In this document: piece by piece, positions 1 to 64,000 of the stretch
Numbering within the stretch: the stretch's first letter is position 1
How the letters are laid out: each line of letters starts with the position of its first letter
DNA from: Aliihoeflea sp. 40Bstr573
Lineage (GTDB): Bacteria; Pseudomonadota; Alphaproteobacteria; Rhizobiales; Rhizobiaceae
DNA: 64,000 bases
Assembly: GCF_024105655.1 (NCBI RefSeq)
Contig: NZ_JAAAMH010000004.1
Span: 62,001-126,000, forward strand
Direction: 5' to 3'
Translations under genes and position numbers: made by a program
Notes under the pieces: model-generated
Database searches by the model: none
The model's input: the letters and a program-made list of their open reading frames with translations, nothing else
Told to the model about the DNA's origin: nothing

Positions 1-1015
<1,015 letters not shown>

Positions 1016-1027
1016 GCCGGGAAATCC

Positions 1028-2120
<1,093 letters not shown>

Positions 2121-2167
2121 CCGATTCTTTGACCGCCATATCTTTCAATCGGTTAGATCATCCCGGA

Positions 2168-2183
2168 CTTACGTAAACGTAAG
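2168..2183. promoter_or_regulatory. 16-bp palindrome upstream of mdh, candidate operator
   Basis: CTTACGT-AA-ACGTAAG has perfect 7-base arms. It lies between the zapE stop and the mdh promoter region, about 50 bases upstream of the candidate -35 box. The core TTACGTAAACGTAA resembles sites described for MerR-family metabolic regulators such as LiuR in proteobacteria; that link is from memory and no such regulator is in the window. Confidence 0.45.
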
Positions 2184-2188
2184 AATTA

Positions 2189-3343
2189 TCACGCGGCATC
2201 CGCTGCAGAAGCCCACTCGGAGCTCTGCATCTCGATCAGACGCGAGACGGTGCGGTCGAATTCGAACGCCTCCGTGCCGCTGCGCGCATGGTAAAGCTCC
2301 TGCGGCGGGACTTCGGCCGAAAGGATGAGCCGCGTCTTGCGGTCATAGAGCGTATCGACGAACAGGATGAAGCGCTTTGCTTCGTTGCGCCGGTCCATGT
2401 CCATGGCCGGAACGCAGTCGACGAGGATCGTGTCGAATTCGGTTGCGATGGCAAGATAGTCACGCGCGCCGAGCGGCTGGGAGCACAGATCGGCGAAGCT
2501 GAACCGTGCCGCACGGCCGTTTGCCTTTGGGATCGCAATTTCGCGGCCCTTCACGCGGATTGTCCGCGGCTGGGTCTGGTGGCCCGAACTCGCGGCCTCC
2601 CAGGCCTCTTCCATCAGGCGCTCGCCCTCGCCGGTGCAGGGGGTGATGTAGACCGGGATACGGCCGAGCCTTTCCAGCCGGTAATCGGTCGCCCCATCGA
2701 GGGGCAGGATATCGCAGTGCCTTTTGAGCACCGCCACGAAAGGCAGGAAGAGGCCGCGATTGAGGCCGTCGCGATAAAGATCGTCGGGCGCGACATTAGA
2801 GGTTGCGACGAGCACCACGCCAAGCTCGAACAGCGCCGTGAACAGTCGCGACAGGATCATCGCATCGGCAATGTCGGTGACGGTGAACTCGTCGAAGCAC
2901 AGCACCCATGCCTCGGACGCGAGCGCGGCGGCGACCACCGGAATGGGGTCCGTCTCCTTCGTCTCGCCGCGCTTCAATGCCTCGCGATGTCGGCCGATGC
3001 GATCATGCACGTCGGCCATGAAGTCGTTGAAATGCGCGCGCCGCTTGCGCCTGACGGGCAGGAGCTCGAAGAAGAGATCCATCAGCATGGTCTTGCCGCG
3101 CCCGACACCTCCGTAAAGATACAGACCCTTGACCAGCTCGCGCGCCTCGCGGCGCTTGCCGAAGAGCCAGCCGAGCGCACTCGACTTGGCGGCGAGCCGC
3201 TTGGTGCGGATTTCGGCCGTCAGCCGGTCGAAACGATCTGCCAACGCAAGCTGACGCTCGTCGCGCGACAAGGCGCCATTCTCCACCCGATCGAGATAAG
3301 CGTCCCGGACCGAGCGGAATTCGGGCAGACCTTCATGCGACAT
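2189..3343 (-). CDS. zapE: Cell division protein ZapE / AFG1-like ATPase
   Basis: P-loop ATPase of the AFG1/ZapE family (384 residues), in bacteria associated with the Z-ring, in mitochondria with respiratory-chain protein turnover. The Walker A motif YGGVGRGKT lies near residue 90, Walker B VLCFDEF and the sensor-like LVATSN follow at family spacing, and the conserved HFNDFM segment is present. The start MSHEGLPEFRSVRDAYL was preferred over an in-frame start 39 codons upstream, whose extra residues are arginine-rich and look like out-of-frame sequence. It sits just upstream of mdh-sucC on the same strand, the usual Rhizobiales arrangement, but 195 bases and a candidate mdh promoter separate them. 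Confidence 0.92.
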   Translation of the reverse strand: MSHEGLPEFRSVRDAYLDRVENGALSRDERQLALADRFDRLTAEIRTKRLAAKSSALGWLFGKRREARELVKGLYLYGGVGRGKTMLMDLFFELLPVRRKRRAHFNDFMADVHDRIGRHREALKRGETKETDPIPVVAAALASEAWVLCFDEFTVTDIADAMILSRLFTALFELGVVLVATSNVAPDDLYRDGLNRGLFLPFVAVLKRHCDILPLDGATDYRLERLGRIPVYITPCTGEGERLMEEAWEAASSGHQTQPRTIRVKGREIAIPKANGRAARFSFADLCSQPLGARDYLAIATEFDTILVDCVPAMDMDRRNEAKRFILFVDTLYDRKTRLILSAEVPPQELYHARSGTEAFEFDRTVSRLIEMQSSEWASAADAA

Positions 3344-3362
3344 CGGGCAAGGCGTCCGGCTT

Positions 3363-3941
3363 CTAGCGCGTAAGCGACAGCGGCTGACCCGTCGTGGTCT
3401 GACCGTTGAACGATCCGCTGCCGGCGGACGACAGATTGGCCAGCGCGCCTCCATTGGCATCGTAAAGCGTTAGCGTGGAGCCCGACACGTTCCACGAGCG
3501 CACGCCGTCGAGCGGGGCCGGGCAGCGCAGCGGGCCTGCGCGGAAGCCTTCGCCAAAGCGCGTCTGCGGCGTGGCGATGCGGCAGGACTGTCCGGCGACC
3601 GAGGCGTTCCACACACCGGCGACACCGCCGGCCGAAACGGGGGCGCCGCCCGTGGCGGGAAGCGAGGCGACCTGCGTTCCGCCAGTTTCGGAACCGGGAG
3701 CTGCGGGGAAGGCCCCCTGCGTCATGCCGGGCTGGATCGGGCCGGGATTGGTGACGCCGGGCTGGGTGGGGGGCGGCAACTGGCTCGAGGAAACCTGACC
3801 GGCCGGGGCGGCCGTGATCGGCGCCGGCGCGGTTGCGACCACCGCCGGGCGGGTGTCGACGCGCGAGAACCGATCGCTCGTGCAGCCGGTGACGGCCAGA
3901 GCGGAAACTGCGATGAGTAGCGTGCTTTTAGTCAGAGTCAT
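3363..3941 (-). CDS. Omp19/Inh-family protease-inhibitor lipoprotein
   Basis: Predicted outer-membrane lipoprotein of 192 residues. The N-terminal signal ends in the lipobox AVTGC (lipidated Cys near residue 20). A low-complexity Pro/Gly/Ala/Thr linker spans about residues 30-110. The C-terminal domain (GVAGVWNASVAGQSCRIATP to SLTR) has the two conserved cysteines of the AprI/Inh inhibitor fold, as in Brucella Omp19. Start MTLTKSTLLIAV was chosen because it gives a proper signal peptide directly; the longer frame adds 24 residues without signal character. It lies 19 bases upstream of zapE on the same strand and may be co-transcribed. Actual inhibition of proteases is inferred from the family. 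Confidence 0.85.
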   Translation of the reverse strand: MTLTKSTLLIAVSALAVTGCTSDRFSRVDTRPAVVATAPAPITAAPAGQVSSSQLPPPTQPGVTNPGPIQPGMTQGAFPAAPGSETGGTQVASLPATGGAPVSAGGVAGVWNASVAGQSCRIATPQTRFGEGFRAGPLRCPAPLDGVRSWNVSGSTLTLYDANGGALANLSSAGSGSFNGQTTTGQPLSLTR

Positions 3942-4159
3942 TGATCCACCTCCGTCGAAGCAACGCCCGGTCACTCCGCAGGTTCCTATATGTGCGTCCC
4001 TCGATGCGCCCATTCGCGCGCAACTGTGGCGACGGTCGGGTCATATTGATGCAACAAGGTTAATTTACGATGTGCTGTTGCTGAAATTCAACAGTCTCAT
4101 GGGCTTAAACCCACGCTTATGTCATTTGCGCATGACGAACCTTCGGCTAGTTTCGCGCC

Positions 4160-5245
4160 ATGAAGATGAACAGGCGACGCATGCTGACATGGCTGGGACT
4201 GGGTGGGCTGGCGGCAATGGCCGGCGGCATGGGGATCGCGAAGGCGCAGGGCGGCAACCGTTACTACAGCGGGCCCGCCAGCGATCATTTCGACGGGCGG
4301 GTGTTCTTCAATCCGGGCGGCGAGGAACCGCGCGGCTTTTCCGACCTCTTGCGCTGGCAGTTCGGCGAGACCAAAGCCCGCTGGCCGTCCGAATTTCCAA
4401 GCCCGTTCGCCGGCGCGATGCCCGATGCGTCGGTCGGCGGCGAAGCGATGCGCGTGACGATGGTCGGCCATGCGACGATGCTGATCCAGGTCGGCGGGCT
4501 CAACATTCTGACCGATCCGGTCTTCTCGACCCGCGCTTCGCCCTTTCAGTTTGCAGGCCCCGCGCGCGTCAATGCCCCTGGCATCGTCTTCGAGGCCTTG
4601 CCGAAGATCGACCTCGTGCTCCTGACGCACAACCACTACGACCATCTCGACCTTTTGACGCTCTCGCGCCTGAAGCGGGAGCACGATCCGCTGGTGGTCA
4701 CGCCGCTCGGCAATGACGTCATCGTCCGGACGGACATTCCGGACATGCGCCTCCACGTGCAGGACTGGGGCGACGCGGTCGAGTTCGGCCCGCTGACGAT
4801 CCATTGCGAGCCGGCGCATCACTGGTCGGCACGCGGCATGCGCGACCGGCGCATGGCCTTGTGGGCCTCCTTCGTTCTCGAAACGCCGGCCGGCAAGATC
4901 TACCATATCGGCGATACCGGCTTTCATTCGGGCATCAACTATCGCGCGGTCGCCGAAAAGCATGGCGGCTTCCGCCTCGCCATCCTGCCCGTCGGCGCCT
5001 ACGATCCGCGCTGGTTCATGGCCGCTCAGCACCAGGACCCGAACGAGGCGGTGGCGGGCATGAAACTCGCCAATGCCGACTTCGCACTCGGCCATCACTG
5101 GGGCACGTTCCAGCTCACCAACGAGGCGATCGAGGAGCCGCGCGACCTGCTTTTCGCCGCGCTCGATACGGCCGGCATCGCGCGGGAGCGGTTCCGCCCG
5201 CTCCAGCCTGGCGAAGCGTGGGACATTCCATCAGGAATCGCTTAA
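4160..5245 (+). CDS. Tat-exported metallo-beta-lactamase-fold hydrolase
   Basis: 361-residue protein of the MBL-fold superfamily closest in pattern to UlaG/NAPE-PLD-type hydrolases. The N-terminus MKMNRRRMLTWLGLGGLAAMAG looks like a Tat signal (RRRML plus hydrophobic stretch, cleavage after AKA). The metal-binding motif LLTHNHYDHLDLL is near residue 155, with further ligands in HCEPAHHWSARG, YHIGDTGFH and FALGHHWGTF, so the binuclear centre is complete. Substrate cannot be told from sequence; NAPE-PLD relatives cleave phosphodiesters, UlaG a lactone. Followed 32 bases later by a small membrane protein gene on the same strand. Confidence 0.82.
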   Translation: MKMNRRRMLTWLGLGGLAAMAGGMGIAKAQGGNRYYSGPASDHFDGRVFFNPGGEEPRGFSDLLRWQFGETKARWPSEFPSPFAGAMPDASVGGEAMRVTMVGHATMLIQVGGLNILTDPVFSTRASPFQFAGPARVNAPGIVFEALPKIDLVLLTHNHYDHLDLLTLSRLKREHDPLVVTPLGNDVIVRTDIPDMRLHVQDWGDAVEFGPLTIHCEPAHHWSARGMRDRRMALWASFVLETPAGKIYHIGDTGFHSGINYRAVAEKHGGFRLAILPVGAYDPRWFMAAQHQDPNEAVAGMKLANADFALGHHWGTFQLTNEAIEEPRDLLFAALDTAGIARERFRPLQPGEAWDIPSGIA

Positions 5246-5277
5246 AGTCGGTCGGGCAATTTCAAAGGGGGCTTTGA

Positions 5278-5451
5278 ATGTTCGGCTGGTTCATCTTCTT
5301 CGTCGCAATCGCGATCATCGCCGGCGCGGTGGGCATGCGCAGCGTCTCGCGGGTGGCGAGCCGCATCGCATTTGCCATCGCAGCGCTCGCCATCGCGCTC
5401 TTCGTCATCCTGCTTCTGGTCTTCGGCTGGGCGGATTCCATCCAGCTCTGA
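5278..5451 (+). CDS. Small two-helix membrane protein, 57 residues
   Basis: Frame from MFGWFIFFVAIAIIAG to WADSIQL. Two hydrophobic helices (about residues 2-19 and 30-51) flank a short basic loop RSVSRVASR, so positive-inside topology predicts both ends outside. A good ribosome-binding site (AAAGGGGG) lies 6-10 bases before the ATG. It follows the MBL-fold gene by 32 bases and precedes dapF by 49. No family recognised; reality is supported by the RBS and the clean membrane pattern. Confidence 0.6.
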   Translation: MFGWFIFFVAIAIIAGAVGMRSVSRVASRIAFAIAALAIALFVILLLVFGWADSIQL

Positions 5452-5500
5452 CCGGCGCCGACACTGGTAATTGCGTGCCGTTTCCGCCATATAGCGGCGC

Positions 5501-6382
5501 ATGAGCAATCTGGCGCCTTTTGCGAAGATGAACGGGCTTGGTAACGAAATCGTCGTTGCCGACATGCGCGGGCGCACGGGGCGCGTGACGCCGGCCGCCG
5601 CAATCGCGCTTAACGCCGATCCAGCCACGCGCTTCGACCAGATCATGGCGATCCACGATGCGCGCACGCCCGGCACCGCGAACTATGTCGAGATCATCAA
5701 TTCCGACGGCTCGATGGCGCAGGCCTGCGGCAACGGCATGCGCTGCGTGGTGCAGGCATTGGCCGCCGAGACCGGGCAGCGCGTCTTCACCTTCGAGACG
5801 ATCGCCGGCATCCTGACCGCGAAGGAGCATGAGGACGGGCTGATCTCCGTCGACATGGGCGTGCCCAAATTCGGCTGGCAGGACATCCCCCTGTCCGAGG
5901 AATTCCGCGACACGCGCATGATCGAACTGCAGATCGGCCCAATCGATGCGCCGGTCCTGCATTCGCCTTCCGTTGCCTCGATGGGCAATCCGCACGCGAT
6001 CTTCTGGGTCGAGAACGACGTCTGGTCGTACGATCTGGAACGCTTCGGGCCACTTCTGGAAAACCATCCGATCTTTCCCGAGCGCGCCAACATCACGATT
6101 GCGCAGGTGACCGCCCGCGGCGCGATGACGATCCGCACATGGGAGCGCGGCGCGGGCCTGACGCGCGCCTGCGGTTCCGCCGCCTGCGCCGCCGCCGTCT
6201 CCGCCGCCCGCACGCGCCGCACCGACCGCGTCGTCACAGTGACGGTTCCCGGCGGACCGCTGCTGATCGAATGGCGCGACGACGACCACGTCGTCATGAC
6301 CGGCCCGGCCGAATGGGAATTTTCCGGCATATTCGACCCGGAGACGGGCGCCTGGAGCCGAGACGAGACGAGCGCGGCATGA
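5501..6382 (+). CDS. dapF: Diaminopimelate epimerase
   Basis: Interconverts LL- and meso-diaminopimelate for peptidoglycan and lysine synthesis; 293 residues, near family size. The N-terminal [13 protein letters not shown] motif and both catalytic-cysteine loops are present: ACGNGMRC (Cys near residue 76) and [10 protein letters not shown] in the C-terminal half, supporting the two-base mechanism. Start [12 protein letters not shown] fits. It is followed by a 136-bp repeat and then mtaB, an order (dapF, mtaB, ftsY, septation protein) common in Rhizobiales. Ordinary in all respects. Confidence 0.97.
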
Positions 6383-6399
6383 GGGGTTTTTCTGAATTG

Positions 6400-6535
6400 A
6401 CCCCCACCCTCTATCCCTCCCCACAATGGGAAGGGGGACGTGGTCGCCGTGCATCCCATTGCGATGACGCATCAAGCATCAAGCGCTACGTGGACGACTC
6501 CCTCCCCCTTGTGGGGAGGGATAAAGGGTGGGGGT
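6400..6535. repeat. 136-bp intergenic mosaic repeat, copy 1
   Basis: Begins ACCCCCACCCTCTATCCCTC and ends with the near-perfect inverted counterpart GGGATAAAGGGTGGGGGT, so the ends form terminal inverted repeats of about 25 bases. Each end also contains its own hairpin of CCTCCCC/GGGGAGG type. The middle, including GATGACGCATCAAGC, is shared with copy 2 but not copy 3. Type and location resemble rhizobial intergenic mosaic elements (RIME-like). It lies between dapF and mtaB. Confidence 0.88.
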
Positions 6536-6578
6536 ACGATCGTAGGGCGTGGGCGGCTGCCGCTCACAGCATCTCGCC

Positions 6579-7868
6579 ATGACCAAGGGCCTCGACATCG
6601 TCACCTTCGGGTGCCGCATGAACACCTACGAATCCGAGGTGATGCGCCGCGAGGCGACCGAGGCTGGCCTCGGCGAACTTGACGGCGGCGCCATCGTCTT
6701 CAACACCTGTGCCGTGACATCCGAAGCCGTGCGCCAGGCACGGCAGGCAATCCGCAAGGCGCGGCGCGAAAACCCGCAGGCGCGCATCATCGTGACCGGC
6801 TGCGCCGCGCAGACCGAGCCCGGCACGTTCGTTGAAATGGGCGAGGTCGATCTCGTCCTTGGCAATGACGAGAAGCTCAAGAGCCACAACTACCGCGCCC
6901 TGCCCGATTTCGGCGTCAACCAGTTCGAGAAGGCGCGCGTCAACGACATCATGTCGGTGACCGAGACCGCCGGCCACATGGTCGACGCCATCGAGGGCCG
7001 CGCCCGCGCCTTCGTGCAGGTGCAGAACGGCTGCGACCACCGCTGCACCTTCTGCATCATCCCTTACGGTCGCGGCAATTCGCGCTCTGTGCCGATGGGT
7101 GCGGTGGTCGAGCAGGTCAAGCGCCTCGTCGGGAATGGCTATGCCGAGGTCGTGCTGACCGGTGTCGACATGACCAGCTATGGCGCGGACCTTCCAGGCA
7201 GCCCGCGTCTTGGAAAGCTCGTACGCACGATCCTGCGGCAGATCCCGGATCTTGCCCGTTTGCGGCTCTCCTCGATCGATTCCATCGAAGCCGACCCGGA
7301 GCTCATGGAGGCGATCGCGACCGAGGTGCGGCTGATGCCCCATCTGCACCTGTCGCTGCAGGCCGGCGACGACATGATCCTGAAGCGCATGAAGCGCCGG
7401 CACCTGCGCGACGATTCGATCCGCTTTTGCCAGGACGTTCGCAAGCTTCGCCCCGACATGGTCTTTGGCGCCGACATCATCGCCGGTTTCCCGACCGAGA
7501 CCGAAGAGATGTTCGAGAACTCCCTGAAGATCGTCGACGAATGCGGTCTGACGCATCTGCACGTCTTTCCGTTTTCTCCCCGCGAGGGCACGCCCGCCGC
7601 GCGGATGCCGCAGGTCCGGCGCGAAATCGTCAAGGACCGCGCCGCGCGGCTGCGCGCCGTGGGCGACGCCGCCTATCGCGGCCATCTGGCAAAGCTGGCC
7701 GGCACGAGCCAGCGTGTCCTCGTCGAGCGCGACGGGATCGGCCGCACCGAAGGCTTCACCATGGCCGCCATCGATGCCGGCGCGCCGGGCGAGATCGTGG
7801 AAGTGGTCGTGACCGGCGATGACGGCGAGCGGCTGACTGCAATGACGCGCGCCAGGCGCGCCGCCTAA
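6579..7868 (+). CDS. mtaB: tRNA t6A37 methylthiotransferase MtaB
   Basis: Radical-SAM enzyme adding a methylthio group to t6A37 of tRNAs decoding ANN codons; 429 residues. The N-terminal MTTase domain has the TFGCRMNTYESE cysteine motif, FNTCAVT and VTGCAAQ, giving the three ligands of the auxiliary cluster. The radical-SAM motif CDHRCTFCIIPYGRG near residue 150 is intact, and a TRAM-like C-terminal segment follows. Start MTKGLDIVTFGCR was taken in place of an in-frame start 10 codons upstream that runs towards the repeat. Nine bases separate it from ftsY, so the two probably share a transcript. Confidence 0.93.
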   Translation: MTKGLDIVTFGCRMNTYESEVMRREATEAGLGELDGGAIVFNTCAVTSEAVRQARQAIRKARRENPQARIIVTGCAAQTEPGTFVEMGEVDLVLGNDEKLKSHNYRALPDFGVNQFEKARVNDIMSVTETAGHMVDAIEGRARAFVQVQNGCDHRCTFCIIPYGRGNSRSVPMGAVVEQVKRLVGNGYAEVVLTGVDMTSYGADLPGSPRLGKLVRTILRQIPDLARLRLSSIDSIEADPELMEAIATEVRLMPHLHLSLQAGDDMILKRMKRRHLRDDSIRFCQDVRKLRPDMVFGADIIAGFPTETEEMFENSLKIVDECGLTHLHVFPFSPREGTPAARMPQVRREIVKDRAARLRAVGDAAYRGHLAKLAGTSQRVLVERDGIGRTEGFTMAAIDAGAPGEIVEVVVTGDDGERLTAMTRARRAA

Positions 7869-7877
7869 GGACATTCG

Positions 7878-9416
7878 ATGGCCGGTTTCTTCAAGAAGAT
7901 GTTCTCCTTCGGCCGCAAGGACGAAGCCGTAGCCGAGGAGACGCCGCGCGAGGAGATTGCCTCGACGACGGCCGGCCCCGCCGTCGATGCCCCGGCCCTG
8001 CCGGACTTCCTGCGCCAGCGCGCGGAAGAGCCCGAGCCGGCGCCCGTCCCGCCTGCGCCGCAGCCCGTCCCCGAAGTGCCGATCGAGACGCCGACCCAAG
8101 CCCCCGAACCGCGCGAAATTCCCGAGCCCGGGCCGGTCGCCCTTCCGCGCGAGCCGGAACCCGTTGCCCCGCCGTCGGAAGTGCCGGTCGACCCAGTCCC
8201 GGTCGAGGAACCGACGCCGGAGCCCGCGCCGGCCGAGGTTCCGCTGCCGCCGGCCGAAGTGCCTGAACCGCCAGCGGAAGTCCCGCCCGCGCCCGTCGAG
8301 ACGCCGGCTGCGCCGCTGCCTGAGGTGACGCCCCAGCCAACCCCGGCTCCGCCGCCACCGCCGCAGGCCGACGCGCCGGCCGTTCCCGAATTCCTGAAGC
8401 GCACGGTCGAGACCGAGACCGACCCGTCCGCGCTGGTGCGCGTGTCGAAGACCGTGGAGCGCGGCCCCGCCGTAGCGCAGACTGCCGCGCCTGCCGTCCA
8501 GCGCCCATGGTTCGATCGGCTGCGCGACGGCCTGTCGCGTTCATCGCGCGAGCTGTCGACCAACATTTCGGGCGTTTTCACCAAGCGCAAGCTGGACGAG
8601 GACACGCTGCAGGATCTTGAAGACGTGCTCCTGCGCGCCGATCTCGGCATGGAAACCGCGATCCGCATTACCGATACCTTGAGCGAAGGCCGCTTCGGCC
8701 GCGACGTCTCGGACGCCGACGTGCGCGCGGTCATGGCGAGCGAGGTCGAGAAGGTGCTCGGCCCCGTCGCAAAGCCGCTCGAGCTGGATTTGTCGCACAA
8801 GCCGCACGTCATTCTCGTCGTCGGCGTCAACGGCACCGGCAAGACGACGACAATCGGCAAGCTTGCCGCCAAGCTCGTCGCGGGCGGGCTGAAGGTGACG
8901 CTTGGGGCAGGCGACACGTTCCGCGCGGCCGCCATCGAGCAGCTCAAGATCTGGGGCGAGCGCACCGGCTCCGAAGTCGTCGCCTCCAAGCTCGGAGCCG
9001 ATGCGGCAGGCCTTGCCTGGGACGCCTTCGAGACGGCCAAGGCGAACGGCTCCGACGTTCTGATCATCGACACCGCCGGCCGGCTGCAGAACAAGGCGGA
9101 GCTGATGGCCGAGCTCGAAAAGATCGTCCGCGTCCTCGGCAAGCACGACGCGGAAGCGCCTCACACCGTGCTTCAGACCGTCGATGCCACGACCGGCCAG
9201 AACGCGATGAGCCAGGTCGAGATCTTCCGCAACGTGGCCGGCGTCAACGGCATCGTCATGACCAAGCTCGACGGCACCGCGCGCGGCGGTATTTTGGTCG
9301 CAATCGCCGCCAAATATCGCCTGCCTGTCTATTTCATCGGCGTCGGCGAAGGCGTCGACGATCTTGAACCCTTCGAAGCACGCGATTTCGCCCGAGCGAT
9401 CGCTGGAGTGAATTGA
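7878..9416 (+). CDS. ftsY: Signal recognition particle receptor FtsY
   Basis: GTPase that docks SRP-ribosome complexes at the inner membrane, partner of Ffh (also in this window). 512 residues: a basic amphipathic N-terminus [14 protein letters not shown], then a Pro/Glu-rich linker of roughly residues 30-165, then the NG domain. GTPase motifs are [15 protein letters not shown] (G1), [11 protein letters not shown] (G3) and [10 protein letters not shown] (G4). The linker replaces the acidic A domain of enteric FtsY and is unusually proline-rich (runs of PEP, PVP, APV). mtaB lies immediately upstream and ispZ starts three bases after the stop or overlaps it. Confidence 0.96.
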
Positions 9417-9418
9417 GC

Positions 9419-10078
9419 ATGAGCGAACGCATCATCGAACGCGAGCCGGGCGACCCGAAGAAGGGCGAGATCAATCCGCTTTTGAAGTTCGCACTCGAGC
9501 TCGGGCCGCTGCTCGTCTTCTTCTTCGCCAATCTGCGCGGCGAATGGCTGATCGACACCTTTCCGGCGCTGGGCTCGATCGGCGACCCGATCTTTCTCGC
9601 CACTTTCCTGTTCATGGTCGCGACCGCCGTCGCGCTCGCCGTTTCCTGGGCGCTGACGCGCACCTTGCCGATGATGCCGCTCGTCTCGGGCGTCGTCGTC
9701 CTGGTGTTCGGCGCGCTGACGCTCTATCTGCAGGACGAAATCTTCATCAAGATGAAGCCGACCATCGTCAACGGCCTTTTCGCCGCGGTGCTTCTCGGCG
9801 GGCTGATGTTCGGCAAGTCGCTGCTCGGCTACGTCTTCGAGGCCGCCTTCAGGCTCGACGCCGAGGGCTGGCGCAAACTGACCTTGCGCTGGGGCCTGTT
9901 CTTCGTCTTCCTCGCGATCCTCAACGAGGTCGTCTGGCGCAATTTCTCGACCGATTTCTGGGTCGCCTTCAAGGTCTGGGGAACGATGCCGGTCACCATC
10001 GCCTTCACGCTCTCCCAGATGCCGCTGATCATGCGCCATTCGCTACCCGAGCGCGACAAGAGCCAGCCTGCCGAATAG
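9419..10078 (+). CDS. ispZ: Inner membrane septation protein A (YciB/IspZ)
   Basis: 219-residue polytopic membrane protein of the YciB/IspZ family, linked to septation and envelope synthesis. Start ATG gives [20 protein letters not shown]; a TTG at 9413 overlapping the ftsY stop is an alternative that adds two residues. Conserved features include [19 protein letters not shown], several transmembrane helices, and the late [21 protein letters not shown] segment. Translational coupling to ftsY is likely given the 2-base gap. Family-typical length and composition. Confidence 0.92.
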
Positions 10079-10088
10079 GGTCTCCGAC

Positions 10089-10703
10089 ATGGAATATATC
10101 ACCAGCCGCGAAGGCCTGCGCGCGCACTACAAGCTGCCAGGCGACGGCGCCGTCCGCAAGGAACTGCCTGCGCTCGACGCCCATGCGCGACGCTTCGTGG
10201 AACGCTCTCCCTTCGTCATGATCGGCTCTTCGGACGGCGCCGGCAACGCTGACGTGACGCCCAAGGGCGACCGGCCCGGCTTCGTCGCGATCCTTGACGA
10301 CCGCACGCTGGCGATCCCCGACCGGCCGGGCAACAATCGGCTCGACACCTGGGAAAACATCGTCGCCAACCCGGCGGTCGGCCTCCTCTTCCTCATTCCC
10401 GGCATGAACGAAACGCTGCGCGTCAACGGCATCGGCCGCATCACGGCCGACGCCGAGCTTTGCAACCGCCTTGGCGTCGACGGCAGACCGGCGATCAGCG
10501 CGCTCGTGGTCGAAATTCGCGCTTCCTACATGCATTGCGCCAAGGCGTTCATGCGTTCCGCGCTGTGGAAGCCGCAGACCTGGCCCGCCCGCGCCGAGAT
10601 GCCGACGCTCGGCGAAATGCTGCGCGACCAGCTCGCGCTGTCCGTCGCCGCGTCGGACATCGATCGCGATCTGGACGACGCCTACAAAAAGTCGCTCTGG
10701 TAA
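10089..10703 (+). CDS. Pyridoxamine 5'-phosphate oxidase family FMN-binding protein
   Basis: 204-residue protein of the split-barrel flavin-binding fold, MSMEG_1061-like subgroup. Family features visible: SPFVMIGSSDGAGNADVTPKG near residue 40, then LAIPDRPGNNRLDTWENIVANP, the usual FMN/phosphate-contact region, and FLIPGMNETLRVNG. It is not classical PdxH, so a role in vitamin B6 synthesis should not be assumed; relatives are of unknown substrate. It starts 10 bases after ispZ and lies upstream of the sulfolipid operon with a 57-base gap. Confidence 0.82.
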   Translation: MEYITSREGLRAHYKLPGDGAVRKELPALDAHARRFVERSPFVMIGSSDGAGNADVTPKGDRPGFVAILDDRTLAIPDRPGNNRLDTWENIVANPAVGLLFLIPGMNETLRVNGIGRITADAELCNRLGVDGRPAISALVVEIRASYMHCAKAFMRSALWKPQTWPARAEMPTLGEMLRDQLALSVAASDIDRDLDDAYKKSLW

Positions 10704-10760
10704 TATCCGCGTCACATCTGCCGGCGACATTCGACTGGACGACTGAAGGAGTGGAATTCG

Positions 10761-11981
10761 ATGAAGATTGCGGTTCTGGGTGGTGACGGTTTCGTGGGCT
10801 GGCCGACGAGCCTGCACCTGTCGAATGCCGGCCACGAAATCCACATCCTCGACAACCTGTCGCGCCGCTGGATCGACACCGAGCTCGGCGTCCAGTCGCT
10901 GACGCCGATGGATTCGATCCAAGAGCGCACGCGCATCTGGTATCAGGAGACCGGCCGGCGCATCCATTTCCACCTGATCGACCTCGCCCGCGACTACGAG
11001 ATCCTGAAGAACTGGCTCGCAAGCGAGCGCCCCGACGCCATCATCCACTTCGCCGAACAGCGCGCCGCGCCCTATTCGATGAAGTCGGACCGGCACAAGA
11101 ACTACACGGTCAACAACAACGTCAACGCGACCCACAATCTCTTGAACGCGATGGTCGAGATCGGCCTCGACGCGCATCTGGTGCATCTGGGCACCATGGG
11201 CGTCTACGGTTATTCGACCGTCGGAGCGGCGATCCCCGAGGGCTACCTGCCCGTCGGCATCGACACGATGGCGGGCGAGACGGTGAAGCAGGATATCCTC
11301 TATCCGGCCAATCCCGGCTCGATCTACCACATGACCAAGTGCCTCGATCAGTTGCTCTTCCAGTTCTACGCCAAGAACGACGGGGTGCGGATCACCGACC
11401 TGCATCAGGGCATCGTCTGGGGCACGCACACCGACCAGACGCGGCGGCACGAGCAGCTCGTCAACCGCTTCGACTATGACGGCGATTACGGCACGGTGCT
11501 GAACCGCTTCCTGATCCAGGCCGCGATCGGCTACCCGCTGACGGTCCACGGCACGGGCGGCCAGACCCGCGCCTTCATCCACATCCAGGATTCGGTGCGC
11601 TGCATCGAGATCGCGCTGAAGAATGCGCCGAAGCGCGGCGACCGCGTGAAGATCTTCAACCAGATGACCGAGACGCACCGCGTGCGCGATCTTGCCGAAC
11701 TGGTGGCGAAGATCGCCGGCGCCAAGGTCGCCTATCTTCCCAACCCGCGCAAGGAAGCGGCCGAAAACGATCTCGTCGTTCGCAACGAGCAGTTCATGGC
11801 GCTCGGCCTCGACCCGATCCGGCTCGCCGAAGGGCTCCTGTCGGAGGTCGTGGACGTCGCGAAGAAATACGCCTACCGCGTCGACCGCTCCCGCATCCCC
11901 GCCATTTCGGCCTGGACCAAAGACATCGCCCCGACACTCGACCGCGACCCGGAAGGCAAGGCGCTGAAGAGCGTTTCGTGA
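10761..11981 (+). CDS. sqdB: UDP-sulfoquinovose synthase
   Basis: Makes UDP-sulfoquinovose from UDP-glucose and sulfite, the head-group donor of the sulfolipid SQDG. 406 residues of the extended short-chain dehydrogenase fold: MKIAVLGGDGFVGWPTSLHL is the Rossmann NAD motif with the WPTSLHLS extension typical of SqdB, followed by DNLSRR, HFAEQRAAPYSMKS, TMGVYGYS and the catalytic YHMTK. The length and the long C-terminal part separate it from ordinary epimerases. First gene of sqdB-sqdD-sqdC, whose start and stop codons overlap, with an RBS-like AAGGAG before its ATG. Confidence 0.93.
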   Translation: MKIAVLGGDGFVGWPTSLHLSNAGHEIHILDNLSRRWIDTELGVQSLTPMDSIQERTRIWYQETGRRIHFHLIDLARDYEILKNWLASERPDAIIHFAEQRAAPYSMKSDRHKNYTVNNNVNATHNLLNAMVEIGLDAHLVHLGTMGVYGYSTVGAAIPEGYLPVGIDTMAGETVKQDILYPANPGSIYHMTKCLDQLLFQFYAKNDGVRITDLHQGIVWGTHTDQTRRHEQLVNRFDYDGDYGTVLNRFLIQAAIGYPLTVHGTGGQTRAFIHIQDSVRCIEIALKNAPKRGDRVKIFNQMTETHRVRDLAELVAKIAGAKVAYLPNPRKEAAENDLVVRNEQFMALGLDPIRLAEGLLSEVVDVAKKYAYRVDRSRIPAISAWTKDIAPTLDRDPEGKALKSVS

Positions 11982-12787
11982 ACGCTCGGGCCTACGCCAC
12001 TCTCGTCACCAATTCCGACTACGTGCTCGGCGCGACGGCCCTCGTCCGCTCTTTGAAACTGACCGGGACGCAGGCCGACATCGTCGTCATGCACACCGGC
12101 GGCGTCGAGGCGGCCATGCTCGCGCCCCTCGTGGCGCTTGGCGCGAAACTTTGTCCGGCCGAACTCCTGCCCACTTCCGACGCGTTCAACGAACGCCATT
12201 CCCGCGCCCGCATCCATGCGGACAGACCCTTCACGAAAGGCCGCAAGCCCGACTTCCACACGCCGCTCGACAATTTCGCCAAGCTGCGGCTGTGGGAAAT
12301 GGAGGAATACGAGCGCATCGTCTTCATTGATGCCGATGCGATCGTGATCCGCAACATCGACAGGCTCTTCTCCTATCCCGAATTCTCCGCTGCTCCGAAC
12401 GTCTATGAGAGCCTTGCCGATTTTCACCGGATGAACTCCGGCGTCTTCGTGGCAAAGCCGTCGCGCGCGACATTCGAAGCGATGACCGCGCGCCTCGATG
12501 CGCCCGGCGCGCACTGGCCGCGCACCGACCAGACCTTCCTGCAGGAATTCTTTCCCGACTGGCACGGTCTGCCAGTGTTCGACAACATGCTGCAATATGT
12601 CTGGTTTGCCCTGCCGGCGCTGTGGGACTGGAAGTCCGTCCGCGTGATCCATTTCCAGTATGAAAAGCCATGGGAAGCAGACCATCCGAAAGCCGACAGG
12701 CTGCGCCCGCTGATCGATCTGTGGCGCGCCTACCTGACCGGCGAGAACATTCCGGACATCGACGCGCTGGCCAATCCGTCGCCATGA
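11978..12787 (+). CDS. sqdD: Glycosyltransferase family 8-like, sulfolipid biosynthesis SqdD
   Basis: 269-residue glycogenin-like glycosyltransferase. The start is GTG in GTGA, overlapping the sqdB stop by four bases. GT8 features: ARAYATLVTNSDYVLGATAL at the N-terminus, the DxD metal motif FIDADAIV near residue 115, FNSGVF-like MNSGVFVAKPS and DQTFLQEFFPDW. In Rhodobacter and Sinorhizobium the equivalent gene in sqdBDC is assigned to transfer of sulfoquinovose; the assignment here rests on operon position plus fold. Downstream gene overlaps by ATGA. Confidence 0.85.
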   Translation: MNARAYATLVTNSDYVLGATALVRSLKLTGTQADIVVMHTGGVEAAMLAPLVALGAKLCPAELLPTSDAFNERHSRARIHADRPFTKGRKPDFHTPLDNFAKLRLWEMEEYERIVFIDADAIVIRNIDRLFSYPEFSAAPNVYESLADFHRMNSGVFVAKPSRATFEAMTARLDAPGAHWPRTDQTFLQEFFPDWHGLPVFDNMLQYVWFALPALWDWKSVRVIHFQYEKPWEADHPKADRLRPLIDLWRAYLTGENIPDIDALANPSP

Positions 12788-13662
12788 GCCGCATCCTTGT
12801 TACGGGCGGTTCGGGATATGTCGGCCGGTTCATCGTCGAGCGGTTCCTGGCCGACGGCGAAGAGGTGACGGTCTTCGGCCGCAGCGCGCCGCCGCCCGGC
12901 TTTTTCTCGAAGCCCGTTGGCTTCATCACCGGCAACCTCGAACCCGGCGCGTTTTCGCCGGCCCGGCTCGCCGGCTTCGATGCTGTCGTCCATGCGGCCT
13001 TCGACCATCTGCCGGGAAGGTATCGGGGCGGCGAGGGCAACGACCCGGACGGCTTCGTCCGACGCAACCGAGACGGCTCGATCGCGCTCTTTGCGGCGGC
13101 GAAACAAGCCGGCGTGGCGCGCGCGGCGTTCCTTTCCACGCGCGCCGTCTATGGCCCGAGAACACGAGCCACGTTGCTGACCGAGGACATGGCCGCCAGG
13201 CCGGACACGCTCTACGGACGGGTGAAGCTCGAGGCCGAAGAGGCGCTGGCCGCAATGGCGGACGCCGAATTCACGCCGGTCGTCCTGCGCGTCACCGGTG
13301 TCTACGGCCCTGCCGGTCCCGGTCGACGGCACAAATGGGCCGGGCTGTTCGACGATTACCTTGCCGGCAGGAAGATCGAACCCCGCGCGGGTACCGAGGT
13401 CCATGGCGACGACGTCGCCGCCGCCATCTGCATCGCGCTCGGCAGGGCAGCACCTGCGCTGGTCAACGTGTCCGACCTCGTGGTCGACCGACGCGATCTT
13501 CTCGCGATCGTCCAGGATGCGACCGGCTCGGCCCATCCGCTGCCGGAGCCGGCGGATGCGGCGGCGATCAACGCGATGGACTGCAGCCGGTTGCGCAGCC
13601 TTGGCTGGACGCCCGGCGGCCGGCCCTTGCTCGAACAAACCGTTCGCGCGCTTCTTGGCTGA
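12784..13662 (+). CDS. sqdC: NAD(P)-dependent epimerase/dehydratase, probable SqdC
   Basis: 292-residue short-chain dehydrogenase/reductase of the extended type: ILVTGGSGYVGRFIVERFL (nucleotide motif), AFLSTRAVYGP and LYGRVKLEAE (catalytic Y-x-x-x-K). Its ATG overlaps the sqdD stop (ATGA), so it is the third coupled gene of the sulfolipid operon, where the Rhodobacter/Sinorhizobium gene sqdC encodes a reductase-like protein. Naming as SqdC relies mainly on this position. Its stop abuts the stop of ccmG, transcribed the other way, with no intergenic sequence. Confidence 0.7.
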   Translation: MSRILVTGGSGYVGRFIVERFLADGEEVTVFGRSAPPPGFFSKPVGFITGNLEPGAFSPARLAGFDAVVHAAFDHLPGRYRGGEGNDPDGFVRRNRDGSIALFAAAKQAGVARAAFLSTRAVYGPRTRATLLTEDMAARPDTLYGRVKLEAEEALAAMADAEFTPVVLRVTGVYGPAGPGRRHKWAGLFDDYLAGRKIEPRAGTEVHGDDVAAAICIALGRAAPALVNVSDLVVDRRDLLAIVQDATGSAHPLPEPADAAAINAMDCSRLRSLGWTPGGRPLLEQTVRALLG

Positions 13663-14235
13663 TCAGCTGCCGCGCGCCTTTTCGATCGCCGGCATCAGCC
13701 CGTCGCGCATCGATTCGACCGTGAACGGGCCGACATGCTTGTAGAGGATCGTGCCATCGGGACCGACGAGAAAGGTTTCCGGTACGCCATAGACGCCCCA
13801 GTCGATGGCGGTGCGTCCCGAGCCGTCGACGCCGATCGCGTCATAGGGATTGCCCAGTTCTGAAAGGAACCCCCGCGCCTGCTCGGCCCGGTCCTTGTAG
13901 TTCAGCCCGGCGATGACAAGGTTCTCGTCCCTGGACAGTTCCATCAATAGCGGATGTTCCTGCCGGCAGGGCGCGCACCACGACGCCCAGACATTGACGA
14001 GCGTGAGATTGCCGTCGAACGCGGCGCTTTCGATGCCGGGCAGAGGCGAACCCTCCAGCGGCGGCAGGTTCGTTTGCGGCGCCGGCGCCCCGATCAGCGC
14101 CGAGGGAACGACGGATGCGTCGCGCCCGGACAGAAGCTGGAAGAGGAAGATGCCCGCCAGCGCGAGGAAGAGCAGGAGCGGCAGGAGCGCCAGCCAGGGC
14201 AGGCGCTTCCTCGGCGTGGCCGTCTGCGTGCTCAT
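13663..14235 (-). CDS. ccmG: Thiol:disulfide interchange protein DsbE/CcmG
   Basis: Periplasmic thioredoxin-like reductase that keeps apocytochrome c thiols reduced for haem attachment. 190 residues: N-terminal membrane anchor (LALLPLLLFLALAGIFLF), then the thioredoxin fold with WASWCAPCRQEHP as active site, the family GLNYKD segment, and YGVPETFLVGPDG carrying the cis-proline. Its ATG overlaps the stop of ccmD. Last gene of a ccmC-ccmD-ccmG block; ccmA and ccmB are not adjacent but lie 5 kb away on the opposite strand. Confidence 0.94.
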   Translation of the reverse strand: MSTQTATPRKRLPWLALLPLLLFLALAGIFLFQLLSGRDASVVPSALIGAPAPQTNLPPLEGSPLPGIESAAFDGNLTLVNVWASWCAPCRQEHPLLMELSRDENLVIAGLNYKDRAEQARGFLSELGNPYDAIGVDGSGRTAIDWGVYGVPETFLVGPDGTILYKHVGPFTVESMRDGLMPAIEKARGS

Positions 14236-14390
14236 GACTGCGCCTGCGAGCGCCGGCGCACGCCCCGCGCCTCAAGGTCGGCGAGTTCGCGCCGGCGCGC
14301 GCGATGATCGGCGGCGAGCCAGACCGCGATGCCGGCCAGCACCAGAATAGCAGCTCCGTAGGCGGCACTGACATAGGCGAGATGACTCAT
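14232..14390 (-). CDS. ccmD: Haem exporter subunit CcmD
   Basis: 52-residue single-helix membrane protein: MSHLAYVSAAYGAAILVLAG followed by a helix to about residue 26 and a basic tail HRARRRELADLEARG. The AYVSAAYG opening and basic post-helix segment are typical of CcmD, which helps release holo-CcmE from CcmABC. It overlaps ccmC upstream and ccmG downstream, each by ATGA, confirming it as a real gene despite its size. Confidence 0.92.
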   Translation of the reverse strand: MSHLAYVSAAYGAAILVLAGIAVWLAADHRARRRELADLEARGVRRRSQAQS

Positions 14391-15151
14391 GCCCGCAGGT
14401 CCACATCGGCGCGGCGTGCAGCGAGACGGCGCATGGCAGCCACGCGGCGGCGCCAGATTTCAGTGCGCATCGCCGTCAGGTGGAAAGCGAGAAAGAGCAG
14501 CGTGAAGCCCACCGCCATGACGAGCAGCGGCCACAGCATCGAGGCGTGGATCGTCGGCCCGTCGAGGCGGATGACCGAGGCGGGCTGGTGCAGCGTGTTC
14601 CACCAGTCGACCGAGAACTTGATGATCGGGATGTTGACGAAGCCGACCAGCGTGACGATGGCCGCAGCCCTGGCCGAGCGCCCGGGATCGTCGAGCGCGC
14701 GGGTGAGCGCGATGATGCCCAGATACATGAGGAACAGCACGAAGACGGAAGTCAGCCGCGCATCCCACACCCACCATGTGCCCCACATCGGCTTGCCCCA
14801 GATGGAGCCGGTGGCGAGCGCCAGAAGCGTGAAGGCGGCGCCAAGCGGGGCGGCGGCCTTGAGCGCCACGTCGGCAAGCGGATGTCGCCAGACCAGCGTT
14901 CCGAGCGCCGAGATGGCCATCAGCGAATAGCACATCATGGACAACCACGCGAAAGGCACGTGGATGTACATGATCCGGACCGTGATGCCCTGCTGGTAGT
15001 CCTCCGGCGCGGAAAAGCTCATATAGAGGCCGACTGCGAGCGTCAGCGCGGCAAGGCCGTAGACCCATGGCAGCACGCGCTCGACGACGGCGATGAACCG
15101 GCTCGGGTTCGCCAAGTCTGTCAGGCTCGCAGGTGCGCTCGTCTCGCTCAT
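14387..15151 (-). CDS. ccmC: Haem exporter/CcmE haem lyase subunit CcmC
   Basis: 254-residue integral membrane protein with six helices that loads haem onto CcmE. The tryptophan-rich motif WGKPMWGTWWVWDARLTS is fully conserved, and MYIHVPFAW and the late LHQPASVIRL histidine segment, candidate haem contacts, are present. Start ATG at MSETSAPASL; an upstream TTG three codons earlier is a possible alternative because GGAGG lies very close to the ATG. It is now first in its transcript, though in related genomes ccmB precedes it. Confidence 0.94.
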   Translation of the reverse strand: MSETSAPASLTDLANPSRFIAVVERVLPWVYGLAALTLAVGLYMSFSAPEDYQQGITVRIMYIHVPFAWLSMMCYSLMAISALGTLVWRHPLADVALKAAAPLGAAFTLLALATGSIWGKPMWGTWWVWDARLTSVFVLFLMYLGIIALTRALDDPGRSARAAAIVTLVGFVNIPIIKFSVDWWNTLHQPASVIRLDGPTIHASMLWPLLVMAVGFTLLFLAFHLTAMRTEIWRRRVAAMRRLAARRADVDLRA

Positions 15152-15236
15152 CGCCTCCAAATAGACCGGCGGCGGGAAGGGCGCAATCGGCGCATGTTCA
15201 CGGCCGTGTGCGTGAGTTCGTCGCGCAGCGCCCCTG

Positions 15237-15620
15237 TCAGGCCCCGACGAGCTTCAGCTTGGAATTGAACACGGCGAGCACGCGCTGCAGTTCGTGGCCG
15301 CGCTTGAGGATGACCCCATTCGCGCCAACGACCGAAAACGCGCCCTGCTTGCGCGCGAGCGCCGGCGTCTTGATGATCTGGAAGAGCGGAGTCTCGCTGG
15401 TGCGTCGAAAGACCGAGAACAGCGCGCGGTCTTTCAAATGGTCGATGGCATAATCACGCCATTCCCCGGCCGCGACCATCCTGCCATAGAGCCGCAGGAT
15501 CATGTCGAGTTCGAGACGGTGAAAGGTGATGGGCAGCTCCAAGCGCTCGCGTCGGACTTCATGGAGCGGGATGAGTATTGCCGAGGCGTCGGTGCCTCCG
15601 CCATGTCCGCCTTCGGTCAT
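15237..15620 (-). CDS. DUF2794 family protein
   Basis: 127-residue protein of an alphaproteobacterial family of unknown function. The diagnostic core is LDMILRLYGRMVAAGEWRDY followed by AIDHLKDRALFSVFRRTSE and ARKQGAFSVVGANGVILKRG. The first about 25 residues are poorly conserved. In related genomes it lies near acnA and a DUF1223 gene, as here. It sits directly upstream of ccmC with 85 bases between, at the presumed left edge of the inverted block. Confidence 0.85.
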   Translation of the reverse strand: MTEGGHGGGTDASAILIPLHEVRRERLELPITFHRLELDMILRLYGRMVAAGEWRDYAIDHLKDRALFSVFRRTSETPLFQIIKTPALARKQGAFSVVGANGVILKRGHELQRVLAVFNSKLKLVGA

Positions 15621-15947
15621 CAGCGAACCTCCTCGTGACAGTTTCGCGACGGGCCAAGGGTCGCGCGGGCGCAGCGCGATTGCAAGGCAAAATGCGCCAG
15701 TTGCAGCATGGTCACACTTGCTTCACGACGCGGGACACCCTGTCCGAATTGGTGATGTTGGGACTTAGTTTCGCCACAATTAATCCCATTTGCCGCCCCA
15801 ATCTGAAGACAGTCTGCACTCGTTGCCTGAGACGGTTCGGTCCGACCCGGTTTCCGTAACCCCAAGCCCCCCGCCCACGGGGCCGACGTCGGATCGAACC
15901 AACTCCGGTCAACAACCTCCCCCGAAAACACGCGCATTTCGCTCTGG
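15621..15947. other. Gene-free stretch between DUF2794 and DUF1223 genes
   Basis: 327 bases with no credible coding region on either strand; short frames here have no RBS and no family resemblance. It must contain the promoter of the DUF2794 gene. No strong hairpin or inverted repeat was seen. Confidence 0.6.
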
Positions 15948-16706
15948 TCAGGAGCCTGGCTGGTGGTGGATCATGGCCGCGCCGCGGATCGTGCCCGGCA
16001 GCCCATTGGGGTTGATCTCCTGCACGAAGACGGCGACGCCGCCCGTGCCCTTCTTCTGCAGGTCGTGCAGCGGCATGCGCAGTTCCTGGCTCCTGCCCTG
16101 CCACATGCCCGCGCTGTGGAAAGCCGTGACGGGATGGATGTAGCTTTGCGTCTGCCCCCGATTCACGCCCTGCGTGATGGCCACCTCCACCCGCTCGTCG
16201 AAATAGACGATCACGATGGCAGCCTCGGCCGCGGCCTTGCCCTCGCCGACATCGATGACCAGGCTGTCGTCGGTGAAGGACAGATCGACCGCGACCGGAA
16301 GCGAATGGCCCATCTGCGCACGGCGCAGCGCCGATTCGACCCGCGCTGGCTTGGAGCCTTTCACGTCGATCGAGCCGTTGACGACGATCTGCGGCGTATA
16401 GACCGAGCGGTTGCCGAACATGCGCGCGTAGTCGCGCTGGCGCTCGGTATGCTCGGGCCGCGCCAGCGTGTCTTTCCAGCCGAGATAGTCCCAGTAGTCG
16501 ACGTGGAAGGCGAGTGCTACGACGTCGCCGCGTTCGGCCAGCTCTCTAAGCAGCGCATCGGCCTTCGGGCAGGAGTTGCAGCCCTGGCTGGTGAAAAGTT
16601 CCACCACCGCCACCGGACGGTCGACATCGGGCGTGGCCGAGACGGAAAATGCCCCGAGGCTGGCTATCGCGAAAGCGATGAGCCCGAATGCACTTCGCTT
16701 GCCCAT
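15948..16706 (-). CDS. DUF1223 thioredoxin-like secreted protein
   Basis: 252 residues with an N-terminal signal peptide (start MGKRSAFGLIAFAIASLG, cleavage near VSA). The thioredoxin-like domain begins VVELFTSQGCNSCPKADALL, with the CxxC motif C-N-S-C, and continues FHVDYWDYLGWKD and YTPQIVVNGS. DUF1223 proteins are exported and of unknown function; the CxxC suggests a redox role. The longer frame adds 24 residues without signal character, so it was not used. It lies downstream of acnA on the same strand, beyond the acnA terminator. Confidence 0.86.
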   Translation of the reverse strand: MGKRSAFGLIAFAIASLGAFSVSATPDVDRPVAVVELFTSQGCNSCPKADALLRELAERGDVVALAFHVDYWDYLGWKDTLARPEHTERQRDYARMFGNRSVYTPQIVVNGSIDVKGSKPARVESALRRAQMGHSLPVAVDLSFTDDSLVIDVGEGKAAAEAAIVIVYFDERVEVAITQGVNRGQTQSYIHPVTAFHSAGMWQGRSQELRMPLHDLQKKGTGGVAVFVQEINPNGLPGTIRGAAMIHHQPGS

Positions 16707-16873
16707 GATCGTTCCGGTTGCGAGCGGTCGCGCCGGGATGGCGCCGCCAGACCGGGATAAGGTTAGGCGCAGCCGCACGTCAACGGAAAGTCACGTTGCG
16801 GTGAAAGTTTTGCGCCAAACGATGCCAATTGACGCCGTTTTCCGACTATTCGACGGTGTTTCGAGCCCGAAAC

Positions 16874-16903
16874 GAAAAAAACCGGGGCGCAGGGCCCCGG
16901 TTT
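16874..16903 (-). terminator. Intrinsic terminator of acnA
   Basis: Perfect 10-bp stem (AAACCGGGGC / GCCCCGGTTT, 16879-16903) with a five-base loop. On the minus strand it is followed by a run of seven U. It begins about 35 bases after the acnA stop. Confidence 0.9.
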
Positions 16904-16936
16904 CGATCACGCGACCTTGATGGCCGGGCGGATGGG

Positions 16937-19630
<2,694 letters not shown>

Positions 19631-19822
19631 GTGCGTTCCCTAACTGTCGGTGCCGATGGGGGACGAACGCCAGTGTGCATCACGCGCAAAGGTGCGGGTA
19701 CGGTCATTTCCGCTGTCCGTCACCTCGCAACCGGGCCGTTCAAGGCGGCGCGCATGCTGGTTCGGCCAAAATGATCTGCACGCCGACCGCTGGCGTGGTT
19801 GCCGGTTCTATAGAGAATTTCG

Positions 19823-19835
19823 TAGAAGAGTTCTA
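19823..19835. promoter_or_regulatory. Candidate Irr box (iron control element) between acnA and ccmA
   Basis: Perfect inverted repeat TAGAA-GAG-TTCTA, matching the core of the ICE motif (TTTAGAA/TTCTAAA type) bound by the haem-responsive regulator Irr in Rhizobiales. Aconitase and cytochrome c maturation genes are plausible Irr targets because both consume iron or haem. It lies 193 bases from the acnA start and 56 from the ccmA start. Binding is inference. Confidence 0.55.
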
Positions 19836-19890
19836 GAGAGCGGCGGGGCAAAATTCGTCGTCCGCATCGATAATTAGCAGGGGGTCCGCC

Positions 19891-20490
19891 ATGCGGCTCG
19901 TGGCAAGAGGGCTGAGCGGCGAGCGTGGCGGCGAACATGTGTTCGGCCCGCTCGATTTCGCGATTTCGGCCGGCGAGGCGCTGATCGTCACCGGCGAGAA
20001 CGGTTCGGGCAAGTCGACGCTGCTGCGCGTCGTCGCTGGCCTGCTGCCGCCCTCCTCAGGCAGCATATCGCTGGAGGCAACCGGCGGAGAGACGATTGCC
20101 TCCTCGGCACACTATCTCGGCCACCAGAATGCGATGAAGACGGCGTTGAGCGTGGAGGAGAATCTGAAGTTCTGGCGCGATTTCGAGGGCGAGCCGCATC
20201 TGGAGATCGACGAGGCGCTCGACATGGTCGGCTTGCCCGATATCGGCCATCTGCCGTTCGGATATCTCTCTACCGGGCAAAGGCGCAGGGCATCGATCGC
20301 AAGGCTGCTGGTCAGCTATCGCCCGGTCTGGCTGCTGGACGAGCCGACCGCGGGGCTGGATGCGCGTTCGGAACGGCAATTCGCAGCCCTGATGGCGGCG
20401 CATCTGGGCGATGGCGGGCTGATCATGGCCGCGACGCATGTGCCGCTGGGGATCGATGGGGCGCGTGAACTGGTGATGGGAGCGCACTGA
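19891..20490 (+). CDS. ccmA: Haem ABC exporter ATP-binding subunit CcmA
   Basis: 199-residue ABC ATPase of the cytochrome c maturation system, which drives release of haem-loaded CcmE. Walker A VTGENGSGKSTLLRVV, signature LSTGQRRRASIARLL, and Walker B PVWLLDEPTAGLD are intact. The CcmA-type signature LSTGQRRR, instead of LSGGQ, separates it from general exporters. Start ATG is preceded by AGGGGG. It is followed by ccmB after 33 bases; the remaining ccm genes are on the other strand at 13.7-15.2 kb. Confidence 0.93.
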   Translation: MRLVARGLSGERGGEHVFGPLDFAISAGEALIVTGENGSGKSTLLRVVAGLLPPSSGSISLEATGGETIASSAHYLGHQNAMKTALSVEENLKFWRDFEGEPHLEIDEALDMVGLPDIGHLPFGYLSTGQRRRASIARLLVSYRPVWLLDEPTAGLDARSERQFAALMAAHLGDGGLIMAATHVPLGIDGARELVMGAH

Positions 20491-20523
20491 AATGACCGCG
20501 CCGTTCCTCCCGGAGCCAACCGC

Positions 20524-21189
20524 TTGCTAGCCCTCTTCCTTCGCGATGTCCGGCTGGGAGTCCGCGCCGGTGGCGGGGCGCTGGTGGGCGTCCTGTTCTT
20601 TCTTGCGGTCGTCGCGGTCGTCCCGTTCGGCGTCGGGCCCGACTTGAACCTTCTTGCCCGCATCGGGCCCGCCATCTTGTGGATCGGCGCGCTGCTGGCG
20701 AGCCTTCTCGGCCTTGACCGCCTGTTCCAGGCCGACCGCGAGGACGGGGCGCTCGACCTCCTGATCCTGGCGGATTTCCGTCACATGCTGGCGGTCACGA
20801 TCTTCGTCAAATGCGCCGCGCACTGGACCGCCAGCGTCCTGCCGCTGGTCGTCGCCTCGCCGCTTCTTAGCCTGTTCATGAACATGGATCCGGCAGCGAT
20901 CCTCGCGACCTCGGCGACGCTTCTTGCAGGCACGCCGGCCATCGCCTTCATCGGCGCGGTGGGCGCGGCGGTGGCCGTATCGCTGCCGCGCGGCGGGCTG
21001 CTCGTCTCGGTGCTGATCCTGCCGCTGGTGATTCCGGTACTGATCTTCGGCGTTTCCGCCGCCTATGGTGCGGCGAACGATCCGCAGCCCTTCCTTCCCC
21101 CCTTCCTGATCCTTTGCGCCCTCACCCTCCTTTTCGCGGTGATAGGGCCATTCGCGGCGGCGCTGGCGCTCAAGTCCTCGTCGGATTGA
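20524..21189 (+). CDS. ccmB: Haem exporter membrane subunit CcmB
   Basis: 221-residue membrane protein with about six helices, permease partner of CcmA. The N-terminus LALFLRDVRLGVRAGGGAL and the segment LGLDRLFQADREDGALDLL are typical of CcmB. The start is TTG with GGAG about eight bases upstream; the nearby ATG at 20492 is in another frame. It ends six bases before the stop of a GNAT gene on the opposite strand, where ccmC would be expected in related genomes, marking the likely right edge of an inversion. Confidence 0.93.
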   Translation: MLALFLRDVRLGVRAGGGALVGVLFFLAVVAVVPFGVGPDLNLLARIGPAILWIGALLASLLGLDRLFQADREDGALDLLILADFRHMLAVTIFVKCAAHWTASVLPLVVASPLLSLFMNMDPAAILATSATLLAGTPAIAFIGAVGAAVAVSLPRGGLLVSVLILPLVIPVLIFGVSAAYGAANDPQPFLPPFLILCALTLLFAVIGPFAAALALKSSSD

Positions 21190-21195
21190 GCGCCC

Positions 21196-21765
21196 TCACG
21201 CCTCGCCGCGAAACCGGCGCTCGGGCAGCGAGGCCGGGTCCGGGGGCGCGTGCGCGCCTTCGTTGAGCGCAAGCTGCATGAAGGCCGTGTCGAGCCAGCG
21301 GCCGTGCTTGTAACCGGTGCCGACGAGCTTGCCGGCATCGGCAAAGCCCATCTTCGAATGAAGCCTCACCGAGGCGCTGTCCGAACGCCCGTCGCCGATG
21401 ACGGCAATCATCTGACGAAAGCCGAGCCGCTTCGACGCATCGATCAGTGCTTCCATCAGCAACCGCCCGATGCCCTCGCCCTGCGCGTCGGGCGCGACAT
21501 AGACGGAGTTCTCGACGATGAAGCGATAGGCCGGACGGGGGCGAAAGGCGCCGGCATAGGCGTAGCCGACGAGGCGGTCGCCGCGCGTGGCGGCAAGATA
21601 GGGAAACCCGCCAGCCTCGAGCGCGGCAAAGCGCGTCGTCATCTCGGCAAGGTCGGGCGGGACGAGTTCATAGCTCGACGTCCCGTTCTGAACGGCGTCG
21701 GCATAGATTTCTGTGATGGCGGGAAGGTCGGCGCGCGTGGCGGGGCGGACGGTGATTGCGGTCAT
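21196..21765 (-). CDS. GNAT N-acetyltransferase, phosphinothricin/methionine-sulfone type
   Basis: 189 residues with the GNAT fold: ITVRPATRADLPAITEIYAD, then VYVAPDAQGEGIGRLLMEAL (acetyl-CoA-binding Q/R-x-x-G-x-G/A motif), IAVIGDGRSDSASVRLHSKM and the ending GYKHGRWLDTAFMQL. This sub-pattern (NGTSSYE, HGRWLDT) is that of PAT/MddA-like enzymes that acetylate small amino-acid analogues such as phosphinothricin or methionine sulfone. True substrate unknown. It converges on ccmB with a six-base gap. Confidence 0.86.
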   Translation of the reverse strand: MTAITVRPATRADLPAITEIYADAVQNGTSSYELVPPDLAEMTTRFAALEAGGFPYLAATRGDRLVGYAYAGAFRPRPAYRFIVENSVYVAPDAQGEGIGRLLMEALIDASKRLGFRQMIAVIGDGRSDSASVRLHSKMGFADAGKLVGTGYKHGRWLDTAFMQLALNEGAHAPPDPASLPERRFRGEA

Positions 21766-21838
21766 GCAAGGGCTCTCCGGTCGCCCATTGATAGGAGAGC
21801 TTTCTGGCGATGAATATCCCCGGCGTCGCTGGTCTAAC

Positions 21839-21866
21839 GAAAAAGGGCGGCCCGAAGGCCGCCCTT
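21839..21866 (-). terminator. Intrinsic terminator of the Bax-inhibitor-like gene
   Basis: Perfect 10-bp stem AAGGGCGGCC / GGCCGCCCTT with a CGAA tetraloop at 21843-21866, followed on the minus strand by a U run. It lies about 25 bases after the stop codon. Confidence 0.88.
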
Positions 21867-21888
21867 GTCCGTTTCCATGTCGTGCCGA

Positions 21889-22668
21889 CTATTCGCGGTT
21901 GCCCAGGAACTGCAGCATGAACATGAACAGGTTGATGAAGTCGAGATAGAGACGCAGCGCGCCCATGATGGCCTTGCGGCCCATGGCGACGGCGCCGTCA
22001 CCTTCGAAATACATTTCCTTGATCTTCTGCGTGTCGTAGGCGGTGAGGCCCGCGAAGATCAGCACGCCGATCGCCGAGACGGCGAACTGCAGCGCAGAGG
22101 ACTGCAGGAAGATGTTGACGATCATCGCGATGATCAGGCCGAACACGCCCATGATCAGGAACGAGCCCATGCCCGTCAGATCGCGCTTGGTCGTGTAGCC
22201 CCACAGCGACAGGGCGCCGAAGGCGGTCGCGGTGATGAAGAAGGTCTGCGTGATCGACTGGGCCGTGTAGACCAGGAAGATCGATGACAGCGACACGCCC
22301 ATCAGCGCGGCATAGGCCCAGAAGGTCGTCTGCGCGGCCGACACGCTCATCTTGTCGATGCGGAACGACAGGAAGAAAACCATGGCGAGCGGAGCGAGCA
22401 TGACGACCCAGCGCAGCGGCGAGCCGTAAAGCGTCGCGCCGAGCGCGGTCAGCATCGAGCCGTTGCCGAGCGTGGCGACGGCCTGGCTGGGATCGGAGGT
22501 GGTGGCGAGCGAAACGGTGCCGAGGGCGGCAACGCCGGTGATGGCGAGGCCGAGCGCCATCAGGTTGTAGACCCTGAGCATATAGGCGCGCAGGCCCTGG
22601 TCGATAGAGGCATCGGCCTGGACGCCGGCGGCCCCGTACCGCGCCTGATAATTACGAAGGTCAGCCAT
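21889..22668 (-). CDS. Bax inhibitor-1/YccA family membrane protein
   Basis: 259-residue protein with seven predicted transmembrane helices of the BI-1/TMBIM family, proposed calcium-leak or stress-related channels. The N-terminal segment DQGLRAYMLRVYNLMALGLA and the C-terminal LTAYDTQKIKEMYFEGDG, carrying the conserved acidic residues, are typical. Start MADLRNYQARYG was chosen: upstream in-frame sequence is low-quality and would place a long basic extension on a membrane protein. Single-gene unit with its own terminator. Confidence 0.9.
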   Translation of the reverse strand: MADLRNYQARYGAAGVQADASIDQGLRAYMLRVYNLMALGLAITGVAALGTVSLATTSDPSQAVATLGNGSMLTALGATLYGSPLRWVVMLAPLAMVFFLSFRIDKMSVSAAQTTFWAYAALMGVSLSSIFLVYTAQSITQTFFITATAFGALSLWGYTTKRDLTGMGSFLIMGVFGLIIAMIVNIFLQSSALQFAVSAIGVLIFAGLTAYDTQKIKEMYFEGDGAVAMGRKAIMGALRLYLDFINLFMFMLQFLGNRE

Positions 22669-22889
22669 GTGAATGGTCCTCTTTGCTACTGTCCCGTCCG
22701 GTGTCGGGCGTGTGCTCGAACCTGTCGTCAGGCACTCTCCCAGGCGCCGCTGGCGGGACTCCAGCATGCCTGCGCCGGAATATGCGCATTCTCTGTGGCG
22801 ATCACAAGACCAATCCGGAACTGAAACACGCCGTGAACGGCGGCATTTGGTCCCAGCGGTGAACCGCGCCACCGCAGGATGAGTGATTT

Positions 22890-25436
22890 CTAAAGTTCGC
22901 GCAAGATGGGGGCCGCCTTGTGGCCAAGCACGCGCCAGGTGCCGACAAGGCCGAAGCCGACCGTGAGCACCAGCGCGATGACGATCGTCGACACCGCCAC
23001 TTCCGGCAGGAAGGCCGATGGCAGGCCCATGATCCGGGTGATCACAAACCATGCGGCGACCCCGCCTGCAAAGAGCGCGAAGACAGCCGTCGCCAGCCCG
23101 ATGATCGTGTATTCGAGCGAGAACGCCGTGATGAGCGTTCGCCGCGTCGCGCCGAGCGTCTTCAAAACCACCGCGTCGTGCACCCGCGCTCGGTTGCCGG
23201 CCGCCAGCGCGCCCGACAGCACGAGCACCGAGGCGACGAGCGCGACGCCCGCCGCAGCCCGGATCGCGACGGCAAGCTGCGCGACGATCTGGTTGACGAT
23301 GTCGAGCGCGTCCTTGACCCGGACCGACGTCACCGACGGAAAATTGCGGGTGATCGCGTTGAGGATGCGCGCCTCGTCGCTATTGGTCGCCGTGTCGTCG
23401 GCAAGCGTCGCGAGCCACGAATGCGGCGCGCCGGCAAACGTGTTGGGCGAGAACACCATGACGAAGTTGATGCCCATCGATTCCCACTCGACCTGCCGGA
23501 AATTGGCGATCCGCGCGGTCACGTTCCGGCCAAGCACGTTGACGGTGATCGTGTCGCCGAGCTTCAGGCCGATCTCACCGCCCTCTTCGGCGGCGAACGA
23601 GACCAGCGGCTCGCCCGCGTAATCCTCCGGCCACCATGTGCCCTCGGACAGCGTCGAGTTCTCCGGCGCGTTGCGCGCATAAGTGATGCCTCGGTCGCCG
23701 CGCAGCACCCATGCGCCTTCCGGCGGAACCTCGATCTCGCGCACGTCGACGTCGTTGATCGCCATCACCCGGCCGCGCAGCATCGGCACGCGGATGAGCT
23801 TGCCTTCGGGGGCTTCGGCCTCGACCAGCGCGGCAAAATCTTCGACCTCATTGGCCTGGATGTCGACGAAGAAGAAGTTCGGCGCCTGCTCGGGCAGGTT
23901 ACCGGAGATCTGCCGGCGCAGATTGCCGTCGATCAGCGCCAGGGTGACGAGAAGCGTCAGCCCGAGGCCGAGCGACAGGACGACGGACGGCGTCAGCGCG
24001 CCGGGCCGGTGGACATTGCCGAGCGCCAGCCTGAGAGCGGTCGAGGAAACGCGCGGGCTGCGGCGCGCGAGCGTCTGCACCAGGCTGCCAACGACACGCA
24101 GCACCAGGAACGCGAAGATGGTCGCGCCGACGAAAATGGTCGCGATGCGGCGATCGCCGGAGAACCCGACGGCAAGGACCGCGAGCATGACGGCGATCGC
24201 GGCCGCCGAAATCACATAGACGGCGCGCGGCATGCCGCGGCCTTCGAGCCCGAGTTCGCGGAAGAGCGCGGTGGCCGGTACGTCGCGGGCGCGGCCGAGC
24301 GGCAGGACAGCGAAGGCGAGCGTCACCATCAGGCCGAAGAGCGCCGCCAGCGCCAGCGCGCCCGGATATATGCCGCCTTCCGAAGGGATCGGCAGCACGT
24401 TGGCAAGCATCGCGCTGGCGGCGAACGGCATGATCGCAGCCAGGACGAGGCCGATGGCGATGCCGACGCCGGCGATGATCAGGATCTGGATCAGGTAGAT
24501 CGAAAAGACCAGCGCGCCCGACGCGCCGAGGCTCTTGAAGGTGGCGATCACGCCGCGCTTGGCGTCGAGATAGGCGCGCACGGCATTGGCGACGCCCACC
24601 CCGCCCACGACCAGCGCCGTCAGCCCGACCAGCGTCAGGAATTGCGAGAAGCGCTCGATGTTCGAGGACAGAGAAGGCGCGGCATTGGTGCGCGAGCGGA
24701 TCGACCAGCCGGCCTCGGGGAAGCGCTCGCCCGCCTCGGCTTGGACGGCCTCGATCTCGTCCTGCGACGTGCCGAGCGGCATGCGGATCTTGTAGCCATG
24801 TTCGACGAGACTGCCTTCCTGCAACAGGCCGGAAGCGCGCAGGCCATCGATCGACACCATCAGGCGCGGCGCGAGGCCGAACCCGTCCGAAATGGCATCG
24901 GGCTCGGTAAGAAGCTCGGCGCGCAGCTCGAAGACCTGGTCGCCCAGGACGACGCGGTCGCCGATCGCGAGCCCGAGCCGCTGAAACAGGATGTCCGGCG
25001 CCACCGCCCCGAAGATGCCGTCCCGCTCTTCGATCTGCGCCGCGATGGGGTCATCCAGGGTGGTCTCGACCGCGCCGTAGAGCGGATAGGCGGCGTCGAC
25101 GGCCTTGGCCTCGACCAGCGTCTGGTCCGACCCGTCCTCGAGCCGCACCATGGACCGGATGCCGGCCGTATGGGTCACCTCGCCGTGCTCGCTCAGGAAC
25201 GCCGCTTCCTGCGGCGTCGTCTCGCGCTGGTTGAGCTCGAAGCGCATGTCGCCGCCGAGCAGCGTCTGGCCCTGGTTGGAAACGCCAAGCGTGATCGCCT
25301 GCGCCACCGAATTGACCCCGCCAATGGCAGCGACGCCGAGCGCGATGCAGGCGATGAAGATCAAGAAGCCGGCAAGGCCGGCCCGCATTTCGCGCGCGGC
25401 AAAACGGAAGGCGAGAGCGAGATGGCGCGAATTCAT
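22890..25436 (-). CDS. ABC transporter permease, YbbP-like (FtsX family)
   Basis: 848-residue permease with the MacB/FtsX architecture: N-terminal helix (MNSRHLALAFRFAAREMRAG), a large periplasmic domain, then two FtsX-type membrane modules (around residues 250-400 and 700-848) separated by a second periplasmic domain. Partner ATPase is the upstream YbbA-like gene; in E. coli ybbA-ybbP are divergent from tesA, exactly the arrangement here. Transport of lipids or lipoproteins is a family guess. The start after the repeat was used because the longer frame begins inside repeat sequence. Confidence 0.88.
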   Translation of the reverse strand: MNSRHLALAFRFAAREMRAGLAGFLIFIACIALGVAAIGGVNSVAQAITLGVSNQGQTLLGGDMRFELNQRETTPQEAAFLSEHGEVTHTAGIRSMVRLEDGSDQTLVEAKAVDAAYPLYGAVETTLDDPIAAQIEERDGIFGAVAPDILFQRLGLAIGDRVVLGDQVFELRAELLTEPDAISDGFGLAPRLMVSIDGLRASGLLQEGSLVEHGYKIRMPLGTSQDEIEAVQAEAGERFPEAGWSIRSRTNAAPSLSSNIERFSQFLTLVGLTALVVGGVGVANAVRAYLDAKRGVIATFKSLGASGALVFSIYLIQILIIAGVGIAIGLVLAAIMPFAASAMLANVLPIPSEGGIYPGALALAALFGLMVTLAFAVLPLGRARDVPATALFRELGLEGRGMPRAVYVISAAAIAVMLAVLAVGFSGDRRIATIFVGATIFAFLVLRVVGSLVQTLARRSPRVSSTALRLALGNVHRPGALTPSVVLSLGLGLTLLVTLALIDGNLRRQISGNLPEQAPNFFFVDIQANEVEDFAALVEAEAPEGKLIRVPMLRGRVMAINDVDVREIEVPPEGAWVLRGDRGITYARNAPENSTLSEGTWWPEDYAGEPLVSFAAEEGGEIGLKLGDTITVNVLGRNVTARIANFRQVEWESMGINFVMVFSPNTFAGAPHSWLATLADDTATNSDEARILNAITRNFPSVTSVRVKDALDIVNQIVAQLAVAIRAAAGVALVASVLVLSGALAAGNRARVHDAVVLKTLGATRRTLITAFSLEYTIIGLATAVFALFAGGVAAWFVITRIMGLPSAFLPEVAVSTIVIALVLTVGFGLVGTWRVLGHKAAPILREL

Positions 25437-25473
25437 GGGATCGGCCTCGCGGTGCGAGAGTCTTTGGTAGGGT

Positions 25474-25609
25474 ACCCCCACCCTTTATCCCTCCCCACAA
25501 GGGGGAGGGGAACGTGAGCGCCGCGTATCCTTTTGCAATGACGCATCAAGCGTGAATCGCCACGTGGATGCCTCCCTCCCCCTTGTGGGGAGGGATAGAA
25601 GGTGGGGGT
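25474..25609. repeat. 136-bp intergenic mosaic repeat, copy 2
   Basis: Same ends as copy 1 (ACCCCCACCCTTTATCCCTC / inverted GGGATAGAAGGTGGGGGT) and the same length. The interior shares TGACGCATCAAGC and the CGTGGA segment with copy 1. It is inserted between the ybbA-like and ybbP-like genes, within what should be one operon. Confidence 0.88.
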
Positions 25610-25635
25610 CCCGCTCCAGAAACTCAGGCTCCCCA

Positions 25636-26334
25636 TCACGCCCGCACCGCCTGCAATTGCGGCTCGCTCTCGATCCGTCCCGAGCGGATCGCGATCTGGC
25701 GAGAGCACCGCGCCGCCAGTGCCGGGTCGTGTGTCACCAGCATCAAGGTCATGTCGCGCTCGACAGCCTTGGCAAAGAGCATGTCGGCGATCTGCCGACC
25801 GGTGGTCTGGTCGAGATTGCCGGTAGGCTCGTCGGCGATGAGAAGGCGCGGGGAGGGCGCAAGCGCGCGGGCGATGGCGACGCGCTGCTGTTCGCCGCCC
25901 GAAAGTTCGCCCGGATAGTGCGTCAGCCGGTCTTTCAGCCCGACTTCGGCAAGTTCCCGCTCGGCAATGGCGAAGGCGTCGTCGCGGCCGGCGAGTTCCA
26001 GCGGCACGGCGACGTTTTCGAGCGCCGTCATGTTGGGGATCAGGTGGAAGGACTGAAAGACGATGCCGACATTGCGGCCGCGAAAGGCGGCAAGCTGGTC
26101 TTCGCTCATGGCCGTCAGATCTTCGCCTGCGATGCGGATCTGGCCGGCGTCGATGCGCTCCAGTCCCGCGAGCACCATCAAAAGCGTCGACTTGCCCGAC
26201 CCGGACGGGCCGACGATGCCGGCCGTCTCGCCGGCCGCGATGTCGAGGGTGATGCCCTTGAGGACATGGACGGACGAAGCGCCCTCGCCGAGCGTGAGCG
26301 AAACGTCTTTCATTTCGATGACGGGTTTGGTCAC
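25636..26334 (-). CDS. ABC transporter ATP-binding protein, YbbA-like
   Basis: 232-residue ATPase of the MacB/LolD class. Walker A VGPSGSGKSTLLMVLAGLE, Q-loop VFQSFHLIPNMTALEN, signature LSGGEQQRVAIARAL and Walker B LLIADEPTGNLDQ are all intact. It energises the FtsX-type permease encoded downstream, from which it is separated by 199 bases containing a repeat. Divergent from tesA with 90 bases between, the classic tesA/ybbAP layout. Confidence 0.92.
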   Translation of the reverse strand: MTKPVIEMKDVSLTLGEGASSVHVLKGITLDIAAGETAGIVGPSGSGKSTLLMVLAGLERIDAGQIRIAGEDLTAMSEDQLAAFRGRNVGIVFQSFHLIPNMTALENVAVPLELAGRDDAFAIAERELAEVGLKDRLTHYPGELSGGEQQRVAIARALAPSPRLLIADEPTGNLDQTTGRQIADMLFAKAVERDMTLMLVTHDPALAARCSRQIAIRSGRIESEPQLQAVRA

Positions 26335-26365
26335 GGCCGATCGCTCCTATATTCGCTTTCGAAGC

Positions 26366-26381
26366 GGGAACGGTCGTTCCC
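26366..26381. promoter_or_regulatory. 16-bp inverted repeat between ybbA-like gene and tesA
   Basis: GGGAACG-GT-CGTTCCC has perfect 7-base arms and lies midway in the divergent promoter region, 31 bases from the ybbA start and 43 from the tesA start. A candidate operator for a shared regulator; no regulator gene is adjacent. Confidence 0.4.
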
Positions 26382-26424
26382 TGACGGGCCGGCGAACCGG
26401 CGGATTTCATATGGGTTGTGGGTG

Positions 26425-27060
26425 ATGGCGTTCAATTCTTCCATACGCGTTTTGGTCGCAGCCGGACTGGTGCTGTTCGCCGGCATCGCCTCGGCATTGG
26501 CCGAACCGGTCCGGATCGTCGCTTTCGGCGACAGTCTCATGGCCGGATACCAGCTGAACCCGGGCGAATCCTTCCCCGAAAGATTGGAAGAAGCGCTGAA
26601 AGCGCGTGGTCACGATGTGGTGATCGCGAATGCCGGCGTCTCCGGCGACACGACGAGCGCCGGCCTTGCCCGTCTCGACTGGTCCGTGCCCGACGATACC
26701 GATCTCGTCCTTCTCGGCCTGGGCGCCAACGACATGCTGCGCGGCGTCGACCCGGGCGTGACCGAGAAGAACCTCACCGCGATTCTGGAAGGACTGGACG
26801 CCCGCGACATTGATGTGATGCTGATGGGCATGCTTGCCGCGCCCAATCTCGGCGCCTCGTTCGGCGATCGCTTCAACGGCATCTATCCGCAGCTTGCGAG
26901 CCGGTTCGCCGTCGAGCTCTACCCGTTTTTCCTCGACGGCGTGACGACGGTTCCTGGAATGACGCTCGAGGATCGCATGCATCCAAGCGCGGCCGGCGTC
27001 GACCGGATGGTGGAGGGCGTGCTGCCGATGGTCGAGGCCTATATCGAGGCGCAAGGGTAA
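26425..27060 (+). CDS. tesA: Periplasmic multifunctional esterase/thioesterase TesA (SGNH/GDSL)
   Basis: 211 residues. The signal peptide (MAFNSSIRVLVAAGLVLFAG, cleavage after ALA) exports it to the periplasm. SGNH blocks are complete: IVAFGDSLMAGY (catalytic Ser), ANAGVSGDTTS (Gly), LLGLGANDML (Asn) and DRMHPSAAGV (Asp-x-x-His). The family hydrolyses acyl-CoA and a range of esters and lysophospholipids in vitro. The start was placed at MAFNSS because it opens directly into the signal; the frame runs much further upstream through the antisense of ybbA. Divergent from ybbA. Confidence 0.93.
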   Translation: MAFNSSIRVLVAAGLVLFAGIASALAEPVRIVAFGDSLMAGYQLNPGESFPERLEEALKARGHDVVIANAGVSGDTTSAGLARLDWSVPDDTDLVLLGLGANDMLRGVDPGVTEKNLTAILEGLDARDIDVMLMGMLAAPNLGASFGDRFNGIYPQLASRFAVELYPFFLDGVTTVPGMTLEDRMHPSAAGVDRMVEGVLPMVEAYIEAQG

Positions 27061-27361
27061 CGTTAACCGTTGATGAATTACGCTGCGCTGCAAAATCCCT
27101 TGCGGAACCAGGCTGCGGGTGATTCGCTTGATATGAGAAGCAGTCGATTCGAGGAGGGCCAGAGCCGGTCTCGAAGTGCCGGTGAAAAGTCCCGGACGGC
27201 AAATGCCGCACTGCAACGCGTCGTTTTGCGCCGACCGGTTCGCCGCCCGATTTTTCGGGCTGACATCCCGGCTTCGGCGCCTTCCAGGCAACCATGGCGT
27301 CGAAGCGGTAGAAGCCGTCTGTTCCAGGCAGCAGCCGGCGGATTTGGGGAAGGACCAGACC
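27061..27361 (+). other. Gene-free stretch between tesA and thpR
   Basis: About 300 bases. An open frame runs into thpR from upstream but shows no 2H-phosphodiesterase features before MPRLFTALEIP, so it is treated as non-coding. No clear terminator was found for tesA and no promoter could be fixed. Confidence 0.5.
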
Positions 27362-27958
27362 ATGCCGCGACTTTTCACAGCGCTTGAAATCCCGCGCGAC
27401 GCCGCCCTTTCGCTCTCCCTCCTGCGCGGGGGCCTGCCCGGCGCCCGCTGGATCGACCCCGAGAACTACCACCTGACGCTGCGCTTCTACGGCGATGTCG
27501 AAGGCCATGTGGCTGACGAGATCGCAGTCGCGCTCGATCGCATCCGCCGCCCTGCCTTCACGCTTGCCTTGTCCGGCGTCGGCGCCTTCGGCTCCAAGAA
27601 GCCGCATTCGGTCTATGCCGGCGTCGCGGCCTCGCCCGAGCTGACCGCTCTCCAGGGCGAGATCGAGCGGATCGGCCAGCGCCTCGGACTGCCGGCGGAC
27701 GCGCGCAAGTTCACCCCGCATGTGACGGTGGCGCGCCTGCGCAACGTCTCTCCCGGCGAAGTCGCCCACTACCTGTCCATGCGCGGCAATTTTTCCACCG
27801 CCCCCTTCCGGGTCGGCCGCTTCGTCATGATGTCCTCGCGCGATTCGATCGGCGGTGGCCCTTACGTCGTCGAGGAGGCATGGCCGCTCGACCAGCTGGA
27901 ACCTGCCGCGCGCGGCGGATGGGCCCATGTCCCCCAGCCCGCATGGACGCCGCGCTGA
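27362..27958 (+). CDS. thpR: RNA 2',3'-cyclic phosphodiesterase
   Basis: 198-residue 2H phosphoesterase (LigT/ThpR family) that opens 2',3'-cyclic phosphates on RNA ends. Both H-x-T-x motifs are present: NYHLTLRFYGDV near residue 40 and FTPHVTVARLRN near residue 122. Start MPRLFTALEIPRD is standard for the family. The stop overlaps the next start by one base (TGATG), so phhB is translationally coupled. Confidence 0.92.
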   Translation: MPRLFTALEIPRDAALSLSLLRGGLPGARWIDPENYHLTLRFYGDVEGHVADEIAVALDRIRRPAFTLALSGVGAFGSKKPHSVYAGVAASPELTALQGEIERIGQRLGLPADARKFTPHVTVARLRNVSPGEVAHYLSMRGNFSTAPFRVGRFVMMSSRDSIGGGPYVVEEAWPLDQLEPAARGGWAHVPQPAWTPR

Positions 27959-28254
27959 TGGAGGGCGACGCCCTTTCCGAAACGCAGGTCACGGCAGCGC
28001 TCGAAGCGCTGCCGGACTGGACGCGCGACGCGGACGGCAAAGGCATCTCGCGCAGCTTCAGGTTCAAGACCTTCAGCCAGGCCTTCGGCTTCATGACGCG
28101 CTGCGCACTGGCCGCCGAGAAGGCCGACCATCATCCCGAATGGTCGAACGTCTACAACCGCGTCGACGTGCGCTTGACCTCGCACGACGTCGACGGGCTG
28201 TCGCAGCGCGACGTCGACCTGGCGAAGCGCTTCGACAAGATGTTCCAGGCTTGA
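27958..28254 (+). CDS. phhB: 4a-hydroxytetrahydrobiopterin dehydratase
   Basis: Recycles the pterin cofactor of aromatic amino acid hydroxylases (PCD/DCoH family), 98 residues. The family motif lies in ALAAEKADHHPEWSNVYNRV and LTSHDVDGLSQRD, with the active-site histidines of DHHPEW. An in-frame ATG 5 codons earlier (MDAALMEGD) is possible; the TGATG overlap with thpR favours the start given. No phenylalanine hydroxylase gene is nearby, so its partner enzyme is elsewhere or absent. Confidence 0.93.
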   Translation: MEGDALSETQVTAALEALPDWTRDADGKGISRSFRFKTFSQAFGFMTRCALAAEKADHHPEWSNVYNRVDVRLTSHDVDGLSQRDVDLAKRFDKMFQA

Positions 28255-28306
28255 AGGAGAATCGCGCCGATCCCATTTCTCAACCGTTGAACAGGATCGG
28301 ACACCG

Positions 28307-28687
28307 ATGAAGCAGGCAACCATCGACGACATTCTGGAGCCGGGCGACGGCCACACCAACGAGGCGCGCGCGCGCCGCGTGGCCGGCGGCTTCTGGCGCA
28401 CGTTTAAGCGGGCCTCGCGCCACATCCCCTTCGCCGACGAACTCGTCGCCGCCTATTACTGCGCCCTCGACCCCAGCACGCCGCTGCGCGTGCGCGGCAC
28501 GCTCCTGGCGGCGCTTGCCTATTTCGTCCTGCCCTTCGACATGGTTCCGGATTTCATCCTCGGCCTCGGCTTCACCGACGACATCGCGGTGCTGACGGCA
28601 GCGATCGCCAACATGCGCGCCCACATCAGGCCCGAGCATCGCAAGGCAGCACAGGCCGCCATCGAACGCTTCGCAAGGTCTGGCTAA
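28307..28687 (+). CDS. YkvA family protein (DUF1232)
   Basis: 126 residues. The DUF1232 core is AAYYCALDPSTPLRVRGTLL followed by LAYFVLPFDMVPDFILGLGF and TDDIAVL, a short membrane-associated segment with the P-D-x-x-P-D signature. Function unknown; some relatives modulate membrane proteins or stress physiology. Its stop overlaps the stop of the converging ECF sigma gene by three bases, so there is no room for terminators between them. Confidence 0.85.
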   Translation: MKQATIDDILEPGDGHTNEARARRVAGGFWRTFKRASRHIPFADELVAAYYCALDPSTPLRVRGTLLAALAYFVLPFDMVPDFILGLGFTDDIAVLTAAIANMRAHIRPEHRKAAQAAIERFARSG

Positions 28688-29259
28688 ACGTCCGTATCCA
28701 CTTGCGCGTCGGCTTCGAGCGCCTTGCGCAGCCGCGAGAATGCGAGCCTTATCCGGGACTTGACCGTGCCGAGCGGCACGCCCGTCTTCTCGGCGATCTG
28801 GCTGTGCGTCAGTCCGGCAAAGAAGGCGAGGCGAATCAGTTCGATCTGCTCTGGCGGCAGCGTATCGAGCGCCAGCCGCACACGCTCGTCGCGGCGGGCG
28901 GCATCGAGCGCTTCGTCGGCGGGCTCCGGCGCGTCCGGCTCGAAGATCGGATCGGCCGGATCAAGCCGGTCCGACTTGTCGCGGCGCAAATGGTCGATGC
29001 GCCGGTTGCGCGCGACGCGGTAGAGCCAGGTGGCGAGCGAGGACTTGGCCGGATCGAACAGATGCGCCTTGTGCCACAGCACGGCCAGCACCTCTTGCGC
29101 AAGGTCCTCGGCTTGGGAACGTTCCATACCGAGCCGCTGCAGATATCCGTTCACGCACGGGGCGAAATGATCGAACAGGGCTGCGAAGGCGGCGCGGTCG
29201 CGGTCGACGGCCACGCGGGCCGCAAGCCGGGCATGGTCTTGTGGAGACTGGGTCGTCAT
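28684..29259 (-). CDS. ECF RNA polymerase sigma factor, ECF11-like
   Basis: 191-residue ECF sigma factor. Region 2: AFAALFDHFAPCVNGYLQRL, QAEDLAQEVLAVLWHKAHLF and WLYRVARNRRIDHLRRD (promoter -10 recognition helix). Region 4: LPPEQIELIRLAFFAGLTHS and TGVPLGTVKSRIRLAFSRLR (helix-turn-helix). The pattern is that of the RpoE/ChrR type (ECF11) responding to singlet oxygen, but no ChrR-like anti-sigma gene is next to it. Start MTTQSPQDHARL was preferred to an in-frame start 36 codons upstream. A long promoter region with an 18-bp palindrome lies upstream. Confidence 0.88.
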   Translation of the reverse strand: MTTQSPQDHARLAARVAVDRDRAAFAALFDHFAPCVNGYLQRLGMERSQAEDLAQEVLAVLWHKAHLFDPAKSSLATWLYRVARNRRIDHLRRDKSDRLDPADPIFEPDAPEPADEALDAARRDERVRLALDTLPPEQIELIRLAFFAGLTHSQIAEKTGVPLGTVKSRIRLAFSRLRKALEADAQVDTDV

Positions 29260-29633
29260 GCGAAGCGGCGAACTCTCCCCGGCGGCCGGGATGCCGCAAC
29301 TTGACCCGACACTAGAACATGGAAACGCAAAGTGGAAACCGGTTTCCACCGGTTCGCACGATCCCATGCCCGCCCGTCAGTTCACGGTACGACACATTCA
29401 GTCAAAATCTTGCCGCCTTTGCCCGGTTCAAACTCATTTCAGGGACATCGCATACACCCTGATCCGGGCGGCGCGTTCGGGTATGGGAGGGGAAGCCCTG
29501 AATGCCAGCCAGCCCGCTGCCAGCCGGTTTATTCTTTGGTAACCCCGTTTCCGTAAAATTCGAGGCAATTCGGGCCTTTTCGACCCGTTTCGTTAACCAG
29601 TCCAAAACGTTCAGACAGGGATCCAAGACAGCC
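29260..29633. other. Divergent regulatory region between ECF sigma gene and ialB-like gene
   Basis: 374 bases without a credible gene. The clear element is an 18-bp palindrome at 29332-29349; the rest must hold promoters for both flanking genes. An open frame on the plus strand runs into the IalB-like gene but has no signal peptide until MRRTIAT. Confidence 0.6.
29332..29349. promoter_or_regulatory. 18-bp perfect palindrome upstream of ECF sigma gene
   Basis: GTGGAAACC-GGTTTCCAC is a perfect palindrome 73 bases upstream of the sigma-factor start. It could be an operator, or contain a GGAAAC -35-like element in both directions. No regulator can be assigned. Confidence 0.45.
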
Positions 29634-30137
29634 ATGCGCAGAACAATCGCGACACTCTCCTGCCTCAGCATGGTCGCTCTCGCCACGCCGGCACTCGCCC
29701 AATCCGCAACCAAGATTGGACAGCATAATGCCTGGGGCACCTATTCCTACGAGGGTGACGGCGGGCGCGTCTGCTACGTGCTGACGGTTCCGACCGACAA
29801 GCAGCCGACGAGCCTCAACCATGGCGACATCTTCTTCTTCGTCAGCCAGAAGCCCGGCCAGAACGTCTCCTACGAACCGCAGTTCATCGCCTCCTACAAT
29901 CTTCAGGACAATTCGAAGGTCACGGTCCAGGTGGGCGACAAGAGCTACTCCATGTTCACCCGCGGCACTTCCGCCTGGCTCGAGAACGCCGCGCAGGAAG
30001 GCGAGCTGATCGCAGCCATGCGCGCCGGCGCCGACATGAAGATCTCGGCAAAGTCGGGACGCGGCAACGACACCAACTACACCTTCTCGCTGCGCGGCAT
30101 CACCGCTGCCTTGAGCTCGATCCAGAACTGCAGCTAG
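29634..30137 (+). CDS. Invasion-associated locus B (IalB) family secreted protein
   Basis: 167 residues with a signal peptide ([20 protein letters not shown], cleavage after LAQ). The mature part carries the IalB pattern: [32 protein letters not shown] and the closing [11 protein letters not shown] with a C-terminal cysteine that likely bonds with the earlier one. First described as an invasion factor in Bartonella, the family is widespread in free-living rhizobia, so a virulence role should not be inferred. A strong terminator follows. Confidence 0.88.
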
Positions 30138-30158
30138 GTTCGGATTCCACGTCCATTC

Positions 30159-30184
30159 AAGGCCGGGGCGAAAGCTCCGGCCTT
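30159..30184 (+). terminator. Intrinsic terminator after IalB-like gene
   Basis: 11-bp stem with one G-U pair (AAGGCCGGGGC / GCTCCGGCCTT), GAAA tetraloop, followed by TTC ATT. It lies 22 bases after the stop codon. Confidence 0.85.
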
Positions 30185-30325
30185 TTCATTTGCCGCAACG
30201 TCGCTTATGTGAGCGCCACCGACCGGCTGGCGAGCGCGCCGCCGATTAGCGGCGGCGAACCGTTCGTGATAGGAACGGGAACGTTCAGCCGCCGCGATTG
30301 TCCCGATTTTCGAGATTGCCGACCG

Positions 30326-31549
30326 ATGACCCTGACGCTCGACCTGACCCAGCCGCAGACCCGCGCAGCGCTTCGCCCCCGGAGCGCCGAGAAGCCGTCG
30401 CTGATCGGCATGTCGCGGGCCGAGATGGCCGAGGCGCTCGGCGCGATCGGCATCCCCGAAAAGCAGCGCAGGATGCGCGTCCAGCAGCTGTGGCACTGGC
30501 TCTACGTGCGCGGCGTCTCTGACTTCGCGCACATGTTCAACATCTCGAAGGAGCTGCGGGCCAAGCTGGCGGATGCCTTTACGATCGCCCGCCCGGAAAT
30601 CGTCGAGGAGCAGATTTCCGAGGACGGCACGCGCAAATGGCTGTTCCGGTTTCCACCGCGCGGCGCCGGCCGGCCGGTCGAGATCGAGACGGTCTACATT
30701 CCTGAAGAGGGCCGCGGCACGCTGTGCATTTCCAGCCAGGTCGGCTGCACCTTGACCTGTACCTTCTGCCACACCGGCACGCAGAAGCTGGTCCGCAACC
30801 TGACGGCCGAGGAAATCCTCAACCAGTTGATGACGGCGCGCGACCGGCTCGGCGACTTTCCCGACCGCGACACGCCCGATGGCGCGATCGTGCCGGCGGA
30901 AGGGCGCAAGATCACCAACATCGTCATGATGGGCATGGGCGAGCCGCTCTACAATTTCGAGGAGGTGAAGAAGGCGCTGCTGATCGCCTCGGACGGCGAC
31001 GGGCTTTCCCTGTCCAAGCGCCGCATCACCCTCTCGACCTCCGGCGTCGTGTCGGAAATCTACCGCACGGGCGACGAGCTCGGCGTCATGCTGGCGATCT
31101 CGCTTCATGCCGTGAACGACGATCTGCGCGACCTTCTGGTGCCGATCAACAAGAAGTACCCGCTGGAGCAGTTGATCCAGGCCTGCCGCGACTATCCTGG
31201 CCTGTCGAACGCCCGCCGCATCACCTTCGAATATGTGATGCTGAAGGACATCAACGATTCAATGGAAGACGCCAAGGCGCTGGTGAAGCTGCTGCGCGGC
31301 ATTCCGGCCAAGATCAACCTGATCCCGTTCAACCCCTGGCCGGGTTCGAACTATCAGTGCTCGGACTGGGAGCAGATCGAGAAATTCGCCGATTACGTCA
31401 ACGCGGCCGGCTACGCCTCGCCGATCCGCACGCCACGCGGGCGCGATATCCTTGCCGCCTGCGGCCAGTTGAAGTCCGAATCCGAACGCATGAAGAAATC
31501 CGAGCGCCTGGCGCTCGAGGCGATGATGATCGCGGGGCATGGCGAGTGA
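30326..31549 (+). CDS. rlmN: Dual-specificity 23S rRNA/tRNA adenine-C2 methyltransferase
   Basis: Radical-SAM methylase modifying A2503 of 23S rRNA and A37 of some tRNAs; 407 residues. The cluster motif [11 protein letters not shown] is present, with [12 protein letters not shown] and the SAM-binding region after it; the catalytic cysteine pair is completed by the C-terminal [12 protein letters not shown]. Start [13 protein letters not shown] was chosen over an in-frame upstream start whose 39 extra residues overlap the promoter region. A second small gene follows 10 bases downstream. Confidence 0.95.
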
Positions 31550-31559
31550 CAGGCGGCGA

Positions 31560-32009
31560 ATGAACCGCCTCGTCACCTATGTCGTCCGCCTCATTGCGAT
31601 TCTCGCCGGCTTCATCGTCGCGTGCCTGGCGGCGAGTCTCTTCGTCAATCTGCTCTTCGCCTCGACGATCGTCGCAATCATCCCCGAACTGACCGACGCG
31701 GCGCGGCCGACGCTGTTCGTCACCGTTCCCTTCTTTGCGCTGATCGTGGCCAACCTCGCCTTCGGCGCGTTTCTCGTCGTCGCGGTCGCGGCCGAGCTTC
31801 TCGGCTGGCGCTCGTGGCTTGCACACGCGCTCGCGGGCGCACCGGTGGCGCTCTATGCCGGCTGGCGCATGGCCGAAGCGCTCGATGCGCCGGACGCCGC
31901 CTCCGATCCCGGTCTGATGCTGGTGACGCTCGCTGCCGGACTCGTCGGCGGCATCGCCTATTGGGCGATCTGCGGACGCAATGCCGGCCTTTGGCGCGAC
32001 GAGACCTGA
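31560..32009 (+). CDS. Four-helix membrane protein of unknown function
   Basis: 149 residues: MNRLVTYVVRLIAILAGFIV begins the first of four hydrophobic helices (about residues 8-38, 48-75, 80-98, 112-135). No motif recognised. An alternative start 7 codons upstream overlaps rlmN. The gene follows rlmN by 10 bases and converges on a LysE-type exporter with three bases between. Confidence 0.7.
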   Translation: MNRLVTYVVRLIAILAGFIVACLAASLFVNLLFASTIVAIIPELTDAARPTLFVTVPFFALIVANLAFGAFLVVAVAAELLGWRSWLAHALAGAPVALYAGWRMAEALDAPDAASDPGLMLVTLAAGLVGGIAYWAICGRNAGLWRDET

Positions 32010-32012
32010 CCG

Positions 32013-32657
32013 CTACCTTGTCTGCGTCATGAGGATGCGCAGCGCAAAGGCCGAGAACACCCCCGCGAACACGTAGTCGATCACCCGCGTCACGCGCGGC
32101 GAGCGCTTGAGCAGCGCGGAGAACGAATCCGCCGCGATCACCATCGGCACGGTGATCGGCAGCGACAGCGGAATGAACAGCGCGCCAAGGAAGAAGAGCT
32201 TTGCCGGCGCGTCGGGGTCCGATGCCGAGACGAATTGCGGCAGGAACGTCATGAAGAACAGGATGATCTTCGGATTGAGGAGATTGATGCCGAGCCCCGT
32301 CGCCCAGTTGGCGAAGAAGGAGCGCCTGGCGCGCTTCTCGCCGGTTCCGGGCGAGAAGGCCGAGCCGTGCCGGATCGCCTGCCAGGCCAGCCAGACGAGA
32401 TAGAGCGCGCCGACCAGCTTCAGCGCAAGGAAGGCCTGCGGCGAGGCGACGATCAGCGCCGACAGGCCGAGCGCAACCAGCGCGGTATGGACGACGATGC
32501 CCGTCATCGCGCCGAGCATGCAGGCGAAGCCGGCTGCGCGGCCTTCGGACAGCGCACGTCCGACGAACAGGGTCATGTCGGGACCCGGCGTGATCGCGAT
32601 GACGAATGTGGCGACCGCAAACTGTACGAGCGTGGCGGTGGTCGGCAGGAATTCCAT
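32013..32657 (-). CDS. LysE/RhtB family amino-acid exporter
   Basis: 214 residues, six helices. The N-terminal FVIAITPGPDMTLFVGRALS is the LysE/RhtB signature, followed by GRAAGFACMLGAMTGI and the loop NLLNPKIILFFMTFLPQFV. The family exports amino acids or related metabolites; the true substrate cannot be deduced. Divergent from the TRAP-transporter operon across a 158-base region with two inverted repeats. Confidence 0.9.
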   Translation of the reverse strand: MEFLPTTATLVQFAVATFVIAITPGPDMTLFVGRALSEGRAAGFACMLGAMTGIVVHTALVALGLSALIVASPQAFLALKLVGALYLVWLAWQAIRHGSAFSPGTGEKRARRSFFANWATGLGINLLNPKIILFFMTFLPQFVSASDPDAPAKLFFLGALFIPLSLPITVPMVIAADSFSALLKRSPRVTRVIDYVFAGVFSAFALRILMTQTR

Positions 32658-32721
32658 GGGCGGTCCGGTTACGATGGCGGGTGGATCGGCATATTAGCCA
32701 TTAGTCGAAGAGCGCACACAA

Positions 32722-32750
32722 CAACCCTGACTGGGTTGCGTTACTTAACG
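32722..32750. promoter_or_regulatory. Two adjacent inverted repeats between lysE-like gene and TRAP operon
   Basis: CAACCC-TGACT-GGGTTG (32722-32738) is directly followed by CGTTA-CT-TAACG (32739-32750). Their placement between two divergent transport genes suggests operators. Neither motif was matched to a known regulator. Confidence 0.4.
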
Positions 32751-32815
32751 TAATAGTTATCCTCACCAACGGAGCCGGAGAGAGACGCCGGCACTGTCTT
32801 TGGGAGGAGACCGAT

Positions 32816-33952
32816 ATGCAAACCAAATCGCTTTCGCGCCGCAAGTTCCTCGGGACCGGTGCAACGACCGTAATCGGCGCGACGGCCGCAAGTGCACTGG
32901 CCGCACCGGCTGTCCTGGCGCAGGCGCCTGTCACGATCAAGATGCAGACCTCGTGGCCTTCGTCCGACATCTGGATGGATTTTGCACGCCTGTACATCGA
33001 GCGCGTGGAGAAGATGTCGGCTGGCCGCATCAAGTTCGAGCTCCTGCCGGCCGGCGCCGTCGTCGGCGCGTTCCAGGTGCTCGACGCCGTCAATGATGGC
33101 ATCATCGACGCCACGCATACCGTGCCGGTGTACTGGTACGGCAAGCACAAAGCCGCCTCGCTCTTCGGCACCGGCCCGGTCTTCGGCGGCAGCGCCACGA
33201 CCATGCTCGCCTGGTTCCATCAGGGCGGTGGCAAGGAGCTCTACCAGGAGCTGACGCAGGACATCATGGGCCTCAACGTCGTCGCCTTCTACGGCTTCCC
33301 GATGCCGGCCCAGCCCTTTGGCTGGTTCAAGGAGCCCGTGACCACGGTCGCCGACGTCAACGGCTTCAAGTACCGAACCGTGGGCCTGGCAGCCGATCTC
33401 ATGCAGGAAATGGGCATGAGCGTCGCTCAGCTTCCCGGCGGCGAAATCGTGCCGGCCATGGAGCGCGGCGTCATCGACGCCTTCGAATTCAACAACCCGT
33501 CCTCGGATCTGCGCTTCGGTTCGCAGGACGTCGCCAAGCACTACATCCTTTCGTCCTACCACCAGGCGAGCGAATCCTTCGAGTTCATGTTCAACCGCGA
33601 CGTCTTCGACGGGCTGGACGACGATCTGAAGGCAGTCCTCGAATATGGCGTCGAGGCGGCGAGCACGGCCATCACCGCGCTGGCCCTCGACAACTATTCC
33701 GCCGATCTCGTGAGGCTGCAGGAAGAGTACGGCGTCACCGTGCATCGCACCTCTCGGGAAATTCTCGCTGCGCAGCTCGAGGCCTGGGACAAGATCATTC
33801 CGACGCTTGAGGCCGATCCCTTCATGAAGAAGGTGCTCGACAGCCAGCGTGAATGGGTCGAACGCGTCACTTTCTACGAACTTATGAACTCGGCCGATCT
33901 GGCGCTTGCTTATGAGCATTACTTCCCCGGCAAGCTGAAGATGGAAGCCTAG
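32816..33952 (+). CDS. TRAP transporter substrate-binding protein, DctP family 2 (TakP/FcbT-like)
   Basis: 378-residue periplasmic receptor. The N-terminus LSRRKFLGTGATTVIGATAA is a twin-arginine signal. The mature protein has the TRAP SBP pattern: VTIKMQTSWPSSDIWMDFA, FGGSATTMLAWFHQGG, FKYRTVGLAADLMQEMGMSV (with the carboxylate-binding Arg) and QLPGGEIVPAMERGVIDAFE. The size and the GGxxLxxEL segments resemble the 2-oxoacid binder TakP, but the ligand is not certain. A hairpin lies just after the stop; dctQ follows 79 bases downstream. Confidence 0.9.
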   Translation: MQTKSLSRRKFLGTGATTVIGATAASALAAPAVLAQAPVTIKMQTSWPSSDIWMDFARLYIERVEKMSAGRIKFELLPAGAVVGAFQVLDAVNDGIIDATHTVPVYWYGKHKAASLFGTGPVFGGSATTMLAWFHQGGGKELYQELTQDIMGLNVVAFYGFPMPAQPFGWFKEPVTTVADVNGFKYRTVGLAADLMQEMGMSVAQLPGGEIVPAMERGVIDAFEFNNPSSDLRFGSQDVAKHYILSSYHQASESFEFMFNRDVFDGLDDDLKAVLEYGVEAASTAITALALDNYSADLVRLQEEYGVTVHRTSREILAAQLEAWDKIIPTLEADPFMKKVLDSQREWVERVTFYELMNSADLALAYEHYFPGKLKMEA

Positions 33953-33977
33953 GGCGAAGACCCCGCACCGCCTTGTG

Positions 33978-34010
33978 TCCGGCTCCTGTCCATCAGGAGC
34001 CGGATTTTAT
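33978..34010 (+). terminator. Partial terminator or RNA stabiliser between TRAP receptor and permease genes
   Basis: Perfect 11-bp stem TCCGGCTCCTG / CAGGAGCCGGA with a five-base loop, followed by TTTTAT. Since the permease genes follow on the same strand, it probably lets receptor mRNA accumulate over permease mRNA, a common device in binding-protein operons. Confidence 0.75.
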
Positions 34011-34031
34011 CTGTAACGGGATTGGCAGTTC

Positions 34032-34652
34032 ATGCTCCGCTTCATCGCATTCGCCGACGAGCTGTCGGCGTGGTTCGGCAAGGTTTTCGCCTGGTGCATC
34101 GTCATCATGGCTCTCGGCGTCGGCTACGAGGTTCTCGTCCGCTACGCCTTTCGCGCCCCGACCCCCTGGGCCTTCGACTTGAGCTACATGATGTACGGCA
34201 CCATGTTCATGATGGCCGGCGCCTACACGCTGTCGCGCAACGGCCATGTGCGGGGCGATTTCGTCTACCGGCTTTGGCAGCCGCGCACGCAGGCCAAGAT
34301 CGAGTTCGTCCTGTATTTCTTCTTCTTCTTTCCCGGCGTCCTCGCGCTGGTCATTTCCGGCTGGAAATATGCCAGCCGCTCCTGGGGCTTCATGGAAGTC
34401 AGCACCATGAGCCCGGCGGGAATGCCGATCTACCAGTTCAAGACCGTAATCGTGGCTGCGGGCACCCTGCTCCTGATCCAGGGCATCGCGCAGGTCTGCC
34501 GATGCCTCGTCACCATGCAGACCAACGAGTGGCCGCAGCCCGCGCCCGATGTGGAAGAACTCGAAACCATCATGCTGCGCGAAAACGAGCCGGTCCTTCG
34601 CCATGGTAGCGAAGCCGTCGATGTCGTCACGCCCAAGGAGCCCCGCCGATGA
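34032..34652 (+). CDS. TRAP transporter small permease (DctQ-like)
   Basis: 206-residue membrane protein with four helices. The family feature is LVRYAFRAPTPWAFDLSYMM followed by AGAYTLSRNGHVRGDF, the usual contact region with DctM. A hydrophilic C-terminal tail (about residues 165-206) is longer than usual. It sits between the receptor gene and dctM, overlapping dctM by ATGA, so the two permeases are translationally coupled. Confidence 0.9.
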   Translation: MLRFIAFADELSAWFGKVFAWCIVIMALGVGYEVLVRYAFRAPTPWAFDLSYMMYGTMFMMAGAYTLSRNGHVRGDFVYRLWQPRTQAKIEFVLYFFFFFPGVLALVISGWKYASRSWGFMEVSTMSPAGMPIYQFKTVIVAAGTLLLIQGIAQVCRCLVTMQTNEWPQPAPDVEELETIMLRENEPVLRHGSEAVDVVTPKEPRR

Positions 34653-36067
34653 GCGATCCCGTCATTGCCCTGGTGATGCTCGGGCTCTTCATCTTCGTCA
34701 TCATGCTGGGTTTTCCCATCGCATTCACGCTGATGGCCCTGGCCATCGGCTTCGGTTACTACGCCTATTTCGACGCGGGTCGCATGTGGGCGCCGTATAA
34801 CCGGATGCTCGATCAGGACGTGTCGTCCTTCGATCTTTGGCAGTCCTGGATCGGCGGCTTCTTCAATAACCGGATCTTCGATCTCTTCGTCAACCAGACC
34901 TTTTCGGTCATGGCGAACGACGTTCTGACCGCGATCCCGCTGTTCCTGTTCATGGGATACATCGTCGAGCGCGCGAACATCGTCGACCGCCTGTTCGAGA
35001 CGCTGAGCATCGCCACACGCCGCGTGCCCGGCTCGATGGCGGTCGCCGCGCTCATCACCTGCGCACTGTTCGCCACCGCCACCGGCATCGTCGGCGCCGT
35101 CGTCACGCTGATGGGCCTGCTCGCCTTCCCGGCGATGATGAAGGCGCGCTACGACACCAGCTTCGCCTCGGGCGTCATTTGCGCCGGCGGCACGCTCGGC
35201 ATCCTGATCCCGCCCTCGATCATGCTGATCGTCTACGCGGCGGCATCAGGCACGTCGATCGTCCGGCTTTATGCCGGCGCGCTCCTGCCGGGATTCCTGC
35301 TGGCAGGCATGTATCTCGTCTACATCATTGTCCGTGCCATCATGCAGCCGAAACTCGCCCCGAAGCCCGTCGAGCCGGCCGAGCCGATCCCGATGGCGCG
35401 GCTCATGTGGATGATGCTGACGTCGTTCTTTCCGCTCGCCGTGCTCATCATGTCCGTGCTCGGTGCCATTCTCTTCGGACTGGCGACCCCATCCGAGGCG
35501 GCCGCCATCGGCGCGCTGGGCGGTCTGGTTCTGGCGGCCGCATACCGTTCGCTTACATGGCGGCGCCTGCGCGAGTCCGTCTATCTGAGCGTGCGGACCA
35601 CGGCGATGGTGTGCTGGCTCTTCGTCGGCTCCTGGGTCTTCGCCTCGGTGTTCTCCTATCTCGGCGGCGAGCATGTGGTGCGCGATTTCGTGGTCGGCAT
35701 GGATCTCACCCCGTTCCAGTTCCTGATTCTCGCCCAGTTCATCATTTTCCTCCTGGGCTGGCCGCTCGAATGGTCGGAGATCATCATCATCTTCGTGCCG
35801 ATCTTCCTGCCGCTGCTGGTGATCTTCGATATCGACCCGCTGTTCTTCGGCATCCTGATCGCGCTCAACCTGCAGACCTCCTTCCTGACGCCGCCGATGG
35901 CGATGTCGGCCTACTATCTCAAGGGCATCGCACCGCCGGAGGTCCGCCTGACGCAGATCTTCGCCGGCTCCCTGCCCTATGTGGGCATGGTCTTCATCAC
36001 CATGGCGCTGCTCTATATCTTCCCGCAGATCGTCTACTGGCTGCCCGAAGTGATCTACGGAAGATAA
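34649..36067 (+). CDS. TRAP transporter large permease (DctM-like)
   Basis: 472 residues, about twelve helices plus hairpin loops. Features: FIFVIMLGFPIAFTLMALAI, PLFLFMGYIVERANIVDRLF, SGVICAGGTLGILIPPSIML and TPPMAMSAYYLKGIAPPEV. It is longer than typical DctM (about 425) through an insertion near residues 45-80 (FDLWQSWIGGFFNNRIF), as seen in the FcbT/TakP subgroup, matching the receptor type. Sodium-driven uptake of an organic acid is the expected role. Confidence 0.92.
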   Translation: MSDPVIALVMLGLFIFVIMLGFPIAFTLMALAIGFGYYAYFDAGRMWAPYNRMLDQDVSSFDLWQSWIGGFFNNRIFDLFVNQTFSVMANDVLTAIPLFLFMGYIVERANIVDRLFETLSIATRRVPGSMAVAALITCALFATATGIVGAVVTLMGLLAFPAMMKARYDTSFASGVICAGGTLGILIPPSIMLIVYAAASGTSIVRLYAGALLPGFLLAGMYLVYIIVRAIMQPKLAPKPVEPAEPIPMARLMWMMLTSFFPLAVLIMSVLGAILFGLATPSEAAAIGALGGLVLAAAYRSLTWRRLRESVYLSVRTTAMVCWLFVGSWVFASVFSYLGGEHVVRDFVVGMDLTPFQFLILAQFIIFLLGWPLEWSEIIIIFVPIFLPLLVIFDIDPLFFGILIALNLQTSFLTPPMAMSAYYLKGIAPPEVRLTQIFAGSLPYVGMVFITMALLYIFPQIVYWLPEVIYGR

Positions 36068-36083
36068 GGAAAGGAAGCATCCG

Positions 36084-36269
36084 ATGCTCGCCGCCAGACT
36101 GGCACCGCCCCTCGCCCTCATCGCCTTCGTGGCGTTCTTCGCGGTCATCTTGTGGAAGGTGCCGCGGCTCGACCTCGGCATCGTGATCGCGATCGGTATC
36201 GCTGCCGTTCTCTACGATCTCTTCGAGACGGCAATGCGCAGTTCGCGCGCCAGGCGCGCGTCCGACTGA
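36084..36269 (+). CDS. Small two-helix membrane protein at end of TRAP operon
   Basis: 61 residues, [20 protein letters not shown] onwards, with helices at about 5-26 and 30-48 and a basic tail RSSRARRAS. An AAGGAAAGGA-like RBS precedes the ATG. Sixteen bases after dctM on the same strand, so it is probably co-transcribed. No family recognised; role, if any, in the transporter is unknown. Confidence 0.65.
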
Positions 36270-36274
36270 CGAAG

Positions 36275-36297
36275 GGGCCGGACGCCTTGTCCGGCCC
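36275..36297 (+). terminator. Hairpin after TRAP operon, probable terminator
   Basis: Perfect 9-bp stem GGGCCGGAC / GTCCGGCCC with loop GCCTT, six bases after the small membrane protein gene. The following bases GTCATTCCT lack a proper T run, so termination may be weak. A second hairpin CGGGCG-CTGC-CGCCCG at 36324-36339 lies between it and argG. Confidence 0.55.
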
Positions 36298-36369
36298 GTC
36301 ATTCCTGCTAAAAGGCGACCGGACGGGCGCTGCCGCCCGAAACGGAATTCATCTCAAGCAGGTCCCCGA

Positions 36370-37593
<1,224 letters not shown>

Positions 37594-37614
37594 TCCGCCC
37601 GGCGCGCCTCACTG

Positions 37615-37640
37615 AAAAAGGGCCCGTTCGGGCCCTTTTT
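37615..37640. terminator. Bidirectional terminator between argG and lytic transglycosylase gene
   Basis: Perfect 12-bp stem AAAAAGGGCCCG / CGGGCCCTTTTT with a two-base nominal loop that in practice opens to about four. T runs lie on both sides, so it serves both converging genes. Confidence 0.93.
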
Positions 37641-37660
37641 CGTGTCCGATCGGATGGCGA

Positions 37661-38476
37661 TCAGTTCGCGTCGATCTGGCGGCCGAGCACGGCGATTGCC
37701 TGCTGGTAGACGCTGGCGGCATTCCAGCCCTGGATCGCCGCGAAGTTCGGCTCGCCCGGCTGGTATCCGGCGCCCGCCCGCCAGCCATGGCCGCGCAGGA
37801 AGTTGGCGGTCGAAGCGAGCGCATCCGCACGGCTGCCGATCAGGTCGATCCGGCCGTCGCCATCGCCGTCGACGCCGTAGCGCACGACATTGGCCGGCAG
37901 GAACTGCGTCTGGCCGATCTCGCCATGCGCTGCGCCCTTGGCGGCTGGATTCAGATTGCCCTGGTCGACGAGCTGCAGCGCACCGATCAGGTGGCCCGAG
38001 AAGAATTCCGAACGCCGGCAGTCATAGGCGAGCGTGGCGACGGCGGAGAGGATGTTCTCGTTGCCAAGGAAGCCGCCGAAGCCCGTTTCCATGCCCCAAA
38101 TCGCAAGGAGCGGGCCCGCCGGCACGCCGTAGACGCGCTCGATGCGGGCGAGAAGGTCGGCGTTCTGGCGCTTCAGCTGCGTGCCGCGCGAGACGATGGC
38201 GTTTCCGCCGCGCCGCTCGAGGAACTGGTCGAGCGTCAGCGTGAAACCACCGCCCTGCTTGCGGTCGGCCGAGATGGTGCGCGTGGCATAGCTCGTGCCC
38301 TGAAGCGCGGAAATGCCGCGCTGGCCGATTCCGCTCGAGGCGGCGCGCTGCGCGAACTGGCTTTTCCAGGCCTCGAAGCCCGAGCCGTCATTTCCGCATT
38401 GCTGCGCCTGTGCCAGCGACACGCTTGCGCCGAGCGCCAGGAGCGCGCCCAGCATTCTCTTTCCCCAACCTGCCAT
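37661..38476 (-). CDS. Lytic murein transglycosylase, MltB-like
   Basis: 271 residues with a signal peptide (MAGWGKRMLGALLALGASVS, cleavage after AQA). The SLT_2/MltB domain has the catalytic Glu in AIWGMETGFGGFLGN, then YDCRRSEFFSGHLIGALQLV and AHGEIGQTQFLPANVVRYGV. It cleaves glycan strands with formation of 1,6-anhydro ends. The start at MAGWGK gives the signal directly; a start 10 codons upstream (MISVISKG) is possible. No peptidoglycan-binding C-terminal domain is present. Confidence 0.92.
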   Translation of the reverse strand: MAGWGKRMLGALLALGASVSLAQAQQCGNDGSGFEAWKSQFAQRAASSGIGQRGISALQGTSYATRTISADRKQGGGFTLTLDQFLERRGGNAIVSRGTQLKRQNADLLARIERVYGVPAGPLLAIWGMETGFGGFLGNENILSAVATLAYDCRRSEFFSGHLIGALQLVDQGNLNPAAKGAAHGEIGQTQFLPANVVRYGVDGDGDGRIDLIGSRADALASTANFLRGHGWRAGAGYQPGEPNFAAIQGWNAASVYQQAIAVLGRQIDAN

Positions 38477-38704
38477 CCATCTGCCTTTCGAAATGACTGA
38501 GATCATCTTTGGCCCGTCCGGGCGCGCGGACGCGAGAGCGTCTGCCTGCCCGACACTGTCGCACACGCTTCTTACCCGCACGTTATCTCGTGCTGGTTGT
38601 CCGATCATGATGACCGAATTGTGATCCGCTGCCCAACCCTGGAACCGCAGGGCTTTCACGCCGTTGTTACCGCGAAGGTGACACCCCCCGCGGAGAACAC
38701 GAAA

Positions 38705-39379
38705 ATGAAGAACATTCTGACCTCGTCGTCGGCTTTTGCCGTCGTCCTGCTGGCGTCGTCTGCAGCTTTTGCCCAGACCGCCGTGACCGCGACGACCGAC
38801 CTGAACGTCCGCGCCGGCCCTGGCCCGCAATATCCGATCGTCGGCTCCATCACCGCCAATGGCGAAGCGACCCTCGCCGGTTGCCTCGAAAACTCCAAAT
38901 GGTGCCAGGTCTCGGCTGCCGGCGCGGAAGGCTGGGCCTATTCCGACTATCTGATCGCCGACAATGCCGGTGCGCAGATCGTCGTCACGGAGCGCCCGGC
39001 CGAGATGGTCCCGGTCGCCACCTATGAGGAAAGCACCGCCACAGGCGCAGGCGCGATCTCCGGCGCCGCCACCGGTGCGATCGCCGGCGCACTGGTCGCC
39101 GGACCGATCGGCGCCGCCGTTGGAACCGTCGCGGGCGCTGCCACGGGCGGCTTGACGGAAGGGGTGCTGACCGACCCGGACCCGCAGCTGCGCAGCTACG
39201 TGGTCGAGAACGAGGTGGAGCCCGTCTATCTCGACGGCGAAGTCGTCGTCGGCGCCGGTGTTCCGGACACCGTCGAGATTCGCGAAATCCCGGACTACGA
39301 CTACCGCTATGCCTATATCAACGGCCAGCCGGTCGTCATCGAGCCGCAATCGCGCCGGATCGTCTACATCGTGCGTTAG
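38705..39379 (+). CDS. Secreted protein with SH3b domain and DUF1236
   Basis: 224 residues. Signal peptide MKNILTSSSAFAVVLLASSA (cleavage after FAQ). Residues about 25-85 form a bacterial SH3 domain (ATTDLNVRAGPGPQYPIVGS, WCQVSAAGAEGWAYSDYL). A Gly/Ala-rich hydrophobic segment (ISGAATGAIAGALVAGPIGA) in the middle resembles glycine-zipper sequences. The C-terminus is DUF1236 (SYVVENEVEPVYLDGEVVVG, RYAYINGQPVVIEP). Envelope role probable; exact function unknown. A strong terminator follows. Confidence 0.88.
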   Translation: MKNILTSSSAFAVVLLASSAAFAQTAVTATTDLNVRAGPGPQYPIVGSITANGEATLAGCLENSKWCQVSAAGAEGWAYSDYLIADNAGAQIVVTERPAEMVPVATYEESTATGAGAISGAATGAIAGALVAGPIGAAVGTVAGAATGGLTEGVLTDPDPQLRSYVVENEVEPVYLDGEVVVGAGVPDTVEIREIPDYDYRYAYINGQPVVIEPQSRRIVYIVR

Positions 39380-39401
39380 TCTTCGACAGTCTGACGCAAG
39401 T

Positions 39402-39430
39402 AAGCCGCCGGCCTCGCACCGGCGGCTTTT
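39402..39430 (+). terminator. Intrinsic terminator after SH3/DUF1236 gene
   Basis: Perfect 10-bp stem AAGCCGCCGG / CCGGCGGCTT, seven-base loop, followed by TTCTTTC. Confidence 0.9.
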
Positions 39431-39453
39431 CTTTCTGACGGTGCGCTGATCGT

Positions 39454-39478
39454 GGAACGGCTGCGACGGTTGCGAGTT
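39454..39478 (+). promoter_or_regulatory. Possible GGAAC-N18-TT (EcfG-type) promoter before metallopeptidase gene
   Basis: GGAAC at 39454-39458 and TT (in AGTT) at 39477-39478, 35 bases before the start codon. The match is minimal and may be chance; listed because the same pattern recurs near 53-61 kb. Confidence 0.3.
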
Positions 39479-39512
39479 CTCCGGCCAACACCCCTCTGCG
39501 GATACCTGCCCC

Positions 39513-40592
39513 ATGAAGCTCTTCTCCTGCCCGAAATGTTCGAGCCGCCTCTATTTCGAGAACGGCATGTGCCTCGCCTGCGGCACCGCGGTCCTCTACG
39601 ATCCGATGCAGGAGAATTTCGTCATCACGGGGCAGGGCGGCTTTACCTGTACCAACGCCCTGTCCGCCGCATGTAACTGGGCCGCTGAGGTCGAGGGCGG
39701 CTTCTGCCGCGCCTGCTCCCTCAACAAGACCATTCCCGACCTGTCGATCAGCGGCAATCCGGAACGCTGGGCGCGCACCGAGACGGCGAAAAGGCGCGCC
39801 GTCTATCAGCTCCTTCATTTCGGACTGGACGTCTTTCCAAAAGCCAATCCCGACGACGAGGTCGGCCTTGCCTTCGATTTTCTGGCCGATCCGGCTGGTG
39901 GCGGTCCGGGCGGCGAGCGCGTCCTGACGGGCCACGACAATGGCCTCATCACGCTCAATGTCGCCGAGGCCGACAGCCCGGAGCGCGAGAAGATGCGTGT
40001 CGCCATGGGCGAGGCCTATCGTACGCTGCTCGGGCATTTCCGCCACGAACTCGGCCACTACTACTGGGACCGGCTGATCCGCGACGACCAGCAATGGCTC
40101 GACCGCTGCCGCGCGCTCTTCGGCGACGAGCGCGAAGACTACATGCAGGCGCTCCAGCGGCACTACGAAGCGGGGCCGCAACCCGGTTGGGATGAGAACC
40201 ACATCTCGCACTATGCGGCGAGCCACGCTTGGGAGGATTGGGCAGAGACTTGGGCCCACTATCTCCACATCTACGACACGCTGGAAATGACGGCGGCGCT
40301 CAACATGCCGCTCGGCCGCCTCGATACGGTCATCGACCATGACCTGCCACCGAACGAAGGCGAGTTCGCCGACCAGCCGGTCGCAGCGCACGTGCACGAC
40401 CCGGAGCCGCCGGCAGATTTCGATGAGTTTTTGACGCGGTGGCTCATCCTGTGCGAGGCGTCCAACCAGATCAATCGCTGCATGGGTCTGCCCGACCTCT
40501 ACCCGTTCGTCATCTCCGAACCGGTCGCCGAGAAGCTGCGCTTCGTTCATGAGTTGATGGCCGAGACCAGGGGCCGGGCCGGGCCGCATTGA
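39513..40592 (+). CDS. Zinc-ribbon putative metallopeptidase (COG4307 family)
   Basis: 359 residues. An N-terminal zinc ribbon (SCPKCSSRLYFENGMCLACG, Cys 6, 9, 20, 23) is followed by a second cysteine cluster (CTNALSAACNW, FCRAC). The metallopeptidase motif HFRHELGHYYWDRL places H178-E179-x-x-H182, and downstream SHAWEDWAETWAHYLHIYDT supplies a further conserved acidic/His patch. Function uncharacterised in the family; a cytosolic protease is inferred from HExxH only. Confidence 0.86.
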   Translation: MKLFSCPKCSSRLYFENGMCLACGTAVLYDPMQENFVITGQGGFTCTNALSAACNWAAEVEGGFCRACSLNKTIPDLSISGNPERWARTETAKRRAVYQLLHFGLDVFPKANPDDEVGLAFDFLADPAGGGPGGERVLTGHDNGLITLNVAEADSPEREKMRVAMGEAYRTLLGHFRHELGHYYWDRLIRDDQQWLDRCRALFGDEREDYMQALQRHYEAGPQPGWDENHISHYAASHAWEDWAETWAHYLHIYDTLEMTAALNMPLGRLDTVIDHDLPPNEGEFADQPVAAHVHDPEPPADFDEFLTRWLILCEASNQINRCMGLPDLYPFVISEPVAEKLRFVHELMAETRGRAGPH

Positions 40593-40639
40593 CTCTTCGT
40601 CAGAACCGCGTAAAAGGCGCGCCGAACGGGAAACTCGCA

Positions 40640-40765
40640 ATGCGCGGCCTCATCTTGGCATTCATGGCCTCTTCTCTCGGCTCTTTCGAGCGCGACGAGA
40701 CGCGCGCGCGCCTCCGTTCGACCCCGGCCACCAAGCTCTCCAAAAACACCACCAAAACCGTCTGA
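40640..40765 (+). CDS. Possible 41-residue threonine-rich leader peptide upstream of asd
   Basis: Open frame MRGLILAFMASS to the end TKLSKNTTKTV. Six of 41 residues are Thr, four within the last eleven codons, together with three Lys, just before a segment that can fold in alternative ways ahead of asd (threonine/lysine/methionine pathway). The RBS is weak. Coding status is uncertain; it is listed because of composition and position. Confidence 0.35.
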   Translation: MRGLILAFMASSLGSFERDETRARLRSTPATKLSKNTTKTV

Positions 40766-40770
40766 TCCAC

Positions 40771-40864
40771 TGGCCTTTCCGATCTCTCCCCGGTCTGGCC
40801 AGGGAGAAGGTCCGCTTCATGGCCGGCGGACGGTCTCACGGTCGAAGCGCGGAGAGATCGAGGA
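40771..40864 (+). promoter_or_regulatory. Candidate alternative-structure leader of asd
   Basis: CGATCTCTCC (40780-40789) is perfectly complementary to GGAGAGATCG (40851-40860), which abuts the asd ribosome-binding site GAGGA (40860-40864). The same left arm can instead pair with GGGAGA (40802-40807) through TCTCCC. TGGCC (40771-40775) can pair with GGCCA (40797-40801). Mutually exclusive pairings suggest translational control; this is inference. Confidence 0.4.
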
Positions 40865-40872
40865 TAGACGAA

Positions 40873-41907
40873 ATGGGTTTCAAGATCGCAGTCGTGGGCG
40901 CCACCGGCAATGTCGGGCGCGAAATGCTGAACATTCTGGAAGAGCGCGGCTTTCCGGCCGATGAGGTCGTGGCGCTCGCTTCGCGCCGCAGTCAGGGCAC
41001 GGAAGTCTCCTATGGCGACCGGACCTTGAAGGTGCGCGACCTGGCGCAATACGACTTTTCCGACACCGACATCTGCCTGATGTCTGCAGGCGGCAACGTG
41101 TCGAAGGAATGGTCGCCGAAGATCGGCCGCCAGGGCTGCGTCGTCATCGATAACTCGTCCGCCTTCCGCTACGACCAGGACGTGCCGCTGATCGTGCCGG
41201 AAGTGAATCCGGACGCCATCGACGGCTTCTCGCGCAAGAACATCATCGCCAACCCCAACTGCTCGACCGCGCAGCTTGTCGTGGCGATGAAGCCGCTGCA
41301 CGACAAGGCGACGATCAAGCGAATCGTGGTGTCGACCTACCAGTCGGTTTCCGGCGCCGGCAAGGAAGGCATGGACGAGCTCTTCACCCAGACGCGCGCC
41401 GTGTTCGTCGCCGATCCGGTGGAAGCCAAGAAGTTCACCAAGCGCATCGCGTTCAACGTCATCCCCCATATCGACGTCTTCATGGACGACGGCTCGACCA
41501 AGGAAGAGTGGAAGGTGATGGCCGAGACCAAGAAGATGCTCGACCCGAAGATCAAGGTCACCTGCACCGCCGTGCGCGTGCCGGTCTTCATCGGGCACTC
41601 CGAGGCGGTCAACATCGAGTTCGAGAACCCCATCACCGCCGACGAGGCGCGCGAGATCCTGCGCGAGGCGCCGGGCTGCATCGTCATCGACAAGCGCGAG
41701 GATGGCGGCTACGTCACCCCGCTCGATTCGGCCGGCGAGGACGCGACCTACATCTCCCGAATCCGCGAGGACCAGACCATCGAGAACGGCCTCAACATGT
41801 GGGTCGTCTCCGACAATCTGCGCAAGGGCGCCGCGCTGAACGCGGTCCAGATCGCCGAACTCCTCGTCGCGCGCGGCCTGATCCAGCCGAAGAAGCAGGC
41901 GGCGTAA
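40873..41907 (+). CDS. asd: Aspartate-semialdehyde dehydrogenase
   Basis: Reduces aspartyl phosphate to the semialdehyde, the branch point to lysine/diaminopimelate, threonine and methionine; 344 residues. Motifs: IAVVGATGNVGREMLNILEE (NADP binding), the catalytic cysteine in IIANPNCSTAQLVVAMKPL, SVSGAGKEG and the catalytic His in RVPVFIGHSEAVNIE. Start MGFKIAVVG was chosen; an in-frame ATG 18 codons upstream would add MAGGRSHGRSAER, unlike the family and within the putative leader structure. A terminator and a 136-bp repeat follow. Confidence 0.96.
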   Translation: MGFKIAVVGATGNVGREMLNILEERGFPADEVVALASRRSQGTEVSYGDRTLKVRDLAQYDFSDTDICLMSAGGNVSKEWSPKIGRQGCVVIDNSSAFRYDQDVPLIVPEVNPDAIDGFSRKNIIANPNCSTAQLVVAMKPLHDKATIKRIVVSTYQSVSGAGKEGMDELFTQTRAVFVADPVEAKKFTKRIAFNVIPHIDVFMDDGSTKEEWKVMAETKKMLDPKIKVTCTAVRVPVFIGHSEAVNIEFENPITADEAREILREAPGCIVIDKREDGGYVTPLDSAGEDATYISRIREDQTIENGLNMWVVSDNLRKGAALNAVQIAELLVARGLIQPKKQAA

Positions 41908-41930
41908 GCGTTCGGATGAACTGAATGAAA

Positions 41931-41957
41931 AAGGCCGGGTTCATGCCCGGCCTTGTT
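41931..41957 (+). terminator. Terminator after asd
   Basis: Perfect 9-bp stem AAGGCCGGG / CCCGGCCTT with a six-base loop, followed by GTTGCGGTTTC; the T run is poor, so efficiency may be moderate. Confidence 0.75.
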
Positions 41958-41975
41958 GCGGTTTCTGTGAAGAGG

Positions 41976-42111
41976 ACCCCCACCCTTTATGCCTCCCCAC
42001 AAGGGGGAGGGAGGCATCCACGCTGCGCCCAATTCTTCCGCCCATCGCTGAAGGACCGTCGCCACGGCGGCGACTCCCTCCCCCTTGTGGGGAGGGATAA
42101 AGGGTGGGGGT
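41976..42111. repeat. 136-bp intergenic mosaic repeat, copy 3
   Basis: Same terminal inverted repeats and same length as the other two copies, but a different middle (GCCCAATTCTTCCGCCC, GCCACGGCGGCGACT). The GGAGGCATCCACG segment next to the left end matches, inverted, the sequence next to the right end of copy 2, showing mosaic exchange. It lies between asd and a VOC-family gene. Confidence 0.88.
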
Positions 42112-42161
42112 CCCTATCCGATCCGAAGGATCGGAAAGGCAACCAATAACCAAACCGCAGC

Positions 42162-42563
42162 TCACCCCTTCGGCGCCGGGCCGACCACTGCCCAACTGTG
42201 CCCGAACGGATCGTCGAACTGACCGTAGAGATCACCCCAGAAGGCGACTTCGAGCGGCATCTTCACCGTGCAGCCCGCCGCGATCGCCCGGTCCCAGACC
42301 GCGCGCGCATCGTCGACGATGATGTTCAGCGTGGTGCCCTGCGGCTCGACCCAGGGATAGCCGTATTCCGGCATCGCGTCGGCGATCATCAGCGTGCCGC
42401 CATTTATTTTCAGTTCGCAATGCATGATGCGCTTGCCGTCTTCCATCAGCATGCGCTCGCCCTGTTCCTGCGCGCCGAGCGCGCGCTTGTAGAAGTCGAT
42501 GGCGGCCACCGCGTCCTTCGACATCAGATGCGGCGTCACGCCGGGATAGGTGTAGTCCGACAT
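42162..42563 (-). CDS. VOC family protein (PhnB-like glyoxalase fold)
   Basis: 133 residues. The PhnB-like pattern is GVTPHLMSKDAVAAIDFYKR, MHCELKINGGTLMIADAM and GDLYGQFDDPFGHSWAVVGP. These small proteins of the vicinal-oxygen-chelate fold often have unknown substrates. Start MSDYTYPGVTPHL was chosen. It lies 16 bases after the DUF1428 gene and is probably co-transcribed from the ECF42-type promoter upstream of that gene. VOC, DUF1428, SRPBCC and DGPF genes commonly group with ECF42 sigma factors. Confidence 0.86.
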   Translation of the reverse strand: MSDYTYPGVTPHLMSKDAVAAIDFYKRALGAQEQGERMLMEDGKRIMHCELKINGGTLMIADAMPEYGYPWVEPQGTTLNIIVDDARAVWDRAIAAGCTVKMPLEVAFWGDLYGQFDDPFGHSWAVVGPAPKG

Positions 42564-42579
42564 CGATCGATCCTCCGGC

Positions 42580-42933
42580 TCAGCGTTCGATGAACGCGTC
42601 GAACCCGCCATAGATCATGCGCTTGCCGTCGAACTGCATGTTCTCCATGGCCGGCTTCATCCGCGGGTCCTCGAAGACCTTCTTCATCACCTCGTCGCGC
42701 TTGGTCTTGTCGGGATAGGTCGCCCAGGCAAATACAACGATCTCGTCTTCCTTGGCCTGCACCGCACGCGGAAACGAGGTGAGTTCGCCATAGGGCACGT
42801 CGTCGGCCAGGCACTCGACATAGCCGGTGGCCCCGTGTTCCAGCCAGACATCGGCCGACACACGGGCGTGCTCCTTATAGGTCTCGAGATTGGACTTCGG
42901 AACGGAAAGCAGGAAACCGTCGACATAGCTCAT
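42580..42933 (-). CDS. DUF1428 family protein
   Basis: 117 residues, dimeric alpha-beta barrel (ferredoxin-like) family. The opening MSYVDGFLLSVPKSNLETYK and WLEHGATGYVECLADDVPYG and EKMKPAMENMQFDGKRMIYG-like ending (RMKPAMENMQFDGKRMIYGG) are characteristic. Biochemical role unknown. First gene of a two-gene unit with the VOC gene, preceded by GAGGAGC as RBS and by a promoter-like TGTCGG-N17-CGTC. Confidence 0.9.
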   Translation of the reverse strand: MSYVDGFLLSVPKSNLETYKEHARVSADVWLEHGATGYVECLADDVPYGELTSFPRAVQAKEDEIVVFAWATYPDKTKRDEVMKKVFEDPRMKPAMENMQFDGKRMIYGGFDAFIER

Positions 42934-42968
42934 GATATTGCTCCTCTTTCATCATGTTGCGACAGGAT

Positions 42969-42995
42969 GACGAACGGCCGAGCGCGCTCCCGACA
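42969..42995 (-). promoter_or_regulatory. ECF42-type promoter of DUF1428-VOC operon
   Basis: On the minus strand TGTCGG (42995-42990), 17 bases, CGTC (42972-42969), 36 bases before the start codon. Same signature and spacing as upstream of the SRPBCC and YciI/sigma genes. Confidence 0.72.
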
Positions 42996-43087
42996 TGCGC
43001 TTTCGAATTAATCGGCCATTCGAGCGCCCTGGCCAGCCGGAACCGGAAGCGCGCGGAACGATTGTACGGCGGCGATCGGAGGAAGGA

Positions 43088-44701
43088 ATGCGTGCGAGCG
43101 GAAAATTGCTGGTCCTTGGCGCCGCCCTCCTCACGGCCGCCGCCATGCGCCGCGCGTTCACCTTGCCGCAGCGCGCCTTGCCCGCGCCCGGGCCCGCCCC
43201 CGACGTGAGTGGAACGACGCTTGCGCGCATGACGCGGCCGGCGGTCGACGCACATCCCGGCCTCTCCGGCGTCTACCTTCTGGCGGACGGCCCCGAAGCA
43301 TTTGCGACCCGCATGTCGCTTGCCCGCCAGGCCGAAAAGACGCTCGACCTTCAATATTACATCTGGCGCGGGGATCGCACGGGAACGATGCTTCTCGAGG
43401 AGGTGCTCGACGCCGCCGATCGCGGCGTTCGTGTCCGGCTTCTCCTCGACGACAACGGCATCGACGGGCTCGACCAGGTGCTTTTCGCGCTCGACCGGCA
43501 TCCGCGGGTCGAGGTGCGCCTGTTCAATCCATTCCCCGTCCGTTGGCCGAAAGTGCTCGGATATGTCTTCGACTTCCCGCGTTTGAACCGGCGCATGCAC
43601 AACAAGAGCTTCACCGTCGACGGACAGGCGACGGTGATTGGGGGGCGCAATATCGGCGACGAATATTTCGGCGTCGCCGACGGCCCGCTCTTCGCCGATC
43701 TCGACGTGCTCGCCCTCGGCCCGGTCGTGGACGAGGTGGCGACGCAGTTCGAAACCTATTGGAACGCCGCCTCCTCCTTCCCGGCCCGCCTGCTCCTGCG
43801 CCGTGTCGGTCCCCGCAGCCTGCGCCGTTTGCGCAAGCGCAGCTCGATCGTCGAGCGCGATCCGGCCGCGCGGCGCTATTTGAAGGCGGTCCGCGACCTC
43901 GAGATCGTGCACCAGCTTGCCGAGGCGCGGCTGCCGATGGAATGGGCGAAGGTGTCGCTCCTGCATGACGATCCCGGCAAGGCGCTCGGCTATCTGAAGA
44001 AAGACGCGGGCAGCGACGCGCGGCTCTCCGGCCTGCTGGAAAACGCGATCGGCACGCCAAAGCGCGAGCTCGCCATCATCGCTGGCTATTTCGTGCCCGG
44101 CAGTCGCGGTGTCGCCAATCTTCAGGCGCTGCGCGCCCGCGGCGTCGAGGTCTCCATCCTGACCAACGCGTATGAGGCGACCGATGTCGGCGCGGTTCAT
44201 GCCGGCTACGCGCCCTATCGGCGGCAATTGCTGCGCGCCGGCATCCGCCTGTTCGAGATGTGCGACGGGGCGCGGCAGGCGCCGTCGCGTCGCGAGCGGC
44301 GCAAGGGTTCGCGGCTGGGCGTCTCAGGTCGCCTGCGCGGGTCCGGCAGCGGCTCGGCCTCGGCGCTGCGCGCCGGCGCTTCGACGCTTCACGCCAAGAC
44401 CTTCGTCGTCGACCGCGAGCGCCTCTTCGTCGGCTCGTTCAACTTCGACCCGCGCTCGATCGATCTGAACACCGAGATGGGCATCGTCATCGAATCGCCG
44501 CTACTGGCCGGCCTCGTCGCCGACGCCTTCGACGACGTGGTGCCGGACAACGCCTATGAGGTGGCCTTGTCCGAACATTGCGGGCTCGTCTGGAAGCGCC
44601 CCGACCTTCCCGCACCCTTGCGGCGCGAGCCGGGTATGGGGCTTGGGGGTCGGCTGGCGATCGGCATCCTGAAGCGCCTCGACATCGAGTGGCTGCTGTA
44701 G
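43088..44701 (+). CDS. Phospholipase D/cardiolipin synthase-like protein
   Basis: 537 residues with two HKD motifs: HNKSFTVDGQATVIGGRN (H171, K173, D178) and LHAKTFVVDRERLFVGSFN in the C-terminal half, each followed by the usual G-G/S-x-N. An N-terminal hydrophobic segment (LLVLGAALLTAAAM) probably anchors it to the membrane. LQYYIWRGDRTG is typical of the ClsC/YmdC-like subgroup of cardiolipin synthases. Start follows GGAAGGA. An arginine/serine-rich insertion (APSRRERRKGSRLG) lies before the second HKD. Divergent from the DUF1428 operon, with no ECF42-type promoter of its own. Confidence 0.88.
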   Translation: MRASGKLLVLGAALLTAAAMRRAFTLPQRALPAPGPAPDVSGTTLARMTRPAVDAHPGLSGVYLLADGPEAFATRMSLARQAEKTLDLQYYIWRGDRTGTMLLEEVLDAADRGVRVRLLLDDNGIDGLDQVLFALDRHPRVEVRLFNPFPVRWPKVLGYVFDFPRLNRRMHNKSFTVDGQATVIGGRNIGDEYFGVADGPLFADLDVLALGPVVDEVATQFETYWNAASSFPARLLLRRVGPRSLRRLRKRSSIVERDPAARRYLKAVRDLEIVHQLAEARLPMEWAKVSLLHDDPGKALGYLKKDAGSDARLSGLLENAIGTPKRELAIIAGYFVPGSRGVANLQALRARGVEVSILTNAYEATDVGAVHAGYAPYRRQLLRAGIRLFEMCDGARQAPSRRERRKGSRLGVSGRLRGSGSGSASALRAGASTLHAKTFVVDRERLFVGSFNFDPRSIDLNTEMGIVIESPLLAGLVADAFDDVVPDNAYEVALSEHCGLVWKRPDLPAPLRREPGMGLGGRLAIGILKRLDIEWLL

Positions 44702-44793
44702 CCAAGGTGTGTCGCGATCGGGCATGCCGAAATCGGCGGATTTCGAGAACCGGCGCAGAATGCCGCCATTTGCAGGCCGCGCAACCCTGAATA

Positions 44794-45279
44794 TCAGGAC
44801 AGCTGGAGCGTCTTCGCCAGGGCCTCGAGCTGGTCCGCACAAATGCCCCAGCCTTCGTGGAAACCCATCTTCTCGTGGTTCTGCTTGTCCTCTTCCCGCC
44901 AATGGCGCGCGCGCGCCGTGTAGCGCGTGCGACCATCCTCGTCGGCGAAGGTGATGATGCCGGTAAAGAACGGCTTTTGCGAGGGCACCCAGCCTTCCGT
45001 ATAGGCGTCGGTGAAGACGATCTTCTCGTTCTTCACGATCTCCAGATAGACACCCTCATTGGGATACTCGTTGCCGTCCGGGTCGCGCATGACGATGAAG
45101 GACCGCCCGCCGGGGCGCGGGTCGACCTCGGCCTTGGCGATCGTCCACGGCGCCGGCACGAACCATTTCGGCAGCAGTTCGGCATCGGTCCAGCAGCGGA
45201 AGAGCTTGTCGCGCGGTGCATCGAGAAGTCGGGTGAGAACGAGTTCGTGCTCCGTCTCTGCCTTGGGTTCCGGGGTCAT
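44794..45279 (-). CDS. SRPBCC family protein (AHSA1-like)
   Basis: 161 residues of the START/Bet v1-like fold. The AHSA1 pattern is LVLTRLLDAPRDKLFRCWTD, LLPKWFVPAPWTIAKAEVDP and RPGGRSFIVMRDPDG, ending HEGWGICADQLEALAKTL. Ligand unknown; in E. coli-like relatives no enzyme activity is known. Preceded by GGAGAT as RBS and by TGTCGG-N17-CGTT, so it belongs to the presumed ECF42 regulon. Separate from the sigma operon, which lies 81 bases upstream on the same strand. Confidence 0.9.
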   Translation of the reverse strand: MTPEPKAETEHELVLTRLLDAPRDKLFRCWTDAELLPKWFVPAPWTIAKAEVDPRPGGRSFIVMRDPDGNEYPNEGVYLEIVKNEKIVFTDAYTEGWVPSQKPFFTGIITFADEDGRTRYTARARHWREEDKQNHEKMGFHEGWGICADQLEALAKTLQLS

Positions 45280-45309
45280 CGTGATCTCCTTTGTCAGGTC
45301 TGATCCAAG

Positions 45310-45336
45310 AACGATCCGCAGGCGCGCGAACCGACA
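45310..45336 (-). promoter_or_regulatory. ECF42-type promoter of SRPBCC gene
   Basis: TGTCGG (45336-45331), 17 bases, CGTT (45313-45310) on the minus strand, 31 bases before the SRPBCC start. Confidence 0.65.
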
Positions 45337-45360
45337 TCGGGCACGCGAAAACGAGCGGGT

Positions 45361-46599
45361 CTATGCCTGCATCCGGTCGAGATGGCGGCGGATATGGGCG
45401 GCTTCGGCCGGATTGCGTGCCAGCGCGATGGCGCGGTCGAACGCCTCGCGTGCCTCGCGGCAGCGTTCGAGTTCGAGGAGCAGTCCGCCGCGAAGGGCAT
45501 GATAGTTGAAATAGCCCGAGAGCCGGTCGCCGAGCGGCTCGATCAGGTCGAGTGCGGCCTGCGGCCCTTGCACCTTGGCAAGCGCGACGGCGCGGTTGAG
45601 CGTGACGACCGGCGAGGGTTCCACGTGCTCCAGCATCCGGTAGAGCAGTTCGATCTCCGTCCAGTCGGTCTCGTCGGCGGTTTTCGCCCGGGCATGGAGC
45701 GCGGCGATGGCGGCCTGGATCTGGTAGCTGCCCGGCTGGCGGTGACGGAACGCCTTGTCGACCAGCGCCAGCCCCTCGCCGATCATCTTGGCGTTCCAGC
45801 GCGCGCGGTCCTGGTCGTCGAGAAGGATGATCTCTCCCTCAGCATCGATCCGCGCGGCGGAACGCGAATGCTGCAGCAGCATCAGCGCGAGAAGAGCCAT
45901 GATCTCCGGCTCGGTCGGGAAGATGCGCAGGAGCAGCCGGCCGAGACGGATCGCCTCCTCGCACAGGACCGGCGCAGCCTCGCTTGCGCCCGGGCGGGAC
46001 GAATAGCCCTCGTTGAAGACGAGATAGATCATCGCGGCGACCGCGCCGGCGCGTTCCGACCGCGCGATGGCGTCCGGCGCCTCGAACTGGCGGCCGGATG
46101 CGGCGATCTTCGCCTTGGCGCGGGTGATGCGCTGCTCCATCGCCGCTTCCGACACGAGGAAGGCGCGCGCGATCTGCGGCACGGTCAGGCCGGAGACGAT
46201 ACGCAGCGCGAGCGCCACCTGATGCTCGGCCGGCAGCGCCGGGTCAGAGCACACGAAGAGCAGGCGCAGGATGTCGTCGCGATAGTCGGCGCCGTCCAGC
46301 CGCTCGGCGAGCGGCGTCTCGACATCGTCGAGGTCCGACAGTACCGGCTCGTCCGGCAGCGCCACGAGGCGCTTCTCGCGGCGCACCGCGTCGATGCCGA
46401 CATTGCGCCCGACGAAGATCAGCCACGCGGCCGGATCGCGCGGGGCGCCATTCCTCGGCCAGTTCTTCAGCGCCTTCAGGCACGCCTCCTGAAACGCTTC
46501 TTCCGCCCGGTCGAGATCGCGGAAATACCGCAAGAGCGCGCCGACCGTCTGCGGACGGGCGGCGGATAGCAGCGTTTCGAGGGCGCGCGCGTCGGTCAT
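45361..46599 (-). CDS. ECF42-type RNA polymerase sigma factor with C-terminal extension
   Basis: 412 residues. Region 2: LLRYFRDLDRAEEAFQEACL and AAWLIFVGRNVGIDAVRRE. Region 4: LPAEHQVALALRIVSGLTVP followed by AFLVSEAAMEQRITRAKAKI. From about residue 190 comes a helical extension (DUF6596/TPR-like) of some 220 residues, ending EAFDRAIALARNPAEAAHIR. ECF42 members lack anti-sigma genes and are encoded next to DGPF/YciI proteins; the extension is thought to control activity. Here the YciI gene precedes and overlaps it (ATGA). Confidence 0.93.
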   Translation of the reverse strand: MTDARALETLLSAARPQTVGALLRYFRDLDRAEEAFQEACLKALKNWPRNGAPRDPAAWLIFVGRNVGIDAVRREKRLVALPDEPVLSDLDDVETPLAERLDGADYRDDILRLLFVCSDPALPAEHQVALALRIVSGLTVPQIARAFLVSEAAMEQRITRAKAKIAASGRQFEAPDAIARSERAGAVAAMIYLVFNEGYSSRPGASEAAPVLCEEAIRLGRLLLRIFPTEPEIMALLALMLLQHSRSAARIDAEGEIILLDDQDRARWNAKMIGEGLALVDKAFRHRQPGSYQIQAAIAALHARAKTADETDWTEIELLYRMLEHVEPSPVVTLNRAVALAKVQGPQAALDLIEPLGDRLSGYFNYHALRGGLLLELERCREAREAFDRAIALARNPAEAAHIRRHLDRMQA

Positions 46600-46979
46600 G
46601 AAGCGTGCTTTTCCCTGTCGCGGTCACGCACGTAGCCGACCGGACGGATTTCATAGGAGCCGCCGCCGGGATTGGCTTCGGCCAGATCCTTCGAAAAGGC
46701 CAGCGCCTGGTCGAGACTGTCGAAATCGACGAGGTAGAATCCGAGGAACTGTTCTTTCGTCTCGGCGAACGGGCCGTCGATGACGAGCGGTTCGCCGCTC
46801 GCCTTGCGCAGGGTCGTCGCAGCCGAAGTCGGCAGGAGGCGTGCGACCGGGCCGAGCTGGCCGGCACGTTCGACCGGCTGCAGCACGGCGTCGAGACGCG
46901 CCATGACGGCGTCGTCCTCCTCCTTGGTCCATTGGCCGACCGTGTCTTCGTTGTTGTAGCAAAGAATGGCGTAGAGCAT
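46596..46979 (-). CDS. YciI-like DGPF-domain protein, partner of ECF42 sigma factor
   Basis: 127 residues. The opening MLYAILCYNNEDTVGQWTKE and the diagnostic DGPFAETKEQFLGFYLVDFD mark the YCII-related DGPF family; the C-terminus GGGSYEIRPVGYV is also typical. The fold is ferredoxin-like; activity unknown. Its stop overlaps the start of the sigma gene, so the pair is translationally coupled and transcribed from a TGTCGG-N17-CGTC promoter. Upstream in-frame sequence belongs to the antisense of rpsP. Confidence 0.92.
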   Translation of the reverse strand: MLYAILCYNNEDTVGQWTKEEDDAVMARLDAVLQPVERAGQLGPVARLLPTSAATTLRKASGEPLVIDGPFAETKEQFLGFYLVDFDSLDQALAFSKDLAEANPGGGSYEIRPVGYVRDRDREKHAS

Positions 46980-47004
46980 GTCTGCCTCGCGAGCTTGATG
47001 GAAC

Positions 47005-47031
47005 GACGAACGAACACAGCCGTAGCCGACA
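47005..47031 (-). promoter_or_regulatory. ECF42-type promoter of yciI-sigma operon
   Basis: TGTCGG (47031-47026), 17 bases, CGTC (47008-47005) on the minus strand, 25 bases before the YciI start. It implies autoregulation of the sigma factor. Confidence 0.72.
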
Positions 47032-47076
47032 GATTCCGCTGCGGCAATTTCGAAAGAATCAATGGCCCGCGCAGAC

Positions 47077-47109
47077 AAAAACCCCGCCGGCAGGACCGGC
47101 GGGGTTTTT
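47077..47109. terminator. Terminator of rpsP operon
   Basis: Perfect 14-bp stem AAAAACCCCGCCGG / CCGGCGGGGTTTTT with a five-base loop, T runs on both strands. It separates the rpsP operon from the yciI-sigma operon on the same strand. Confidence 0.95.
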
Positions 47110-47131
47110 GAGCACGTCTTGAAGACGTCGT

Positions 47132-47560
47132 TTACGAAGCGGCTTCTTCCGAAGCAGCCTCGGCAGCCGGTGCGTTGGCGGCCTCGGCGGCAGCAGCTTC
47201 GTCGGCTGCCTTCTTGGCGGCCGCGTCTTCCTCGGCCTTCTTCTGCGCGGCAACGCGCTCCTGGGCCTTCTGGCCCGGCTCGGCCTTCTTCGGGTTGTTG
47301 CGGACTTCGCGCTTGGCGATGCCGGCCTGGTCGAGGAAGCGCAGCACGCGGTCGGTCGGCTGGGCGCCGTGGTCGAGCCAATGCTGGATGCGCTCGTTGT
47401 TGAGCTTCACGCGCTCGCCATCCTTGGGCAGCGTCGGGTTCCAGGAGCCGACCTGCTCGATGAAGCGGCCGTCGCGCGGCGCGCGGACGTCGGCGATGAC
47501 GACGTGGTAGTAGGGGCGCTTCTTGGAGCCAGCGCGGGACAGACGAATCTTCAGTGCCAT
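47132..47560 (-). CDS. rpsP: 30S ribosomal protein S16
   Basis: 142 residues. The S16 core is [40 protein letters not shown] and [20 protein letters not shown]. After about residue 85 follows an Ala/Glu/Lys-rich tail ([20 protein letters not shown]) of some 50 residues that enteric S16 lacks but many Alphaproteobacteria have. Downstream of a chorismate mutase gene and ffh on the same strand. The usual rimM-trmD genes do not follow; a terminator and the ECF42 locus do. Confidence 0.96.
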
Positions 47561-47587
47561 TTCAGTTCTCCTGGAAAAGTTCGGTTC

Positions 47588-47902
47588 TTATGCGTTTTCA
47601 TGTTTCTCAGAGGCGAGCGCCTCGTGATGGCGGATGACCTCGCGGACGATGAAGTTCAAAAACTTCTCCGCGAAATCGGGGTCGAGATTGGCGTCGTCGG
47701 CAAGCCGGCGCAGCCGTTCGATCTGGGTCTTCTCGCGGGCCGGGTCGGCCGGCGGCAGGCCGTGCTCGGCCTTCAGCTTGCCGACGGCCTGCGTGCAGCG
47801 AAAGCGCTCCGCGAGCATGTGAATCAGCGCTGCATCGATATTGTCGATCGAGGCGCGGTAGCCGGCGAGGAGATCGCGTGCGCGCTGGGTGTCGTCTTGC
47901 AT
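47588..47902 (-). CDS. Chorismate mutase, AroQ class
   Basis: 104-residue all-helical chorismate mutase making prephenate for Phe/Tyr. Pattern: LLAGYRASIDNIDAALIHML, AERFRCTQAVGKLKAEHGLP and REKTQIERLRRLADDANLDP, with the Arg/Lys residues of the AroQ site. Two ATG codons stand in tandem; the second was taken because AGGAG then lies six bases upstream. It lies 10 bases after ffh and 27 before rpsP on the same strand, one operon, a known Rhizobiales order. Confidence 0.9.
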   Translation of the reverse strand: MQDDTQRARDLLAGYRASIDNIDAALIHMLAERFRCTQAVGKLKAEHGLPPADPAREKTQIERLRRLADDANLDPDFAEKFLNFIVREVIRHHEALASEKHENA

Positions 47903-47912
47903 CATCGTCTCC

Positions 47913-49481
47913 TCACTTCTTCTTCGGCAGGCCCGGAAGGCTGCCGAAACCAGGCAATCCGCCCCCTTGGCCGCCACCGCCGAGGCCGGGCAATCCACCC
48001 GGCAACCCCTTGCCGAGGCCAGAGGCCTGAACCTGTTTCTGCAGCGCTTCGAGCTGTTTGGGGTCCATCTTGGAAAGGTCCGGCATGCCGCCGCCGAGAC
48101 CGCCCATCCCGCCCATGCCTCCAAGCCCCATCTTGGATGCCATGCCGCCCATGAGGCCGCGCATCATGCCGCCGCCCTTGCCCTTGCCGCCCATGGCTTT
48201 CATCATGTCGGCCATCTGGCGATGCATCTTGAGAAGCTTGTTGATCGCGGCGGCATCGGTGCCCGAGCCGGCGGCGATGCGCTTCTTGCGCGAATGCTTC
48301 AAGAGGTCGGGGTTGGAGCGCTCGGCCCTGGTCATCGACTGGATGATGGCGATCTGGCGCGCAAAGGTCTTGTCGTCGAAGCCGGCGGTCGCGATCTGGT
48401 CCTTCATCTTCCCCATGCCCGGCATCATGCCCATGATCCCGCCCATGCCGCCCATCTTCTGCATCTGGCGGAGCTGGTCGGCGAGGTCGTCGAGGTCGAA
48501 CTTGCCGGCCTGCATCTTCTTGGCCATCGCCTGCGCCTTTTCGGCGTCGATGGTCTCGGATGCGCGCTCGACGAGGGAGACGATGTCGCCCATGCCCAAA
48601 ATGCGGTCGGCGATGCGCTTGGGATAGAACTCCTCCAGCGCGTCCATCTTCTCGCCGGTGCCGATCAGCTTGATCGGCTTGCCGGTGACGGCGCGCATCG
48701 AAAGGGCGGCGCCGCCGCGTCCGTCGCCGTCCATGCGGGTCAGGACGAGGCCGGTGATGCCCACGCGGGAATCGAAGTTCTGCGCCAGGTTGACCGCGTC
48801 CTGGCCAGTCAGCGAATCCGCGACCAGCAGGATTTCGTGGGGCTTGGCGACGGCCTTGATCTCGGCCATCTCCGCCATCAGCGGCTCGTCGATATGCGTA
48901 CGGCCGGCGGTGTCGAGGATGACGACGTCATGGCCGCCGAGACGCGCTGCCTGCACCGCGCGCCTGGCGATGTCGACCGGCGACTGGCCGGCGATGATCG
49001 GCAGCGTGGCGACCTGCGTCTGCTCGCCGAGCTGGCGAAGCTGCTCCTGCGCGGCCGGGCGGCGCGTGTCGAGCGACGCCATCAGGATCTTCTTGCCCTG
49101 GCGGGCGGTCAGCCGCTTGGCGATCTTGGCCGAGGTCGTGGTCTTGCCCGAGCCCTGCAGGCCGACCATCATCACGACGACCGGCGCAGGCGCGTTGAGA
49201 TCGATGGTCGCGCCTTCCGCGCCCAGCATCTCGACCAGCTCGTCATGAACGATCTTGACGACCATCTGGCCGGGCTTGATCGACTTCAGCACTTCAGCGC
49301 CGACGGCCTTTGCCTTGACCTTGTCGGTGAAGGAGCGGACGACCTCGAGTGCGACGTCGGCCTCGATCAGCGCGCGGCGAACCTCGCGCAGCGCCGCCGA
49401 GACATCTGCCTCGGAGAGCGCGCCGCGGCCCGTCAGGCCGTTCAGGATGGAGCCAAGCCGCTCCTGAAGTGATTCAAACAT
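47913..49481 (-). CDS. ffh: Signal recognition particle protein Ffh
   Basis: 522-residue SRP GTPase. N domain opening MFESLQERLGSILNGLTGRG; G motifs GLQGSGKTTTSAKIAKRL, DTAGRTHIDEPLMAE and TRMDGDGRGGAAL; M domain from about residue 300 with methionine-rich helices that bind signal sequences and 4.5S RNA (SGTDAAAINKLLKMHRQMAD). The C-terminus is a long Gly/Met-rich repeat-like tail (GGMGGMGGLGGGMPDLS). Start MFESLQ is standard. Partner FtsY is encoded at 7.9-9.4 kb. Confidence 0.97.
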   Translation of the reverse strand: MFESLQERLGSILNGLTGRGALSEADVSAALREVRRALIEADVALEVVRSFTDKVKAKAVGAEVLKSIKPGQMVVKIVHDELVEMLGAEGATIDLNAPAPVVVMMVGLQGSGKTTTSAKIAKRLTARQGKKILMASLDTRRPAAQEQLRQLGEQTQVATLPIIAGQSPVDIARRAVQAARLGGHDVVILDTAGRTHIDEPLMAEMAEIKAVAKPHEILLVADSLTGQDAVNLAQNFDSRVGITGLVLTRMDGDGRGGAALSMRAVTGKPIKLIGTGEKMDALEEFYPKRIADRILGMGDIVSLVERASETIDAEKAQAMAKKMQAGKFDLDDLADQLRQMQKMGGMGGIMGMMPGMGKMKDQIATAGFDDKTFARQIAIIQSMTRAERSNPDLLKHSRKKRIAAGSGTDAAAINKLLKMHRQMADMMKAMGGKGKGGGMMRGLMGGMASKMGLGGMGGMGGLGGGMPDLSKMDPKQLEALQKQVQASGLGKGLPGGLPGLGGGGQGGGLPGFGSLPGLPKKK

Positions 49482-49801
49482 CCGCCGTCCTTTTGTCTCG
49501 TGCCCTGTCGCCCGAGAGGTAATGCGTGCCGCGCCGAAACCCAACAGCCCAAAGCAGAACGACACCCGGGGGCGCTCAGCGCTGCCGGGTGTTGACCTCC
49601 AGGATCGGCCTCTTCAAAGGTTGAAAAGCGCCCTGGTCGGCTGCTCGGAGTTGTCACTCGTCGCGGAAACTGGCGGCCTTTGACCGCAAAAATGCAGCGG
49701 AGTCAAGGCAAGCGCTCTCTCCATCGTGATGCACACCCCATGGACGGGCGCTCCATCTGGGCTAGCATGGCCAGGACGTCCATCGACGAAGGAGGACAGC
49801 C
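49482..49801. other. Gene-free divergent region between ffh and DUF6152 gene
   Basis: 320 bases. A hairpin ACACCCGG / CCGGGTGT (49562-49592, 15-base loop) is the only strong structure. The conserved core of 4.5S RNA (GGAAGGAAGCAGC) was looked for and is not present. No coding frame is convincing. Confidence 0.55.
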
Positions 49802-50188
49802 ATGCAACGTTCCGCCGCAATCAAGGCCGCGATAACCGGCATGCTTTTCGCCGTGACGGTCGCCGTTCCGGCGCTCGCCCACCATGGCTGGTCGTGGGCC
49901 GAGGAAGAGTTTTCGGAGCTGACGGGAACGGTGCGCTCCGTCTTCGTCGGCAACCCGCATGCGCGCATCGAGCTCGAAGTCGATGGCGAAGTCTGGACCG
50001 TCGAACTGGCGCCTCCCGCCGCCACTGAGCGCGCGGGCTTCACGGAAGAGGCCGTGGCGAGCGGTGATGAGGCGACGGTGGTCGGACACCGCTCGCGCGA
50101 TGCCAACGAACGGACCTTCAAGGCCGTGCGCGTCATCGTTGGAGACGAGAGCTACGATGTCTATCCGCGCAGGCTGCCGCCGGCCTGA
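49802..50188 (+). CDS. DUF6152 family secreted protein
   Basis: 128 residues. Signal peptide MQRSAAIKAAITGMLFAVTV (cleavage after ALA) followed by the family opening HHGWSWAEEEFSELTGTVRS and the closing FKAVRVIVGDESYDVYPRRL. A small beta-rich periplasmic protein of unknown role; N-terminal HH after cleavage could bind metal, which is speculative. It is followed three bases later by a DUF6644 membrane protein gene, a pairing seen in other proteobacteria. Confidence 0.82.
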   Translation: MQRSAAIKAAITGMLFAVTVAVPALAHHGWSWAEEEFSELTGTVRSVFVGNPHARIELEVDGEVWTVELAPPAATERAGFTEEAVASGDEATVVGHRSRDANERTFKAVRVIVGDESYDVYPRRLPPA

Positions 50189-50191
50189 CGG

Positions 50192-50635
50192 GTGGAGTTT
50201 TTCGCCGCACTGGAGACCCTGGCGCCGATCGAGGCGCTCAAGGTATCGTTCTACGTCTATCCCGTCGTCAACGGCCTGCATATCCTGTCGATCGGCACGC
50301 TCGTCGTCTCGGTGCTGCTCCTCGACCTGCGCATTCTCGGCGCCTTTGCCAGCCTGCCGGAAGCGGCGGCAGCACGGGTTTTCCGTCGCCTCGCCTTCAT
50401 CGGCTTTGGCGGCGCGGTCGCCACCGGCGTGCCGATGTTCGCGATCCAGGCAACCACCTATGTCGCGAACCCTGCCTTCCGCATCAAGATGGCGCTGCTG
50501 CTCCTGGCCGGGTTCAACGCAGCGCTCTTCGCCATCTGGCCTGCGCAGACGGCACGGCGCGGGCTCGCCACGCCCTCCCTCGCTTTGTGGCTCGGCGTCC
50601 TCTTTGCAGGCCGGTTCATCGGCTTCGTCGAATAG
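50192..50635 (+). CDS. DUF6644 family membrane protein
   Basis: 147 residues with four helices and a GTG start (MEFFAALETLAPIEALKVSF). Pattern: YPVVNGLHILSIGTLVVSVL, RVFRRLAFIGFGGAVATGVP and NPAFRIKMALLLLAGFNAAL. The conserved histidine in the first helix and Lys/Asn later suggest a small b-type cytochrome-like or copper-related membrane protein, but no cofactor can be shown. Coupled to the DUF6152 gene. Confidence 0.78.
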   Translation: MEFFAALETLAPIEALKVSFYVYPVVNGLHILSIGTLVVSVLLLDLRILGAFASLPEAAAARVFRRLAFIGFGGAVATGVPMFAIQATTYVANPAFRIKMALLLLAGFNAALFAIWPAQTARRGLATPSLALWLGVLFAGRFIGFVE

Positions 50636-50694
50636 GCATTGCGCTCGCTCTGGTTGATTGTAGGCTCAACTGCTGGACGGCGGAGTGATGGACG

Positions 50695-51381
50695 ATGGGT
50701 CGGGTCTTGATTGCGCTGCACATTTTTGTCGCCGCGACCGCCTCGGTCGGGGCGCAAGAAACGTCGTCAATCGAGGTCGATGCCGGCCGGTCCGTCGTCG
50801 TCGAGGATGCGATCTCGGGGTATGATTATCTGGACTTCACGGTCGACACTGCGGCCGGTGACGTCTTGGCCGTCATATTGGCGGCAACCGATCTTTCCAC
50901 CTATTTCAACGTCATGTCGCCGAACGTCGACGAAGCCATCTTCAACGGCTCCATCGAGGGCGACAGTTTCGCCGGAACGGTGGACACGGCCGGCCTGCAG
51001 ACGATCCGCGTCTATATGATGCGCAACGCAGCACGGCGTGGCGAGACAAGCCGCTTTGCTCTGGCGATCGGAAGGCCTGGAACTGGGGGCGTCGATGGGA
51101 TGGACGCGCTGGTCGCCGGCTCTCCGTTTCATGCGACGGCGCAAATCGACTGCGGCGCGACCGGCGAGCGCAGATGCCCGGCCGGCGTGGTGCGGGGTGC
51201 CGCCGGAAAGACAGCGATCTTCGTAACGAATCCAGATACCGGCATTCGCCACTGGATCGACCTCGATCAGGGAACGATCGATGGGCCGGCCGCCCGCACG
51301 AGGCAAGAAGGCGACACGTTGCATGTGACACTCGGCGATGCGGAGTATCGGATTCCGCAGGCATTCGTGACCGGCGACTGA
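50695..51381 (+). CDS. Secreted protein of unknown function
   Basis: 228 residues. Signal peptide MGRVLIALHIFVAATASVGA (cleavage before QET). The rest looks like a beta-sandwich (PPC-like) domain: GYDYLDFTVDTAAGDVLAVI, ATDLSTYFNVMSPN, FAGTVDTAGLQTIRVYMMRN, then a second small domain with two cysteines (IDCGATGERRCPAGVV) and IFVTNPDTGIRHWIDLDQG. No named family recognised. It is followed six bases later by a membrane protein gene. Confidence 0.7.
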   Translation: MGRVLIALHIFVAATASVGAQETSSIEVDAGRSVVVEDAISGYDYLDFTVDTAAGDVLAVILAATDLSTYFNVMSPNVDEAIFNGSIEGDSFAGTVDTAGLQTIRVYMMRNAARRGETSRFALAIGRPGTGGVDGMDALVAGSPFHATAQIDCGATGERRCPAGVVRGAAGKTAIFVTNPDTGIRHWIDLDQGTIDGPAARTRQEGDTLHVTLGDAEYRIPQAFVTGD

Positions 51382-51387
51382 CCGCAC

Positions 51388-52050
51388 ATGGACTTCATGC
51401 GCCTGCTCAAATCGCTCGAGGAACTGCTTTACGAGCTTGTTTCCTGGATCGTGTTCTATCCGCTGACGATGTGGCACGCGCTGCGCCATCCGCTCGAGGC
51501 CATGCGCTATTCGGAAGCGGAACTCGGGGACGCGCCTGAAGATCAATACAGCGACAAGCTCAGTCCGCCGATCTTCCTGCTGCTGACTTTGCTTATCGCC
51601 CATGCCATCGAACTGGCGCTGGTTCCAGCGCAACCGGCGCTTCCCGTCTTCCTCGCCGACGAACGCAATCTTCTCATGTTCCGCGCGCTGATGTTCAGCC
51701 TCTATCCGCTCACCATCGCGGTGACGATTGTACGGGTAAGGGCGGCGCGGCTGGATCGGGAGACGCTGCGCAGGCCGTTCTACAGCCAGTGTTACGTGGC
51801 CGCACCGTTCGTACTCGGCCTCGATATCGGCGTGATCATCGTGCGGCTCGGTGACAAAACCGGCATCGTGATTGGCCTCATCGTTGCAATTGCGGCCTGC
51901 CTTTGGCTCTTCACGGTCGAAATCCTGTGGTTCCACCGCAAATTGCGTCTGTCCTATCTTCGGGCATCGGCCAGCGTTGCCTTCGCCTTCGCTGTCGCCA
52001 CGGTGCTCATCATATGCGTTGCCCTGGCAATCGATTCCATCACGTCCTGA
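51388..52050 (+). CDS. Polytopic membrane protein of unknown function
   Basis: 220 residues with about five helices (near 65-85, 98-115, 130-150, 155-178, 190-215). The soluble N-terminus MDFMRLLKSLEELLYELVSW leads into WHALRHPLEAMRYSEAELGD. The pattern slightly resembles Yip1-like permease-like proteins of rhizobia, without certainty. Probably in an operon with the preceding secreted protein gene. Converges on another membrane protein gene across a hairpin. Confidence 0.7.
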   Translation: MDFMRLLKSLEELLYELVSWIVFYPLTMWHALRHPLEAMRYSEAELGDAPEDQYSDKLSPPIFLLLTLLIAHAIELALVPAQPALPVFLADERNLLMFRALMFSLYPLTIAVTIVRVRAARLDRETLRRPFYSQCYVAAPFVLGLDIGVIIVRLGDKTGIVIGLIVAIAACLWLFTVEILWFHRKLRLSYLRASASVAFAFAVATVLIICVALAIDSITS

Positions 52051-52053
52051 AAC

Positions 52054-52086
52054 GAAAAACGCCACCCCGGCAAGCCGGGACGGCGT
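52054..52086 (-). terminator. Terminator after 300-residue membrane protein gene
   Basis: Stem ACGCC/GGCGT plus inner CCCGG/CCGGG with a small internal loop and CAAG tetraloop; on the minus strand it is followed by a U run (AAAAA at 52054-52058). Confidence 0.7.
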
Positions 52087-52110
52087 CGTGTCACAAAGCA
52101 GATTCGCTTT

Positions 52111-53013
52111 TTACCAGGGACGGACCCAGCCTTCAATCACGGTTTGCTTGTCTCGATGATTGCCACCCATGACGGCGCCGAAATAGGCGGCGGAGGCGGA
52201 GATGAGCAGCGAAGCGGCGGTGATGAAGGCGGCGATCATGCCGATGCGGCGGGCCTGGTCGGCGGTCTCGCGAGCGGTGGCCTCCAACTCCTGCGCCTGT
52301 GCCCAAATCTCGTCGACGCGGGCCTGCGCTTCGGCCTCTTCGACACCGGTGCGCGCGGCAACGACGTTGGCAAGATAGGCACGGTCGCTCTCGGCAAGCT
52401 CGCCCTCGGCGACGGCCGTCACGAGGATGCGGCCGACTTCATCGCGCAATTCGCCGTTTGCCGTATCGGTCGCAGTACCCGGACGCAGCAGGCGGTCGGT
52501 CAACAGTGTGTTCGGGTCGATTTCCTCGACCAGCGTGGCGGCGCCCGACGCCGCGCCGCCAACAGCGTTTCCGACGGCGTTGGTTGCGGTTCCGAGCACG
52601 GCGGAGGCACTCGAAAAGGCCATGATGGCCCCGACCAGCACGCCCAGGCCCCACACCAGAAGGCCATGCGAGCCATCGCGAATATCAGATTCATCCTCGG
52701 TCGCGTCATAGTTGCGGCGGCGCAGGCGACCGGTCAGGTAGCCGCCCGCCATGAAGGACGAGACTTGTACCCAAAGCAGCCAGAGCGCCGCGGCGATGGC
52801 AAAGCCGACGAGAGACATGCCAGAACCTTCATAGGCCGAACTGAAAGTCAGCCCGAGCGCGGAGCCGAAGGCGAGCAGGACGAAGGAGATCGCCGAGGCG
52901 AGCACTGTTCCGCCGATGATGGCCGCCCAGTCGACATAGGACCTCTCGTCGCCGGTCGCGATTGCGGTCGCGCCGACAGGCGGCGTCGGCGCCGCGCCAT
53001 AGTTTGGATTCAT
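52111..53013 (-). CDS. Membrane protein of unknown function, 300 residues
   Basis: MNPNYGAAPTPPVGATAIAT leads to helices at about 30-60, 68-90, 112-140 and 262-285. Between the third and fourth helix lies a soluble, Ala/Glu-rich region with coiled-coil character (VEEAEAQARVDEIWAQAQEL). The SYVDWAAIIGGTVLASAISF segment is often seen in rhizobial stress-related membrane proteins. It lies 21 bases after a 24-residue membrane peptide gene on the same strand and likely shares its EcfG-type promoter. No function is known. Confidence 0.75.
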   Translation of the reverse strand: MNPNYGAAPTPPVGATAIATGDERSYVDWAAIIGGTVLASAISFVLLAFGSALGLTFSSAYEGSGMSLVGFAIAAALWLLWVQVSSFMAGGYLTGRLRRRNYDATEDESDIRDGSHGLLVWGLGVLVGAIMAFSSASAVLGTATNAVGNAVGGAASGAATLVEEIDPNTLLTDRLLRPGTATDTANGELRDEVGRILVTAVAEGELAESDRAYLANVVAARTGVEEAEAQARVDEIWAQAQELEATARETADQARRIGMIAAFITAASLLISASAAYFGAVMGGNHRDKQTVIEGWVRPW

Positions 53014-53034
53014 GGGACGTCTCCGGGTGGGCGC

Positions 53035-53109
53035 TTAGCGCAGGCCAAGAAGGGACAGAAGGAAGAGAACGACCACGACGAGGCCGACGAGATAGATGAT
53101 GCCGTGCAT
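53035..53109 (-). CDS. 24-residue single-helix membrane peptide
   Basis: MHGIIYLVGLVVVVLFLLSLLG plus LR: a short N-terminus, one hydrophobic helix and a basic end. Similar tiny proteins with the IIYLVGL-type start and LGLR end occur in other rhizobia, from memory. GGGAG stands seven bases before the ATG, and a GGAAC-N18-TT promoter-like sequence lies 36 bases upstream. It precedes the 300-residue membrane protein gene by 21 bases. Confidence 0.7.
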   Translation of the reverse strand: MHGIIYLVGLVVVVLFLLSLLGLR

Positions 53110-53144
53110 TTTGGGCTCCCAGGCATTTCAGTTTCTACGGAAAC

Positions 53145-53169
53145 AACACGCGGATGTGATCTTCGTTCC
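53145..53169 (-). promoter_or_regulatory. Candidate EcfG-type promoter of membrane peptide operon
   Basis: On the minus strand GGAAC (53169-53165), 18 bases, TT (53146-53145), within GTGTT GTTT; 36 bases before the 24-residue gene. Confidence 0.5.
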
Positions 53170-53195
53170 CCTTCGCGCCACATAATCGCCATCAC

Positions 53196-53951
53196 TCATC
53201 CGGCGCGCGCGGTGATCGGCTGCGTCGTGGTGATCATCGCCTTGTCCTCGTCCATGTGAAGGTAGAGCGGATCGAAGAGCGCGAACTCCTCCAGCCCGTC
53301 CGGATCGAGAAGCGTCAGGACCTGACCATCAAAGGCGATCAGTCCGCGCTTGCGCAGATCCTGCAGCACCCGGTTGACGTGCACGACCGAAAGCCCCGTC
53401 GTCTCGGCAAGGTCCGTCTGGCGCAGCGGCAGCGCAACCTTGTGTCCCTCCACCAGATCGACGAAGCGTGCCCGGTGATAGATCTCGCAGAAGAGATGCG
53501 CCATGCGCTCTGCCGCTGTACGCTGTCCCATACTCAAGAGCCATTCGCGGCTGATGGATTCCTCCACCAGCGTCGCCCACCAGAGCGCCCGCATGATGCG
53601 CGGATAGCGGTCGGTGATGGCCATGATGCGGGATTCCGAGATGACGCGCACCGCGACCGGCGTTAGCGCCGCGATCGAATGATCCATGCGCTTGAGGACG
53701 AAGACGCGAAGGTCGCAGATGTCGCCCGCCAGAAAATAGCCGAGGATCTGCCGCCGCCCGTCGGACAGCGCCTTGTAGCGGATCGCGTATCCCTCGACGA
53801 TCAGGTTGACCCCTGTCGGGTTGTCGCCCTCGCGAATGATGTCCTGACGTGGGCTGACCATTACCGGCAGATCGGAAAGGCTCGCGAGCGCCTTGCGCTC
53901 CTCGTCGGTGAATTGCGTGAAATGTTCGAGCTTGCGGATAAGCGCGTCCAT
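53196..53951 (-). CDS. Crp/Fnr family transcriptional regulator 1
   Basis: 251 residues. N-terminal cyclic-nucleotide-binding-like domain (LVMVSPRQDIIREGDNPTGV-type core, IREGDNPTGVNLIVEGYAIR, ILGYFLAGDICDLRVFVLKR), then SREWLLSMGQRTAAERMAHL and the helix-turn-helix LPLRQTDLAETTGLSVVHVN RVLQDLRKRGLIAF. The N-terminal FNR cysteine cluster is absent, so it is not an oxygen-sensing FNR. A paralogue is encoded divergently 273 bases away. Regulator type and ligand unknown. Confidence 0.88.
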   Translation of the reverse strand: MDALIRKLEHFTQFTDEERKALASLSDLPVMVSPRQDIIREGDNPTGVNLIVEGYAIRYKALSDGRRQILGYFLAGDICDLRVFVLKRMDHSIAALTPVAVRVISESRIMAITDRYPRIMRALWWATLVEESISREWLLSMGQRTAAERMAHLFCEIYHRARFVDLVEGHKVALPLRQTDLAETTGLSVVHVNRVLQDLRKRGLIAFDGQVLTLLDPDGLEEFALFDPLYLHMDEDKAMITTTQPITARAG

Positions 53952-54224
53952 GGTCGGTCTCCGAAATGGCTCGTGTATCGCAAGTCGCTAAAACGTGCGT
54001 GCGCTGAAAAGGTTCGTTTGCCGACAGGGCGGTGCAGGCACGGATGATGCGGGGATTGTGGTTGGGACTGTGACCGTCAAGCCACTCACCGTTGGGACTT
54101 CGGCCTATGTTTGGCAAACCGCCGAATAGTTGAATATTGACTAACAAATGTGAAAGCCGAGCATTTCCGACTTCGCTAAGGCGGAAAGGTTTCCTGTGCA
54201 CCTACGCTGCAGGGCCTTAATTCG
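53952..54224. promoter_or_regulatory. Divergent region between two Crp/Fnr genes
   Basis: 273 bases with promoters for both genes. The inverted repeat GTTTG-G-CAAAC (54109-54119) is the only clear palindrome. A canonical FNR/Crp box (TTGAT-N4-ATCAA or TGTGA-N6-TCACA) was not seen. Confidence 0.4.
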
Positions 54225-55022
54225 TTGCGGCCGGATCTCATTTTGCTCGATGCTTTTCTTTTGAAATTGGGCCGTCGGGGCCATGATGGAGAGCCGATCG
54301 CTCGGCTTTCGCAGCTGGGTTTGCGTGATCGCCAGTTCGGCCAGGACCAGGATCTGACGCGGGAAGGCGACCGCTCCCCCAACGTGACGCTTCTGACGGA
54401 CGGACTTGCCGCCCGCTACAAGCTCCTGTCGTCCGGTCGTCGCCAGATCACCACGCTCCTCGTCCCCGGCGATTTCCTCGACCTGTCGAGCTTCCTCGTG
54501 CCACGCCGCGATTTCGGCGTCGTCGCGGTCACCGCCTGCCGCGCCGTCACCATTGACAACGAGCAGCTGCGCCGCATCTGCGAGGCCGATCGTGCCGCGA
54601 GCTACCTCTTGTGGACGGAGACCTGCATCGAAGCGGCCATCCAGCGCGAATGGCTCGTCTCCATGGGCCGGCGCTCGGCCAAGGGCCAGATGGCGCATCT
54701 TTTCTGCGAATTGATGGTGCGCCTGGCTGCGGTCGGGCGAAGCGAGGCATCAGCGTTTCACCTGCCGCTGACGCAGAACGAACTTGCCGACGTGCTGGGC
54801 ATGTCGCCGGTCCACGTCAATCGCATTCTCAAGGAATTGCGGCGCGACGGCGTCATTGCCTGGCTGAACTATCGGATCGAAATCCTGGATTGGCAGGGCC
54901 TGGCGGATGTCGCGGAGTTCAACCCCGCCTATCTGGGCCTGCAATCGGTCGTCCCCGTCAGCAAGCCGGTTGCCGCGCACGCGCAGGACGCCACTGCGGC
55001 GCCGGCTCAGACCGTCAAGTAA
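54225..55022 (+). CDS. Crp/Fnr family transcriptional regulator 2
   Basis: 265 residues, paralogue of the divergent regulator: DLTREGDRSPNVTLLTDGLA, ITTLLVPGDFLDLSSFLVPR, QREWLVSMGRRSAKGQMAHL, and HTH LPLTQNELADVLGMSPVHVN RILKELRRDGVIAW. No FNR cysteines. No ATG is available in frame; TTG at 54225 (AGGG ten bases upstream) was used, TTG at 54243 is an alternative. The C-terminal tail (PVSKPVAAHAQDATAAPAQ) is unusual. Its stop abuts that of the converging sigma gene. Confidence 0.85.
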   Translation: MRPDLILLDAFLLKLGRRGHDGEPIARLSQLGLRDRQFGQDQDLTREGDRSPNVTLLTDGLAARYKLLSSGRRQITTLLVPGDFLDLSSFLVPRRDFGVVAVTACRAVTIDNEQLRRICEADRAASYLLWTETCIEAAIQREWLVSMGRRSAKGQMAHLFCELMVRLAAVGRSEASAFHLPLTQNELADVLGMSPVHVNRILKELRRDGVIAWLNYRIEILDWQGLADVAEFNPAYLGLQSVVPVSKPVAAHAQDATAAPAQTVK

Positions 55023-55622
55023 TCAGCCATAGCTTGGCGCCTTGGTGGCGCTGGTCGAAGGCAGATGGGAATCGGCCTCGACCGAGGCGCGGGCATCCGT
55101 CTCGCCCATCTCGTCAAGCAGGCGCGCGCGCGCCCGATTGAGCCGGCTCTTGATCGTTCCCATGGCGCAGCCGCAGATCTCGGCCGCCTCCTCATACGAG
55201 ACGCCGAGCACGCCGATCAGCATGATCACCTCGCGCTGCTGTTCCGGCAGCCTTGCCAGCGCTTCGCGGATCTCATGCCCCCGCGCCGACCATTCCTGCG
55301 TGGCAAGGACGGCCGGTCGGCTGGCGGCGTCGTCGGCGAGCGCCGGCGCCTCGCGGCTGCTCTTGCGAATCTTGGTGTAGAAGCTGTTGCGCATGATCGT
55401 GAACAGCCACGATTTCATCGCCGTTCCCGGCTGGAACTGATGGATGTTGCCGATCGCCTTGGTCAGCGTTTCCTGAACGAGATCGTCCGCATCGTTGACG
55501 TCGCGATGGAATGTCCGCGCGAAGGCACGCAGCGCCGGAATAAGGCTCACGACCTCGCTGCGTGGCAGATCCGAAATTGACGCATCCGACGATCGGTCAA
55601 GTTCACCAACCGTTGTCGGCAT
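55023..55622 (-). CDS. ECF sigma factor of the EcfG-like group
   Basis: 199 residues. Region 2: LRAFARTFHRDVNDADDLVQ ETLTKAIGN, FQPGTAMKSWLFTIMRNSFY. Region 4: LARLPEQQREVIMLIGVLGV SYEEAAEICGCAMGTIKSRL. These features place it with the EcfG/ECF15-ECF26 sigma factors of Alphaproteobacteria, the first of which direct the general stress response. No phyR or nepR is adjacent, so strict EcfG identity is unproven. Start MPTTVGELDRSS chosen over an upstream start. Its own promoter region has GGAAC-N18-TT. Confidence 0.88.
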   Translation of the reverse strand: MPTTVGELDRSSDASISDLPRSEVVSLIPALRAFARTFHRDVNDADDLVQETLTKAIGNIHQFQPGTAMKSWLFTIMRNSFYTKIRKSSREAPALADDAASRPAVLATQEWSARGHEIREALARLPEQQREVIMLIGVLGVSYEEAAEICGCAMGTIKSRLNRARARLLDEMGETDARASVEADSHLPSTSATKAPSYG

Positions 55623-55699
55623 TCGCTGGCTCCGTATGATCAAATGCTTGCAGAAGCTTTTCGTGGCAGAGCGCCGCGCGCGCGGGACCCACAATCAGG

Positions 55700-55724
55700 A
55701 ATGATTCAGCGGGGCAATCGTTCC
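55700..55724 (-). promoter_or_regulatory. Candidate EcfG-type promoter of the ECF sigma gene
   Basis: On the minus strand GGAAC (55724-55720), 18 bases, TT (55701-55700, in CATT). The region also forms an imperfect inverted repeat GGAATGATT / AATCGTTCC (55698-55724). The site is 78 bases upstream of the sigma start. Confidence 0.5.
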
Positions 55725-55820
55725 CGCCGGCGAGGGAATTTTCGGTCGCCTGCGCAACCTTCGGCTCTGGCAAAATGCGGGGCGCCTACGTAAGCTCCGC
55801 CGCGTTCAGGGAGGACGATC

Positions 55821-57821
55821 GTGACTTCACCATTTCGACCGCTGATGGCCATCTACCGCGACTGGCTTGAGGAAACGCGCGGACTGACCTTTGCCGACTA
55901 CCAGGCGATGTGGGAATGGTCGACGAGCGACCTCGATGCGTTCTGGCAGTCGATCTGGGAGCATGATGGCGTTCAGTCCCCGACGCCTCATTCGGCGGTG
56001 CTGGCAGAAGATCGGATGCCCGGCGCCGTCTGGTTTCCCGGCGCGACCTTGAACTACGCCCATCAGGTTTTTCGCCACGCCCAAGCGGCCGATGCCGCCG
56101 GGCAGCCGGCAATCGTCGCCGAGGACGAGCGCGGCAATCGCGCCGAAATCTCCTGGGCCGAGTTGAAGCGGCGCACGGCATCGCTCGCCGCGACCTTGCG
56201 CGAAATGGGCGTCGGCAAGGGGGACCGGGTCGCCGCCTACCTGCCCAACGTGCCCGAGACCGTCGTCGCCTTTCTGGCGACAGCGTCCATCGGCGCAATC
56301 TGGAGCGTGTGCGCCCCAGACATGGGCACCCGCGCGGTGATCGACCGGTTCCTTCAGATCGAGCCGAAAGTGCTGATCGCCGCCGACGGCGTCTTCTATG
56401 CCGGCCGCGCGCTCGACCGCTCGGGCGAGATCGAGGAAATCCGCGCCGCGTTGCCGAGCCGGCCGAAACTGATCCTGAAGGAAAGCGGCCACGCTTCCTC
56501 GAAACTGCCGCACGACCTGTCTCTTGAAGATGCACTGGCGCGCAGCGATGGCGAAACGGAGGCTTTCGAGCCCCAGTTCCTCCCTTTCGACCATCCGCTG
56601 TGGATCGTCTATTCGTCCGGCACCACGGGCAAGCCGAAGGCGCTGGTTCACAGCCACGGCGGAATCGTGATGGCCGTCTATGCAGCCCTCAAGCATCTCG
56701 ACATCGGCCCGAGCTATGCGCCGAATTCGCTTGGCGAGCGCTTCCACTGGTATTCCAGCACCGGCTGGATCATGTGGAACTGCCAGGTCAACGGCCTTCT
56801 CGGCGGCACCACGATCTGCCTCTTTGACGGTTCGCCGAGCGGAGCCAAGGACGCGCCCGACTGGGGGACGCTCTGGCGCTTCGTCTCCGGCAACCGCGTG
56901 ACCATATTCGGCGCCGGCGCGGCCTATTTCGGCAATTGCATGAAAGCGGGCGTTGACCCTGCCGCGCAAGGCGATCTTTCCGCTGTGCGCGCGCTCGGTT
57001 CCACCGGCTCGCCGCTGCCGGAAGCCGTCCAGAACTGGGGCACGGAGGCCTTCGCGCGCATGGGCCGTCCGGGCATCTGGTGGTCCAACATTTCCGGCGG
57101 CACCGACATTTGCGGCCTCTGGATCGCGGGCAACCGCGAGCTGCCGCTGGTCCCGGGCCGGATGCAGTGCCGCCAGCTCGGCGCACGGGTAGAAGCCTGG
57201 AACGAGAACGGCGAGAGCCTGATCGGAGAGGTCGGCGATCTCGTCTGCGCGCGCCCCTTCCCGTCCATGCCCGTGTTCCTCTGGGGCGACCCGGACGGCA
57301 AGCGCTATCTCGATTCCTATTTCGACATGTTCCCCGGCATCTGGCGCCATGGCGACTGGCTGTCGATCGGTGAGGATGGCAGTTGTGTCATCTATGGCCG
57401 CTCCGACGCGACCATCAACCGGCATGGACTACGCATCGGCACCAGCGAAATCTATTCCGCTGTGGAGGACCTGCCGGAAATCCTCGATTCCATGCTGATC
57501 GACCTCGAATATCTCGGCCGGCCGAGCGAGATGCTGCTGTTCGTCGTCCCGCGCCCGGGCGAAGCGGTCGATCCGACACGGATCAAGGCGGCCATCCGCC
57601 AGGCGGTCTCGCCGCGTTTCGTGCCTGATCGCATCCTCGAGGCGCCAGCCATTCCGCGCACGCTGTCGGGCAAGAAGCAGGAGGTCCCGATCCGCCGGCT
57701 CTTCCTCGGCCATCCGATCGAAAAGATCATTTCGCGCGAAACGATGGCGAACCCCGAATGCCTGGATTTCTATGTGCGCGAAGCCGGCGCTCACCTGGAG
57801 GACGCACGCAGGGCCAGCTGA
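55821..57821 (+). CDS. Acetoacetyl-CoA synthetase
   Basis: 666-residue adenylate-forming ligase that activates acetoacetate, linking ketone bodies or PHB breakdown to acetyl-CoA. Motifs: P-loop-like IVYSSGTTGKPKALVHSHGG, STGWIMWNCQVNG, GTDICGLWIAGN and the late DATINRHGLRIGTSEIYSAV with LSGKKQEVPIR carrying the catalytic Lys. The N-terminal YRDWLEETRGLTFADYQAMW part is typical of AacS over acetyl-CoA synthetase. The start is GTG with AGGGAGGA upstream. Monocistronic, unlinked in function to neighbours. Confidence 0.94.
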   Translation: MTSPFRPLMAIYRDWLEETRGLTFADYQAMWEWSTSDLDAFWQSIWEHDGVQSPTPHSAVLAEDRMPGAVWFPGATLNYAHQVFRHAQAADAAGQPAIVAEDERGNRAEISWAELKRRTASLAATLREMGVGKGDRVAAYLPNVPETVVAFLATASIGAIWSVCAPDMGTRAVIDRFLQIEPKVLIAADGVFYAGRALDRSGEIEEIRAALPSRPKLILKESGHASSKLPHDLSLEDALARSDGETEAFEPQFLPFDHPLWIVYSSGTTGKPKALVHSHGGIVMAVYAALKHLDIGPSYAPNSLGERFHWYSSTGWIMWNCQVNGLLGGTTICLFDGSPSGAKDAPDWGTLWRFVSGNRVTIFGAGAAYFGNCMKAGVDPAAQGDLSAVRALGSTGSPLPEAVQNWGTEAFARMGRPGIWWSNISGGTDICGLWIAGNRELPLVPGRMQCRQLGARVEAWNENGESLIGEVGDLVCARPFPSMPVFLWGDPDGKRYLDSYFDMFPGIWRHGDWLSIGEDGSCVIYGRSDATINRHGLRIGTSEIYSAVEDLPEILDSMLIDLEYLGRPSEMLLFVVPRPGEAVDPTRIKAAIRQAVSPRFVPDRILEAPAIPRTLSGKKQEVPIRRLFLGHPIEKIISRETMANPECLDFYVREAGAHLEDARRAS

Positions 57822-57861
57822 GCGGCGACGCGACAAAGCAAAATTCTTTGTGAACGCCCAC

Positions 57862-57886
57862 GGAACCGGGCAGGGGATCACACGTT
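57862..57886 (+). promoter_or_regulatory. EcfG-type promoter of secreted 133-residue protein gene
   Basis: GGAAC (57862-57866), 16 bases, CGTT (57883-57886), the best match in the window to the GGAAC-N16/18-CGTT consensus of the alphaproteobacterial general stress response sigma. It lies about 58 bases before the start codon. Confidence 0.65.
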
Positions 57887-57944
57887 CTTCCGGCCAGAGC
57901 ATCCAACTGCCATCTGGCAGCGTCCTGACCGGAAGGCCGATATT

Positions 57945-58346
57945 ATGACCTCGAACGCCCGCCTCGCGAAAATCGCAGCTCTTGCCATGGCTTCCGCAAT
58001 CGCGGTGCCTGCCATTGCCGGTGCGGTGGTTCTGCCCGATCTCGGGCCCATCCCGATGGCGCGCCCGGCATCGGTTGCCACGGTCGCCGCCCCAATGCCG
58101 GTCGTCCGCGAAGTCATCCAGATTTCCGCCACCGCCCAGGAACTGCCCGACGCTCGCCGTAACGTGCGCGTCGTGGGCGGCAAGTTCCTGCCCGATGCGA
58201 GTGAAGAGATCGATTTCGCAGCAACCCAGAAGGATTCCGCCGCAGTGGGCTATGCCGAATGGCTGGTCATGACCACGGTCCAGCGCATGTTCGAGACCGC
58301 GGACGAGGACCGTACGCTACAGGTCGCGTCCAACGAAGTGCAATAG
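57945..58346 (+). CDS. Secreted protein of unknown function, 133 residues
   Basis: Signal peptide MTSNARLAKIAALAMASAIA (cleavage after AGA), then a Pro/Ala-rich linker and ARRNVRVVGGKFLPDASEEI DFAATQKDSAAVGYAEWLVM. The mature part is small and partly disordered. No family recognised. It ends three bases before the converging rlpA stop. The strong GGAAC-N16-CGTT promoter is the main clue and suggests stress induction. Confidence 0.7.
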   Translation: MTSNARLAKIAALAMASAIAVPAIAGAVVLPDLGPIPMARPASVATVAAPMPVVREVIQISATAQELPDARRNVRVVGGKFLPDASEEIDFAATQKDSAAVGYAEWLVMTTVQRMFETADEDRTLQVASNEVQ

Positions 58347-58349
58347 CGC

Positions 58350-58748
58350 CTAGAGGACTTCGATCTTCACCCGGGCAACGCCCTGGTCGATCATTCCGAC
58401 CGCCTGCGCCGCACCGCGCGAAAGATCGATGACGCGCTTGCCGACGAATGGCCCGCGGTCGTTGATCCGGACGACCACGGCCTTGCCATTCCGCTCGTTT
58501 GTCACGCGGACCTTGGTGCCGAACGGCAACGTCTTGTGCGCAGCGGTCAGCTCGTTCATGTCGTAGCGTTCGCCATTGGCGGTCGTGCGGCCGTGGAACT
58601 GTCCGCCATACCAGGAAGCCGAACCCGTGATCGTCTGCAGAGCCTCGATCTTGTCGTTGGCCAGAGCAGGGCTCTGGGCGGAAAATCCTGACGCCAATGC
58701 GAGGATGGATGCAGTCATCACGGCCCGTGCCGCCTTGGAATGGAACAT
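58350..58748 (-). CDS. rlpA: RlpA-like septal lytic transglycosylase domain protein
   Basis: 132 residues. Signal peptide [20 protein letters not shown] (cleavage after ALA). The RlpA double-psi beta-barrel domain has [39 protein letters not shown] and [20 protein letters not shown], with conserved Asp and His of the barrel. No SPOR domain follows, so this is the short single-domain type. It cleaves naked glycan strands in characterised relatives. The start overlaps a GGAAC motif reading the other way. Confidence 0.9.
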
Positions 58749-58766
58749 TTCTTGAAGATCCCGGTT
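58742..58766 (+). promoter_or_regulatory. Candidate EcfG-type promoter before TIGR02587 gene
   Basis: GGAAC (58742-58746), 18 bases, TT (58765-58766, in GGTT). It overlaps the rlpA start codon on the other strand and lies 156 bases upstream of the next plus-strand gene; a long leader weakens the case. Confidence 0.35.
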
Positions 58767-58921
58767 AATCGTTTTTTTACTGTTGCGGTTTCACGGGGGT
58801 GTGAACTGACGGCCGGGTTTGACGACACCTTGGAGCATATTGGGCGATTCCAAGACCATTTCCGGGCAGCCCGACGATTGATCGCGCCGCTTCCGTTGCG
58901 GCATATGTTCCGGGTTTCTCC

Positions 58922-59758
58922 ATGACTGTCCGCGCTCGCGAAACCGGCGCCCACCGCGGTATTCTGCGGGATGCGGGCCGCGCCGTCGGTGGCGCGCTCA
59001 TCTTTTCGCTGCCCATGCTGATGACGATGGAAATGTGGCAGCTCGCCTATACGATAGAGGGCTGGCGGCTCGCATTGCTGCTGGCCGTCGCCGTGCCGCT
59101 CCTCGTCGGTCTTTCGCATGTCATCGGTTTCGAAGAGCGCCGAACGCTAAGGGAATCGGCGATGGACGCGTCCTTCGCCTTCGGTATCGCCGCCTTTACC
59201 AGCCTGGTCGTTCTGACGATCCTCGGGGTGCTTGCGCCCGGCATGTCGGGCGACGAGATCGCCGGCAAGATCGCCATTCAGTCTGTACCGGCCGCGATCG
59301 GCGCGCTGCTCGCGCGCAGCCAGCTGAAAAGCAGCGATGACGACGACGCACTCGGGGATCGCAAGGAAACCTACGCGGGCGAGCTGTTCTTGATGGCGGT
59401 CGGGGCGCTCTTTCTCGGCTTCAACCTGGCGCCGACCGAGGAGATGATCCTGATTTCCTACCAGATGAGCAAGTGGCACGCGATCGTGCTGGTTGCGATC
59501 TCGATCGCAGCGATGCACGGGTTCGTCTTCGCGGTCGAGTTCAAGGGCGGCAGCGAACTGTCGGAAGACACGCCCTGGTGGAGTGCCCTCTTCCGCTTCA
59601 CGCTGCCCGGATACGCGATCGCGGCGCTGATCGCGCTGTTCATGCTGTGGGTGTTCGGCCGCACCGACGGCCTGGCTCCGGAAATGGTGGTCATGGCGAT
59701 GGTCGTGCTGGCCTTCCCTGCCGCGATCGGCGCCGCTGCCGCGCGGCTGATCCTGTGA
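58922..59758 (+). CDS. TIGR02587/DUF2391 family membrane protein
   Basis: 278 residues with about seven helices. Pattern: RAVGGALIFSLPMLMTMEMW QLAYTI, then LTILGVLAPGMSGDEIAGKI AIQSVPAAIGALLAR, and AVGALFLGFNLAPTEEMILI. These are the hallmarks of a family of putative integral membrane proteins always paired with TIGR02588 proteins, as here eight bases downstream. Function unknown; the pair is often found near stress genes. Confidence 0.88.
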   Translation: MTVRARETGAHRGILRDAGRAVGGALIFSLPMLMTMEMWQLAYTIEGWRLALLLAVAVPLLVGLSHVIGFEERRTLRESAMDASFAFGIAAFTSLVVLTILGVLAPGMSGDEIAGKIAIQSVPAAIGALLARSQLKSSDDDDALGDRKETYAGELFLMAVGALFLGFNLAPTEEMILISYQMSKWHAIVLVAISIAAMHGFVFAVEFKGGSELSEDTPWWSALFRFTLPGYAIAALIALFMLWVFGRTDGLAPEMVVMAMVVLAFPAAIGAAAARLIL

Positions 59759-59765
59759 GGAACGC

Positions 59766-60161
59766 ATGAGCGACGACGAGGAATCCGGGCGCTATCCCGT
59801 CAACCGGGCCCAGCACCCTGCCGAATGGATCATCGGCGCGGCCTCCGCGATCGGCCTCCTCGCGCTGATCGGTTACCTGGCCGTCACGGCGCTTGCCGAA
59901 ACCGACGGCCCGCCTGTTTTCGAGCCGACGGTCGACGAAGTGTTCGCTGCCGAAGGCGTCTGGCATGCGCGCATCACCCTTCGAAACTCCGGCGACAGGA
60001 CCGCCGCCGATGTCGTTCTCCAGGGCACGGCTGGCGGCGGCGAGGCGAGCGAGGTCACGTTCGATTACGTGCCGGCCGGTTCGACGCGCCAAAGCGCCCT
60101 TTTGTTCGACGCCGAGCCGTCCGGGCTGGAACTGTCGGTCCGCTCCTATACCGATCCCTGA
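59766..60161 (+). CDS. TIGR02588 family protein
   Basis: 131 residues, one helix near residues 20-44 (AEWIIGAASAIGLLALIGYL), then an extracytoplasmic immunoglobulin-like domain (GVWHARITLRNSGDRTAADV, VTFDYVPAGSTRQSALLFD). The family occurs only beside TIGR02587 genes. The N-terminal SDDEESGRYPVNRAQHPAEW is typical. Coupled to the preceding gene with an eight-base gap. Function unknown. Confidence 0.86.
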   Translation: MSDDEESGRYPVNRAQHPAEWIIGAASAIGLLALIGYLAVTALAETDGPPVFEPTVDEVFAAEGVWHARITLRNSGDRTAADVVLQGTAGGGEASEVTFDYVPAGSTRQSALLFDAEPSGLELSVRSYTDP

Positions 60162-60175
60162 TCTGCTGCGGCGGC

Positions 60176-60201
60176 GGAACAAGTGGCCGGGTTTGGCTGT
60201 T
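60176..60201 (+). promoter_or_regulatory. Candidate EcfG-type promoter before small gene pair
   Basis: GGAAC (60176-60180), 19 bases, TT (60200-60201), about 50 bases before the 52-residue gene. Confidence 0.4.
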
Positions 60202-60251
60202 GTCTGGCAGATCGCGCGATGCGCGCCGTCCCCGAAGGAGAGACAGTCCCG

Positions 60252-60410
60252 ATGATCCGATTGATGCTCATGGCGCTAGGCGCCTATACGCTTTACCGCA
60301 TGTATGTACCGCTCGAGGGCGAGGGCGGCTCGCGCGAACTTTTGCCAGACATGCGCGCTGGTCAGGATCGTGCCACACGCCGCGTCCGTGCTGCCGGAGA
60401 CCAGTCGTGA
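60252..60410 (+). CDS. Small membrane-anchored protein, 52 residues
   Basis: MIRLMLMALGAYTLYRMYVP is a short hydrophobic anchor, followed by a hydrophilic tail EGEGGSRELLPDMRAGQDRA. AGGAG lies about 15 bases upstream, which is far for an RBS, so an earlier in-frame start (60183) is possible. The stop overlaps the GTG of the DUF2188 gene by GTGA. Unknown function. Confidence 0.6.
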   Translation: MIRLMLMALGAYTLYRMYVPLEGEGGSRELLPDMRAGQDRATRRVRAAGDQS

Positions 60411-60652
60411 CGAAACTCGTCTACGAGGTGGTGGAGCATGACGGCGGCTGGGCCTACAAGCTCGGCGACGTCTTCTCCGAGACCTTCCCGACCCACGACG
60501 CCGCGCGCTCCGCGGCCGATAGGGCAGCCGCCGAGCAGCAACTCGGCGGCGACGACCAGGCCATCGAATATCAGGACCGCGACGGCGTCTGGCACGAGGA
60601 GCAGGCGCGCGGCGGCGACCGGCCGCAGGTCGAGGTCAAGGACGGCAACTAG
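60407..60652 (+). CDS. DUF2188 family protein
   Basis: 81 residues with a GTG start overlapping the preceding stop. DUF2188 pattern: YEVVEHDGGWAYKLGDVFSE, THDAARSAADRAAAEQQLGG and YQDRDGVWHEE. Small cytosolic protein of unknown function, frequent in stress-related operons. Its stop overlaps the stop of the converging DNA glycosylase gene. Confidence 0.84.
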   Translation: MTKLVYEVVEHDGGWAYKLGDVFSETFPTHDAARSAADRAAAEQQLGGDDQAIEYQDRDGVWHEEQARGGDRPQVEVKDGN

Positions 60653-61200
60653 CTCCTGGGAAACGACCGGCTGAGATAGGCTGACTCCGCCGCACCGAAG
60701 CGCCATTCCAGATCGACCGCCTTTGAAATCCCAATGCGCCGGCCTGCTACGAGTGCGGGCCGGCTTTTTCGCGCGAGCGCGCCGTGCAGCGGTCTGCCGT
60801 TCCAGTCAATGTCGACGCCGAGCGCCTGCGCAAGCCGTCCCGGCCCGGCGCACAAGAGCCGCTCGGCCTCCAGCCCGCGCCTTGCGCGCATCAGGTCGAT
60901 GCCCGACATCGGTTCAAGCGCGCGCAAAAGCACCGCGTTTCCTGGCGTGCACACAACGTTGAGGCACCAGTGCAGCCCGTAGGAGCGGTAGACATAGGCC
61001 GTGCCCGGAAAGCCGAACATCGGTGCGTTGCGCGGCGTCGGCCCGCGAAAGCTGTGCGAGGCCGGGTCGTCATGGGCATAGGCTTCCGTCTCCACGATCA
61101 GCCCGCTCGTGCCTTCTGCGTGGAGTTCCATGCCAATCAGGTCGCGCGCGACCTCGACCGGATGTCTGTCGAAGAACGACCCCGCGATCCCGTCACACAT
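60649..61200 (-). CDS. DNA-3-methyladenine glycosylase (AAG/MPG family)
   Basis: 183-residue base-excision repair enzyme that removes alkylated purines. Pattern: LIVETEAYAHDDPASHSFRG (with catalytic Glu), PTPRNAPMFGFPGTAYVYRS YGLHWCLNVV and LCAGPGRLAQALGVDIDWNG. The length is typical of bacterial AAG-type enzymes. A small proline-rich gene overlaps its start by eight bases upstream, so both may be co-transcribed from the GGAAC-type promoter at 61379-61403. Confidence 0.92.
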   Translation of the reverse strand: MCDGIAGSFFDRHPVEVARDLIGMELHAEGTSGLIVETEAYAHDDPASHSFRGPTPRNAPMFGFPGTAYVYRSYGLHWCLNVVCTPGNAVLLRALEPMSGIDLMRARRGLEAERLLCAGPGRLAQALGVDIDWNGRPLHGALARKSRPALVAGRRIGISKAVDLEWRFGAAESAYLSRSFPRS

Positions 61201-61357
61201 TCAGCGGCGGATCGTTCTGTTCGTCCGGGTTCGGATCGGGCGTTTCGTCGGGCAACCGGTCGGGTTCGGGCTCCTCGATCGGTGGCGGGGACGGCGTCGG
61301 CGGCAGGTCGCGGCCGGGCTCGTTCGGCTGGCGCGGATCAGGGCTGGTCAAGGGCAT
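61193..61357 (-). CDS. Small proline-rich protein, 54 residues
   Basis: MPLTSPDPRQPNEPGRDLPP onward: Pro, Asp and Glu make up most of the chain, with no hydrophobic core, so it is probably disordered. AAGGAG lies eight bases before the ATG, and a promoter-like GGAAC-N18-TT lies about 20 bases upstream. Its end overlaps the start of the DNA glycosylase gene. No family recognised; the expression signals support a real gene. Confidence 0.58.
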   Translation of the reverse strand: MPLTSPDPRQPNEPGRDLPPTPSPPPIEEPEPDRLPDETPDPNPDEQNDPPLNV

Positions 61358-61378
61358 GGCAAGTCTCCTTGCCCCTCC

Positions 61379-61403
61379 AACCATGCGCCGCGCCAACCGT
61401 TCC
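61379..61403 (-). promoter_or_regulatory. Candidate EcfG-type promoter of proline-rich gene and DNA glycosylase
   Basis: On the minus strand GGAAC (61403-61399), 18 bases, TT (61380-61379, in GGTT), 22 bases before the start codon. Confidence 0.52.
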
Positions 61404-61414
61404 CGCCCGCAGCG

Positions 61415-62161
61415 TCAACCGACGGCGAAATCGTAGATCAGCTTGACGGCGAGGACGGTCAGGAGCGCAAGGATCGCCCGGTCGAAGGCCTGTTTCGAAA
61501 AGCGCTTCGCCAGCGCGGCGCCCACTGGCATGAAGGCGAGGATCGGGAACATTGCCAGGAAGGAAAGCGCGAGCCCCTGCCAGGTCAGGAGCCCCAGGAC
61601 GCCCATCATCGGAACCTGCGTGGCGGTCATCACGGCGAAAAAGATCGACACGGTCGAGATGAAATGCGTGCGCGTCAGCCCCATCGCGTTGAGGAAGGTA
61701 AGCGATACCGGCGCAGACAGTCCGCCCGAGCCCTGCAGCAGCCCCGCGACCGCGCCGGCGGGAACCGCAAGCCGCGTCGCAAGTTCCCGGCCGAGCAGGA
61801 GGTCGGGCCGAGCGAGCCGAGCGCCGATATAGAGCAGCACCGCAAGCGCGACGATCAGCAGGAGTACCCGCGGCGAGAACGCCGCCAGCATCACGGTCCC
61901 GCCTATGACGCCCGCAGCTCCCGCCAGCGAGAAGGCCACGACGAAGCTGTTTGGCAGGCGGTCGCCGCGAAACTGCCAGGCCTGCCAGACATTGGTGAGG
62001 AGGTTGGGCACGAGCATCGTCACGACGGCAACGCGCACGTCGAACATCATGGCAAGCGCGGGCACCGCCAGCACCGGCGCGCCGGCGCCCGTCGCCCCCT
62101 TGAGGACGCCGCCGGCGGCAAGGCAGAGGAATGCGATGGCGAGTTCGATCGTCAGGCTCAT
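61415..62161 (-). CDS. TauE/SafE family sulfite/sulfonate exporter-like permease
   Basis: 248 residues, about eight helices. The family repeats are visible: GGVLKGATGAGAPVLAVPAL and later GAVAGLLQGSGGLSAPVSLT, each with the G-x-G/S-G pattern. Members export sulfite or sulfoacetate-type anions. A link with the sulfolipid genes of this window is possible in principle but they are 50 kb apart. Divergent from an ArsR gene across 143 bases. Confidence 0.87.
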   Translation of the reverse strand: MSLTIELAIAFLCLAAGGVLKGATGAGAPVLAVPALAMMFDVRVAVVTMLVPNLLTNVWQAWQFRGDRLPNSFVVAFSLAGAAGVIGGTVMLAAFSPRVLLLIVALAVLLYIGARLARPDLLLGRELATRLAVPAGAVAGLLQGSGGLSAPVSLTFLNAMGLTRTHFISTVSIFFAVMTATQVPMMGVLGLLTWQGLALSFLAMFPILAFMPVGAALAKRFSKQAFDRAILALLTVLAVKLIYDFAVG

Positions 62162-62264
62162 GTCCGCGTTGGCTACGCTTCATGGTCGCCCGCTGCAACG
62201 CAAATTCTTTCCATGTGAACAAAAAGGTTTGGGCCAGCCCTTTAAATCGGTGATAGCCAATCCA

Positions 62265-62286
62265 TATATCGGATCAACCCGATATA
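62265..62286. promoter_or_regulatory. ArsR-type operator of arsR-OYE operon
   Basis: Perfect 8-base inverted repeat TATATCGG-ATCAAC-CCGATATA, 18 bases before the ArsR start. Position and form fit autorepression by the ArsR-family protein. Confidence 0.7.
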
Positions 62287-62304
62287 AACGAGCCCCTGCC
62301 TCCC

Positions 62305-62598
62305 ATGACGAATGCCGACCTGATCCTGAAGGCACTCTCGCATCCCGTCCGGCGTGACATGCTCGACTGGCTGAAGACGCCTGCAAAGCACTTCCCCGAT
62401 CAGGAGCATCCGCTGGAGATGGGCGTGTGCGCCGGCCAGTTCGCGCGCTGCGGACTGTCGCAATCTTCCGTCTCGGCGCATCTGGCCGCCCTGTCCGAAG
62501 CGGGGCTGGTGACGCAGCGCCGGGTCGGTCAGTGGATATTCTACAAACGCGACGAGGCCGCGATCGCCGCCTTCCGCGCCTCTCTCGACACTCTCTAG
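62305..62598 (+). CDS. ArsR family transcriptional regulator
   Basis: 97-residue winged-helix repressor: ADLILKALSHPVRRDMLDWL, then CAGQFARCGLSQSSVSAHLA ALSEAGLVTQRRVGQWIFYK. The metal-binding ELCVCDL motif is absent; two cysteines in GVCAGQFARCGLSQ could respond to electrophiles or oxidants. It precedes an old yellow enzyme gene by 27 bases, resembling YodB/reactive-electrophile regulators. Likely autoregulated through the inverted repeat upstream. Confidence 0.9.
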   Translation: MTNADLILKALSHPVRRDMLDWLKTPAKHFPDQEHPLEMGVCAGQFARCGLSQSSVSAHLAALSEAGLVTQRRVGQWIFYKRDEAAIAAFRASLDTL

Positions 62599-62625
62599 AA
62601 CCTCCCAAGAAGAAAGAAGGACTTT

Positions 62626-63741
62626 ATGTCGAAACTCTTCGAACCCGTTCGCGTCGGCGACATCGACGTCGCCAATCGCATCGTCATGGCGCCGTTGACG
62701 CGCAACCGCTCGCCCAACGCCGTGCCGACCGACATGGCGGTCGAGTATTATCGCCAGCGCGCCTCGGCCGGCCTCCTCGTTACAGAGGCCACCGCCATCA
62801 CCCATCAGGGCCAGGGCTACGCAGACGTGCCGGGCCTTTACGGTGCCGACCAGCTCGCCGCCTGGAAGAAGGTCACCGACGCCGTACATGCCGATGGCGG
62901 CAAGATCGTCGTCCAGCTCTGGCATGTCGGCCGCATCAGCCATTCGACGTTGCAGCCCGGCGGCGAAAAGCCTGTTGCCCCGTCGGCGATTCGCGCCAAT
63001 GCCAAGACCTATCTGGTCAACGAAGACGGCTCCGGCGCCTTTGCCGACACGTCCGAACCCCGCGCGCTCGATACGGCGGAGCTGCCGGGCATCGTTGCCG
63101 CCTATGCCAAGGCTGCGAAGGCAGCGGTAGAGGAAGCCGGCTTCGACGGCGTCGAGATCCATGCCGCGAACGGATACCTGATCGACCAGTTCCTGCGTTC
63201 CGGCTCCAACAAGCGAACCGACGCCTATGGCGGCTCGATCGAGAACCGCGCACGCCTGCTGTTCGAGGTCGTCGATGCCGTTACCGCCGCGATCGGCGGT
63301 GGCCGCACGGGCATCCGCCTCTCGCCGGTTACGCCGGCGAACGACGCGTCCGATTCCGATCCGCAGCCACTCTTCGACCATGTCGCCGAGGGCCTCGGCA
63401 GATACGGGCTTGCCTATGTGCACGTCATCGAAGGGGCGACCGGCGGCGCGCGTGATCACAACCAGGGCGACAAGCCGTTCGACTGGGCGCAGTTCAAGTC
63501 CACCTATCGCAATGCCGGCGGCACCGGCGCATGGGTCGGCAACAACGGCTACGACCGCGACCTGGCCGAGAAGGCCGTGGCGGATGACCGAGTCGACCTT
63601 GTCGCCTTCGGCCGTCTCTTCATCGCCAATCCCGATCTCGTCGAGCGCTTCGAACAGGACGCGCCGCTCAACGAGCCCGACCGCGAGACCTTCTATGGCG
63701 GCGGCGCGAAGGGCTATGTCGACTATCCGTCGATGAACTGA
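62626..63741 (+). CDS. Old yellow enzyme family alkene reductase (NemA-like)
   Basis: 371-residue FMN-dependent NAD(P)H oxidoreductase that reduces activated double bonds and nitro esters. Pattern: RIVMAPLTRNRSPNAVPTDM, VQLWHVGRISHSTLQPGG, the substrate-anion pair His-x-x-Asn in EIHAANGYLIDQFLRSGSNK, RTDAYGGSIENRARLLFEVV and LVAFGRLFIANPDLVERF. The pairing with an ArsR regulator suggests induction by electrophiles. A terminator follows. Confidence 0.93.
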   Translation: MSKLFEPVRVGDIDVANRIVMAPLTRNRSPNAVPTDMAVEYYRQRASAGLLVTEATAITHQGQGYADVPGLYGADQLAAWKKVTDAVHADGGKIVVQLWHVGRISHSTLQPGGEKPVAPSAIRANAKTYLVNEDGSGAFADTSEPRALDTAELPGIVAAYAKAAKAAVEEAGFDGVEIHAANGYLIDQFLRSGSNKRTDAYGGSIENRARLLFEVVDAVTAAIGGGRTGIRLSPVTPANDASDSDPQPLFDHVAEGLGRYGLAYVHVIEGATGGARDHNQGDKPFDWAQFKSTYRNAGGTGAWVGNNGYDRDLAEKAVADDRVDLVAFGRLFIANPDLVERFEQDAPLNEPDRETFYGGGAKGYVDYPSMN

Positions 63742-63748
63742 CCTTGTG

Positions 63749-63775
63749 AAAGGGCGGCGGCAACGCCGCCCTTTT
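63749..63775. terminator. Bidirectional terminator between OYE and TetR-like genes
   Basis: Perfect 11-bp stem AAAGGGCGGCG / CGCCGCCCTTT with GCAA tetraloop and T run at 63772-63775. It serves the converging genes. Confidence 0.88.
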
Positions 63776-63779
63776 CGCA

Positions 63780-64000
63780 TCAGCGCGCGCCCAGCGCCTT
63801 CAACACGAAATCCGCGACGCCGGCGGCATAGACGTCGGCATTGACGCCGCGCCGGGCATATTTTGGCCGCTTCACATACCAGTCCTGCAGGAGCGGCTTG
63901 ATCAGCGCGGCGGCGAAGTCGGGATCGGCGACCGTGAACTTCCCCTTCGCCACACCCTCGGCCAGCACTTTTGCAAAGATCGCCTCCGTCGCCGCCTCGC
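63780..64000 (-). CDS. C-terminal part of a TetR/AcrR-like regulator (5' end outside window)
   Basis: Only the last about 72 residues are visible: FAKVLAEGVAKGKFTVADPD, FAAALIKPLLQDWYVKRPKY and VADFVLKALGAR. This resembles the ligand-binding domain end of TetR-family regulators (GxxxGxF.v.dp..aA motif). No DNA-binding domain is in view, so the assignment is tentative. It converges on the OYE gene. Confidence 0.6.
   Translation of the reverse strand, partial: EAATEAIFAKVLAEGVAKGKFTVADPDFAAALIKPLLQDWYVKRPKYARRGVNADVYAAGVADFVLKALGAR

Follow-up and report, generated by a model that had tools for sequence, protein, structure and literature searches.

Taken as a whole, our analysis of a 64,000-nucleotide stretch of the Aliihoeflea sp. 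40Bstr573 genome (hereafter the window) is best explained by a YciI-coupled ECF42 sigma factor that very probably directs RNA polymerase to promoters of the form TGTCGG-N17-CGTYNT. Judged from sequence, this factor probably reads six units: yciI-sigma, SRPBCC, DUF1428-VOC, a PhnB-type VOC gene, a second VOC gene and an operon encoding a propeller and a MoaD-like protein. The core of this finding, an ECF42 factor with its motif and small ligand-binding targets, is largely already in print for a relative, Sinorhizobium meliloti. New here are the CGTYNT extension, the covariation of motif and sigma gene, and the distal units, which together make a modest extension of the regulon.

The sigma factor gene (45361..46599, minus strand) encodes 412 residues. 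Pfam identifies Sigma70_r2 (6.1e-11) and Sigma70_r4_2 (6.5e-8), the sigma2 and sigma4 regions of an ECF factor, and places DUF6596 (5.1e-34) in the TPR-like C-terminal extension of about 200 residues. In the AlphaFold2 model (mean pLDDT 81.1), repeated helices reach residue 411, and those from approximately residue 230 have pLDDT values mostly above 90. The top Foldseek matches of the model are TPR proteins, at E 1.5e-3 and weaker; ECF sigma factors come further down, and no match reaches E <= 0.001. These features support the assignment of the gene to ECF42, a status defined throughout this work by an above-cut-off match to PF20239 (DUF6596) alone, for which this gene is the single match in its genome. 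The adjacent yciI/DGPF-type gene (46596..46979, minus strand; Pfam YCII), one of two YCII matches in the genome, overlaps the sigma start in the sequence ATGA. Homologues of yciI are present in all 80 related ECF42 loci that we compared, and the 4-base overlap is kept in 66 of them. The preliminary description of this DNA, which had read a sigma factor with a C-terminal extension and a coupled DGPF/YciI gene, is borne out by the domains, the overlap and the helical model. The neighbors of the sigma gene are yciI, SRPBCC, PLD-like, DUF1428 and VOC genes, none of which is assigned as an anti-sigma factor by its Pfam matches.

A motif scan places one promoter signature before each of three units on the minus strand. 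The yciI-sigma promoter (TGTCGG-N17-CGTCGT, 47003..47031; strict match 47005-47031) has the -10 core CGTC, which ends 25 bases before the yciI ATG (46979). The SRPBCC gene (44794..45279), the sole match to Pfam AHSA1 in the genome, is preceded by TGTCGG-N17-CGTTCT (45308..45336; strict match 45310-45336), with the core CGTT ending 30 bases before the ATG (45279). The third promoter, TGTCGG-N17-CGTCAT (42967..42995; strict match 42969-42995), has its core CGTC ending 35 bases before the DUF1428 ATG (42933) and leads a two-gene unit consisting of the DUF1428 gene (42580..42933, by Pfam) and a VOC/glyoxalase-fold gene (42162..42563, Pfam Glyoxalase); for the latter we prefer the ATG at 42563, the open frame running on to 42611. 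The sole DUF6596, DUF1428 and AHSA1 matches of the genome thus all fall in this cluster. The signature common to the three units, with exactly 17 bases between TGTCGG and CGTC, CGTT and CGTC at 25-36 bases before the starts, and the common strand of the SRPBCC, DUF1428-VOC and sigma genes had been proposed in the preliminary description; the exact matches, Pfam and the conservation described below agree with it.

The divergent phospholipase-D/cardiolipin-synthase-like gene (43088..44701, plus strand, by Pfam; its coding score and ribosome-binding site favor the start at 43088) had been described as lacking the motif and as a possible bystander, and we rule it out as an ECF42 target. On its strand, TGTCGN-N16-18-CG(A/T)(C/T) is not found between 42934 and 43087, and a homologue is present in only 3 of the 80 related loci. 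With a looser pattern, the only hit near this gene is TGACGA-N17-CGAC at 42968, where the DUF1428 promoter occupies the other strand.

The 80 related loci (1.02 Mb in total; 64-93% identity with the sigma protein in the best-matching segment) contain 154 occurrences of the N17 pattern; when the spacer is set to any of the 14 other lengths between 10 and 24, the count in the same loci is 2-28 (mean 13.6). The strict motif lies upstream of yciI in 74 of the 80, at 19-29 nt from the ATG. In the six exceptions, the -35 element is GGTCGG (L041, L049 and L059) or CGTCGG (L092), in each case at the same spacing, the gene start is masked (L079), or yciI stands in line behind genes with their own leading motif (L068). 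With 11 proteins used as queries, almost all of the sites (150/154) have a homologue of one of them starting within the next 160 nt. In 146 cases this homologue belongs to one of the four window families, and an SRPBCC homologue has such a site in 45 of the 80 loci; the other four sites precede PhnB, SnoaL or a second SRPBCC type, queries that were added after the sites had already been seen. The comparison with ECF42 loci of relatives that the preliminary description had suggested therefore turned out in its favor.

The search pattern did not include the second position after CGTY; 148 of the 154 sites have T there. The same T is present at all three window promoters and at each of the 72 motif-bearing sites in the VOC2 (second VOC), DUF1428, PhnB, propeller and ABC sets described below; 68 of these 72 have TGTCGG and four have TGTCGA. 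The preliminary description gives ECF42 promoters as TGTCGA / CG(A/T)C; most sites here carry TGTCGG. Our working consensus, read from these sites, is TGTCGG-N17-CGTYNT, and we count the extension of the -10 element as new here.

A scan of the whole genome, a 69-contig draft, returned 39 strict sites versus 18 for the reversed pattern. Most of them fall inside predicted genes, and seven are intergenic with a predicted start no more than 60 nt downstream, where gene starts are approximate and the codon model was trained on the window. These seven comprise the three window units and four distal units on other contigs; the T extension is found at 7 of the other 32 strict sites. The distal units are a PhnB-type VOC gene (site 35 nt before the start), a second VOC gene (32 nt), a two-gene operon in which a BNR beta-propeller gene overlaps the MoaD-like gene behind it (46 nt), and an ABC ATPase gene followed by an ABC-2 permease gene (53 nt). 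The genome-wide search proposed earlier thus upheld the three local units of the regulon and revised its extent: the sites suggest that the regulon reaches other contigs, with cross-genus support for three distal units and support within the genus for the fourth.

The window itself has five strict matches versus 0.51 expected, a number reached by none of 100 shuffles. The two matches beyond the three promoters are 62925(+), within a predicted gene, and 38529(-), located 22 bases upstream of where a transglycosylase SLT-domain gene may start. In the latter, G replaces the extended -10 T, and the site is absent from the aligned congener G148, the only congeneric stretch that aligned there (the G060 stretch gave no alignment); we therefore reject it as a fourth local promoter and take it as a probable chance match. 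One other near-start site in the genome without the T (L118:8076) is 53 nt before a phosphoesterase-like gene, named by eye, and overlaps the predicted start of a divergent gene. Stray sites such as 38529, which precedes a possible start without being conserved, and the predominance of intragenic sites in the genome are what one would expect if the three window motifs were themselves chance matches in G+C-rich DNA that happened to fall before starts. However, such an origin cannot be reconciled with a motif kept before yciI in nearly every locus at a narrow distance from the ATG, with the strong preference for N17, with the T extension or with conservation across genera, and we give it next to no credence; the shuffles, the spacing preference and the yciI conservation rule out a chance origin of the motif.

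Across the family, the motif goes with the presence of the sigma gene, an observation that is new here. ECF42-type factors are common, with 108 of 199 family genomes passing the DUF6596 cut-off; one genome with a marginal PF20239 match (G119) was scored as ECF42-negative. We compared strict motifs in the 150 nt (VOC2, DUF1428) or 200 nt (other sets) upstream of homologues in ECF42-positive and ECF42-negative genomes, with Fisher tests that take no account of phylogeny. For VOC2, the motif is present in 14/33 versus 0/25 (p 9.8e-5) among the 58 strongest matches, after removal of one gene interrupted by a stop codon and of every weak match; two ECF42-positive genomes (L127 and L128) have the motif just past the 150-nt stretch and were scored as lacking it. 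For DUF1428, where we counted 82 genes, mostly a single copy from each genome, out of a list of more than 150 matches, the result was 25/55 versus 0/27 (p 5.4e-6). PhnB gave 17/27 versus 0/23 (p 1.5e-6) among the best 30 matches and 20 picked from genomes lacking ECF42, a biased contrast because rows picked by genome are more distant homologues. For the BNR propeller, the counts are 9/36 versus 0/14 (p 0.047; 50 of 54 matches), and for the ABC unit 3/26 versus 0/4, the three being congeneric. ECF42-positive genomes without the strict motif are common (VOC2 19/33, DUF1428 30/55, PhnB 10/27, BNR 27/36), so membership of the regulon varies. The target families and this covariation support the earlier proposal that the factor drives small ligand-binding proteins.

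The closest characterized system is RpoE10 of Sinorhizobium meliloti, classed as ECF42 by Lang et al. 2018 (PMC6180224). Overexpression of RpoE10 raised six genes, with SMc01149-48 and SMb20475-74 increased 2-fold or more, and TGTCGG-N17-CGTC promoters, said to match motifs predicted for ECF42, were described before SMc01149-48, SMb20475-74 and SMc01151-rpoE10 (PMC6180224). Thus, the two systems have in common a YCII-sigma pair, these promoters, and targets with a hydrophobic-ligand domain (SMc01149) or of the glyoxalase-like type (SMc01148); a further glyoxalase-like target, SMb20475, is on another replicon, and SMb20474 is without predicted function (PMC6180224). On pSymB, the SMb20475 promoter is followed by an ORF, its identity deduced by us from an unannotated record, that encodes a PhnB-type VOC protein and thereby shares its Pfam family with the distal PhnB gene. 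Differing from the RpoE10 regulon, a DUF1428-VOC unit is local here, and the propeller-MoaD operon and second VOC gene carry the promoter; the main text of PMC6180224 has no occurrence of DUF1428, MoaD, sialidase, propeller or 'ABC transporter', and its account of RpoE10 identifies no anti-sigma factor. Reviews describe a TPR-rich extension of about 200 residues and a conserved YCII-domain neighbor also for the ECF42 factors of Streptomyces venezuelae, Pseudomonas putida (ECF-10) and Xanthomonas; they report that activity requires the extension and suspect YCII proteins of being its partners (PMC8999054, PMC8103513).

The RpoE10 data also bear on which factor reads the motif and on autoregulation. 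Among the ECF factors of the Aliihoeflea genome, our analysis covered the ECF42 gene alone, and the YCII gene SMc01151 did not change upon RpoE10 overexpression (PMC6180224); both would fit a second ECF sigma factor that recognizes the motif and has the ECF42 gene merely as a target. We consider this very unlikely, as the motif is absent before all 52 examined VOC2 and DUF1428 genes of ECF42-negative genomes and RpoE10 overexpression raised the motif-bearing SMc01149-48 and SMb20475-74 (PMC6180224). For the ECF42 factor as the reader of the motif, the promoter before yciI implies autoregulation of yciI-sigma, as had been proposed. This part of the earlier proposal stands only in part: the conserved yciI promoter speaks for it and casts doubt on the finding against autoregulation in S. 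meliloti, but the unchanged SMc01151 and its mapped start, which overlaps the motif (PMC6180224), leave autoregulation unproven.

In the mechanism we propose, the ECF42 factor, translationally coupled to YciI/DGPF, would direct RNA polymerase to TGTCGG-N17-CGTYNT with no membrane anti-sigma factor involved. Its C-terminal TPR-like extension, possibly with the YciI partner, may gate activity, and the trigger would be a small-molecule stress. The products could then act on compounds of that class by binding, modifying or exporting them, giving an output of detoxification, sequestration or export. The themes among the targets (VOC, SRPBCC, DUF1428, SnoaL, a propeller with a ubiquitin-like protein, an exporter) point to the handling of small toxic molecules, and the motif appears sharp enough for a regulon to be read from sequence as a list of targets.

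Among the probable distal targets is the propeller operon. In 28/30 family loci the propeller gene is followed by a small ORF that ends in ISGG, and a MoaD homologue is found no more than 1.5 kb away from the propeller gene in 28/30 family loci and 11/14 loci outside the family. The MoaD-like protein of this genome matches ThiS (PF02597), with a SAMP1 match below the cut-off. We found no open-licence PMC papers joining a sigma factor with MoaD and a BNR repeat, YCII with MoaD, or DUF1428, VOC and a sigma factor. Plasmid-borne propeller homologues (four of six records) have no YCII, ECF sigma or MoaD neighbor in the three that are annotated, in an incomplete gene table. It is rather likely that, here and in several related genera, ECF42 controls this operon of a BNR propeller and a MoaD/ThiS-like protein with a conserved C-terminal Gly-Gly and weak SAMP1 similarity, wiring a stress sigma factor to a ubiquitin-like modifier or sulfur-carrier module alongside ligand-binding proteins and, at the genus level, an ABC exporter.

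It could also be that the three local units alone are real and the distal VOC, propeller-MoaD and ABC sites are accidental. The sparse distribution of some sites leans this way. The nine propeller sites with the motif span five genera, and none was found in the 14 genomes outside the family (two of these loci having short upstream stretches). The ABC unit, chosen as a negative control, has the motif with its T in 3/3 congeneric genomes and in 0/23 other ECF42-positive ones; it is possibly a genus-level candidate target, and no clean control. We nevertheless regard a purely local regulon as unlikely, and favor one that includes distal units, because (i) the T extension occurs at the motif-bearing sites of every distal set, (ii) SMb20475 appears to share its Pfam family with the distal PhnB gene, and (iii) in two loci the propeller lies in line with or close to a sigma gene. 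L301 has a sigma homologue (44% identity) whose end is approximately 0.4 kb upstream of the propeller gene, and in L068 (Ancylobacter) an ECF42 motif, VOC, propeller, MoaD, yciI and sigma genes follow one another on one strand.

In the genome of Aliihoeflea sp. 40Bstr573, an ECF42-type promoter (motif TGTCGG-N17-CGTY) stands ahead of a BNR beta-propeller gene and an overlapping MoaD/ThiS-like gene (stretch L118:2249-3602, contig C68), whose MoaD/ThiS-like product ends in Gly-Gly. At the Ancylobacter ECF42 locus (L068:3695-7242), a single ECF42-type motif is followed in line by VOC, BNR propeller, MoaD-like, yciI and sigma factor genes.

In the Aliihoeflea genome, the motif also accompanies an ABC ATPase gene followed by an ABC-2 permease gene (L027, contig C44:255319). 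It is present at this unit in all three congeneric genomes, and in none of the 23 other genomes examined that carry a PF20239 (DUF6596) match over the cut-off.

A strict motif at 38529-38555 (-) in the window lies 22 nt upstream of where a transglycosylase SLT-domain gene may start; lacking the T extension (CGTYNT) and not conserved in the congeneric genome G148, it was taken as a chance match. Another strict motif of this genome, with the T extension, is intergenic and close to a contig edge (L005, C4:332-358), with no gene callable downstream.

The genome's second YCII gene (L123:1187-1483, C44) adjoins a TypA/BipA gene, with no sigma factor gene among the ORFs called in this 4.5-kb stretch.

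In two genomes of one genus (G103 and G175), VOC and PhnB-type VOC targets are preceded by TGTCGA rather than TGTCGG (L210, L212, L285 and L289), which hints that the -35 preference has shifted there.
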